From: Saccoglossus kowalevskii
Taxonomy: Eukaryota; Hemichordata; Enteropneusta; Harrimaniidae
Direction: 5' to 3'
Assembly (NCBI RefSeq): GCF_000003605.2
Contig: NW_003141807.1
Span: forward strand, 291,580 to 355,579
Length of the DNA stretch: 64,000 bases
The notes under the pieces were generated by a model. That model was not told where the DNA came from. It worked only from the letters and a program-made list of their open reading frames with translations, and ran no database searches. The first letter of the stretch is position 1, and every line of letters starts with the position of its first letter. This document shows positions 1-64,000 of this stretch, in pieces. A program made the translations under genes and the position numbers.

Positions 1-3000
1 CAAAAAAGTAAACATATGACGTCACGGTGCGACGACCTATAGCCGGTCACACGTACCAATATAATGACAAACGTAATACGCCTTTTTGCTTATCCCATTT
101 TGTGGCGGGGGCAGGACTCTCTAGAAGGGTATAAGTCGAAACATCCTTATTTAGATAAGGGAGTCGATAAACAACAACTTCCTTGGACAATCTACTTGGA
201 AAATCAAATTGTCTTCTGGACGAACTTGTAATTATTCAAAAATTAATGACGATTAAAAAATCCATGAATAAAAGAAATATCCAACCAGCGCTAGTCAACG
301 CTGGGATTATTGTTTTTAATTTACTAACAATTAAGTTAATGACTGTCGGTTGCGATTACGCTGTACTTCCCGTTTATTTTTTTTTTATTTTTTAAAAGTT
401 GTCTTTCCATTTATATCATATTATGGTCGCCATATATTTGTATTCTTATATTTTTGTTTATAGTTCGCTTCTGCGAGCCAGGTGACTGCCCTCTAGAGCA
501 ATGCCCAAGTACATTTACTCGTGGGAGGGGGGGGGGTCGGTTTGATTGTCACGTGCATCATCAGGTTACCCAGCGTTATCGGAGAGTTAACGACACAAGA
601 GTCGATTTCCGTTCCAGTGATGTTACGAAATAATATGCCGATACAACCAACAATAAGGAAATGACTGCAGATCGTAGTTGTCACCCAGGTGACCAGTTTT
701 ACGCGCATGCGCAGATCACATACACTCCTACGCACGTCATGGACACTATTTATGGTCAATGCTGTCATATGTTATCAATTATCCCATCAATTGGTTATTT
801 TACTGCTATTTACGTATTTACATTGCTTGCATTAACAGCTATAGTATATTAATAATGATTTCTGTCTCGGTGACAGTTCGACCCCCAAAATGTGGTATTT
901 TCCCGTTGTTGTGGTTTTCGACCCCCCCAACTGTAATCCGTCGTGAAGATGACAATTACAATTAACACTACCTGTCTCACAGCCAACTATTAATAGATCA
1001 CATATTATTGTCATAAATCAGAGATTTGTCTGAAACATCGATTTATATTCGTTCGTCGTATCAAGGGCAAGGCTTACATCACCGTACACGTAATTGTCGC
1101 CGCTCCTCGCCATTTCGCCGGTTTAAGGAAGAGAAATTAACAACCTTACAGAGTTAATCGCAAACCGATAGAGAAATGTGCATATTGTATTAGATAGATT
1201 ACACCGATTACAAGCCGGATAAATAGTTCAGTAGTTATGTCGCAAATCTGTACACAAGTCTGTGACCTTTGACCTTGGGACACCTGTGTGAACAACAATG
1301 ATGGCGTATAAATTCTCAGTCAATTACGTGACGTTGATTTATGGGCTGTGTTTCCTCCCGTGTTTATCATTGGCAACACTGTCATGGTATTAAACGCAAT
1401 AATTTTGCATTCAAATATTCATCCCGTGTGATGGGAAAACCTTTATTTGTAAAGAAGCTGGAGGTGTCTTTCTCAAAATGAAAGGTATATGGATGATGTG
1501 CCATCGAATAGTCCCCCTTCTTTTAAGGTATTCTTTGCTTGTAATGAGTCCTTTGTTTGAGACAATTTGTCGGGTTTTAGGGTCTATATTTTCTTGAATC
1601 AGTATTAATTGGTGGTTGTTGTTGGAAATAGCCCCCAAAATCACAATCGTAATTCAACCTAAGTGGTTCTAATCCTGGCGGGGAAAATGCAATTTAATTA
1701 GGATCTCAGTGTTTGATGATACTGCGCTGCAAGCTGGGTGGCGTTCAACATGTATATTTGACTTTTTATATTTCACGTTTAATAATGTCGAAATATATTG
1801 TCGTATTTTGTCTGCTTGTAAATGGATATGGGTAATGACGTAATGAGGTACTAACGACACGCCCTATCCCCTCTCGTACTACGAACAATTCTGCAACAAC
1901 TTGTCCAACAATGCAACAGTAGACGTATTAATATCAGTGTATGCCATCCAGTAATAGACGGATAGCCATCCTCCAACCAAATTATATCTCTGATGGCACT
2001 GAATGTCACGTAATGGCATGGTGAGATCTAGTCCGACATCACAATGTCACATAGTCGTTATTCATTAAAAAAATGCAACAAATTCAGCATTTAATCGTGC
2101 ACCTGAGCACACAACAAACACAAAAACAAATAAATAAATATCATCAGCAAAGCCCATAGCAACAGAATATTGAAAACAACTTGAAGTCACAACTCAGCCA
2201 AGGAACCGTTCTACAACAACTATGCTTTGGAAGACGAGTAAATGCTAGAAGGTTTCTAAGATCAAAATCAGACGTTTTAAATAAAGGTTAAATGTTAAAT
2301 TGTTGTTTTTACTGATCTGAGATTATAAACACATACATGACGTCACACATACATCGCGGCTTTTCATTCAAAAGAACTTTAGTCATAGCCAAAATCATTC
2401 AAAATATGTGTTTTCTTTGATTTTTTTTATTAATTAAATGATAACAGTGATTATTGTAGATGCAATGCCGCCAAATGATTAACTTAATGAATAACTAATT
2501 AATATTCTGCTAAATTAAAACAGATTTCATTACGCAACATTTATTATTATTATTACCACTGCCGCTTCAAGTTGATTTAACACATGGAAAATATGGTCAA
2601 AACTTGACACTACGACTGAGTTACGTTCTATATAAGTAGTCGGTACGTATAAAAGATGCTACAATACCTCGCTCGACTAAGTACGCGTTTCATGCAACGA
2701 TTGTATGAGAAGAAGTTGTGTCAGTCTGTGTTGCCTCGATAAAGTTTATTTATTATAATTGTCAAAAAATACGCAAGTGTCGGTTATTTCCTACTACTAG
2801 TACGCTGTGATTGCTTTTAATGTCTTGTCACATTGCATTTATTGCCGTCCACTGTACCATTATTGCCTGTGTCATTTTTAACTGTGACATAGTTACCGTG
2901 TATAGGTCAACGATGCGGTCATGTGAGCTTACATCGCATCGTCGCCTCCGTGCTCGACTTGAAAATGCACGTCAACTTGATTACTGTTTGCTATAAATTA

Positions 3001-6000
3001 GTTTTAAGTTAGTAACTGCCTCGTGACAAACACCCCATGGACATGTCTTTGTGTAGTTAATTTTAAGAGATATCGTAAATTAAGAGGTGGTTACTGGCCG
3101 AGTTCATTTTAACAGAGCAAACTCGCTCGTACTCAAATCTATCGAGATAGTATGTAACGATTCCCGTAATACACAAAGGCAAAGCGAAGCTTGGACCACA
3201 ATGTTTTCACCCCTCTCGACATTGTTATTGTGTATATCTATCCCTCCATGATCCCACATAGGGTGTAGCTACATCATGTAGCATGCACCGATTTCTAAAC
3301 TGTATACCACCATGTTTCAGTTACATGTCCGCGATTTTTCGGAAATTGGTTACATATCTGCCCTTAATGTAATTAATTAGAGAATTTGATTTATATAATC
3401 GGTTGTGATTTCACATGTATTCGTTGAATATGGCAGCTTAAAAGGAGGAACTATGTAAAAAAATTGCATCGGCCTTACGCTAGTTCGCCCTCATCGTCGT
3501 TTTTGGAAGACATCTTGACTACTTTCAATTGATGGCGCTATGCTCCACTCTATGCCAGTATCTAAGGGCTGTTTTTACATACGGGCTCTTTCCATGGCCT
3601 AGAACGGAACATATGCATTGTCTGTTTTATTTAGGGGTTGGGACATTTGTTCAACTAACATACATTTCCAATTGGATCATTTAGTTGATTTCGCCGTAAG
3701 GCGTGGTCAAGACGCACATCAGTCCGAATATACCTTAAACGTACTATGGTCACGAGACTTGTTTTTGTCTCCTCTCTCAAAGAGTGCCTCCAACGGACTG
3801 AAGCTAGGTTCCATAATCAAACAATAGAGGGCGACATACCTTCAACATTACGTTTCAGGGGCCATCTGCTAATGGAAAGAAGGTAGGTTTAAACATGGAT
3901 CTATCGCGTGGTTGTTTCATATTCATTCATTCAGATTTTTAACTGCACAAATTGGTTAAAATACGATCGGTATTCACATACAGATTGTTTATCGACAATA
4001 TTTATGATATAAATGTATATTATAGGCAAATACTTGCTTGTCATTAAACTGCTTATCAGAGAGTCCATCATTATAAGTACGTGTAGTTATATGATATTAA
4101 TCCAATGTTATTTGAAATTAACACTTCAGAATTATCGCATGCTAGTTCAAAAAAATTAGGCTACATCCGCGTATATGGTAAACTCTACTCCCGAAATGAG
4201 TATTTACAACTGAAAATGAATTATATGAGACGCGTTGATATAGACAACGATGATGACCAAGATACATATTTAGTAAACTTGATAAAATAGGACACTGATT
4301 CAAAAAATCAACTAAATCGCACTGTGAGGTTGTCACACACACTATTTAGCGAAAAGTACAGGCATTACAAATATGGCAATTTTATTGCTGTTACAAAACT
4401 GGGTGGTTCCGTTCCGTTTCCGTCTGATTATTCTGGTATCATATTTAATAATATATTTTGATATACAACGTATTTTTTTAGAAAATGAAGAGAATTACAT
4501 CGCGTAAAAATCACTTTCTATTTTATTTTAGCGCATGCGTGTCGTGACGTCCACTGCCCTTTAAAATATCGTAATAAGTTTAAGCATGGATTATTAAATA
4601 ATTATTACAACTTTTTCATTTAGTTTAGCATGATACATTTTCAGGAACGGAAACTGAAACGTTGCTATAGATTATGTTCATCTGAGATTGATGTTGATGT
4701 TTTTTAACGTACTAGGCTAATATTACTTTATATTGCAACCTAATATATGCTAATGTATTCCAATATATGTCATTGTTTGTTACTATTGTATCCAAATATA
4801 GACTGCTGGAAGCTAAAATTGCGACCTAAATAAAAGGTGAAGGAAACGTATGTGCGTTGTTTCTTTCCAATATATTAACTGTCATTTTCAAACATTTAAA
4901 ACTGTCATTTAAAAAAAACAAACTTTGTTTGCATCAAATCAGTGTTCTTCTAATATAATAAGTATGATATTGGAGAATAACAACGGGAATATTACTATAC
5001 TGTCATACAATATTCGATTTTTTTCGTGTTAACAAAAGATGTATTTCACACCCAAATCGAACACGTTGCGGCGCTATAAATCCTGATTGTATCACCAACC
5101 CGGTACCAAACAGCTGACGTGGTAACAGTATTGAGCGTTGGTAATTGAAGACAACGCAACAAGAGTAAAATCAGCGAGTACCCGGAACCTCATTACTTGT
5201 CATCATTATTCTAATAGTATTGGATGTGTGAACATTCCATGTGTTTGCCCACAGAGCCATTATTACATGACGTGATCTGTGCATTAAGTGATCGATGACA
5301 TCACTCGTCGCGACTGTTCTCGCTGATTTGCAGTTGATGCATCTATGCGTGCAACGTCGCGCTGATTCGTTATACACCGAATTGAATGCTAGAAATTCGG
5401 TATTTAAGCTCAACCTCGCAAACAAAAGTGACTGTTTTAAGTACTACATTAACTTAAACGTCTTAGTCATTTCACATCTTGTTCGATATTGACCATATAT
5501 AAATATATATTTATTACTATGATAACAAAGTGGGTAACCCTGCTCGAATACAGCAGCAAATTACATAAATATGATAATAATGTATGTGTATGGAAAAAGT
5601 TCATTTTGGTTCGTCTCTAACAAAGGAATATCGACCCACTTTTCAAAGCAGGCGGGGTATTATTATGAAGCGAATACAAATGGTAGAATATTTCTAATGA
5701 CGCCAACTCCAATTACGCAATTTTACAGAACAGTTAAAAAGCAATTTGATTTAGAATAGAGTAGGATAATTTACTAAAACATTTCCAAGCCAACAGCCGC
5801 ATATTGTGTCACATGATTAATGTACATAACCGTTTGTCTCTTCGTACTTCCGCCTATCTGTCCGATAGTGTTTGAAGGTCTCATGCCACTAATTAACCAA
5901 TGCCCAGCAAGAACCAATGAAATTTTTTAAATATTATTTTTCTCAGGTGCTCCCTGTTTGAGGGCGTAATCACCTGGGTCAGAGGTGAGACCAACATGTG

Positions 6001-6767
6001 GTCTTTTGTTTACTACTTAGCGGCTGTGTACCTGTGGGTTTATTCTGTGTGTTAATGGATGTTCTAATCTTGGTGTTTTTCCAGTGATTTCTCTTGGTGC
6101 AATCCAAATACAGTAGGTGTGTCTTGTTTACCTGAGATTTGCAAGAGTTTGAGCTGGCCAACATGTTAGTTTTTTTCATATGGTTGATTACTGGCATGTT
6201 GATTTCCCATTTTTGAGCCATATTTTCAACTTTCTTCGTCATTTTCATATAGCAATCTCGTCGTATGTTAACATTGTCGTCTATGGAAATTCAATTAGTG
6301 GTATGAGCCCTTCAATCCAGTGATTGGAATAAAACATGGACGCAAATCGTTGGGACACACAGGATATGACGTCATTCGAGAGATTGAACAAACTACCCTT
6401 CCTAGGGAGCCCTCTAGTGACATAATGTTGTGTGACGTCAAAATGAAGTAAGTGGTTGAAAGAATTGTCATTCAAATAGACAACCGCGCTTCGTTGTGTA
6501 GCCCTTCATCATTTAGATTATCCTCGGGAGCGGAGCTACATCACAAGACGTTCCACGTTGCTAAGACGCGCACCACTGTGCCATGTATTTCCATGGGCTC
6601 TGAGCGCGCTGCTGAGGAACGCGGAACGCCGAGCAAAGAGCCGGTGAAAATTCGAGAAAACAACAAGAACTCAACTTTGAAGTAATCCTGAACAAATTTA
6701 TATGCGTTACACACGCAGGGGTGCGGTGAAAATTCCCGGATGTCCGCCCCCGTGAATAGTACGCCTC
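1..6767. other. No recognisable gene; AT-rich non-coding DNA
   Basis: I see no domain-bearing reading frame, convincing exon or RNA gene here. The open frames are short, biased in composition and about as long as chance allows in AT-rich DNA. A run of ten G lies at 527-536. The stretch 6480-6670 is richer in GC and CpG than its surroundings and might be a regulatory patch, but no gene could be attached to it. Confidence 0.5.
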
Positions 6768-6884
6768 ACAAACGCTGGTCGTCGCGGCGCGTCCTGTACG
6801 ATATGACACTCATAGCGCCGTATACAACGCGTGTAAAATACATTGTTTGTTTACATGTAGTTCGCGACGGCTCCCACCCTTTAA
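6768..6884 (+). mobile_element. MITE family 1, copy with altered ends
   Basis: The interior matches the 133-bp elements at 10358 and 12449, including the shared core GATATG...CTCATAGCG...GTATACA and GTGTAAAATACATTGTTT. The left end lacks a recognisable TTAAAG and starts within the GGTCGTCGCGGCGCG part of the terminal repeat. The right end is CCACCCTTTAA, like the rearranged terminus of the 12449 copy, and the segment normally between TTACATG and the right terminal repeat is missing. It is non-coding and non-autonomous, probably an old copy. Confidence 0.75.
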
Positions 6885-9800
6885 ATTTTATTGACGACGA
6901 CTAAATATCAAATCCATTTCGACGATACCTCACCCATTTACATCACAGAAGAGTTTGTCAACGTGACAACCCTATACTATCCGTTTTAACTTGAATCCAA
7001 CCATCAGAGAATCCCAAATGTATTGTGTTGTTCCGTTGTCTTTTGGTGATATTGGGATTTTTATTAATTCACAATTTCCTCCGCGACTTTGGTGGCCAAT
7101 ACAAAAATGAGATGCTATTAGTTGTCTGAGTATGGTTCGTAAAGTCGTACTTACATGCCCTTAATTGTCCATTTTAATATGGCTTCATTTAACAAGGCAC
7201 CGTGCACTCTACCCCGCAGTGCTAAAACAATCAGTAACAAAATGACGTCTCTATGTTCCCAAATTCTACTTCCAGAGCAAAATCATGAAATTTAAATCCC
7301 ATATGTGTCTGTTCTGTTCAAACTGTGCGAAAATGTCGTTTTATTTATTTTCATCATTTTTATTTCAGCATTCCATCGTTCATTTTTCTACTGATTGACT
7401 TGTTTGTTATTGGTTGAATCGCTATCAAAGTGTTTTGATTACAGATTAAACTTTACTCGCAGTTCACGAAACAGTATGAGCGGCCGCAAAGGTTAAACTT
7501 ATACCATTTGAAGGTTAATGATTTTAATATTGCGATGCGTTGGATAGTATTGCCGACACTGAAATCTATATATTACGCAATAAAATACGCATGCGCGTTA
7601 GATTTATAATACAAACCAGTAAGTCGAAGCACATGCGCAAACTATTAATATTATTATTCATTAAACGATATCGAATACAAATAATGAAACGCCAAAATTT
7701 ATACCCTTTCGGCTTTTAATATCGCAAAGAATATAATATAAAATATATTGGGGTCTGATAGTCCAAATTATTGTGAAATAAACAAATTAATATTGAGTAT
7801 CTTGTCAGTGACTTCACTTTCTAGATATGATCAGCGCACGTGATATCGTGAGACAGCTATGTAACAAAATGGCGGCGACAGGCTCGCACTGGCGTAAACA
7901 TCGTCCTCATAGTACCGTTCCATTGACATCATTTCGTTTTGAGAATTTTGAGAAGGGGGGCTATGAATAGAAATACGCCACGTGCCACATTCTGTAACTG
8001 TGGCATCGCGAGTACGAAATACGTAAATTTGAAGAAAAAAAAACAACATTTCAATTTAGCTTGAGATACTTAATAAGGACACCACGATCTTTGTCTCTAT
8101 GGAAACTAGCATTCTGTTACCATGACAGGATCTGGTCCGAGGCTCAATTGAAGTATCAAACCTCAACGAGATGTGATTAATGTTCATCATTAGCAACATC
8201 TCTGGCATAAATATTTAGCAATGCAATTATAGAATTATATTATTATTGTCAGAACCGGAAGTGACGCCGGACGTAGCAGGTGATGAATTCTGTCAACTAA
8301 TCTATCACTGTTGAAATTCGATTTCCTTCCTACATCCGGGCTTTTCTCTATAGTTCATGCTTTTGCTATTTGTATTTTCAGCATATTTGGATAAGCTTTG
8401 TGCGACGCCAATGTAATGGCCGCCTGAAACAAACCGACATGTATCTATGCTCTTATCTACAGAGACGACAGGAGCCAACAATCTCTCATTAACATGAACA
8501 AGGGAATCCTCGTCTTTCCATACGACGTTCATTCCAAATAATATACTAACTGTGAGCGTCGAATACAGGGAAAATGTTACCATCTTTCGAGAGGAATGCA
8601 TGCAGTCGTTGAAATGCGCCACCAACAATATTTCTACGCGTGTAGATATCATCCGATTGCAGGGTTCACAGTACAGTTGCAGAGAAACGCGTCGATCTTC
8701 TGCCCATGATTCGAAAAAAAGCTTTCAGTGCTTTAATCGATTCTTTAAACCCAAAGTGAGATGTCTAGTCGCGAAAGCTTAACATCGAGCGTGAACAATT
8801 TACCAAGTTTACACGTGACCGCTCGAAACGCACTTCCTCGTCGCTGTCGAGCTTTTCTTTTGTTCGACGTTTGATGAGAATAGTTGACAATGACGATGAA
8901 AAGGAATCACGGTGAATTATTAAGTACGCCCCACGAAGACCAATAAACCGTTGATAGCGGGAGATGATAGCGAGGGAAACTATTATGCGTGGGATGGTTC
9001 CACCACGAGCAACTGAACAATAGAGACCCTGACAATAAATGTTTACGAGCACTATATTTTTAATATTTCCCTTCAGTGAAAAAAAATCTCCTCGCATTTG
9101 TAATATCTGATGTAAATGTATTAAATAAACTTTCGCATCACACTTGGGAGTCATTATTTTTACGAGACTTGCTAATCGGTAATCATGAAATAAATATTTT
9201 CCCACACGATGTATGGAAGCGGGATAGTTGCTGTAAATACTGAGAATCCAAACTCAGTTCTTGATAACTGTTTGTTAAAAACACGCTGAACATACTAAGT
9301 ACATGTTTTTTAAACCACTTCATTTTGAATACCTACCGAGAGCGTATTGAAGAAACAGAACAATTGCGAGTCATTGTCGGTGATGACACTATTATTTTGC
9401 TCTATTCACGTAAATCCAGTTGATCAGTTGAAGAAATTAACGCATTATCTGGGGATAAAAAATATGTGTTTCCAAATTACGGCTGCAATTGAACTCCTCG
9501 CTTAATACTGAGTGGCATCGTTAAGGATTTATGTCGAATGAAATGACAATAACAATGATGCAGGTAATTAAATCAGTTTCACAGTTAACAAACCAAACCA
9601 CCTATGACCCATCTTAATTGAACATCCATAGCTACGAGGTCATATTTAAAGGCTCAATATATGTAATTATATCATTTGTTTTATACACTGTTGTCTTTAT
9701 TGTCTTTCACTCTGTACAGAATGTCAAGATCATAAATTCGAAACTTGTTGTAGACTCTTCTTTTGATTGCTTCAATTAATGATACTCTCTCTTCGCAAAT

Positions 9801-10357
9801 AATTGGGACACAACCAATCAATCATGCGACCTGTAATAACGGGCTTCGAGTTTATGACATTTGCCCGGAGGTCAACTTTAGAGGTTACATTAAGCACGTT
9901 ATTAAAGGATTGTGAAATTGTTAATCAGACGCGAGATTATTTTACGATTATAAAATCTGTCGTTTTTTCTCCTTCATAATCGCAGTAATTGGTAAATTTG
10001 CATACTGTATATCAGTAATTGATAAGTTTGATATTGAATGCGATTATAATACTCAAGTATATTATTTAGGTGATTAATCATATTATTAATACCTACGTGG
10101 TTCTCAATAATTATATTAATAAAATAGTTATAGAGTGGTTATTTTATTGTATATTGATATAACACAATAGTTCGCGATATTTACAGGCTGACCGAAAAGT
10201 TTTGCAGTGTACAAAACAGTACGAAATCAACTAAATGGTAAGTGTTTGTGCCGTTTATATATTCCCTAAAAATTCGAGCCAAACTGTATAAAATACATAT
10301 TACTAGTAATTCGTTAAAGGGGCAACGACCAAACATTGCACTACGGCATTGTGGGAC
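6885..10357. other. No recognisable gene
   Basis: AT-rich DNA without identifiable coding exons. Two minus-strand open frames (9205-8765 and 8652-8305) are the longest here but match no family I know, and they were not called. CpG-containing patches occur near 8660-8860. Confidence 0.45.
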
Positions 10358-10490
10358 TTAAAGGGCGGCAGTCGTCGTGCCGCGTCCTGTTCGATATGGG
10401 ACTCATAGCGACGTATACAACGCGTGTAAAATACATTGTTTATTTACATGAAATTCGAACACGCGCTGTGCGACGACCACCGCGCTTTAA
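10358..10490 (+). mobile_element. MITE family 1, complete 133-bp copy
   Basis: The element runs TTAA to TTAA. Its left end is TTAAAGGGCGGCAGTCGTCG. The reverse complement of its right end is TTAAAGCGCGGTGGTCGTCG, so the terminal inverted repeats are about 20 bp and imperfect. It encodes nothing. About nine mismatches and no gaps separate it from the inverted copy at 12449-12581, as counted by eye. The TTAA at both ends is what piggyBac-type target duplication would leave, but the TIR does not begin with the usual CCC, so the superfamily is uncertain. Confidence 0.88.
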
Positions 10491-12448
10491 CTGACTGCCT
10501 GCATTGAGAGTAACACGGTTTGTTACTGATTCCGAATTTCATCAAAACGAATAATAAATTATGCACGAACACGACCCAGAGAGACGACTCTGCTTTAGTT
10601 CCCTAAATCGCTCCAAATTTTCATGTCATGACGCAACGTTTCGATGAGCATATTCCCTGCTTTGTCGGCAGATCAAAATGGCCGCCGCCACAACGAGCAC
10701 TTTCTAATCGAACTCTCTGTGAGTATTGCTTCTCTCCCTATACAACAAGTATGATCCAATTCATTAGTTAGTTAAATAGTCGATACGCGTATGGAGGGTA
10801 GGATCCAAATCCCTTGGGCGGATAGTGATGATACTTACGCAGTCGAATACTACCATCTTTTTTGAGGATGTCGGCTCATTGGGGGAATCCAAAATCGATA
10901 TTCGACAGTTTTTTACCCATCAACACCCGGTCGATACAATACAATAAAGTAACATTTTATCTTCCCTAGGGGTGTCCCATTCACGTGTTCGCCCGTAGTT
11001 TGCTACTATACAAGTCGCCTCTTGTTGACAATGTGCACACAGTCACACGGAATAGGATGACACCAAACGACTAGTTATTTGGTTGTCTACAACTTTGCGG
11101 GAATTTTTCAGATATATTCCGAAAGGGAAACGACTAAGTAGCGAACAGTACAAGATAAAGTGGAATGATTTCCACAATGGCCTTTGCGGAAAAACAAAAC
11201 ATCTCGGGTCTTCAAAGAACACAAATTCTCGGAATCTTTGTTTACGGCACAATAACAAGTGACGCACTGTGCGGCTAAATAAAACTACATATATATAAAG
11301 TCGCCTGATTTTGTTTGATTAAAGTCCTTTTTTTGATGACAATCCCGTCCTTTTTAATAATTAATTATTTCCAATAACCTAGTGGACTTCCTGTAGGTGC
11401 AGATGTTTTTATTGTATCTATGTGCGCAATGATATCCGCCGATTTCCATTAGACATGCTTCGAGCCACTGACTCTATGACCAGAAAGTTGCCCGATAATT
11501 TCATATGATTTTACGAATATATAACTTGATCGCCAAGACGAAATTATCACGAAGGTTTTCTGAGGGGGGAATATTAAATTTTAGGTTCCAACGCATGTTA
11601 TCATAAACAATGAATAATTACGGGGATAACTTCTCAAATATATCCCTCTAAGAGTCTACAGAAAGCTAAACAGTGAGAATTGTAGTTAAAATACGAGTGT
11701 CACTCAATTTCCAGCAGGGTACACATTTCCTGGTTATTAACAATATGAGTCGTTAGTACCACAGGAAGTAGATTCTATCGTGCAATTTCATGACAATTTC
11801 GGGCAGCCTTTATGGCATGTATTCGCTATGTATACATTTAAATGAATATGGTTATGAGACTAGAGTACTTCCTTAGTGTCTCCCTGGCTCTTCCTGGTTT
11901 TAATCTATTCTGTCTAGGCGCTACACTTGCAGCTTGTCATTTTCTAAACCGCTCTTCTGTTCGAAACATGGAAAAGGCTATAAATTTCGGTGGCATGTAT
12001 AGTCGCATTGACGCCGTTGAATTGTAATGTGTGGATGACCGATGATCAAAGAAACTGTTTCTATACGAAGCTGAGGCCCGGGGCAGGTGAACGTGAAAGA
12101 TTTAGTTATGTACATAATGACATATGTGTATCACGTCGTGTGCATAATCCAAGCAGCGATATTTTTCATTTATTCTAAAAATATATATAATTATCTAAAT
12201 AATTTGAAGAATTAATGAACATTCTGTGTTCAAATATTTGTTCTTGTTCATTTCATTTTTAGTAAATATGGGAAGACGGATTTTGTATCGGGTATTTCGT
12301 CTTGAAATTTTCATAATTCGCCCGTCGGACGGCGTTTACGTTTAGGAAGTGTACATTTACTGGATTCCTGATGATGTATCGAATACAGTTTAACTGCACA
12401 TAATAAGACTACACCGTGCTTAATATCATTAAGGGGTGGACGTGTCTA
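10491..12448. other. No recognisable gene
   Basis: Spacer between two family-1 MITE copies. Open frames are short and unlike known proteins, and I see no RNA gene or repeat of note. Confidence 0.45.
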
Positions 12449-12581
12449 TTAAAGCGCGGTGGTCGTCGCGCAGTGTGTGTTCGAATTTCATGTAAATAAA
12501 CAATGTATTTTACACGCGCTGTATACGTCGCTATGAGTCCCATATCGAACAAGACGCGGCGCGACGCCTTCCACCCTTTAA
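12449..12581 (-). mobile_element. MITE family 1, complete 133-bp copy, inverted
   Basis: It has the same length and sequence as the copy at 10358-10490 but lies in the opposite orientation. It starts TTAAAGCGCGGTGGTCGTCG and ends CCACCCTTTAA. The right flank repeats CTATTAA in tandem, and CTATTAA also abuts the left TTAA, so part of the flank may derive from target duplication or slippage. It is non-coding and probably among the younger insertions here, given its closeness to its partner copy. Confidence 0.88.
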
Positions 12582-14781
12582 CTATTAACTATTAACACAT
12601 TTTATTTTTTAAAAGCATTACAAATACTTGTTGATGTGCTGAGTGGAAGGTTACATCAAATAAATAACAAAACACAAAAATCGGGCTGTCATTTTGTATT
12701 GTACTAAAAATGAGCATAATTCAAAAACTAGTTTTTATTTTTTCATCATAATTCAAAAAAGCCAATCACAAAGAACTTGATAATTTACCGTAGGTTCAGG
12801 AATTTTGGTCCCAAAGAATGCTACCCGCATCCATTAGGCGATTGAAAAGTTGTACTTTGATCTCTGACATAAATTATTTAAATCACCACTTAAAGATCAT
12901 GTCCACATTCCAAGATGCGACATTGGTACCCAAAGAAATTCACAATGATTGCAATAATTAGACGTACTTTAATGTTAATAATTATAACTTGTTGTTCATA
13001 GACACACTATTCCAAAATTCACATTTCGTTAATTTATTTTAACTTTTTGGTGATAAGTCAATATTTTTGTTTGGCATCACCGTAATGATTCAGATATGTA
13101 TGAATTAAAAACAAAAACAAAAACGAATGGCAATAATAAAACTGAATAAATAATAATAAATAATAAACTGAACAACTGTATTGGACTATAATTTTCAATT
13201 ATTTGTTATTCAAAAATATTTAGATGATTTATTTCAGAAAATTAGTATTGAAGCTTATAATGGTCAATTATAAATCTCCGATGAACTTAGTCGCACTATT
13301 TTGATTATACAGTTGTCGTGTCGCTTGTGGTCGTATTTCACGTAATTTATTTGACATGCGGCGTTTGCTTGTGACTTGTCGAAAATGATATGGCTCTTTG
13401 AGAGCCTCGTTGCGAATATATGTAAACGACAAGAACATGCAGAAAATAGAAATCACAAATCGTTATGATGGACTAAAACTGAGTAATCTGTTTTTTTAGT
13501 AGTATATTTCAAATGGTTTTACTCTCAATTGGACTGAAACAATCACTATCGCAAACTATCCCCATGGACCACGTAACGTTTAGTTCACTGATGCGCATGT
13601 GCAGAGCCCGGGCCTTTGTCTTTCATTCATGCATATTTGTTTTGATTTTCAGAATCCCAAACCGCGCGTTAATAAATTTATGTTCAAATATGAATTGATC
13701 CAATTTTTATTCGTTTGACAATTCACTCTTCTTTATCTTTATCTTTTGAATATTTTATTTGGTATATAGCGACAAAACTGAGTTTATAATTTGTGTTCGT
13801 TTTCGATGAACATACAACAAGAGTCGACTACCACAACAACTAAGTTAGTAAGTAACTGTAAGAGTCAAAGTTACGCTGTCACCATACAATGGACGCGTGA
13901 CATGCGACAAAACGTAATGATATAAATTTAACCCATTGATTCAATCACGTGACATTACATCCGACATTTGTGACAATGATGAATTTTACTAGAAACCAGA
14001 GCTGGGAGTTTACATTCACCGTAGATGTGTGTCTTTCCTTCAGCCCGAAATGACATAGATCGAGGACAAAACTGAGAATTGCGTCTTCCGATCTATGAAT
14101 ACGTAGCGTTTTCCTGGTAGGTATCGCACCCTTTCGAGTACACTAACAGGAATTAACGGACATTTTTGAAATCGCGGTCTGGTGAAAGTCGTGGTTTATC
14201 AGCAAACATAGGCGAACTCGGCCTGTAAGATATGTCGGATGCTGAGAGCCTGGGTCAACACATTGTAACAGTAAATACCTTTGAGATGAAAATAAATTAG
14301 AACAAGCAGTACATAATGAAACCAATTGTTTTGCAAAAAATAATTCATAAATCGTTAATTCATTACAACTTCACGATAAACAGAAAAAAAACACAAATAT
14401 TTATAAATAGTGAAGTGGAATCAAACTCACCACCTGGGACATGCGAAAACAACCTTGCAATGAAAAAAATTCTCCGCTCACTCAACTTATTAACAGTCTT
14501 CTCCAAGTAAACGGGTAATGTTCAAAACAAATAATCTGGCAAGCGAGGAATATTTCGAACAAAAACGTACTTTTCTAGTAAATGCTGACAAAAGACGGAC
14601 GCTATTAAACGAAAACTGTTCCCTATCGAAGGTTAGTAGACTATTAGAATAATAGAGAAGAGATAAAAAATTTAAAGTAGTATATTGTAAATAATCCCCC
14701 GCCTTTGAATTACGAATGAATTAGAGGCATAAATGGATCGTTCTAACGCTTCGTCATGACTAACAGGAGATGCTGAATTGT
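12582..14781. other. No recognisable gene
   Basis: AT-rich DNA, with AATAAATAATAATA low-complexity sequence around 13130-13170. No coding exon, RNA gene or element identified. Confidence 0.45.
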
Positions 14782-15105
14782 TCGAGTTACGGACATCGAG
14801 TTACGAAAACATCGAGTTACAAAAACGATCATATTTTAGAAACCTTGCCCACTTTTGCAAATTGTAACTCGATTTTCTATTAACAGTTAGCAGAACTTCG
14901 AGTTACGGGCAACATTGATTTGATATTTGGTTTAACGTTCGAATTTAACAACTCGAATTTTAATTTAACAGTTGACTGAACCCCGATTAACGATTAACGC
15001 GCAACACAAAAAGTTAAACAACACAACAAATCTATGCTGCCTGTAACTGTTATTTAAACATCGAGTTACAATTTGAGGGGTGGTTTCACAAAATATGTAA
15101 CTCGA
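14782..15105. repeat. Cluster of seven TCGAGTTAC motifs in both orientations
   Basis: Exact TCGAGTTAC occurs at 14782-14790, 14796-14804, 14812-14820, 14898-14906 and 15061-15069. Its reverse complement GTAACTCGA occurs at 14864-14872 and 15097-15105. Partial forms (AACTCGAA near 14950, TAACTCG near 15127) lie close by. The first three copies are spaced 14 and 16 bp apart, as in a degenerate tandem repeat; the rest are dispersed. No gene overlaps. It could be a decayed satellite or a clustered protein-binding site. Confidence 0.7.
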
Positions 15106-16268
15106 TGTAATTTATTTATTGTTTTTAACTCGTGATTGGGAGAATTTCGGTGACGGTAATAACGCAAATTTACTAAATCACTTTGTGCTCCAATGCTTCA
15201 AAATCGGCAACTATTAAAATATTAACAAAAGGGAAAAAATGTAGACCATAACATTGAATTTAGTTTGAAATAAAATCTGGTTTCCTAAAAACAATGTATT
15301 GGAAATTTGTGTAAAATGTTCACCAGTTGTTCTCACTGCATCCGGGACATGTATTCGTGCAAAATAAATCAGGCCAATAGGCAATGTATCTCACGATTGG
15401 CTTATCTGAGATAATTCACCATGGACAGACGAACCGTTTACAAACAAAAAATAGAATATCACGAAGACTGGCTGTAGTTTGGTATTGCAAAACCATGGTG
15501 ATTTCGTAGTGAGAGTAATATCTATTACTGTACGAACAATACTTCTGAAATATAATGGTCATAATGGAAAGTAAAGTAAAAATGGCATGACGTCACGACG
15601 ACAATGCCATTATCTGAACGTAAATACTGTAAAACATGCCTTTTTAGCTAGCATCTTATTTTAGCTAATTTAGCTAATCTGTAATTTCGCTAATTCAAGA
15701 TGTCGCTAATTTAACACAAAGTATATTCTCACAATGAGATAGTTGATACTTTAGCTTGAATGAAGATTCTGTAAATTCATGCCAAGAGTCAAATCCGCTA
15801 AAATTGCATGCAGCTATTTCAACGTGTTCTACAGTATACTCCAAATAAACTACATATGAAGCAATATAACCAAAGCTTAAAAGTATGGGTATCATTTACA
15901 ACACACGTACAGCCAATAGTGTTATGACATAAAAGTAGTGAGTCTAGTTTTTGAACTTAAACAGCATCCAGTCGCATTGTAGGAGTCGTAACAATAAAGC
16001 CGATTCAACTGGTACTAATAATATTGGGAAAGTTTACCACAGCTGAGCACTCCCTCTAAATGTGTTAGTCCGACATTTCCTACTCACAAATTGACGGCTT
16101 TGTTACTGGGCTGACAGAATAGTATACAATACAAGCATACCATCCATTACGTTTTTTTAATCATAGCAGATATTACATACGTGGGGACCCAGTGACAAGT
16201 TTTAATATTGGATATTAGTGCCCAGTAGTACAGAACTTGGGATGTGGCGAAAACAGATAAACATATAC
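15106..16268. other. No gene; degenerate TAGCTAAT repeat at 15643-15713
   Basis: At 15643-15713 the motif TTAGCTAA or TTCGCTAAT recurs about five times at irregular spacing of 11-20 bp, which looks like a decayed tandem repeat. The rest is unremarkable AT-rich DNA. Confidence 0.45.
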
Positions 16269-17534
<1,266 letters not shown>

Positions 17535-17557
17535 AAATAAACAAATAAACAAACAAA

Positions 17558-17624
<67 letters not shown>

Positions 17625-17626
17625 AT
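17535..17626. repeat. (AAAT)n microsatellite with AAAC variants
   Basis: About 23 AAAT units, led on the left by variant units with C in place of T (AAAC). It lies about 330 bp downstream of the stop codon of the rough-like gene, so it may be within or just beyond its 3' UTR, where it would be transcribed as ATTT repeats. Confidence 0.95.
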
Positions 17627-17958
17627 CTATTAAGAATAAATTAAAAATAAAATCTTTTAAACTTTTAACGGTCACAATTTCAGTTTAGCAACAGAAATGA
17701 ACAAGATACATAGAAAAGAAAAGCGAAAACTAGTCAGAATATGTTACAGTTGATGAATGTGTAAACTATTAAAAGTTTCAGATTGTGTTATCATCTCAGA
17801 AGTCCCGAGGCGATCGGCGAAGATGCATTCAATTTGTTTAACTTCTAAAGTCACGTGCGCGAGTTCAAGTTATAACTTCTAATTGTTAAACAAAAATAAT
17901 GAATATAGTGGCCATCTTGATGTCCATAAAGGTCCTTTGTGTTTTGGAAACATGTTGA
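17627..17958 (-). other. Probable 3' UTR start of the rough-like gene
   Basis: Minus-strand sequence directly after the stop at 17961-17959. No canonical AATAAA on the minus strand was seen before the AAAT array, so the transcript end is not defined. No other feature seen. Confidence 0.4.
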
Positions 17959-18115
17959 TCAGACGAGTTGATAAGGGTGGCCGACAGCATTGTGTGGTAT
18001 TGTTGACGTCACGGCCGTAGCGGTTGTTGGTTTGTAGTAACATGCTCCACAGAATGCTCCTGGATACGCTGATCCGAGTGAATAGGCACTTCCGGGCGGC
18101 GCTAAGCCCATACAT
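17959..18115 (-). CDS. Rough-like homeobox gene, coding exon 3 (C-terminus)
   Basis: This terminal exon was found by reading past the homeobox exon on the minus strand. The acceptor at 18117-18116 follows a long T-rich tract ending in GTAG. One base (A) completes the split arginine codon (AG|A) left by exon 2, matching a phase-2 intron. 51 further codons then run to TGA at 17961-17959. The encoded tail (residues 223-273) is rich in Ala, Gly, Pro, Tyr and Thr, with three cysteines and no charged cluster, as is common for tails after a homeodomain. A methionine-started frame overlaps the exon in another phase, but it does not join exon 2 in frame. The tail does not resemble the fly Rough sequence that follows the QHYR motif. 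The assignment rests on the strong acceptor, the phase match and protein-like composition. Confidence 0.72.
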
Positions 18116-20061
18116 CTACAAAAAATAAAAATATAGATGAGAATAGCTATTTAGAATTATTTGAGTTATAGCAATAGTCATATTCACTGAACTCTGTCTA
18201 TGGCAGCATGTCTGAAAGATTGGAAAAAAAGTGCGCTGCTCAAATTTGGCGCAACTGGAAACGATGAAACACCCAAAACTTTCGCGCCACCACGAGACGC
18301 CCGAAACGGATTTTTTAAAAAAGAACTTGCTTTGCTTAGAGTTTTCGATGGTCAACCCCCATTAATTCGATTTTGCCCTCCATTTTCTCAAACATATTAC
18401 GTTCAAATTTGGTCTATGCTACCAATCGCCCTGTTTTCTCGGGATGAATGTTTTCTAAATTGGCCATAGTTTATTCATGCTCTTGAAATGATTGAAATAC
18501 GGCGCGATTAGCCGACTGATAACTACAATTTCCCGCGTCTCTTCGAAAATTGCTGGTGTAGCCGTGTTCAATGGCAAAAAACACAATACAAACACATAGC
18601 TAACTGTGAATGCGTAAGAATGAAAAGATGCCTGGCAAGATTTCGAGAATTCAATTTGAGAGAGCGGCTACTCTGAACACCGGCCGAACAAAGAGGGAAT
18701 ATTCATTGCCATTGTTTGGCTTTCCGTTGAACAATACGACTTGACAAGAATTATCATGTGAGTTAAGAATTGAGTTTTATCGCGAAATCGCTTTACCACT
18801 CAGCTAGCCCCTTGACAAGGAGAGTTCAGCTGTGAAACACAGCAAGCACAATAGCTGGTTAACTTAATGCTTACACATGGCCACCTCTCGCCCAAATCAT
18901 CCGATAGCGTATACACCATTGACGTGTTGCCTGAAGACGAATAATTTTATTCATACGTGCTCTCCGTCGGCGTGATTTGCCCGACTCCAGAAAAAAAAAA
19001 ATTCCCGAGAAAATCTGAACATTTCGCCAGACGATAAAAACGTGTACGCAGACGACAATCACAACAGACGGTAAAAAGGGCGCCGAAATATGGCGTACAT
19101 ACAATGAACAGAAGGACAAGTAGGGGCAACTACTCGATAATAGTGTTTAAAAAGTGGAAGTACTTTTTTGTCTTACATATTAGGTGGGTGTATGAAAAGA
19201 AGGAATGGCGAGATGTGTGAATCTCTTCACTATGGATACTTTCGGTAAAAGATCTAATTTGTAGAAAATGTAAAATAATTAACGTAAAATGTGACACCAA
19301 AGAGAGAAGGAATGTTGACTACATGCACTGGCTAATTACATTTGGGATCACAGGAGATATTTCGGACTAAGATGTTTGCCCGATTGTTTCCACGTTTAAA
19401 GTGTTCAAGAGAGACCATTTCTTTCAGACGAGAATATAGTAGCCCACTTCCATCAACACTATTACTACACTATTTAACAAATATACAATAGTATTATTAT
19501 TAATATTGACAAATAAATGAATATATAAGTCATTGTTTGTCAGTGAATGCACACAAATTCGCGTCAAGCATGTTGATGGTTTGATGGCTTACGTGCACTG
19601 AACGACCGTGTTCTAGGGAGCGGTGATTCGTAACAATGGTTAAAGTAAAAACACGGTTAATAGATTGGCATGTTTTCTCTGTTTAAAAGTAGGTCGCGAG
19701 TTGAACTTCTAAATTACATGTCATTATGTGCCATAAGTCATCATGACAATATTGAAACAACGAAATTTGTGGTGTGTGTTTTTGCGTTTTCCTAAATCTG
19801 TTTACAGCTCTGGAAAGCAATTAACACTGCCGATCAACGAGATTGCTTGTTTTCAACGTTTTTATGCTATTTTTTTTAGACGGAGCGTCCGGAGTACTTG
19901 ACGCATACTCGTCAAAATATTGACCAATTAGCGTAACGTATCTAAAATAATCAAAAGTGACGTAGAATAATTGTTAAGTAAATATTTAACTAATATGTTT
20001 GACCAAACAAAGCCGGGAGTGGTCGGTGAAGAACAAAACCCTCAGATAATACGGCACCCAC
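18116..20061 (-). other. Intron 2 of the rough-like gene
   Basis: A phase-2 intron of 1946 bp with donor GTGGGT and a T-rich acceptor ending TAG. It contains AT-rich DNA and scattered short open frames that I read as chance. A CpG-containing segment at 18860-19100 could hold regulatory sites, but nothing specific was identified. Confidence 0.7.
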
Positions 20062-20296
20062 CTGTAATGCTGGTCCATCTGAGCCTTTTCGATTCTCTTG
20101 TCTTTGGCTCGCCTGTTTTGAAACCATATTTTAATTTGATTTTCCGTCAGGTCCAACATTTCCGCTAGCTCGAATCTTCGAGGCCTGGTGATGTATTCGG
20201 TTCTGTGGTATTCCATCTCCAGTTTAAGTGTCTGTTCACTTGTGAAAGTCGTCCGCTGTCTACGAGGCCTATTTTCTTTCCGTCGCCGTCGAGCAA
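20062..20296 (-). CDS. Rough-like homeobox gene, exon 2 (homeodomain)
   Basis: This exon encodes the whole homeodomain (residues 154-213 of the assembled 273-residue protein). Visible landmarks are Arg5, Phe8, Leu16, Tyr25, the helix-3 core [13 protein letters not shown] with Trp48, Phe49, Gln50, Asn51 and Arg53, and a basic N-terminal arm rich in Arg. Directly after the domain comes KAQMDQHYR, close to KAQIDQHYR of insect Rough, and the segment RRFELAE also matches that family. This makes Rough a better fit than the HOX, EVX or paired classes. The acceptor is TTTTACAG (AG at 20298-20297) and the donor is ACAG|GTGGGT. The homeodomain is not interrupted by an intron. The product should be a nuclear sequence-specific DNA-binding regulator; in flies Rough patterns the eye, but the role here is unknown. 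Confidence 0.95.
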
Positions 20297-21086
20297 CTGT
20301 AAAATTTAACAAAAGTACAACTGAGTATACGGGAGTTGTTTACACGGACAGTCAACATGTACTTATACCACGAAAACAAATGTACCTAACGTCTGATATA
20401 CGAAATTACCACACCCGAAATTACAATACTAGTATTGTCGTCTTGGACGGAGAGACTCTTTTTAAAAGAGATAATAATAATAATAAAAAAAATACTTCAT
20501 TCACATTTTTAAAATTTGATTTTGAAAATATGACACCTTGCCCGCAAACATCGATTCACACAATCTGCCACACACCATTTTCAGAGCGATGTGACAAAAA
20601 TCTAAACATTTTTAAAAGTGTTAAATCGTCTGAGAACAAAATACACAGCCACTTCGCTTGAATGTTTTTGCCAAACATTTTGCACGATGAAATACGAAGA
20701 CACGGCGTATTAGGGTAATTGATTGTGACTGAATACACCTCAAAATACCCAATGAATTTTAAAACATTATCGAGACGAGAGCGCCAACTCTTATCAACAT
20801 ATTTATCTGAGTGCCTAACTGGGCGGCAATAACAAACTTTGGGACTTTGCATTACACACGATATAAACACACTCACAACTTTTGTGTATCGAAAAAACTG
20901 GAAGTGAGACAAAATATTTGTTTTTCTGAACCACGAGTTTGGCGCAATAGTGGCCGAGTAGAACTGTATAACTCTATGCAGACTGGACAGCCGATTTGTT
21001 GTGATCGAACAAAAGAGACTAATTAGGCCGTAAATCTATCAAATTAGGTAGAAAATGTACGCAATTTAGCAGGGGCATATACTCAC
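20297..21086 (-). other. Intron 1 of the rough-like gene
   Basis: A phase-1 intron of 790 bp. The donor is GTGAGT at 21086-21081 and the acceptor is TTTTACAG. It separates the Ser/Thr-rich N-terminal exon from the homeobox exon, ten codons before the homeodomain. A 157-residue plus-strand open frame crosses it, but that frame is antisense to the homeobox exon and is not considered real. Confidence 0.85.
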
Positions 21087-21516
21087 ATATACTCGCTGCC
21101 GGGGAAAATGCTAACCCTGAGGCGGGATTCAACGCTGGTAGATTTCTCTGTATGTCACTGTAGGAGGAAAATGGCGTCGAGGTAGGTGGCTGTGATTTCA
21201 ACATGGACTGGTAAGCTTGAAAACTGCTAGCTTGTTCGTGAAGTGATCTCGAGATGCTAGAAAAAGTGACCGACACAGCAGCCGAGAGTGATGACGACAC
21301 TCCATCTTTTCCTGGCGTCTTTCCGATATTACTGTTGTTTATGCTTGTGAAAGCTGAGAGCCTGGGCTCCGATAAAGATGCCGTCGTTCTCGTTATGGCC
21401 GTCGTCGTTGGTGATGACGACGTCGTCGGTGAGCTGCAGGTCGAATCCGTCGACGCTGCTGTGCAGTTGTCCACTACTGTCGCCGACTTATTCGCTAGTT
21501 TGTCATCCATTGCCAT
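21087..21516 (-). CDS. Rough-like homeobox gene, exon 1 (N-terminal region)
   Basis: The exon runs from the ATG at 21516-21514 to a strong GTGAGT donor after 21087: 143 codons plus one base. The base T joins TT of exon 2 to make Phe, so the phases agree. I chose this ATG because it is the first one after the TATA box, with A at -3 and G at +4; a second ATG follows two codons later. The protein part is rich in Ser and Thr (about residues 10-60). A stretch around residues 93-143 (HEQASSFQAYQSML, then Pro/Ser-rich sequence) could hold a family motif but was not identified. No known domain precedes the homeodomain. GC content is clearly higher than in the flanking introns, as expected for coding DNA. 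Confidence 0.85.
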
Positions 21517-21760
21517 CGTTGTACGGCCGATCAGCTGAGTCGTCGGTCCACACAATCTTATGTTGCTTTCAATTAAAGTCTCTCTTTTATAGTGACACTA
21601 GAGTAGATCGCGACGCGTTGACCCCTCCCTCTGGCGACGGTTCAGTCCCATCAATAATTGTGGGCTGGTCTAATCACAACCACTTTTCACTGACTCTCCA
21701 ACTGACTGTTGACACCGCTCATTTGCATAGACAAGCCCATTGGCCAAGAGTGGCATCGTG
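21517..21760 (-). promoter_or_regulatory. Core promoter of the rough-like gene: TATA box, CCAAT, octamer
   Basis: TATAAAAG lies on the minus strand at 21591-21584, flanked CACTATAAAAGAGA. That puts a predicted transcription start near 21560 and gives a leader of about 45 nt before the ATG at 21516, with no upstream ATG. Farther upstream are a perfect octamer (ATTTGCAT on plus, 21721-21728), the POU-factor site, and a CCAAT box (ATTGG on plus, near 21739-21743). The start site itself is inferred. Confidence 0.65.
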
Positions 21761-24700
21761 GGAATTCTGCGCGTGAGCGGAACAATGGTCAGGGTTGGTT
21801 GTCGCGTGGCTAACAGGCTGCCACTCACCGACTCTGCTTGGCAAGATCACTACGCTATCATTATCGAAATGTATCCGTCCAAGCCTATTTATGCGACCCA
21901 GTCGGGTGTAACTGTGGCTTGAGTGGTTTAAGGTTGACAGAGAACGCCAACAGCCGCCGTTTTTTCAGAGAACCTCCTTCGTCCTCCTCCAAAACATATC
22001 GACTTCAACAGCAATTACCTTTAAAAATCACATAGCCCACACATACTTACAACTTGTTTTATTGTAATTGGAATTTTAAACAATCGAAGAATTGAGTAAA
22101 AAAGAAAAAAAAACAGAACAAAATCCTCTCATCCTCGGCAATAGTCATTTCAATAAAATAAAATATTGAGCAAATAATAGGGAAACGGTTTGGAATGAGT
22201 ATGGGCTTGGAATGACGGTATTGACTAAAGTAAATCGAAACCATTTTATCTAGAAGATGAAAATTCGATATTTACTCTTATTACAAGGACACCATCCGTT
22301 AGGAGTGACTTCAGATTCGCAGTCGAGTATCAGCGCCTAACCACAATTAACGTCACCTGAAGTACCCTTCCGATAACTCCCGGCTGCTGTTTTTCTCAAA
22401 TTTACCCATTTTTTTTTATTAAATATCAGCTAGGACTCTATTAGAAAGTCGCATTTGGGTACGATTCATTAATGGCACGACAATCAATATAATTGAAGCT
22501 CATTATAACCAAAGTACTTCCAATAAAGTCCTGATTCGTGCAATGCGCATGCGCCGGAACTGACTCTCGCACAGCTGTGAGCTGTCATACGTAATTTTAC
22601 CCAACGACGGAGAGGGAAAAAAAGCTGTTTGAAAGAAATCATGAAATAATAATGGTTTTGTAATATTGTGATGCGCGTTCGTTTTGTTTAATGGTGAGAA
22701 TGGTATTTGTTCGAAACAAAACAGAAATCGTTGTTTATCCTAAGACGTTAATTATAGAAATTATCGATGTGCGAAAGTATGGGTGATTATCGTTTTTTTT
22801 AACAAGAGACCAATAAAAATCAAGACGTACTCTATCGCTAAAGATAAATAGTACTAATTTCGATCTTTACATTATTAAGATTAAATACTAATGCTATTGA
22901 CAGAATGAAACATAGAAACTCACCATCGACCACTCTGAAGCAGAAAAAAAAAATGCTCGTTTTTCCAACTACGTACCGTCTGCGTACCAGCTGAACTTTC
23001 CCGCGCTTTTCAATTAGTGGATCCCCCAGAAATTTACAACAATTCTCCGTCGATGGAGGGCATGTATCGACCGGGCTGGGGTCTCCTCGCCGAAGCTAAG
23101 TGTGCCTGAATCACGGGGATTGCGTCACACAGAGTGAGTACAATCACTCAACGAAAGTATACAATGTTACGTAGAAAAAATTGATCGGACCGACATACTA
23201 AGGGAGAAAATGGCAACAAATATATTGTACTCGAAACCAGTCTGTGCTTTGTGGTGATAAATGTTATTCAATAATTAAAACGAAGTAAAATCCTCCAGGG
23301 ACCGAAATTTGGTTACAGATACTTGAGTGCAGACGAAATGTATATCGAAAAGTTAAGTCGAATAGTCACGTGACGGTGTAGAACACAGCACGTGGGGGCA
23401 ATTTACCTGTATATGATAGCGCATTGTTGAGCTTGACGAAACCTCTGAAATATTGAACGCAGTATAGCTGTAATTATTGTTTTCACTTGAGAAAGTAATG
23501 ATCGTTGCCCAGTTTCAATAAAAAGCTGGAAATTAAGGGCAAGGAAACGACCGTGATTGGGGAAGTTAAAACGTATGTTACCTCGGGAAAACCTCACATA
23601 ATTCTGTCGAACGCGCGATAGGTTCTCTTCGAAAACTTCTCAGACCTGTATGGTAAGTTTGCAGTCGGTTCTATGATAGATTAGTTTTTATCATATAAGC
23701 TTGCATTTCCTCGCCTCCCGGCCTTGGATCCAAACTCATGAGCTCGAGACCCACTACACGCGAAAAGATTAATTCGGGTTATCGAAGGCTGCTTGCTATA
23801 AAACAACTTTCAGAGTAGCGTTTGGTGAAAAAAACAAAACGCGGAGTGAATACAAAATCTCACGCACGTGTCGGTTTTGTCCGTATTGCACGTGTATGGC
23901 ATTAGTGGATGTTAGCTCGTTTCTACTACCATACATTACATCGCGCTGGGGGAAACATTGCTACAACCTCAGTTATAGAGGCACGCGCTCAGCATGCAGT
24001 CTCTATACATCGACGACTCAGTATTATGATACACACAACACACATAAACAAACGCGGTATTTCGTTTTACCGCGTACCCTGGTTTTGGTCCACACCATGG
24101 CAGGTCACCAGCTTTGTTCCCAAACTCAGCCCTTATAAAGTCTTCTGTGTTTTTGTAAATATTATTTTGGAGTGTCTTTTTATAGCAGTCCTTTTCCTAT
24201 CCTTTCAATGTTTTAGTCGCCTTAACAAAAACATCAGTGATTTGAACTCTTCGTAAAACTCGATTTTCAGTGAGTCTGATTTTTGTATTGATATTTTCTT
24301 TCTAAGTACCTCATCCACTCCGTCAATACACGTATAGTAAGTATATCCTTGGTTGTTTTTGTTAAAAAAACGGATATGGGCAGAATCACAACTTACATCA
24401 CACAGTCACTTAACAGAGCTTTTCCGACGAGAAATATAAAAAAGAGAGAAAAACTTTCCCATAGTACAAACAAAGCGACACCGCAACGCACACCACGACC
24501 ACATTGTTGTAATCGATATGATTTCATTTGCGAAATTAAAGACACAATTCACATAATTGATTGAATTACGGAGTCAGATGACATCGATACATCTTGTCTC
24601 TTTGTCCTTCGTTAGCGGCTGTAAACTCACGACGCAACCGCGACATTCCAGTTGTACTAGTACTTTCGGGGAAAAGGTTTTGAATTCGGTAAAACATGTA

Positions 24701-27700
24701 CGTGTATCGTCAAAAACGAAATTACGAATTGGATATGTGATGATATGATGAGATCTTATCTTTGCTAACTTCATGCAATCAGTTGTGATGTCGCTGTGTT
24801 GCTGCAATTAACTCCAAATAAGTTACAAGGCGTGTGATGCCCGGGAACTTCCACACGACGGATCAAAGAGTATAGTAGAAGTATAGATTCTAACGTCGTC
24901 ATCATTTCACCATAGGGTAGTTTGATTTCTTTGAGATCAAGCAAATAATTGATATCACTAAAGTCAGACGATGTCACTTTCCGTTTTCTCTTCGCGACCG
25001 CCATCGCATCAATGTAACCATAGTGACTGATATCGATGACCAATAAAAGTTACATGATGATCTTTTCAATGATAGCAATATCAATATTTTGCTCCCATAT
25101 CAGCATGTTTTCTACTTCTTTCGCTACACTTCTTTTATATCAACTGAAATAGGGTATCCGTTACAATATTTGACCAGATTTAAATGCTAATTATTATTTT
25201 AGTTTATGTTGCGCAAGTAAAAAAAAATCGTGCCTTGAAAATGTCGGTGTACAACAATTTAAAAAATGATTCATATTTCAATTATTATTATTCACAGAAT
25301 AAAATAAATAAAACCATAAGATATCCATATTTACGTACAGATGACCTGATCGGAAATGTGTACGATAAGATCGTAATCGGCAGAGATAAATCCCATAATC
25401 AATAACTATAGCTTTGTTCCGAGAAAACTATATACATTGTTTCAATTTCTCGCCGTGCTATTGTAACTATAATACAGCGGGGGACACATCCCATTTGCCA
25501 TCCATCCTTGTGCGTGGCCTCTGTTTAGCCGCGCTAATCAACACCGCAAGTCGCCTAACGAAGGTATTTGCCCAACAGCACTGCCTCGCTCCCCTTTGTT
25601 TGCGTGCACACAAAGCAAGCGTGGTGTAGTGTCGACCACGAGCCAGAGACACTCCAGACGCTGCATTGTAACGTTGTACCAAACCTTGATTTATATATAC
25701 ATGTATATATACATGTTTTGAATACCGTTGGCATTCTAGGTAGTTGCAATAATCACTGCTTTGGCGTAAATCTTGAGCGGTGTATTTAATAACAACTATA
25801 GCATACACATTAATGTTCGTTTCTGTGGCGGGGGACTATCGATATGTCTTTTATTTAATTTACTATTCAATTGAATTTGATTGTATTTAAATTATGTTAT
25901 TGTACAACCAAGACACAAAATAAAAAGGAATGTGTCATAATAATTAGGAGTCCGAAAACTTGACAAAATTCGTCGAGAACTAAGTTTCTTAGATGTTGTT
26001 TTAATGTTATTTATGTTACGAGCGTATTCATTTTGTTTCGCCTTCGTTCACCAGTTTCTCTGTTATAACCGTTAAACACGTATATACTAGTACTATGACT
26101 GATGCTACGTGTGTGCACGGGGAGAGGGTGGTTAAAGAAAAAAATACAGGAAGAAATTGTAGTGATAATATTTCGGATGGAGTTCGGCGACTGTAGGATG
26201 TCTTACTTTTATTTTTTTTCGGTTAAGTATCAAAGACAAATAAATTAGAAACTCTGCTGCTGGTAAGGTTGTGAAATATGTCAAATTACTAATTGTTAAG
26301 CTTTAATCGAACACAAAAAGCCTATATCTAAAACACGAACATAGCTTTGAATAGACCTACTATATGCGCATAATATGTGCACAATGTCATTACGATTTAC
26401 TCCAGGTTAATAAAAACATTTGTTTGAAAACAGTTAATCGTCCTCAACATATAGTTTTGTATCACAACAATGACTATTGATTCATTTCCTATATACTAAT
26501 TCAAATATTGAATATTGCCATATTTCCATTTTTTTCTCATAAATTATCACCAGGCTCTAATTTACTATTTCTATTTCTCGAAAACACCTAGTATGCAAAA
26601 CGTTTTTTGTTGAAATACTGTATCGTGACCATGGCAACGACATATGTTTATTTTTATTCATAAATTCGCGACGAGACTTCTTTTTTTTTAGTTGAGTGAA
26701 ACCGGAAAACCTTAATCTTTTTGTGGAAATATGATATTTTATACATAAGCGTTCTCTTCAATGAACAATAATTGCGAATTTTCCGTTGAGGGGAAAATGC
26801 CATACAATGTTTTCTCCGTGCTGCATCCCGGGTGGAAGTGAAATGAAAGACGCCGAAGAGGGAGAATATCGAACAAAAACTAGGGCATAATATCCTTGTG
26901 AATTTCGAAATTAATTTGCCTGTGTTGTTGATTTCCGCCTTGGTGTCACTTCTTTTAGACGTTGATTTCCGGTAGAGCTTGGACACTTTTTGATAGATCG
27001 CCCGCCGACGTGACAGGTGGTTTACAACGAAAAAAAAAGCCTGTTGCACGTTTCAATACGAAAGCCCCGATCTTATGAGAATTGGAGAGAATTTTTGTAC
27101 GCAAATAAACATCATGTTTTTAATTTGTTTTAGCTAACGTATTTCACAAACAGTGCTACAAACCAAGATCTTCCATGGTCTAAATGGTGGCTCGACACAT
27201 GTCCAAGTTTTTGACAACTCTGGCGATTTCACAACACTCAACCCATAAAATCCAAGTAGCTACAGTGCACTACTGGTAAATCCGCTAAATTGAACTTATT
27301 TTTTGCTGCTAATATGCTTTCTCAGTGCTAAAAATCCAATCTCACACACTGTGTTCCAACCCTGGACAAAAAAACATTTGCAAGAAATTGCCCCAATATA
27401 TCCGATTGCACCTGTTCAATAAATTGAACATATCTTAGAATTCACATGCCTGTGAAATCGCTTGCAATGAATACAAAGATATTAAAATTTGCAAATCGGA
27501 TTGGACTTCGTAAAAGTTTGGAACAATTACTTCTTAAAGAGAATGTTTCTTGGTTTCAACGATTAAGTGACTCTTTTGTTGATATTTGAAAAGAAAGTGC
27601 ATTTCATAAACAAGCACAGGTGATGTTTTCGTTTGATAGTTCGACAAATTGTTGCTAAATGAAAAACTCGAGTAAGTAATCATGAAAGCAGCCCGTCATT

Positions 27701-28582
27701 TAACATTACTTCCAAACTACTTGCGATAGACTATTATACGTATATTCGCGCTTTTCGGGACAAATAATTTGCTCATTTCTGAAATATGCAGGCTTTCGCG
27801 ACCGAGTTGACAATGGAGAAAATTAAACACTAACTGAACACTCATGGTGAGGATAAAGTTATATATAATTTTTGCAGCTTGGGAAAAATTTTGTTGGCAA
27901 TCTCCAAGAACGCACAGTTACATGCAATGACTGCGCATGCGGCCTATTCGCGTCGGTGTCTTGATATTTAGTCAAAACCGCAAACTGCTGAGTTTATAAT
28001 ACCCAAGAAGTTCCCAACAATTTAAAAGATGGTGGAACGTGTATTTGTATGTCGTTTACTCCAATTAAAGACCGCAATTAGTTTACGAGTAAATGGTATG
28101 TATGACCAGGTGCTCCAAACCCAGTCATGGTTAAGGAATTTCTTGACAAATGAGTTGTAATTTGTCTTCTTTAAGATCTCAGAAACTGTTAATGAATTCT
28201 AGCTAATGGACGATTAGTGATTTAAGACAGGTACACGCTGTAGTGAGTCGTCACGGTCGATTCGGGAGAAAAACTTCACGACTTGGCGGCCAGAATGCCG
28301 GGACAAAAGACGCTCTGAAGACAAAGGGTGGTACACACGGGTCTCGTGAGAACGATATCCACTACAGGTGGTTCCAACAACATTCCCGTTCCTCTCTAAG
28401 TTTATAGCGCGGCACGTAACAACAGAAAGAAGGAATAAGAAATAAACAAAAACGCTATGTCTGGTACCCCGGAAGGGTGCCCTTCAAGACGACGTAGAAC
28501 TGAGCCGAGAATCGCGAATTAAAATGATAGTTTTTCCCACTTTGGTCATAAACTACATTAGATTCCCGGAGAAACTTACATT
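21761..28582. other. No recognisable gene; promoter-upstream region
   Basis: The part nearest 21.8 kb may carry regulatory DNA of the rough-like gene. Otherwise I found no confident gene. An open plus-strand segment ending at TGA 23107-23109 and a GC-rich patch at 25490-25650 look mildly coding but have no known homology. AT palindromes made of TATATATACATG units lie near 25695-25720. Confidence 0.4.
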
Positions 28583-31500
28583 GGGGGGGGGGGCTGGGGT
28601 ATCCTGTGGTACGTTTCTATACACGTCTCATGTGGCGGGCCTAGGGTTGTTCCCTGGGTACGACACGACTATGTAACTCACTCAAATATACTCAGATCGA
28701 TTATCGGCATTTTGATTAGTGGTGTTACAGGTGAAGGCTGTGTACGCAAAGCACTGATCTGGTCGCCTTTCATCACAAAGATTCGAGCTACATCCCCTCT
28801 CCAGTTGAGTCGAAGTATATATACAGTACAAGGCCAAATTTGATACGTCAAAAAAATATCAACTAACAAGCTGTTTTTATTGTTTGGTTAGCCAATGAGG
28901 CACAATCTTGTAGGTAGCTTCGCAGTGACTCCAAATATGTGAGTCGGATAGGGTTAGCTTCTTTCTAATCGTATTTTGATCTTAAATTTGACTCAAATAT
29001 TCAGTTATAATAAAAGTGATGGTTTCAATTTTACCACCATCAATTGTTTACACCTTTACAGCAATATATACCTGCTCTACCCATTCCATGGGGTATGTGA
29101 TTCTTAGCTAATTTGTAAGAACATGTAGAACGTAAACCGAATTTGAAAGCTGCATTGTCCTACTCCAAATTGTTGAATCAAGAGAATGGCTCGCAGTAAA
29201 ATCATTGAGGAATAATTACCAACGCTACAGAGGTGATCTTAGAAGGCAGTATTGTGAATATACCTACGACGCCATAACTTGGGAGAATGGAACGTTAATT
29301 GGGAGGGGTGGAGCAAAAAAAAAAACCAAGTCTCGTATCTCCCTCGAGAGACCCCGACGGCGTGTACGTCTAAGGTCTTTAAACTCCAAGTTTCTAACAG
29401 GATTGGCCACGATTTATGTCACGTGCCACACGTGAAGTATGTGCTAAAATATTTGAAACATGTGCGTTAGTCAAAACTGCTTGGCTGGCCTCGGGATCAT
29501 TGTATCTTTCTCTCACTGATTTGAGGATATTATGTTGTAATATGTTTGTCAGTTTCGTATTATTCTTTTTGGAAATTATCTTGTGAACTTGCCAATATCG
29601 ATTCGGTATTGATCCTGATATATAAATGAATGTAGTCCATACTTAGTAGTTTTAACAGATGGTAAATTTAAATGCTTGAACCCCTTAGTTTTTATTGGTT
29701 TAATGTTGAGGTATCATATCTTGCAAGTGAGAGCTCTACTATCCAATGCTTTATACACCGTCTTACACACATTGAATAGTCTTTGTAAAGGCAGAGGAAC
29801 ATTGTTCACATCCATGAACGCAGTATACAGCTTTGCTTTTCATTCATGTTACTCTGATACCTCTGGATTGTTTGTTGATGTTATCCCAGTCGTATGCAGC
29901 TTTTCCTTGTAGAGCGAAATAGAACAGTTCGTATGATTTGACTAAGTGTGATATGAATATATAATTTGTATTGTGTGCTCGGTATCGGCACTGTGTGGTT
30001 TCTCATACTAGTATGTGTTTACCAAAATTTTTATTTTTTCAATACTACTTTTTGAAAATGTCAGGATCCATTATAGTTGAGATTTTTTTGGTGACTGGAG
30101 TGTAAGTTTACATTTGTTTTGGAGAAAGCATGTAACGAAAGGTGGATCAACCAACGCACAAGCAAGATAGGAAGGCATTCGCAGCGTCGAGTGTACATGA
30201 AGAAGATTTCGCTGCTAATCAGTTGTAGTTATCTGAACTATGCGTGAGTTGATGGTTCCTTGTTTTTTACTATACTGTAGTTCTTTGGCGAGTATGGATC
30301 TGATATTAATGTTTTATTGATAGTGAGTTTTAATCTGTTTATTGGATATGTTTACACTACATTCTGTGAATGCCCCCGTGCACTGATGCACTGTCTGACT
30401 TCCCTTATGTTTGATTGATGTTGTATCACCTTTGTACCTTAATCATAATGCTAGTAGGTCAGGCGCACACTTATCATTTGTTGGGGGTGGGGGTCACTGT
30501 CAGAATTTGCCCAGAAAACAAGCATTTGTCGTTCAACTACAGTTTACTTGAAAAATATAATTTAGGTTTAATTGGAAATTGACCCCGCTGTCATACGACA
30601 ACAAATAAAATACGATCTACATTTTTATGATTTTTTATGTATATGGCATATTGGAGCAAAGTTGTGTTGCGTTGTTTGTATATTTAAATTTTGTAAAGTC
30701 ATATATAAGCAGGGGGCAATGTCGTCATAATGATATCGCCAGTGATGTCTTCTTAACCTTTTCACCACTGTTCCCTCTTTTCATCACAATTTCACAAAAT
30801 AGTCCCGTTTATATATAGTCTGCACTTTCTTTTTTAGAGTATTGGGACACAAATACCAAAAAAACTAGAAATTGGTTCAAATGTTATCTGTTGGCTCCAA
30901 AATTCGGATTCATTTCCAGAAATATTGAAGAATATGTAAGGAAAAAGTGTAGAAAAAACATTGGCAAATAAGACTGTTGGAGAAAAGGTTAATCGAGCGA
31001 TCACTGCAAAGTGATGACATATCCGCGGCAAGAACATGCGTGTTTCCAACCAAAAATATTAATATTCCAAATGGAGTTTGACGAGACAAGGTGTGTGAAT
31101 TATTTACAGTGCGAAGAATTATCAAAGTTCATGATCATTGGCGTATCGATCAAATTGAGTAGTTGTGGTGTTGTATGTTGTACTACTGTATGAACACTGA
31201 GCGAGGCAGACCTACTCGCCGTGATTGGGTCTTGGATGTTTCCGTCAGTATGCCAACACGCGTCAGGATAAGTGATACATGATGTTCCTTACCTTTACAG
31301 TGATGTCATTACCACAGTGCATTGAGGGTGATGTATAAGTAACGCAGGCAAAAGTCCGCACAAAAGCATAGTACACGGCCTGATCGTTCCCGTAAATCTG
31401 TCCATGTGCGCAATTCTGTGATTTTGATTTACTAAATTGAATACGATTTTCAAGCATTCTGACATATGGACCTTTTAGATTCGTAGCTCTGTTCTTAGAT

Positions 31501-34500
31501 TTCAACTTGAACTCTCGGCGGATTCAGGACGGACTGTTTCACTGTAGTTACTTTTTCGTAAATGCGCTGTGTGTAACGCCAAGGTCACCATACCCCCAAA
31601 CCCATACCACGGGAAAACTCAAATTTCCTTAGTAAATTTTATATAACAGTTGTTCTATTCACCATCAACTTTCTTTTCGCAAAATTTAACATCCCTCTCC
31701 AGTTTTCTTTTGACATGGCCACAGTCCCTCTAAAGAGATTCATGTGATAAGTACTGTCATGGTAGTCGAGAGGTCCGAAGCGTGAGCTCAATCATGTGAT
31801 AGTGGGAAATTCGTATGTAATCAAGAATGTGACGTAAATTTAACTAACCGAAGCAGTTCAAAGTAACGCATGCACATTTACAGTTGATGTGGTTTCCAAA
31901 ACGACTGCAAATTCATCCAAAACATAATACACCAAAACGATGTTTGACATAATCAAAAAATGAAGAAAAATGAGGTGTGATGCGTCTTCTAACCAGAAAT
32001 ATCCTTTTCAGCCTTTAATGTGCAAGTGAATCTTACAAGCTAATGACAGTTTTGACGCACACGGTCACCCGCCGTATCGGATGGATACTTTCCTTGATGC
32101 CGAAAAAAACAAAAACAAAACGAGAACATGATTCCAAGTTCTGTTCGACTCGTAACTTAGTTACGCGAATTAGTAAACGTTTTCTAAATGGCAATTAAAA
32201 GATACAACAGTTGAGACTGAATCTTAGTTATTCCAATCATACTAATCATTCTGAATATTTTTAAACAAACAAAGGATGCATCCCGATCGAATTTGAGCTC
32301 CGCTTCTTCTATTGTGTATCGATCATATCGAAAGTTCGTTAATTTTTAAAATGTACAAAACTGAAAGATCCGCCGGCTTTTCATGTATGCGTTTCTTTTC
32401 ACGGCGTGCTTGTCTGTTACATTATGTGACGCGCTGTGAGAGTAGCTCTCAACACACCAATGGGTGACTGCAAACGATCCATCAAATCTAATACTGTACA
32501 GACATAATCAATGAATAATTTCTCGAAAATAATATTTTGAGAGGTAGTCATCGATTTTTGTACTGTTTCTAAACAAATTGACATTGATGCGCGCTTCCCG
32601 TTTTGTTAAGTGCATATATAAGCCGTGATGACAGCGCGGCCACTGTTGTCTTTCTGTTCATATGCAAATGAGTCTCTGAAATGTAGCCACCTGCATGTTG
32701 TCAATTATGTATCTCCGTTGTAGCTTTCAGTTGTCGCTGGTGTTTTTCCCGCGTAGCAATAATGCCGTTTCTGCTTTTCAAATTTCTTTTGTTAAACTCC
32801 GTATAGTAATATCCGCCAAGCGACTCCGATCCTTTAAGCTGTACTCAGCCCAGTTTGAGTTGCTATCCCCCCCCCCCTTGTGAAGTCGACTAAGTCTGGC
32901 AAAATACAGATACCACAAACGTTTTTTTTTTTTTTTAGAATTATCTCATTTTGATTTTGTCGACTGCCTTTCCAAACACAGTCCGGTCTTTATGTATCGA
33001 ATGAAGTTCGAAGTTGTTGGACATGGATTTGTATGTTGTCGATACACAAGAATACATACGAGGGCCAATCAGTGAAAAGTCGTGAATGTCACGTAGTAAA
33101 CGTAGGACACCATGACAACGAGCTCTAAACACTTTCAATGATCGATTGTAACACATTTGAAAGATTGTAGTTATATGAAGACCCTAATTTACGCCAACGT
33201 TTACATCGATACATCGAACACGTTATCTAAGTTGTGAATATGAGAAATACTTTCTAACAAATTTGGTGTACACATCGCTTCATCACTGCAATATTAAATT
33301 GACAGTTTTGGACTGTCTAATTTGTTTAAATTAAAGGAAGAAAGTGGGGAAAACATTGTCGCAGGAGTTTCACTTTATCGAATTCATACTGATAAAACTT
33401 CAACATTCGGACGCCTTTTCTGAATAGAAAACAAATAATAACATTAATAAGTTCACGTACAAAGCAACGGAGATGAATTGTCTACACGGCGCATGCTCGC
33501 CGCAAGACAGATGAATACAAATCAATCCGTTAATTAAAATGGCAACACTGAAAAGCTCACGAAACATAAAACTTTGATTACATTCGAGGCCCGCTCTACT
33601 TTATTCACTTCGGCGTGTGTAATTGGATATACTTTTCCCAAAACCAACTCAAGTGCCTTTCCTCGCCGTTATCAGTAATCTACGCCACGCCACGCAAACA
33701 AATTAGCATCGATCTCCCGACTTCCCCGGCACTATTCACAAGTGTGTTGGCAGTCCTTATCGTGCCTCCGTTTTTTAAACATTCGATTTTTATCCGTCGC
33801 TATACCAGAAGCGTTATCGTGGAAAATAGAAATAAAAAGTAACACGGAAAAAGGCGCGTTAAATTTGCCTTATCGCGAGATCAGCGACAGAGTAGCAGGG
33901 TTCACCTGTTACACATGAATTATTAAGTGTCCGATTTTTGCCTCAAAAACAATCACAAATTGTGGTGGCGATGTCATACGCACCAGTAAACAGACCTTTC
34001 CGATAAAAATATTTCTCATCGAATTCATTATTTTCCAACAAATGGTACAGAGGGAATTTACAAACCATAACACTATTGGTTGTTACAATAGTTCTGTAAA
34101 GTTTCGTTGTAGCAAAGTCATCTTTCTGTTTCCTCTTTCCCGAGGCGGGCGCTCTAATCAGAGTGGCTTTTAGATGAAGATTATCTCCACTTGGGTAGCG
34201 TTCGCTATAATAGTCCCTCAACATTCGGCTAACTTTGGGATTTTAAAATTATAATAAAACACTGAAATGTTACTCGCCTTTCCGACAAAAAATACTACAC
34301 AACCTTTCGATGTTACGATATATAATAGCGACGGCGTTGAAAATAATTTTATACCAAATCTAGTAGTGATCATTTTACAATATACAATAAAATAACATTA
34401 CATCAGCTGCGATGAATTAAATGAATGATTACTATCTCGTTTTAAACTTCCAACCTCTTAAACTTTAGAAGATGGACAGTTGTGGACGTGATTGATTTGG

Positions 34501-37354
34501 ATCCATGGACCAAATCTACTGTGCAGTCAGTCAAATCTATTGTACGTCCCCGAGTCGAGACAGATGACTTCCGAGTTCTGGTATCAATTATTGATAGTCC
34601 TCGTCACAATTGTTAGCATTGGATTGCATTCTCTTGGAAAAATAAACAGTCCTTATTGAAAACCCCCAGGCCCTAGGAGCATAGAGCAGTGCGCCCGACT
34701 TTTAAAGTCTTGATATAAAAACGTAGGCTTTCCAATTACGCACTATCATATGCAGACTCGTTTAGAAATTATAGCAGTACTGCACCTTCATACTATGTTA
34801 AATTTATATCGTGGTGTAAATTTTTAAACTTGCTACCCTTACTCTGGGTCGTAGCAACTGGCGGTGCACATGGTTCCGTATATACACAGTTGAATGCACA
34901 GGGACATTGGTACGGAACCCATGGCCATGTTTTGCTCATTAATGACGACAGTGATTAGAATACACAAAACATAGGAAATCATTGTGATCGTGATCGCCTT
35001 TAAATCATCTCAAAATGATTGATTTGTCGAATCTAACCAAACGAAACAGTGATATCAAATGTGTGCTTTAGATGCGAGACAGTGACACAGTCGGTTCGAG
35101 TCGAGTCATCGTTCAGCGAACTTTCCTATACACCTCCTGCTTGTCAGCTAAGAGACGAATTCAGAGACAGAGCTCCGCTGGTTAGCAACGATAACGCCAT
35201 GGGAAAATAAAGATAAGCCATTTTTCTTCCCCTCCCCCCGCCAAAAAAGTGTATGATGCAATTACAATTTCCCAAGAAAATTTGATTGCCCTAGTTCAAA
35301 AACGATTATACACATTTACCACCTCAGCAAACCCATGGCTTTATTGGAGAATACTCACATAATTATCATGTGACGCCGAACGGGACCGAAGAACCAGACC
35401 CTGACTCCATTAGTAGGCACACAAAACAAGTGGACCGACAATAAGTCTAGGGAAATAAAACTAGGGGTTGTAATTTTAAAATTGCCCCATCTTATGTCTC
35501 ATTAGGGAGGCGAGTAATTCGTTAATAGGCTATAAAAATCATTCTCACACGACTGTGGAGGGGCATGTATCAATACGCGTGCGAAGTACACGAAATCTGA
35601 ATCTCTTCTGCTGCCGCTGAATTAAGATATTTTGTGAAAAATAATACGTAGAAATAATGTTAAACCAGCACGACTGAGAACATCACGATTCGAATTCCAG
35701 AAAAAGGTTCTCGTGTTTATGTTTAAATAGACACTATTGGCCAACGCCTGACGCCGTTTCAACTCGATGGAAACGGGTTGGCAGTACAATAGTCGTCAAG
35801 GCAACGAACAACGCCACCGTTTAATTTGACACGAGTGAGTACATATAAGCAAGTACAGTGTATAGAACATAGAAGTCAAGTTCATATAAAACATGTAAAC
35901 AAGCAGCTACATGCAGAGCGAAATATACTGTAGAGCCAGCAAAATATAAGTTATGTGCCATCACGGTTCAGGTAATCCTGTTCCATTCTCACGGCCGCGG
36001 GTAGCCCCGCTGTTCGTGCAACGCAACGGCAACCATGGCGTCGCGGAGTCTTCAATGATGATGGATAGAGAAAAAGTTCAAATGGCGTTGTCCTATTGGT
36101 CAATGGCTATAGATAATGTGACAATGCGCGGAGTAAAGTGGTGGTGTAATAATGGGAACGTCAGGGAAAATTACCCCAGGAACCCATTTGCTGCATTTAA
36201 GTCAATTCAGTGGAAATATGCATCAAAATATACGTGAGAAAGGGCTTTCCTGTCGTTCTGCGTCTGATTCTAGGAGAATCGGGGTGAACGAGGACGCTAC
36301 TCAGGGGACTGCTAGTAAAGGAAGCGTGACGGTTCCCACGTTACTATATACAATGTTCGCTACACTTATCAAATATATCTTGATAAAAATCGAGTTTAAA
36401 TATAAAGTGCACAAATATTAGGAAATATATCATTGAATAAAACCCACGTATAAAAATCTAAATAACCTGAATAATTGAAATATTCTGAACGGAATGATTG
36501 GGCTTTCATAGAAAACGTCTTTCAAGTTTCATTCTTGAACTTTCCGTGCTAAATAAATAAATTACAACCCATCAACAAACAAATAAATAAGTAAAAAAAG
36601 TCTGTTATTATGAATATATTATATTTTCCAGTTCTTCAATTGCTTGCATTACAACTGTAAATGAACGGTCAAACCCTCACTGCGTTATATCATCGAATCT
36701 CTGATCATATCTTGGCTGGTACCTCTATTGAGATTTCTCCGTCCATACTAGAAAGGGTCGATGATTTCATTTTACCTCTCTTCAGACAAAAAATCAAAAA
36801 GTTTCCCTCTGATTTACAATGAATGTCACCGAATAATTTAGAAATCTGAGCATGCGCTGACCTATATGGATTTGTAAACGAGAAACACGAAAAATTGGCG
36901 TAATTATGGTTTATTGTGTATAATTTATACAATGAGATGCAATTTTTATTTCACCGCGACATTTTTACAGGCAACGCCATTGTAGTCACGTGACCTCGAG
37001 ACAAACATGTAATATAATCTATATTAAGATTTGACAAACTGCGAAGCAATGGACGATGAGTCAAAATTGTTTATAGCTTTCAAAACAACCTAGACCCCTC
37101 TCCTCAAATTTAAACTTAGAATGGTAAATAAAGAACTTGACTGTATTGCTTACCGCCCATTATTTGAAATTAGTTTTGTTTTATTGCAATTACTCCAACT
37201 TGCCAAGTTGATTAAACTTTAAACTTAAGGCACAGTAAATTCACGTTCGGGAAGTTACTGGTAGCTATATGAATATAACATCGTCGCACCCACACAACGA
37301 ATAACGCAATAAGTATATGGCTACTGACACCGATCCGGAAAATGTAAATTGTTT
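28583..37354. other. No recognisable gene; homopolymer runs
   Basis: Contains G11 at 28583-28593, C11 at 32867-32877 and a T run near 32922-32937. A single arm CCACAGTCCCTCTA lies at 31719-31732 and resembles the ends of the micro-palindromes at 46.8-50.3 kb, but no partner arm follows. A CpG-rich segment at 35960-36140 contains a CCAAT-type site and could be regulatory. No coding gene recognised. Confidence 0.4.
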
Positions 37355-37480
37355 GACGCACACGATCGTCGCACAGTGCGTAATTGAATTAACGTAAACA
37401 ACCAATGTATTTACCACGTATTATATACATTGCATGGAACCTATGACAAACACGACTCGTTGCCACGAATATGACGTTAA
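37355..37480 (-). mobile_element. MITE family 1, strongly diverged copy
   Basis: Read on plus, the segment follows the order of the 12449 copy: GATCGTCGCACAGTGCG, then AACGTAAACAACCAATGTATT, ACCACGTATTATATAC, ATGGAACCTATGACAAACACGACTCG. Many substitutions are present, and neither TTAAAG terminus is intact. It is best seen as an old, decayed insertion of the same family. Confidence 0.6.
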
Positions 37481-40400
37481 AATGACAATACTTGTGTGAC
37501 TAAAACAAAACTATCTTTAGGGCCAACAACTTGAGACATTCAGTCCTCACGTTCATGTGTTGCTATTAATTTGCTAACACATCCCATAAAAATTGAGTCG
37601 GCCCGTATCAGTACAATCACTATACTACAGGCAACTAGATATTACTAGATGCTTCATTTTATGGAAAATGTACAATCACCTCCTATATAACTCTTATACG
37701 TGCTTGATATAAGTGATTACAGCATCTGCCTCAACACACAAATAATTATGATATCACTTATGCTAACACATAGATTTATGACAACACTCGCACTTCAACA
37801 CAGCAAATATTGGCATCGTTTGCACCGAAACAATCGATTCCACTCAGGCTGACGATGACATCACTGAAACACAAACAATGATGACACCAGACACGTAAAC
37901 AGTTAATTCGACTTTCAGATAAGCCATATTGTGAACACATATCAGTGAATTCATTAAGTTAACGGATACTAACGATGATATCTCGGTAGACCCGCGTTCC
38001 AATCCTACCTGTGGGTAAACACTAAAAGGTTCGACCTCACTCGAGTGTGCCACAGACTCAATGGGAAGGTTAAATCTACTGGCTGGGATTAATTCACTAA
38101 CACATGCGAGTTTGGGGGAGGGGGTCTCTGGTTAAGGTCCGCGGGTTCTTGTGTTCGATCGAGCCTGGTTGACGCCAGGATATCGCATTTAATTGCCTTT
38201 GTGATTGGAAGATGGTTAAGGTTTGTCACGTCGTCCTTAACTGGAATATGGTCTCTGTGGAAATATACACTACACCAGCACTGGCACTTGTCGCAATTGC
38301 ACATGTAAGTCATCAGGAGAGACAACACTGTCATTCAATGTCCAAACCAAAAAGAGGTGATAATCTTAGGGTTCAATAAATTCCAGTCAATTACAAGAAG
38401 AAGGAATAAATAGGTCAATAAAGTTAATTCGTTGGGCGGACTACGGATAAAATAAATGAGGTCACCGTGTAAGAAAATGTCCATTCAGGAAAATTGGAAC
38501 ACCATTTCTCAGCCTAACTCTATCAGCGAACACCCATAACGACGTGGGTAACGTATTGATAATGCCAACACCACTAACATGAACACTTATACCACAACAT
38601 ATTGTCGCAATATACATTTACAATGACAACGTCTGATATCGACAATATTTATACGCGTACTATAAGGAAATAAAAACAAATAGACCAAACTTGATTGTGT
38701 GTAAATTGAAAAATATTACACTAATTATTGATCGTGATTGAAATGAATACATAAATAATGATTTGATTCGTTCATTTTCTTTAAAGAGTTTGAGATTCGT
38801 ATTAAATATTGTGATTTTTTTACTAAAAGAAAATCGAAATTTGCCGAGATCACGGAACTGCTATTGAGATGGAGTAGATTCTCTTAGGGTATTCTATCGA
38901 CTAGGATTATTAGCTCTGTTGTATGTCTCCAATAACCACGACCGCTCCTCCTGTTCTATGTAATATGTTCAACGTCTGTCGAGCTTGCTGAAATATTGAT
39001 AGACAACAATGTGACCAATCAGATTATGGATCTTTTTTTTAAGCCAGAGCAACTTTTTACCACCACTACTTTGATTCGTAATTTCTAATTTCTATATACG
39101 AAAAAAATAAACCCGCGTTAATTCAGCCTTTTGTAGGGATTTAATTAGTATTTTGTTATGAACTAGTGAGATTTTGGTGGCATCTTGTGTGGACTGAAAA
39201 GCCCCGGCCTTTAAATACCATGAATGAATCGACAAGACTCGATTTCCGTCAAAGGGGCACGCGCCCAGTTCTCGGTTCGGGACACCCTGTATTCTGTGGA
39301 CATCCATTGAAACGCGCCTTATAATACTAGTTGATTGCGATCACACATACATACGCACGTGTTCTGCTGATCTGGTTTGTTCAAGTGCAATGAAAGACCT
39401 TAAATGAACTTGAACTTGTGCATGGGGTGTGCCAACAAACGAAGATTGGCCTTAGCGTCAGTGATTTCAATTACATCGCCTCCACCGTGGATCGATATTC
39501 ACCGGCAACTTTTGTACACCGATTTTTTCAAAAAAATATCATTTCAAACTATAACTTTTAATGTACTTTTTGAGCTCTACTTTCATATCTTCAATAAAAT
39601 CAATAGACAATTCTCGATTGCGATTTTGGCAGTTTTCCTGGTTGCGTTATTTGTTTCTAAGAGTTTATGATGTTAGTGTATGCGATGCGTAATCTAAACA
39701 CATGATGTAGTGTCGATTATGGGCACTGTGGGGATGTTGCTTCTACTTTCCACTGTTACCTACTTATAATACATGACTTATACGAGTGAACAATTCTGAA
39801 TTCTGAACAAATTCATGATTTAAAAAAACCGCCACTCAGTTGTCCATTAACAACGTAGCTATTATAATATATTGCCAAAGTTGGTTCTACAGGCTAATTT
39901 TGCGGCCGTAAGACGCTGTTTTTTCCTTCAGAATGGCGAGTTTCAAAAACCTCTTTCAAATATCTTCAAGCCCGTAAACCGACACAGAATACTCAAACAA
40001 TGAATTAGAGAGCAGCGACTCGGTTCTTCGGAACAGCATGGTGCCCTCACATATTGCCCTCCCAATTTACGCATCAAAAAATGCTTATGTGTTAAATCAT
40101 CACAAATTGTAAAATTGCTCGTTGTTCAAAATACCCCCAAACCGAGGCTCACCAATCAATCACGTGATGAGACTGTCCTTGGAGTCCTCGCCGACACCGG
40201 GGAAAGCGTTTTAATAATTGCTACTCGAACCGTGACGACATCCCACTGTTTAACCCCATGATGCACCGCGCGCCATAACCCGACTTCCCCGAGCCCGGGT
40301 TTGTCTACAACGTATAACACACCTAATATAATTAATTTGTTCTTATCAACGCATCAAATCAATTTGAACTTTACGGTGTCGTTGATGGTATCCCACTGGC

Positions 40401-43400
40401 TTTAATATTTCCCCCGCAATCGGCTCGTTTCTCTTGAAAGTCGTTCATGCGTAGGCGATATAATGAAATTAACGTATGGGGAGAAAGGGGTGGGTAATAT
40501 TGTGAAGGCAAACAGATAATCCTCGATTGTCATCGATTCGTTGAGTTTTAATCAACAGAGGGCAATGAATACGTGCAAATAAAATTAACGCGTCGGCGAT
40601 GCGAAAATATACGCCCTTGGTCCCAATGATGGCTCAAAATAAAACTTTTTTGAATAAAAAATAATAATAATTATAACAATCATAATGAGTTGAGATTTCT
40701 GGTTCATCTACGGTAAGTAATATGAGAATAAACTTATAGTAACTTCGCTTTACATATCAAAAATTATCACGTCAATTTCTTCTGCGCGTGAACAACCGAT
40801 GAAGTCGGTATGGCTGATGCTTCGACTTTTTATTCTGTTTTTATTGTCCCGAATGTCTACCCCTCGGTAATGGGGTGACGGGTTTCTCGTGTGCTTGTTA
40901 CTGGCACACAGTTTAGTTGAGATTAGGAGACCCTTTGTTGGATGTGCTAGTGGTATGTGTATTCGTACTGGTGTTTAATCTGTTTCATAGAAAGCGCGCG
41001 AGCGCTGGAAAGAAAAAATAATCGTCGTTAATATGGGTGAACTTTTGTTAAAACCCTGCTTGAACGCGGCCTTCCAAGAGGTGGAATAATTTATTTGTTT
41101 TCAACATGGATATGTTAGTGATGTGTTTTCGATGTAAAAACTAGTTGAAGTTTTAAGGAAAAGTTGAATGGAAATGACGACAAAGTGAAATAACCATTAT
41201 CGATTTTAAAAACATCCAACATATTGTTCTTGTTGAGGAAATATACAACCGCGCAAAACTGTTCAATCTGGCGAGCCAATCATACACTATGAATAATAAC
41301 GTAAAATTGTTTTTGTCACAAATTATCAAACAATTCTAGGCTTTAAATTAAATATTGATTTGTTGCAGAACAAATCAACGTATCTGAATAATAGCTTGTT
41401 ATTTTTTTCTTCGAAATCATTTTGTTATCTTAAAAAATCCACATATTAATATCGTGTGGATGTTTTGTTGGAAACACACTATTTTATATATATATTATGT
41501 TGAATTGAAAATGATGATTAGTAAAAATGAAAACAAAAATATGTAATATTCTAAACACATTGTTTATAGTAACTATCGGATGTTATTCTCATTGCATTAC
41601 AATCAATATCACGTCGTCAATATAATATCATAGCGTATATTGGATCTCTCGAACGCACTCCGTCAAAAACAGAAAAGCAAAAAAAAAGAAATAAACGGTA
41701 GCGATATATTTGCAATGTTAGTGACCATTAATACACCTAACTGTGCAGAACACGAGGGTATGTCCGGAAGGCGGAGCATGTGAACGAGTCATTTGGCGTT
41801 CGAAAGATATCGTTCAGCAAAGAACAGCTAGCGCATAATGACTTTGACCTGCGGCTCCGGGACATGGCCGTCAGCTTTATTGATTTATCTTAATCATTTA
41901 CGGAATAAAAAGTAAAGGACATTGGTCAGATTAATTTAAATGAGATTAGTGGTCATGTGAAACAGTCAATATTAGAAATAGCGGGCCCAGAAGTGCAGTT
42001 TGATTTTGCAGTAATGAGGTTTTTCTGTCAATGTTCAGTTTAATTTAAACATTTCAAGTAATAATTACGTTCAGAATTAAGAGAGAGTAGATTCTCAGGC
42101 ATGCTACTGAAAGAGCAATTCGTATTTTCGTGGCGATCCAGCCAGCCAAAGTTTATTCGGCCTTCGTCTCACCATGGATGACCGTCTTCCGCGAAACCGA
42201 TGGTGGCGATCATGACAAATAGATAGATACGTAATGTGATATTTCAACACTTTTCGCACGTACTAAGGATTGGAGAACATCGTATGCCCATCTGTACCGC
42301 GAACGGAGATTTGTCCGTCCCAAAACAATGACAATAAATACTCATTTTTAGATTTTTTTCAGTTATGTTCAAAAAAAGCCAATTAATATTGCATAATTCT
42401 TGTTCCAAAACCACAAACCTGGAAAGAAGTCACGGAGCGAGTGTCGCCGTGCTTTGTTGGACAATTTTTGGAGGAATGTTTGAATGAATGTTTGAAGAAG
42501 ATCGCGATTTGGGCGTCCGCAACATCGAGACATCAGCGTTCCGGGCAGTGCGACCGCCTCGATACTGCGATGAAATAACGCCGATAATTGGACAATTGGT
42601 TGAATTTCCTACACGGATACACATCAATATCCGACTCAGCGAGCTTCCGTACTCGCAGTAGCACGGTGATGAGGAGAAACGCTTGAGGGTACTGACTCCA
42701 TCCCCCGCTTGAGTGGCCAATCAGTCGCGGGATGATGAGAAGCTACCCAGATGTGTGATTGTCCGCTCCTCTGGCGAAGCTAATTGATGCGAAGACGATG
42801 ACGGCCATTACCATAATTCTATTGAGTTCACTGTCTAGAGCCGTGCGCTCAATAAAAAAACGCACGACAATAGCTGACCAGAGATAAACAAAGACAGCGA
42901 GACAAATGTACATTTTGTTTCTTAAAAAAAGGGTTAAATCGTCGTCTGACGCCGGAGTTATTCGCTCATTATGTGCGAACCATAGCAGAGAGTCTCGACA
43001 TTTTCAGATCCACGCGCAAATAAACTAGGACACTGTGTTATCGACCGACAGACATCATCTTTAGGGAGGGGGCATAGTGAGGGAGTGCTGTTTAACAATT
43101 GTACCAACAAGATAAAAATAAAATTACAAAGACAATAAAACCGACAGAAAAAATGCTACGATTATTACTTAAACAGTTGTTCCCCTCTTTAAAAATAAGA
43201 CACACATACACTATATAAAGAGCAACGTTTCTTAATTTCTCAAATTTGATGATACAGATAAGGTTAAGAGTTGTTAAGTTAGTTTCACTGTTCGGTTCTT
43301 ATCTGATTAGAGCTGTACTACTTTGATATAGAGAAACTGACAGACAATATGCTAGCTATCTATAACGTCCCTATCATTGTCATAGTTCGCTATGATTACT

Positions 43401-44315
43401 CTAGCAAAACACTGTTTAGGGGGTACTTTTAACTTATTGATGTAAATAAAGGACTGGACACAGTTGAAGTGAAGGAGTGCGTGTTAATTTTGTATCTTGC
43501 GGCTACAAACAAGATGTAATCTTGGAAAAGCATCGCACCGCTCTGTGTACTGTCGATTGTTTTTTTTGCGACAAGCAGCCATCTTGGATGTTAATAGCTT
43601 CATTGATTCGGCCACTTCGCGTACAGCGATACTAATGTATTTTGACGTTCATGTTTTCGGAGACACGTGTGACGAAAAATTGGCTCAATGCTCAAAATGA
43701 CGTCATAATTTGAAGTTTGTTTACTGGCGTTGAACAGTGACTCTCGTTCAATCTCGATCAGGAACTGGAGCTAGACAGTGGAACGGGTGGTTTCTGTCGC
43801 GGCGAGCTGCCTCCCCAGAAAGGTGAGTAAAGAAACACGTCAATTCAGGGGGCGCCCTCGGGGCGAATTGGGAGAATATATGATAATGATAGGGGAATAC
43901 TAGTACAACACGTGATCAACGTCTGCATGCACCTGTTGTGAAAACTAAGCTTCATTGTTCGGTGGGCGGGCATCGGCTTTGTTCGGGTTTCCTCGCCATG
44001 GGCAAACTGTGGGGGCTCTTTATCGTTTATCGCGTTCATAAAATGGTCCGACACCGTGCGTTTCATGTGATTGCTATACAAAACGTGCGATAAAGTGTAC
44101 ATGTATTTTGGTCAATGCAATTTGCTTATTTAGTCTCCATTGTTGACGGCACTGTTCATCAGCATGAATTTAAACACATACAAATATTGTCGAGGCTCCG
44201 ATAGTGAACCTACATGAATGCAAGACGAAATTGATTTTGGCTCACACGAATAAGTGATGTTGAACAACTTAATCTATATCGCACACCACGCTCCTCTTCG
44301 CAGACGCAACGTACT
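37481..44315. other. No recognisable gene
   Basis: AT-rich DNA. Possible degenerate tRNA-like promoter boxes occur around 37990-38170 but do not fold into a convincing tRNA. A GC-richer segment at 43740-43822 ends in the strong donor-like CAGAAAG|GTGAGTAAAG and could be an untranslated first exon of a plus-strand gene. Nothing else was supported. Confidence 0.4.
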
Positions 44316-44705
44316 TTGGTCATTTTGCGCGGAGCATCAATGTCATTTGTACCACGGTCATTTTCACAATGTACCACGATGATCATCTTCACAATTTATG
44401 TATCACGGTCATATGCACAGTCGACCACGGTTACTTTCACAATGTATCACGGTCGTTTGCATAATATACGACGGTCATTTGCGCAACGTACCACGGTCAC
44501 GTGCAAAATAAACCACGGTCATTTGCGTAATGTGCCACACGGTCATTTGCACAATGTACCGCGGTCATTTTCACAATGAATCACGGCCATTTACGTAAAT
44601 CACCACATTCAAGTTCATTCGCACAGTGTACCACGGCTGTTTGCATAAATCACTACGGTCATTTGCAAAATGCACCAAGGTCCGGCATTTTCGCAATGTG
44701 CAGGG
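44316..44705. repeat. Minisatellite, 22-bp unit, about 16 degenerate copies
   Basis: A tandem array whose unit contains CCACGGTCATTTGCACAAT plus three more bases. Most units are 22 bp; a few are lengthened to 24-28 bp by small insertions. Copies differ at many positions, so the array is old. It produces an open frame on plus that is only a by-product of the period. Each unit holds TTTGCACAAT, similar to a C/EBP-type site, and CGGTCA, similar to a nuclear-receptor half site. Any binding role is inference. Confidence 0.9.
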
Positions 44706-44709
44706 TTTT

Positions 44710-44748
44710 GTTGAACCTCAGACTAGTAATACAAGTCTGAGGTTGAAC
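44710..44748. repeat. Short inverted repeat at the end of the minisatellite
   Basis: The arms GTTGAACCTCAGACT (44710-44724) and AGTCTGAGGTTGAAC (44734-44748) pair at 14 of 15 positions around a 9-nt loop. No gene overlaps, and the origin is unknown. Confidence 0.75.
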
Positions 44749-45709
44749 ATCGTACACATAACGGGCAGACGATCCCCAACCCCGCACTATTCAGGATCGT
44801 AATACAATATAACAGTTTTCCTCAATCTGAAAATACTTGTTGGTATGCTGCCCCAGAAATACGTTACAAATGTACGTACGGATACCATTGAAATAGAAAT
44901 GTTCTGTTCCATATTTATTTGAGTGTATAACACAGAGTGCATTTTGGCCACGACCTACTTCATTTAGCAAACGCCTTCGGCATTTCATGTTATTCTTCTG
45001 GAAAAATAAACAAACTAGGCCCAAAAAACTGTCGACAGTCTAATATATTAATGTAAAAGACATTTTCTATGTTTGACGCCGGAACTTTCAAGGGCAACGT
45101 GGATACTACAATACATGTTCAGAAGAAAACTGAAGCTTGCATACTGAAATAACTGCCTAAAACTGCGCATTTCTTCTGACAGGAAGAGAATCCATTTTGA
45201 TTCTACTCCTTTCGCGCGCATGGTAGCTTAATAACAAGGGCACCCCTGCAACCTGAATGTCGCTTTTTGTGCACTGCAATAAGCGAGCGCCCTCTCGGTA
45301 CTGTAAATTGAAGTTTGTAACTTTGGTGGCGCTGTCACGTTGTCACAAAGTACAAAAAAGAGCACCTGTTCATTAATGCAGATGGAAACAAATTTATAAA
45401 AAAACAACAACAAATGGATAGCCCTCCAGTAATTGCATATTCTTGTAAACGGTTGACGTTATTATTATATCTTATCATGTGACACTCAGGTGTTCAGTTA
45501 TTGACATTCTAAAAAACATCATATGATATATGAAATTAAAGATATTTAATGTAGAGCCATTCCTAAAATAAAATCATGAATCAGTGTCGAATTAGATTTA
45601 TCCAATTGTTAATATTCATTTTAAATTGAAAACAGACCTAGTGGCTAATCATCACATTATTCTAGTGTCATGGCGATTAAAACGTGCTTTTGGCTTGTAT
45701 ATTATATGA
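44749..45709. other. No recognisable gene
   Basis: AT-rich spacer. Open frames are short and unlike known proteins; nothing further seen. Confidence 0.4.
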
Positions 45710-45816
45710 GGTTATTACGAGAATACCTCAAAGTATGCACAAAGACAGTACAGCTGAAATATCGATGCGACGGCGTACTGTCTGGGTGCATACTTTGAGG
45801 TATGCTCGTAATAACC
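45710..45816. repeat. 107-bp foldback element
   Basis: Two 42-bp arms (45710-45751 and 45775-45816) pair at 39 of 42 positions around a 23-nt centre. The outer ends read GGTTATTACGAG and CTCGTAATAACC. It could be a minimal foldback transposon or, if transcribed, a hairpin RNA. No gene overlaps. Confidence 0.88.
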
Positions 45817-46808
45817 ATAGGAGTGCTGAAATCCAAAATGTTTAGAACAGAATCAGCGAACTTGTGTGGAGTACAGGTCAAACCCTGGTGGCAGCCATGT
45901 TTGTTTTTATTATTAGAGGACGCTTACGCGCGTGATCATTCCATATTTGGAATTAACATTTCTTTATATAGTAGGATGAAAATACCCCGTAAAATACCGC
46001 AACATTACGACACGCTGTAACTTATGGCGTTACGGTGACATATTACTGTATTGTAAAGTCTTCTCCGTTATGATGTGATAAAAAAAAATGCAATTAGTAA
46101 CATTGATATAGTGAAGCCAGTCAATTTGGACTCCAAGAACCATGCCACTTGTGTAGATAGTTAATGCTGATGATGGAGGAGAAGTCTGGCAACAGATACT
46201 AGACACATTAGCCGAATGATTTGGTGTACCATTGTTCACATTTGCTTTAGTAATGATAATATTAGGATTGTTGTCTGGCCGTATTTAGGTAAAGAGTTAC
46301 CATATTTGGATAACTTTACTCTGTTCAGTCTTGAACTGGTATACATATATTTTTTTATCTAGGATTGGCGTTATTTGGTCTACTTGAACTCGATTGTATT
46401 TACAATTAGCCTCATGCAGCCTAAGATTGGTCATATTGGTTTTGGATTGGTCACATTCGCTCAACCATTGTTCATATTTGATATAATATTGTTCACACAA
46501 TGTACTCTGAAATCCTTGTATGCAATTTAGTCATTGGGGGGGGGTCACCAGATTTGCAGGTTAAAAATCCTTCATTTTTTTCCGAGCGAAGTACATTTTA
46601 TTCTGTTAAATTAATCCAGCTACATATCCCAGAAGAACATCTTCCTCAACCTTATAGAAGAAAAAGAGGAAATAGAAAGGTAAAAAAACAAGTAAACAAA
46701 AAATTAGAACGTTTGCTTTACCACAAAGTTTGTAATCCCTGTAATTTATAATAGGATTAACCTAAACCTAATGACCCACCACGCGCAGCGCTGGCACATT
46801 GCTTGAAA

Positions 46809-46823
46809 CACAGAGGGACTGTG
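46809..46823. mobile_element. Micro-palindrome copy 1 with 7-bp flanking direct repeats
   Basis: A 15-bp core CACAGAGGGACTGTG is flanked on both sides by CTTGAAA (46802-46808 and 46824-46830). The direct identity extends further on both sides because the core ends match the flanks. The arrangement matches copies at 49240 and 50254, and it looks like an extremely shortened transposon with its target duplication. Confidence 0.55.
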
Positions 46824-46830
46824 CTTGAAA

Positions 46831-47340
46831 CAATAAAATTTTATACGCGTAGGTTTTCTTTACGTACTAGGTTGAAAACAGTGTCAATATCACCTTCTTT
46901 ATTGGCTAAAAGTCTCGTTTTTGCCATGAAGATTGAAGTGTTTGCTCAATGTTGAAGGCGCACCATGGCACAACTGATATTGACACACACATGTAGAGTG
47001 AAATCAGGATCGGAAATGTCACTGACACATTTTCGGGGAGTCTCTCTCTCTCTGCTGATTTTAATCCATGCCCGTATGAGTTCTCCTGGAAAATGTTCTC
47101 CCCAATAACATTTTGCATTCCGAGGTTGTTGAATGAATAATTTAGCGCAAATATGAATTGGTGAAAGTAGTCCAATTGGGTTAAACAGGAGATGTTTCTG
47201 TTTATAAACAGGGAATCTTATAAAATACAGATCAAACTGAAACTGATGATGGTGGAGTGTATGTGTTATATGATAGAAATTCTCGGGTAGTACAAGTATC
47301 TGGTTTTATCATACATTTTTTGACATATAATTGACATATA
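46831..47340. other. No gene; region 3' of the first GT31 gene
   Basis: AT-rich. A minus-strand AATAAA (46903-46898) lies about 720 nt past the GT31 stop codon and is one possible poly(A) signal for it. A TCTCTC tract lies at 47041-47054. Confidence 0.35.
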
Positions 47341-47450
47341 ATTGTTGTCTGTGAAATTGCTCTAAAATAGCAAATTTTGAATATTTTGCTTCAATATCAT
47401 TGTGGTCTGTAAAATTGTTCTAAAATAGCACGTTTTGAATTTAATTTGCC
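47341..47450. repeat. Two-copy tandem duplication, about 58-bp period
   Basis: The segment from ATTGTTGTCTGTGAAATTG to TTTTGAAT is repeated at about 47399 with several substitutions; both copies contain TCTAAAATAGCA. It lies downstream of the first GT31 gene. Confidence 0.75.
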
Positions 47451-47504
47451 AAATTTTCTTGAAATACGGTACGAAAAGTAACTGTAAAACATTGCCATGT
47501 TGTA

Positions 47505-47559
47505 TGCATTTATGGAGAATCTCCAAGGCTCATTGTCTTGAAGATTCTCCATAAATGCA
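47505..47559 (-). other. Perfect 18-bp-stem hairpin downstream of a GT31 gene
   Basis: The arms TGCATTTATGGAGAATCT (47505-47522) and its exact reverse complement (47542-47559) enclose a 19-nt loop. It begins 62 nt after the last base of the stop codon of the minus-strand GT31 gene, so it is probably in that gene's 3' UTR. It could act as an RNA stem, or be a small foldback insertion. Confidence 0.8.
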
Positions 47560-47621
47560 CATAATATAGCAATGAACATTTCCATGTTATATATGATGCA
47601 ATGCTCATCCGTCCAATCACA

Positions 47622-48683
47622 TTATAACATGCGTCCTGTCTTCCTATACCCCGATTCAACACATGGATACAAGAGTATGCGCTTGGGTTGCTGGGCATAT
47701 TGTAACATTTTCCATGCAAATAACTGATGAGATGGCGCCTTGTGATGTGACGTAAACAACCACCGCAGTTTGCATCTATCGGGGTCAGAATATATGGACC
47801 AATCGTGACCAAATCGCGTGTCGTTTACTACGTCTACGCCAATCTTCCGTAAACAAATCCCCACGAACACGTCTTCCCAGTTGAGGTAGATCAAAGATGG
47901 CGCTATGTCTCGTACCTTCTCGACCACGTCACGTGACAGCACGTATCCGGTCCCGACCAAATATGGCGGATAAACCGGATCCGGATATGAGTCAAACTGA
48001 GTATTCCACTTACTCATTGGAGATCTGATCACCGTGGAGTTTTGGGATACCTGACCCAAGGCAAGTTTTGTTCGCGGCTTACTTATAAGCACTCTCATGA
48101 GAGAGTCATAATTGACAAAAACGTCATCGTCCGTTTTCAAAATATAAGAGACGCGTGGACAATAATCCACCGCCCAACGAAATGCATGAATTGTCTTCAA
48201 CGTCAGATTTAAATAATCGTCTGTAAAATCAAATAGAAGTATGTCTCTGAAGGCGTTAGCCTCTTGTTGAATCTCGTTCATCAATTCTTGGTCATGGCTC
48301 TTCGCCAACAAGAACACGGTGGCAACACCCTTGTCGTTTTCTAACGTTGTATTTCCCCAAGTACGTCGAATTGCTGTCCGTTCGGCAATGTTTTTGTTTT
48401 GTGATGTCACAATAGTCAACAGAAACACATCTCTGGTTCTGCAGATATCCCGCTGGTTTATGATATATCCCAAGTCGTTTGCCACGAATCTCTTTCCCGA
48501 GAGGAAGTTTGAGTTGTTATAATAGATCGGTTGTGGTCCCAGGGGTTGGAGCTTAAGGCGTCTAGTTACCTTGTCATGACTGCTGTGGCTGATGTGTAAT
48601 GCAATGAAGAAATAAAAACTGGTATATACACAACTTAAGATAACAATAACACACACTTGGTTAATTAGTCGTTTTGGAAACAT
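47622..48683 (-). CDS. GT31 beta-1,3-glycosyltransferase (beta-1,3-galactosyltransferase-like), paralog A
   Basis: 353 residues, intronless coding region. A short cytoplasmic N-terminus is followed by one membrane segment (about residues 8-30, hydrophobic with many Phe, Val and Ile), giving the type II Golgi topology of the family. The stem is followed by the catalytic domain. It shows the family motifs AIRRTWG (104-110), a VFLLAKS strand (about 123-129), DDYLNLTLKT (155-164), the metal-binding DDD (185-187) in ILKTDDDVF, YLVGTGYVLS (241-250) and EDVFVG (270-275). Sequons near residues 56, 111, 159, 215 and 287 suggest N-glycosylation. Members transfer Gal or GlcNAc in beta-1,3 linkage from a UDP-sugar to glycans; the substrate cannot be told here. 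Length is usual for the family. An acceptor lies 50 nt before the ATG, so the gene probably has an untranslated upstream exon. Confidence 0.93.
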   Translation of the reverse strand: MFPKRLINQVCVIVILSCVYTSFYFFIALHISHSSHDKVTRRLKLQPLGPQPIYYNNSNFLSGKRFVANDLGYIINQRDICRTRDVFLLTIVTSQNKNIAERTAIRRTWGNTTLENDKGVATVFLLAKSHDQELMNEIQQEANAFRDILLFDFTDDYLNLTLKTIHAFRWAVDYCPRVSYILKTDDDVFVNYDSLMRVLISKPRTKLALGQVSQNSTVIRSPMSKWNTQFDSYPDPVYPPYLVGTGYVLSRDVVEKVRDIAPSLIYLNWEDVFVGICLRKIGVDVVNDTRFGHDWSIYSDPDRCKLRWLFTSHHKAPSHQLFAWKMLQYAQQPKRILLYPCVESGYRKTGRML

Positions 48684-48733
48684 TCTCTTCGTAAAATTGG
48701 CCAGTTTCAGTCTGCCATGCCATTCTCACTAAC
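48684..48733 (-). promoter_or_regulatory. 5' leader of paralog A after a splice acceptor, with upstream ORFs
   Basis: On minus, GGGTTTTCTTCGCAG ends at 48734 and is a good acceptor. The 50-nt leader that follows has an ATG at 48723-48721 opening a 20-codon frame. That frame runs out of phase over the real start and stops at 48663-48661. A second ATG close by opens a four-codon frame. These could reduce translation of the enzyme. The splicing is predicted, not shown. Confidence 0.5.
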
Positions 48734-49239
48734 CTGCGAAGAAAACCCAAAAGTTAAACACAACATATAAACCTTCCACAATGAAACTGTACCTTATTTT
48801 TATAAATATAGTTGAAAACAAATGAACTTTCATTCAAATTCAAATATTCAATAGTGATTACCATAAGAGCTCTACACCCACAATGCACGCTTGTACTTTT
48901 ATACACGTGACATAGAAACTGCAGCCCTTCGCCGCTTATTTAAAATGAAGCGCTCGCCAGGTTACAAGTCCATTTCTGGATTGGCCAATTTGAAATCTAA
49001 CGTGCATATATGTATATAATCATAAAACGTCTTCGGGTTTCTGTCGCTCACTCTATTCCCCCACTGAATTGATTATCATAGGGCCTGTACCAGCTGGTTC
49101 GTTCACATCGTTTGTGACCATGACATTGAACGACTACTACCACGCTCACGACTTGAACTCATTGACTGTTAAATACTTTCCCCATAAAAGTTGTTGGGAG
49201 ATTGACAAGAAACGTTCAAAAAGCTGACCAGGCTTAGAC
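48734..49239. other. Likely 5' intron of paralog A; nothing else seen
   Basis: Sequence upstream of the predicted acceptor. The first exon was not found. No other feature was supported. Confidence 0.35.
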
Positions 49240-49265
49240 CACAGTCCCTAGATAGAGGGACTGTG
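49240..49265. mobile_element. Micro-palindrome copy 2 with 7-bp flanking direct repeats
   Basis: The 26-bp core begins CACAGTCCCT and ends AGGGACTGTG (10-bp perfect arms, 6-nt centre AGATAG). CTTAGAC directly flanks it on both sides (49233-49239 and 49266-49272); with the base before, the direct repeat is 8 bp. It has the same architecture as copies at 46809 and 50254. Confidence 0.65.
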
Positions 49266-49498
49266 CTTAGACTATTGACAGTGAATTATCAGGAGGAGAA
49301 ATTCTTCACCGGGGTTCTCCACACGTGTCAGGGGGGAATATCGTCTCGTCTCTCTATCGCGTCCCCTTGAGGTACGGGATCGGGAAAGTCACTTAAGCTT
49401 ACAGTCAAATAAGACATACACAACAAAATACGTTTCAACTCTCGTCCTAGTCGGTCAGTCGAGCACTCTATAAGACACAGCGCCCTGGGGAAAAGTCC

Positions 49499-49577
49499 CC
49501 AAGACTATCGCAAGGCTGACCCAAGACTGCCTCTAGACTGCGTCAAGACTCGCCCAAGACTCTCTAAGACTAGACTG
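49499..49577. repeat. Degenerate short tandem repeat, CAAGACT unit
   Basis: About seven copies of a CAAGACT-type motif at 10-13 bp spacing, with CTAGACTGCGTC-like variants repeated twice. It lies upstream of the first GT31 gene and has no coding role seen. Confidence 0.6.
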
Positions 49578-50253
49578 CGTCTGTCGTGGTCATACAGCCA
49601 ATCACACTAAGTACTGAACACGTCATATCTTTTGATTAATCGTTCACTACATTAATAACTGCGAATACCAACTGTCAGAAATAGTAGTCAGAATAGCGAC
49701 GGTTATCTCTAAATTAGTTCCAAACCACTGAGCCAAGTTCCGTCCAGAACTTCAAATGGGCCGAAACGATGACAGACATAACACAGCCATTCACTAGTAA
49801 TCAGCTAATTAAGTCGATTAACAGATACGTGCAAATAATTTCATCACAGAATGATTTCCTAGGACTTAAAATATCATAGACTCCACAAGTTGTATCAGAA
49901 AATATTCACTAACTCCCTGCGCGGCATGATCAGTTCAGTTCAACGACAAGTAACAAGCAGCGAGGTTTGACTCATGACTTTACTGCTTTTGTCGTAGTTT
50001 CGAATTGTTTTTGTACTAATTATGTCTTCCAGAGTCCGCCGTGCAGTATCTCCTGTGTTCCAAATTTATTCCGACATTTACATCGCTCTCATCGGCAACA
50101 ATGTAAATAGGACTACTATATGTTTGCTTAATGATATACATCATGTGCGAATTCTACAAATCACAGGGATGCAATTGGATGACAATGGTTGGATGACAAT
50201 AGACATCAGACAACCAACGAAACATATTGGCAACGCAGCGTTTTCTATTGAAG

Positions 50254-50291
50254 CACAGCCCGTCTATCCCTCTATCGATAGAGGGGCTGTG
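50254..50291. mobile_element. Micro-palindrome copy 3 with 7-bp flanking direct repeats
   Basis: The 38-bp core begins CACAGCCC and ends GGGGCTGTG, and has an inner perfect palindrome CCCTCTATCGATAGAGGG. ATTGAAG flanks it directly on both sides (50247-50253 and 50292-50298). It is the longest of the three copies; an extra GTCTAT in the left arm breaks the symmetry. Confidence 0.65.
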
Positions 50292-50347
50292 ATTGAAGTA
50301 ATGCGTGCCACGCTTGTTTAGGTCATCATTTCTCATCATATCAATAA

Positions 50348-50446
50348 ACGTTGCCGAGCAACGAGACTATCATTAGATCTCACAAAATAACGCGAGATCT
50401 ATTCATATTCCCACCAATTATCCCGAGATATCGCGATATATCGCGA
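50348..50446. repeat. Cluster of small palindromes rich in CGCG and GATATC
   Basis: Three inverted repeats lie within 100 bp: CGTTGC-CGA-GCAACG near 50348-50362, AGATCTC...GAGATCT near 50374-50400, and a perfect 16-bp palindrome TCGCGATATATCGCGA at 50431-50446. No gene overlaps. They may be protein-binding sites or a decayed foldback. Confidence 0.55.
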
Positions 50447-51409
50447 GACATAACCAGATTACGTTGATACGCTGAGAGATATATGTGTATGCCCAGACAA
50501 CTAATTAATTTATTAGTTGACTGAGGTGTATGACACCGGCTATCCCCGGGCCATGTTTCGGTAACCCTGAACACAAAAAAACATGACTGTTAACACACAA
50601 AATGCTATGATTGCTTGAAACGCAGCAATATACATTTCCAGAAAAAATATCGAAAACCTTCCGCAAAATCCGCAACAGCGAGAAATATCGTTTTGGGTGG
50701 GTTGTCTGAGAATAGACTGAATTTGCGTATCGGTTGTTGCATCGGTCCCATGGTCGGTGAGTGTGATTCGTGGGTTGTGTAATACACGCACTTTGGAAGC
50801 TTTTATATATTCACCTCTAGCTGTAACTAATGTGGTTTATTCAAAGTTTACACTCGGCGATACAGGTCATAGTACAGTTTACGCTAATGACCAACGTTCA
50901 TTTACTACAGGGTACTTTAGTTGATTTTTTTTTGTTCACTTCGTGGGTTGGCATACACATATATTTCTACATTGTTGTATACGATGAAGAATCAAAATAA
51001 CGTGAGTTCTGTATAATAATATATTTCAGTAATTGATTTTACTGTGGTATGTATGGGCACTGTCTTTATAATCTACTACATGTAATATGGCCGCCCTCAT
51101 TCATTCGCCTTAAATCGAAAACGCAGCTAAAAAAACAGCACCGCTAAGTTCACGCGAACTGGATGTCATAACGATAACATATTCGCAACATACACGATGA
51201 ACTTGGCATTTGTCTGAAAAGGTTCTCTTTATCGAGGTCTTCAGATCAGCGTCTCCACGTCAGGGCTTAGCGAGAGCTGCGAGTATTTGTCTTCCCATCA
51301 TGGCGGTGACCTAACCTGAACTTACCGATTCTTATCAAGTTAACTGTTGACGTATTGGCAAACATTTGCGAACCAAACCAATCAAATGAATAACTGACTG
51401 AATGACCGA
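50447..51409. other. No recognisable gene
   Basis: AT-rich spacer with only short, unsupported open frames. Confidence 0.4.
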
Positions 51410-51523
<114 letters not shown>

Positions 51524-52025
51524 CAAGAAAGAAGCATATATGCACAAATATATGCAAATAAGGAATCTTTGTGTTCAAACTAAATAAAAATAGTTGGGGA
51601 GGAGGGGCAACATGACAGTATATGGCACATTTTATACCCGAGAATATAGAATGTATGCTCTTGTAATTTGTCGCAGATGTCAGATCTCTCCTAGCATATA
51701 CATCATATTTGAGATAAATAGCCACTTGGTAATTATCTCCTGACAAATATGCTAATTTCCCAAATGAAGGCTACCAATAATCGTTGCTTTCTTTATATTA
51801 ACCCAACATAAAACGAAATATTCCAACTAAAATCTATTCACTTTTGATGTATGAATTGTTATGATGAATCATGATTTCACTTGCTGCATATGAAATAATT
51901 AATTAATTTAAATAATAGTTTCTAAAATACATTTCAATCGCACTAGACTGTGGGTTTAGCTTACAGTTTGTCTATTCACGGCCAAAGTGTGGAGCGATGC
52001 AGATTGCATTGCAACATAAGTAGTA

Positions 52026-52101
52026 ATGTTCAAAACGAAATCATCGACCATTGTTGCCATTGTCGGCGCCCTGTATGTAAATCTGGCGGCGGGAAATGAT
52101 G
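52026..52101 (+). CDS. Orphan first coding exon with a signal peptide (partial gene)
   Basis: The ATG at 52026 starts 25 codons plus one base, ending at a strong donor G|GTGAGT (GT at 52102-52103). The peptide has a basic start (MFKTK) and a hydrophobic stretch STIVAIVGALYVNLAA, then GND, with likely cleavage after the second Ala. A phase-1 intron straight after a signal peptide is typical of secreted and cell-surface proteins in animals. GC content rises locally. The mature protein cannot be identified. Two possible phase-1 acceptors lie downstream at 53388 and 55917 (see findings), neither proven. The gene runs opposite to the two GT31 genes and starts between them. Confidence 0.5.
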
Positions 52102-54360
52102 GTGAGTTTTGCAAAAATTAATTTGTTATGAACGCCAACAATATTAATGTAATTTCTTACTAAATATTTCTTCTAAATAAGTGAAAATCGAAGTAAAATA
52201 GTAATCACTTCAATAATACACTATAATTATGCAGTGGCTTCGAATTACTGGTACGTACTATTTATTCACCCAGTGTGTTTTGTTAAGGTTTATCTGTCTA
52301 ATGTTTTTGTAATACTTATCAAATCAGTCAAAAAAAAAACATAAATGACTCCGATCCTAGTTCTAGCTCGAGTTCGAGAACAAAAAAAATGTCGCGCGAT
52401 TGATGTTTGGCCACAGAGGACATGCTTTGTAAAATACACTGCGCCATCTAACACGTCATAATCATGTTGTGTTTGGAGTTTAATTATTAGGAGAAAAGTA
52501 AGTCTAATAACTTAATGAAAGGCGGGATATATTATGCAGATCCTTCGTCTTCTCGAGTATTTCTCATTAATTGACTGTAAACCGAGACTTTCGAAATATA
52601 CTGTACCAACTAGTATACTGGTGTGTACCAGATTATGTAATCTATTCGACTTTGCCAAGTTTACGAAGCTACCACTTTCCAAGAAATAGTCAGTGTAATA
52701 TTTGACAATCGTTCTCTTAAATAAATAAAAATAATTGCCAAATTTGCTATAATACTCCAAATAGCGAGGCATTTCACGAACACCTAGCAGATTTAAAATT
52801 TAGTAATGTCTACAGGAAACCAAACTATAATTAAGTAAAATTTGAAGCACTCAATGTACTATTTCCTGACAACTAATAATTGCAATATTAAACACACACC
52901 TGTTACACCGTCTACCTATATACGAGTGTATGGCGGTTCTTTTTGATTTTACACAGCCTTCATAATCCTCTTCCGCTAAAAACACTTCTACTTTATTGGT
53001 TCTATTTATTGCCTCATACTGTGAACGCGATGAGATGCATTTGAAATGACATGGAAATACACTTTCGTAAATATAGTGATTGACTATCTATACCTAACAA
53101 CTTGAACACATCATTATTCATAACACCAAATAAATGAGTTCTTCGAGCTACAGGTCCCATTAATCACTAGCGGATAGCGGGGAGGAATACGTGACGAAGG
53201 GGATGTTTGTACAACTAATTAATGAGTGAAAGAAAGTAAGAAACGATCGATGGATGAATTAATCAATGAATCAATCAATGAATCAATCAATCCTGGTGAA
53301 TGAATGGTCCCAGTTATTCTATTATTTTAAATATTGTCGATATAAAATGACTCGCTGCAATTTTTTGTACACAACAATGCATTTTAGTTAAAAAGACCAA
53401 ATCCATGTCATCGTCACGCTCATATTCTTTATCCGATTATTCTAGACGCGTAGTTGACAAAATTACCAAGACATCATATAATTTAGAATACTCACTTACA
53501 GAGAACGTTTTTAAAATGAAAGGAGACTTGTTGAAAACACCCAATTTAAATCGAAAATTCGTCAGATTTCAGAAACACACAATTCAATTGGACTTAACAG
53601 ATCGAATTTTCAGAGCGTTCGTAATACGTCCCATAAATACTAATGCCTGTAGTGTGTGTATATGGTGTGAAACGATTTCAGGTGGCAATCGAGACATTTT
53701 TTTTTCATTATTTGGTCGATAACCTGCATGTTAATATACGTACTTGACTAGTATTCTTTGTCAGTAAGCTAAACACGTTCTTTTGGTCTGGCACGACAAA
53801 ACATTCTTCGCTAGAAACGATTAACTGCGTAATGCAAAATAGACGCACAATTTTGAAAAATACGCATTATCTGTATTGCTTTTTGAAAAAATTAGACGAG
53901 AATTGTTTCATAAATAATTACCAATTCAAGCATGCAGTCCGCCATTATTACGACTTTAATCCCAATACATATCTTTCATATTTTTATTTTACGCAAATTA
54001 ATTATAATTTGCCTAACCTGTCCGTAAAGTATCCAAGATGCAATATGAACGTGAACGTGTTATTTTTAAATTCGTGTTTGATACTGTTTGCTAATGAATA
54101 CATCGGATTACGATTTACCTATATTAAAATTAGATTTCAAAAACGCAGTTGAGAATTTAATATGCATGTGCAGTGATTCATTTTGATACGTACGATAGTA
54201 ATGTGTTTTTTCATTTGTCATCGAACGAATAGTACAGTGTGTTTCAAAAGCCTTAGTTTATAATAAATGATAGTGTAATTTAGACATCATCATGCTGTAT
54301 CGAACAACACGTTTAACAAAAACATGTTTTATCCATGTATTAATCTTAACCGTTATGCGC
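52102..54360. other. Possible intron of the signal-peptide gene; tetranucleotide repeat
   Basis: At 53243-53292 AATC and AATG units alternate in a short degenerate tandem repeat. Two open plus-strand frames (53405-53722 and 53832-54152) are just over 100 codons, AT-rich and without homology known to me. The first could be an exon continuing the signal-peptide gene. No other feature. Confidence 0.35.
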
Positions 54361-54753
54361 GAATAGTTAGTTTAGTTAGTTATGCCTATCATCCAAGTTG
54401 GGACATAGGCCACCAACAAGATTCCTCCAACCAGGCCGGTCCTGTGCCAGTTTTTCCACTTCTGCCGAGATATAGCCCAGCTTCCGGACATCAGCCTCTA
54501 GGTCCCGTAGCCAGGTGCTTCTTTGACGGCCAGTTTTCTTTTTTTCCTGTGGGTTCCATTTCAGTGCTGCCCTTGTGATGTTTTGGACTGGTTGTCGTAG
54601 GATATGTCCCAGCCAGCGCCAGCGTCTCTGAAATATCCCCTGTTCTATGGGCTGTTGACTCATTCTTTCTCATAACTCCTGGTTGCTGATCACATCTGGA
54701 TATCGTATTTTCAGTATTTTTCGTAGGCAAACATTTATGAACGTCTGGATGCA
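54361..54753 (-). pseudogene. Non-LTR retrotransposon (LINE) relic: C-terminal tail of the reverse transcriptase ORF
   Basis: On the minus strand the frame from about 54753 to 54376 reads like the region after the reverse-transcriptase domain in many animal LINEs. It shows FINVCLRKILKI, then NQEL, RRWRWLGHILRQP, ALKWNP, GRQRSTWLRDLEADV, and a final AQDRPGWRNLVGGLCP. An in-frame TGA at 54672-54670 replaces a position that is usually Trp, so the copy is broken. The endonuclease and catalytic RT parts are absent, a 5'-truncated insertion. Short ACTAA-type repeats at 54362-54385 form the 3' end, as in LINEs that end in a microsatellite instead of poly(A). Confidence 0.82.
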
Positions 54754-55557
54754 TGAATAGTTAAAACTTTAATATACAATTATAATTATAAAACAGTATG
54801 TTGTTAACTGAAATAAGAAATTCTGCGGTGCACCGCGCCGCTAGCAAAGGAGCCTGCCTTTACGTCACGATTGTAAATACATTGATATTGAACATTTTAA
54901 ACACCAACACCACGTTCACGTATGACGTCACGACGCAATCGATAATGTGGTTAATTATTCATGACGTCACCTTTTGAACAAGCAGTCAATAAGTAAAATG
55001 AAAACTTTAATAGTGATTGGCGTATTTATATATAACCGTCGAGGCGTTGTAATATTTGCAAAAATTGCGCCAAAATTACAACGAAATAACGCAGTTGGCG
55101 ATAAAGTTGTTTGTTATTGTCTACGCATGATGTTCACGTCTGATGTATCACGCGTCCCGTTTAGTAAATTGATCAAATCGTAAAAATAATCGTATTACAA
55201 TGTTCTCACCATTTACATATGAACTATAATAACCTTTGTGGCACTAAATGAAAACACACGAGGTAGAAGATTCATGTTGGGCATATGCACACATCACCTG
55301 GGCAACTCGAACATAAATTCCTCGGCACATCCCAGCTAGTTGCATGTTATTACCATCAAAGTCTGTCCCGTGACACATGGCATATCGTCACGTTTATTTG
55401 TATGAATTGGTATAACAAATGCGAATTTTGGCCAAGTGCCATATGGATTATATGAAAAAGATTTATGACACATACACCTATAGCTAGCTTAGTCGTGACT
55501 GTTTGCCACTCTGATCACAATAAAGGAGAATCCTCAGAAATGTGGGTGCTCATTTAA
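54754..55557. other. No recognisable gene
   Basis: AT-rich spacer between the LINE relic and a MITE; nothing supported. Confidence 0.4.
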
Positions 55558-55719
55558 TTAAAGCGGGGTTTCGTCACCTGCGCATGCGTCAGATAGCCAT
55601 AGCGTGTCATTGTTTACAAACAAGCGTCTACCATGAACCTTTGCGTTTTAGCGTGTGTTGTTATCGTCGCTTGGGACTCAATTCCCTCGCGCGCGCAGGT
55701 GAAGACCCTCCCGCTTTAA
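55558..55719 (+). mobile_element. MITE family 2, 162-bp copy
   Basis: TTAA to TTAA. The left end TTAAAGCGGGGTTTCGTCACC and the right end GGTGAAGACCCTCCCGCTTTAA are imperfect inverted repeats. The body contains GCGCATGCGTCAGATAGCC, CATTGTTTACAAACAAGCG and GGGACTCAATTCCC, shared with copies at 57641 and 62244. It is non-coding. Confidence 0.88.
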
Positions 55720-56415
55720 ATAATTTAATTACGTAATTGCCGAAAAACTAATTTTAATGATTCCATAAATGAAATAATCTAATAATATTGTGCAGATTAT
55801 TCCTTTTATAATTCATTCATTCAGTATTGAGTCAACCACTTGAGATTTCATGCCGAAATTTGGGTACACAATTTTACACTTGTTAATGTATTTTTATAAT
55901 TCTTTCTCAATTTTAGAGCAAATTGACCGAATTTCCCACTTAATTAAGGCTTATTTTCTGAAACAAATGGCAAAAGTACACTTTGGCGTTCTGAGAAGGT
56001 GCCATCTGTACGATAGAGATTGTCATGCACACACCAACCACATTTCTGGTTAGGGCGCATTTTTACAGCGACATATCATATTAAGCCACTATTTTCACAA
56101 TGCATTCTGGGATATATATGAGTTTAGTGGATGCGCGCCGCTATAAGATAAGGTGTGGATAGTTTGCAAATGTCGTTGGTTTTGCTTGAATATTATTTTA
56201 CAGCAAACGTTAAAAATACTGTTCCATACGTTTCTATCAAATCAAAATATCAACTGTTTTTATATCAATCAATATTTTCCCGCTGCTATATGCATCAACA
56301 TTGCGGTCATTACGATATATTAAGCTGGCGGAACACTCCGTCTGTTTGATGTTAATCAGTCGTAAATGCGGCCAAATGAAACGTCATGCCCCATCTAGCC
56401 CCGTGTACAGTTGTA
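55720..56415. other. No recognised gene; contains a candidate plus-strand exon
   Basis: A good acceptor (TTCTTTCTCAATTTTAG, AG at 55915-55916) precedes an open segment 55917-56053 that is in phase with the signal-peptide exon at 52026. Homology is unknown. Past 56053 nothing is seen before the 3' end of the second GT31 gene on the other strand. Confidence 0.35.
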
Positions 56416-57495
56416 TCACGGCGTCCGTTTTGAGCTAACGACAATATTCCGAGACGACTGGGCGGCTCTTCTGATACACTCCCTCCGGTACTTTGTGTAC
56501 ACTTTCCACATGTAGCGCAACCTCAACGGATTTTTTCGGTGCGACGTAAAAAGGCTATGAAATGAACATGGCTCTCTGAAATCCGTGTATTTCGAAAACG
56601 TGTCAAAACCCATGCTGTGTCGTATCGGTATCTTCAATTCATCCAAACATATCCCAACAAACACATCCTCCCAGCTTAGGTATCTTTTAGTAGAACCGAG
56701 ACTGAGGACTTCAGCCGCAACATCATGAGACAGAACATATCCGGTGCCAACCAAATATGGAGGGTATTTTGTTCCTTTGTACATGTCAAAGGTCGTGAAC
56801 CATTTGTTAGTTACGTTTCGCGCTGGGGTGACGTTGTAGTACGCATATCCATATGCAAAGTCGTGACGCGGCATTTCGGTGAGATTATGAACGAGTGTGT
56901 AGGGGTTTATAAAAACGTCATCATCTGTTTTTAAAATATACTTCGATTGAGGGCAGTAGTCAACAGCCCACCGCATACCAAGAAGCGTTTTCAGAGTTAA
57001 ATTTAAATAGTCCTCTTGGAAATCGAATTCTACAATGTCTCGGTGTTTTCGACTCTCGTTATCGACGAGCCTCATCAATCGAGGATCTTGACTTTTGGCG
57101 AGTAGGAATACACTGGCGATTTGTTTACCTTCATGTACGCTGATACTTGCCCACGTATCGCGAATCGCGTTTCGTTGCTTGTAGTTTTTGTGTTGCGTGG
57201 TGATTAGAGTAAGCAGAAAGACATCGCGATGGTCGCTGCATATTTTCGGCTGGTTTATGAGGTAACTATACTGATCCAAATGAATGTACTCCCCCGATAG
57301 TAGGTTCGTATTGTTGAACATCCTCTCAGAGTAGTCATCATCGGCAAATAGCCATGTTCGACCGCCTCCAAACACTGGGGAAGTTGACCCCCAAGAAGGG
57401 CCACCCTTACCAACGTTAAAGTAGAAGCAGATAAAGACCACGATCAATAACAAATACAGGAACGAAGTGGTTACAACGATTTGTTCCAGCCTCAT
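56416..57495 (-). CDS. GT31 beta-1,3-glycosyltransferase (beta-1,3-galactosyltransferase-like), paralog B
   Basis: 359 residues from the ATG at 57495-57493, intronless coding region. The longer open frame starts six bases earlier with TTG, which is unlikely in an animal. A membrane segment at about 7-27 gives type II Golgi topology, followed by a Gly/Ser-rich stem. Family motifs are AIRDTW (110-115), VFLLAKS (129-135), EDYLNLTLKT (161-170), the metal-binding DDD (191-193) in ILKTDDDVF, YLVGTGYVLS (247-256) and EDVFVG (276-281). Sequons near 61, 165, 204, 221 and 227 suggest N-glycosylation. By eye about half the aligned catalytic-domain residues match paralog A, so this is a duplicate that has diverged, and both keep intact active-site motifs. 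Sugar donor and acceptor cannot be told from sequence. The tail (about 335-359) is basic and differs from paralog A. Confidence 0.93.
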   Translation of the reverse strand: MRLEQIVVTTSFLYLLLIVVFICFYFNVGKGGPSWGSTSPVFGGGRTWLFADDDYSERMFNNTNLLSGEYIHLDQYSYLINQPKICSDHRDVFLLTLITTQHKNYKQRNAIRDTWASISVHEGKQIASVFLLAKSQDPRLMRLVDNESRKHRDIVEFDFQEDYLNLTLKTLLGMRWAVDYCPQSKYILKTDDDVFINPYTLVHNLTEMPRHDFAYGYAYYNVTPARNVTNKWFTTFDMYKGTKYPPYLVGTGYVLSHDVAAEVLSLGSTKRYLSWEDVFVGICLDELKIPIRHSMGFDTFSKYTDFREPCSFHSLFTSHRKNPLRLRYMWKVYTKYRRECIRRAAQSSRNIVVSSKRTP

Positions 57496-57534
57496 GATCA
57501 AATGACGTAATCAAGTGCGTGCATCCAGTAAGAT
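57496..57534 (-). promoter_or_regulatory. 5' leader of paralog B after a splice acceptor, with an upstream ORF
   Basis: On minus, GTATCTCGTTTCAG ends at 57535 as a plausible acceptor. The 39-nt leader has an ATG at 57524-57522 opening an eight-codon frame. That frame ends in TGA at 57500-57498, just two bases before the real ATG. This arrangement could tune translation by reinitiation. The layout resembles that of paralog A. Confidence 0.5.
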
Positions 57535-57640
57535 CTGAAACGAGATACATAAACATGTTATTGACACTCAGCTAAACAGCACGCATGTTCCATGCTCTGT
57601 CCATGAGGATGCTCAAAATATGAATTATTTCGCTACACCC

Positions 57641-57793
57641 TTAAAGCGGCGGAGTCGTCACGTACGCATGCGTCAGATGGCTATAGCGCGTCAATAAGCG
57701 TCTACCAATGAGTTTTTGCGTTTTTAGCGTATTGTTATCATTGCTTAGGACCCAATTCCCGCGCGTGTGCAGGTTACGACCCTCCTGCTTTAA
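57641..57793 (+). mobile_element. MITE family 2, 153-bp copy
   Basis: TTAA to TTAA. The left end is TTAAAGCGGCGGAGTCGTCA and the right end is TTACGACCCTCCTGCTTTAA. The body is shared with copies at 55558 and 62244. It sits about 100 bp upstream of the predicted leader exon of paralog B, probably in its 5' intron or promoter. Confidence 0.88.
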
Positions 57794-60029
57794 AACTGGT
57801 GAAGGTTTTTATGTCTAGCTCAATCACCCGGGATGCTGCTCTGGCAAACTCTATAATACACACAACTTTCTAACAACATCGAGACACCCCCTAGGAAACA
57901 CCATAGTTCGAAATGACAACGCTGTTCAATAGATAGAAAGGTGTCTCCATTTCTTGTTTTACTTATCGTCTGCTGAATACTCCACATTCAAGTATGTGTG
58001 TATGTGTAGATGATTGTTTCATTGACGGATACACTAATAACTTTATATTTATTAACTTTAATAACCCATCATAAACATTATAAACATTAACCCGCCATAC
58101 CTTTTATTTTGTCTCCACGATCACAACAGGTCGGCTTTAGTTTAGTTTAGAGATTTAATTGACACATGGTTTGTGTGTCGGGAAGACAAGAATGTGACCA
58201 TTGAACGATATGTTGTGCGTGTGCGTGATGACGTCACGATATAACCCGGAACTAATAATCATCGTCGCCAGGACGCTTTACATATGCATGTGGCATTCAT
58301 TGATTCTCTCTATCCCTCCTATTACACGTGCTGACAACCAACCAATCAAACAAAGCCAAAAAATAGATTATCGACAGGCATGAATCAGTATTATTGTTAT
58401 AATAATCGTGCAATGTTGTAAACTTCTAAGGCAGTAAAACTTTCATAGGCTAGGGAGTCATAACAAATCCCCGGAAAGACAAAAAAGTAACAAATATGAA
58501 AATTTCTTTATCGTCTGCGCAAGTTGGCCACATTTGACCCCTTTACGGGACGAACAGCGTTCTATGATCAATAGTTCTATTTTCAGCTAGTTCTCGCAAT
58601 CATGGACAACGCTATTCACAGACGACTGACTACAATAGTTTAAATAGTATCAACCTTAATAATAGCGCAATTCTCGCCCAAATATTCTGAGTAGGTTTTT
58701 TTTACTCTCCCGCCAAAATTGTGGCGCAACATTTTACAAAGTTGCATGCATTTTTCTAAATTTCAAATGGTTTAAATATAGTCCTAATCAACACATTTGA
58801 ACACATCTGGGACATATTATCGCAGGTTTAATTTGTAAAAGGTGAAAAAGTTAATAGGGTAACGTTTTTATAATTTCATAAAGTTGTGGCAACATGCACT
58901 GCACAGTTGACACACAGTGAGTAGGTTCTGCAATAACTACAGCAATCTATATTCAATGTTCCACCATTTTTGTTGTAGTAAAATTTAAAATAATTTTTTC
59001 ATCCGCGGCTTTTTTTGGAGTAAAAATCACTTCCTCTTCTACCGCAATATTTCATCCCAGATAACAACACACGTGTACGTATTACAGCTATCTCCTGATG
59101 TAACACCGGTATACTTGTCAGAATAACGCTGATTTACCTGAGACACACGGCGGTAGTAAACTGCTTTTTTAGCGTCGACAGAAAGTCGCCTGAGCACAGC
59201 ACGAGGCGTAGAGTCTTGGTTCAAAAAACAAACAATTGCTCCACACAAGGTTATTCTCTCATTAAAAGTCCACTCAACAGCCGCCACGAAATTAATCGGC
59301 GGGAGTTTGGAGATGACGTTGTTGTCTGCTCATTTCACAACGTGAATTTGTGCGTAATGTTTAGAGTGTCGAAACATGATTGTTGCAAAATTGAGCGTCG
59401 CTCGCTTTGACATGCGCAGCTCGAGGTTGAGCAACTGAAAGACAAGTCAGAGCGATATTCTCTTCGATAAAATGCAGCACTCACCGAGCCATTCTTAGAT
59501 CCACCATTTCGTGAGCAGATATCGCAGAGATACTACCTTGTTTGCATGCGTGTGTATATTTACTTTCGCTGAAGGCTTTCTCCATTCGGTCCGAGGGATG
59601 TTAGGGTATATGACGTCAGGGGCATAATTGAACAATTGCAGCGGGGAGCCTCACGTCATTTTAGAATAAACTGTGAGGCTCTGACTATTTTAAACTCATA
59701 GGCAGGAAATAACGCATTCATCATTCCAACCACTCATGGCGTTCCATGGCAACAGTCGGAAACTAACCCCAGGTATCATTATATGTATGACAAAGCCTGA
59801 TTCATTAATTGTGAGATAATTCAACGCTACATTGGTTGTGCATACAGATTGTGAGATAGCGCAAGTCAAATATACGCAATCGTTCATGCAGCAAACTGGC
59901 GGCATAAATTACAAGACAGTAACCCCTTTTTATCATTACATATAATTGCCTGATAACTCGAATATGCGGGTCTTGCACAATATTGTAGTTATATATTACA
60001 GGTTGTAAATTACTAATTCACAAACAACA
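57794..60029. other. No recognisable gene
   Basis: AT-rich DNA. It may hold the untranslated first exon and promoter of paralog B, but no TATA box or exon could be pinned down. No other feature. Confidence 0.4.
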
Positions 60030-60146
60030 CTGCACTGCACTACACTACACTACACTACACTACACTACACTACACTACACTACACTACACTACACTACAC
60101 TACACTACACTACACTACACTACACTACACTACACTACACTACACT
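60030..60146. repeat. (TACAC)n pentanucleotide microsatellite, about 23 copies
   Basis: A pure CACTA pentanucleotide array after a few variant TGCAC units on the left. A run of 12 G lies about 70 bp downstream (60218-60229). Confidence 0.97.
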
Positions 60147-62243
60147 TATTATTTGCCATCTGAGCATTCAGAGGGGATGTCCATCTGAATTGGGCTTGAA
60201 AGTATGAAATAGCTACCGGGGGGGGGGGGTAAATTGCTACAGTTATAATTATGACAACTTTGCTATGTTTTGTATTAATGAAAAATGTATTATTCAATCA
60301 TTTATATTCTAATTACTGCTTTTGAAAGGTTATTCTGACGGCATAATACGGACATGTCTACAAATTGCTTTTTTGAACATAGGGACAAATTAGACAACCG
60401 ATCACATGTCTCGCTGCTTATACTTGAGATAAATATATTTAGTATGCTGTATAATATCGCAAACCTGAGCGTTTGTCAGTTATTGGCTTCGAATCGCATT
60501 AGTGGAGGTACCAAAAACAACCCAATATACAGTACATGTTGTCAAAACGAGGTAATTAGTTATTTTATCTAATATAATAGCTTATTATAGCAGATAAATT
60601 GTGTCATTTGTGTCACTTGATGTTTCAAATACTTGTATAGCACAAGGACACAGGTGACCAATTGGTTGCTGTATATTATCTAATATTTTCTCTTTAATTT
60701 ATGTAATAACAATCACAGTGAGCAAGATAAAATAATTATGAAAACGATAATAAGGTAATATAATATTACAATCATATTTTAACACAATGCCATCAGGACC
60801 AAATATCTATCCTATATCATCTCCTGCACCAAATGTATTTTACTATAAATTATTGCATAAATACATACTATTATATATGCTTTACAGATATACATCTGAA
60901 GATAAATTTATTCACGACTTCTTTGTATATATTGTCTTATGAATATTTATAACCAAGATGTTCTACGTCAGTGCATCTTTATATTCTCCATACTAGCTAC
61001 TGCTTTGTTTACATCTGCATTAATGTGCCTACTCTTTGAGATGGCCGAATAGAATGAATCCGATATGTCAATTGGATGTCGATTTATACCCTATATAGCG
61101 TCCAGGGTATTATATGTGTCATTTGACATGGTAATTGATAGTTCTCTCAGAAATGCTAATGGCCGGTCTCGTTTCTTCTGGGATAATCGGAATCGACGGA
61201 GTAATAACCACATCGGAAATGTCTTGTGATGGCCAGGGTAAATTTCACTCGTGACACAATGAAAGACAACAATACTATGGGATGTTCACTTATTGAATAA
61301 GTGATAAAGTGGGAATAACATGCCAAGCTGTAGATAAATGAGTTATTGTGCAAAACAGAAATGTCATACTCAATCGATATGAGAATTACAAATTACACAG
61401 AAACAGATCACATTTGATTCACTTGGGAAAACAGGAAAACACTGAGAAAGATACACACCACACCCTCAGATGTAATTAAATTACATCATAAATAATCTGC
61501 ATGAAATAAATCATAACCATGAATATGAATTCCAAAAGAATATGAATTCGTATATAATGAAATTGTTACATTTATACAATATAGTAAATTAATTATACCA
61601 CCCCAATTTCGGTCATTAAAACGTTTTAAACAATGTTTTATTTTACGTTTTTGGCAATACCTTTACATGTTGTGTATTTGTCACATTCCAGTTTCCATTA
61701 TTATGATTATATACATGGGCAATGTCCACAACAACAAAAATTTGAAGAAATTCTCATCGGCATATCCCAAGTCATAGATAAAATGGGTACCAGTGGCACT
61801 TGATTTCACACTTTACCCACAATCCATTGATGGTGGACTACATATTTGTTTTAATATCGATAAGTTGAATATCCAGAGAATAAAAAAAACTGTAAATGTT
61901 ATTCTCCTTCATCTGGGAGCATTAATTTGTTATTCCAGACTCCCCCTTATAATTTATACTGAATACAGATTTGATTTGTGCGAAATATTAGTAGTGCACT
62001 ATGTAACTTATTTATATTACATGTGAACATAATTACTCACGTCTCCATGGCAATTCCCCACATACAGAAGGCCTCAATTTGAATTTAACATACGTTCACA
62101 CAATACTGAGGATGGAATGTGCAGCAGCCATATTGGATGAGGAGTTGAATCCATGCGAAATATTGTGAGAGAAATAGGCGAGCACTGAACCATGCGTTGA
62201 ATAAAATAACATTACATTTATAACACCCACCCTACCGTAATAT
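60147..62243. other. No recognisable gene; very AT-rich
   Basis: Low-complexity AT-rich DNA with only short open frames. No family recognised and no RNA gene seen. Confidence 0.45.
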
Positions 62244-62400
62244 TTAAAGAGTCGTCACCTGCGCATGAGTCAGATGGCCATAGCGTATCATTGTTCACAA
62301 ACAAGCATCTACCCATGAGCCTTTGCGTTTTTAGCGTGTTGTTATCGTCGCATGGGACTCAATTCCCGCGCGTGCGCAGGTGACGACCCTCTCGCTTTAA
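62244..62400 (+). mobile_element. MITE family 2, 157-bp copy
   Basis: TTAA to TTAA. The left end TTTAAAGAGTCGTCACCTGCG has lost a few bases of the GC-rich terminal segment. The right end GGTGACGACCCTCTCGCTTTAA is intact. The body matches the copies at 55558 and 57641, all in the same orientation. Confidence 0.88.
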
Positions 62401-64000
62401 CAGAATATGCATTTATCACATATTATACAGGTTCAGGGTCAATTGTAAACGATAGATTAATAATAATTATACATCTATATTAATGGCATAACGCTAAACA
62501 TGAGCAACGATGCGTTATAATACCCCACCATGCTAGTTTCAAGAAGAACATGTGGCCATTGTCAGCTATACATATCTGCACAACTTTTGATCTCAGTACG
62601 GATTTACGAGCAAATCAAAGAAAAAGTCCGAGAATGTTTAAGGTTGATGTAACTTATGCAATATGAGACCCTTGGGCAGATTAATATTGTTAACCGCGTT
62701 TCGCAGTATAGCGGTTAACTATTGTCTGTTCGTGATAGCAAACAGACGGGTATGGTATGTGGGGTCATGTGACAAGGGGTATTTAAGTGGAGGACAGAAG
62801 GTTGAATGTCAATCCAGAGTTAGCGGGACCAGCACAATATAAACGTGACCTTGATAATGAGATTCTGTCTTTCCTGAGTGTTCAAATAATAGAAGCTGAC
62901 ATTTTTGGACTAACGTTATGTAATTGAAACACAAGCCACAAGTATTAGATGGCTTACAAAAGAGGCTATAGTTAATATGGGCAAATGATTTGCTTGAGCC
63001 ATTGGTAAATTTATGGAATTGATTTTGCTGTGATAATGTATACATGTATGAACAATTATATGAATATGGTGTTGTGTGTTATAGGAAGTAGGTGATGTCT
63101 TAAGTCTTTTGGTTATGTCATTTGAATCAAGAGGGGGAGGTTAAAGTAGGCACATTATTCGTTCCCATGTGGCAGTCGACCTCTTTCGGACAGTGATATG
63201 CCCGGCTGACAATATATATGCAATTGAAGTGGAACTATTGGAAAGATTACTACTAGTATCACATGTGAATACAGTACATAGTACAAAAAAAAAAAAAAAA
63301 AAATGCCACAATGGCTTATTCAATGAGACTTGCAATTTCTATCTGGCGGCGTTACACATTTGTTTTGTATAAATGTTTTGGCACAAGAAGCTATGATGTA
63401 AGAGTTATTAACAGAGTGTTTTTGTTTCAGGTCTGAGCCTGAGCCTGGAAGACGTCCTATTAGGCTGAGGAAGTATTACTTTGTTTAATCGTGCAGCAAA
63501 AATACTACTGTAACAATCAAGAACTTTGCGTATATCAAGAATGGAAACACAATTATAGGCAATGAAGGGTCACTTTTGTATTTTTTCCTGATTTGTTTTG
63601 AATGTTTGCTTAGAGTCCTGTTTATACAATTACCTGGTCGCATGTTACAGTGGGCTACGGTTATCCGACCATCCATCTTTTTATTGATAGTCTATCCAAG
63701 CATAATTTTTGTTGAATCTAGAGAAGACTCTGTATCTGTAGAAATATTTTGAAGTCGCTTTGTAAGAAATACTCATGTACAGTTTTGTTAATTTCAAGAG
63801 TTTTTAATTTTCTATGTTATTTACGAAAACCACAAGTTATTTTTCATTTCTCAGTTAAAACTGAGCAGTACAAACAGGGTAATACAGTCGTTATTTCTAG
63901 ACTCGATTGAGTTGCGTGCTCTGTAAAAAATGTTATATTCACGTCATCTGAATATCTGTTAGTCAAGCGTCTTCGTGAAGTGCGTGGCGATGATGCTTTA
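62401..64000. other. No confident gene; possible exon and poly(A) run near the right edge
   Basis: An open plus-strand segment at 62790-62930, a run of 19 A at 63285-63303 and an exon-like segment at 63431-63488 (after TTTTTGTTTCAG, short frame to TAA) are present. None has homology I recognise. A plus-strand gene may continue beyond the window. Confidence 0.35.
62689..62747. other. Two adjacent small hairpins
   Basis: The first has 9-bp arms GTTAACCGC (62689-62697) and GCGGTTAAC (62711-62719) around a 13-nt loop. The second has 7-bp arms GTCTGTT (62724-62730) and AACAGAC (62741-62747) around a 10-nt loop. Both stems are perfect and lie four bases apart. The function is unknown. Confidence 0.65.

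Follow-up and report, generated by a model that had tools for sequence, protein, structure and literature searches.

The short palindromes flanked by 7-bp direct repeats that recur in this DNA are very probably germline excision footprints of P-superfamily cut-and-paste transposons, and it is part of this reading, held with the same high confidence as the whole, that at least two families (A, with the end CACAGTCCCTCTATCAC, and D, with the end CTCAGACTAGTAATACA) left such scars. Several further families probably did so as well. A full element with terminal inverted repeats would insert and duplicate 7 bp of its target; the repeats that flank long and short copies alike record this step. The transposase would then cut one strand at the edge of the element and the other ∼17 nt inside each inverted repeat, so that each chromosome end would bear a 17–18-nt 3′ tail derived from the transposon, a stagger suggested by the limit on retained sequence and by analogy with Drosophila biochemistry. 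The break would then be sealed by end joining, probably of the polymerase-theta type, in which the two tails are paired or extended and sometimes copied, as the overlaps and tail-like inserts at the junctions suggest. With P transposase cutting 17 nt in from the edge, as many as 17 nt of each end would stay and be rejoined. The two tails would have one inverted-repeat sequence in opposite orientations and so give a near-palindromic scar, measuring ∼34–36 bp between its two target-site duplications (TSDs) if both tails were whole and nothing was inserted. The scars are devoid of the subterminal sequence found in long elements and are not expected to be mobilised again.

Palindromes in the 64-kb window

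The sequence-only reading of the window (the whole 64-kb stretch of DNA analysed) had described three palindromic cores of 15, 26 and 38 bp between 7-bp repeats, and all three match letter for letter, each with perfect direct repeats. We list them as family-A footprints; neither they nor the family-D footprint below are given a strand. The first (46802..46830) carries CTTGAAA on either side of the 15-bp core CACAGAGGGACTGTG at 46809-46823, which divides into 5 nt of one end and 12 nt of the other with AG common to both. In the second (49233..49272), CTTAGAC flanks the 26-bp core CACAGTCCCTAGATAGAGGGACTGTG at 49240-49265, composed of 10 nt, an A and 15 nt; both splits were read from the sequence. 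The third (50247..50298) has ATTGAAG around the 38-bp core at 50254-50291, in which an 8-nt insert, CCTCTATC, with a match to the tail of the transposon lies between two 15-nt ends, placed by hand in view of point changes in the core. Seven CACAG...CTGTG pairs lie no more than 100 bp apart in the window; those with a perfect flanking repeat of at least 5 bp are exactly these three, and no such pair occurred in 100 same-length second-order Markov sequences. The three palindromes thus exceed chance.

Three further features had escaped the sequence-only reading. A fourth scar, of family D (44710..44748), consists of GTTGAAC, the 25-bp core CTCAGACTAGTAATACAAGTCTGAG at 44717-44741 and GTTGAAC, the core being 17 nt of CTCAGACTAGTAATACA joined to 8 nt of AGTCTGAG. 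A lone family-A end, CACAGTCCCTCTA, lies at 31720..31732 on the + strand, and no partner or TSD was found for it. Finally, the palindrome at 50254-50291 sits inside the remains of an older, longer element (50221..50693, + strand) related to a 1121-bp family-D element. An RNA reading was also considered and rejected, with no Rfam match in the window at gathering thresholds.

The older element provides a view of the site before the scar. Three pieces of 50221-50693 align with the 1121-bp element: 50221-50253 (84.8% identity), 50293-50431 (85.0%) and 50553-50693 (78.7%). Both pieces next to the 38-bp core include one and the same six-base stretch of the element, TTGAAG, of which the element has a single copy at that place; the 38-bp palindrome and its duplication are therefore an insertion relative to the paralogue. 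At the seventh TSD position the window has A where the element has T. On this alignment, the paralogue shows the empty site for the scar at 50254. Among the loci read, no site with an intact element opposite a scar was seen.

Genome-wide copies and their longer relatives

The family-A end CACAGTCCCTCTA has 1393 exact matches (715 + 678) in the 572-Mb, 4830-contig assembly, in which the window spans C3272:291580-355579, compared with 2 (0 + 2) for its reversed control. Sequence was read around 88 of the first 100 listed among these 1393 ends and, together with the window, gave a sample of 90 distinct ends at 76 loci. A micro-palindrome with 7-bp repeats was found at 42 of the 76 loci (35 with perfect repeats, 7 with one mismatch), with cores of 12–47 bp. 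The other loci comprised five longer paired elements, four long ends for which no partner was found, and 25 at which no TSD partner was found. Palindromes with both ends exact number 178 for family A and 181 for family D across the genome.

A perfect copy of the end's own left 7-mer lay 8–60 bp downstream for 44 of the 90 ends, compared with a mean of 0.32 and a maximum of 3 perfect cases when flanks were permuted (200 permutations) and with 2 of 90 for a control 7-mer taken 20 bp upstream. Repeats of 8 bp occurred at 11 of the 90 ends, a quarter of the 44 and thus the chance level for an eighth base, from which we conclude that the duplication is 7 bp. Across the 42 micro-palindrome loci there are 38 different cores and 41 different repeats, and this variety of repeats bears out the proposal of the sequence-only reading that they behave as target-site duplications differing from copy to copy. 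Given the same 41 distinct TSDs at 42 loci, tandem or segmental spread was rejected as a general cause. Exceptions are a duplicated family-D locus on C447, with identical TSD and core in its two copies, and a tandem array on C2249 bearing one scar, which was entered once in the family-D count of retained ends given below.

The sequence-only reading had also suggested looking for longer relatives carrying a transposase. The relatives exist in both families; a transposase between exact family-A ends was not found. Elements of 191, 616 and 1014 bp with family-A ends have perfect 7-bp TSDs, and one of 494 bp has a 7-bp TSD with one mismatch. Family D (CTCAGACTAGTAATACA) has 363 exact ends genome-wide, with none for the control; of three long family-D elements read, two of ∼1.12 kb have a perfect TSD and one of 843 bp has a TSD with one mismatch. 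The inverted repeats of long elements extend to ∼30 bp in both families and reach 32 bp in the family-D copy on C346. Of the 16 family-D micro-copies examined, 14 have a perfect TSD (two of these being one duplicated locus) and two have one mismatch; 14 of the 16 were picked for the presence of both 17-mers, one (L037) came from the blind scan described below and defined the motif, and one (L092) was picked by a single 17-mer and its TSD read by eye.

The blind scan covered 336 kb (the window and loci L001-L068) for perfect repeats around 12–60-bp cores with inverted 5-bp ends. At a repeat length of 7 bp it returned 54 hits, 39 of which start with CA; overlapping loci were counted repeatedly in these numbers, and simple repeats make up some of the 7-bp hits. 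No CA starts were found at 6, 8 or, among the starts tallied, 9 bp, and at 5 bp they made up 5 of 39. Core starts at 7 bp include CATGG, CAGGG, CATAG, CACGG, CACCG and CTCAG. At four loci (L005, L014, L040 and L049), some such cores lie inside or beside a family-A palindrome with 7-bp repeats of their own. Palindromes of the form CATGGAACTATA are a candidate third family.

Retained ends, junctions and target site

The amount of transposon sequence kept on each side of a scar has a sharp upper limit. Among the family-A palindromes listed (48 of 50 + strand entries among the 178, two overlapping entries having been dropped), the 96 retained ends measure 13 nt (6 ends), 14 (26), 15 (21), 16 (27) and 17 (16), and none exceeds 17 nt. 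Among the family-D loci listed (47 from 50 + strand entries among the 181, four C2249 entries having been merged), the 94 ends measure 12 nt (12), 13 (4), 14 (6), 15 (10), 16 (27), 17 (13) and 18 (22), and none exceeds 18 nt. Scars shorter than these bounds are absent because both lists demand 12–13 exact bases per end, and the TSDs of listed palindromes were checked for the loci read and for those alone. Genome-wide, 127 family-A ends consist of CACAGTCCCTCTATCAC (17 nt) followed by a base other than C and 18 continue exactly into GGTCTGG, a comparison that omits ends with C at position 18 but no GGTCTGG and in which two of the 18 fall in both counts because they have T or A at position 18. 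Since position 18 is C, T or A in nine long family-A ends, the family-A limit could also be 18.

This limit bears on the possibility that the scars are relics of internal deletion, the middle of each element having been lost by replication slippage or aborted gap repair and no excision by transposase having taken place. Shortened elements of 191 to 1144 bp do exist, as aborted gap repair predicts, yet random breaks would be expected anywhere and the retained ends stop at 17–18 nt. Moreover, TSD-flanked cores in the sample run from 12 to 47 bp and then resume at 191 bp and more, and the in-between cores of 68 bp (no TSD) and 71 bp (one mismatch) contain nested insertions. We therefore consider internal deletion improbable, with only a slight chance of being correct.

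Of the 48 family-A junctions, 27 contain an insert, 16 are blunt and 5 show an overlap, and the corresponding numbers for the 47 family-D junctions are 20, 13 and 14, the classes in both families depending on how the ends are assigned. For inserts of at least 3 nt, in 16 distinct cores, the summed longest match to the tail was 96, compared with 52.8 for shuffled inserts and a maximum of 64 in 2000 shuffles; the 38-bp core of the window entered this comparison with its hand-set ends. The signal stems from inserts of at least 8 nt; short inserts taken singly match the tail no better than shuffles. Recurrent cores account for 5 of 48 in family A and 9 of 47 in family D among the palindromes listed, and descent is also an explanation for them.

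An alternative view of the same palindromes is that they are ultra-short transposons of ∼12–50 bp, which a transposase would cut out and reinsert by working on a pair of ends that almost touch. The sampled copies do lie between their own TSDs, and some identical cores occur at sites with different TSDs, including a 36-bp core at four sites. Against this, the cores vary mainly at the junction, as repair predicts, and distinct cores are numerous (38 at the 42 sampled loci; 32 of 48 in family A and 25 of 47 in family D among those listed). Neither the limit of 17–18 nt per side nor the lack of the subterminal block of long elements fits such a transposon, and if a 34-bp palindrome were cut 17 nt in from each end, hardly any double-stranded cargo would remain. 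Passages of PMC1562414 give 138 and 216 bp of end sequence as needed for fly P elements to move, while arguing that less than 100 bp per end may suffice for Anopheles P. We judge it very unlikely that the palindromes are ultra-short transposons, and give just as little credence to the narrower proposal that the fraction with recurrent identical cores are genuine ∼25–36-bp transposons re-mobilised by P transposase. If the narrower proposal were true, these would be the smallest DNA transposons that we know of, and looped internal DNA could no longer be assumed to be a requirement of a transposase.

The excision-footprint reading is also consistent with the target site. From 39 reconstructed empty sites we obtained the palindromic motif TNN[RTTNAAY]NNA, which reaches past the TSD and carries 1.04 bits at −3/+3, from symmetrised counts that force the two halves to mirror each other. 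In family D, counted without symmetrising, position −3 is T at 13 of 15 sites and position +3 is A at all 15, two of these sites being one duplicated locus. At −3/+3, two of the four window scars have T/A, one has T/C and one has A/T.

Relation to P-type transposons

A profile search of the genome with TNP-like_RNaseH_N gave 13 matches on 11 contigs, the best of them within a 7.9-kb element on contig C1630 that has the end CACCGTCCCTCAACACCCGGTTAAGAAACG on both sides, identical over 30 bp. Pfam places the TNP-like RNaseH_N domain and a C-terminal RNase H domain (RNaseH_C) in this element over the cut-off and a GTP-binding domain below it, and the element has a weak phmmer match to the solved Drosophila P transposase structure (E 0.0048). 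No THAP match was found in the six ORFs scanned with Pfam, which are part of the element's ORFs, and a C2CH pattern was unconvincing. The flanks, AGTGGGT and GCAATAC, do not match, so the element is not a clean insertion. At two other transposase loci that were read (L070 and L071), no known or matching ends were found, and the latter stops in a run of N. A search with PF12017 was uninformative, with no match in this genome or in 14 control genomes.

Neither family-A nor family-D ends were found to enclose a transposase, and the link of these families to a P-type transposase would run through the related C1630 family. A subterminal block resembling CTATTGTYTAAGGTGTTAATT was seen by eye in the ends of families A and D and of the C1630 element. 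A small acidic ORF is common to a family-A element (L010) and the C1630 element (E 5e-10 in a two-sequence comparison) and appears weakly in family D (E 7e-6 and 3e-5, likewise in two-sequence comparisons); scanned by itself, the L010 ORF had no Pfam match over the cut-off. In addition, the footprint at L054, CACCGTCCCTCAATGAGGGACGGTG, resembles an end of the C1630 family. These similarities suggest P-type transposases for families A and D as well.

The main proposal of the sequence-only reading, an ultra-short family moved by a hAT-like enzyme, is not supported by these results, since the TSD is 7 rather than 8 bp, the ends are limited to 17–18 nt, and P-type transposases are present, one of them between related ends; its fallback, that the palindromes are collapsed relics of longer copies, is upheld. 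In favour of scars of a hAT-type transposon, inverted repeats and TSDs are short in hAT elements too. Against it, hAT excision leaves the flanks with hairpins and retains hardly any sequence of the transposon, unlike the up to 17–18 nt per end retained here, the duplication here is 7 rather than 8 bp, and the transposase beside related ends is P-type. We rejected the hAT reading on TSD length and retained-end length alone, and regard it as extremely improbable.

The Drosophila P element offers a close parallel to the footprints. According to passages of PMC7776569, P transposase cuts the 5′ strand 17 bp inside the 31-bp inverted repeats, with a 17-bp stagger, and in the sections of PMC2895639 on fly donor ends these carry 17-nt 3′ overhangs. 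The junction tables for P{wa} in the latter paper have the order TSD, partial tail, overlap or insert, partial tail and TSD, and its laboratory excisions, with an 8-bp TSD, up to 17 nt per end, overlaps and templated inserts, are built like the scars described here. The differences from Drosophila melanogaster P are that the TSD here is 7 rather than 8 bp, that the limit is 17 nt in family A and 18 in family D rather than up to 17 nt, and that the scars here are inherited in the genome whereas those of the fly were scored in crosses.

Other members of the superfamily share further traits. The parts of PMC4168063 describing Galileo, a Drosophila member, report 7-bp TSDs with the consensus GTANTAC and a 15-bp palindromic motif; together with the corresponding parts of PMC3573991, they show a likeness in the palindromic TSD consensus (RTTNAAY here) and in a motif reaching past the TSD, and a difference in its very long inverted repeats, compared with ends of ∼30 bp here. 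Anopheles gambiae, as treated in passages of PMC1562414, likewise has several P subfamilies and short non-autonomous relatives (P-MITEs), with inverted repeats of 27–31 bp, and differs in its 8-bp TSDs; the main text of that paper uses none of the terms "footprint", "palindrom" and "7 bp". The superfamily traits found here are a TSD of 7–8 bp (7 bp), a palindromic target motif that extends past the TSD, and inverted repeats of ∼30 bp (30 bp in the C1630 element, 32 bp in the family-D copy on C346).

Footprints of P excision are already known from fly crosses. A literature search covering few subscription papers listed none whose title and abstract let us recognise an account of P footprints across a genome. 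The genome studied here appears to keep hundreds of them, each at its own locus and each the product of one germline double-strand-break repair, and they would provide an assay-free record of end joining (overlap, blunt and insert) in a non-model species. They would also map where transposons once stood and are now gone, and short palindromes with TSDs should accordingly not be annotated as MITEs. Finally, the footprints point towards P-type elements that duplicate 7 bp and seem to cut with a stagger of 17–18 nt.

Other features of the window

Two long open frames on the reverse strand, at 47622-48725 and 56416-57510, matched Galactosyl_T (beta-1,3-galactosyltransferase type) with E-values of 3.4e-50 and 3.9e-53, respectively, and are apparently a pair of single-exon paralogues. 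The long reverse-strand frames reading (IYLF)n at 16147-16692 and 51267-51770 are probably 4-bp microsatellite arrays. No 7-bp target-site duplication was evident at the larger, imperfect inverted repeats at 45710-45816 (arms of 42 nt) and 47490-47574 (arms of 38 nt).

Footprints within and beside other repeats

At four genomic loci (L005, L014, L040 and L049), the footprints of one family lay within or directly adjoining those of a second family, and every footprint had a separate 7-bp target-site duplication; older footprints, or scars, thus act as targets. At G000:C2249:372-763 in the assembly, a family-D palindrome recurred every 89 bp or twice 89 bp, apparently a family-D scar caught up in a tandem repeat.

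A short acidic protein common to three families

Three related P-type families have in common a short acidic protein (..DDFVEFDDDNIDWDFVL..), found at L010:1036-1269 in a family-A element, in a reverse frame of the C1630 element, where it runs antisense to the transposase, and at position 239 of the L087 element. The C1630 copy gave a C2H2-type zinc-finger match. This protein is possibly an accessory gene of the clade to which these three families belong.
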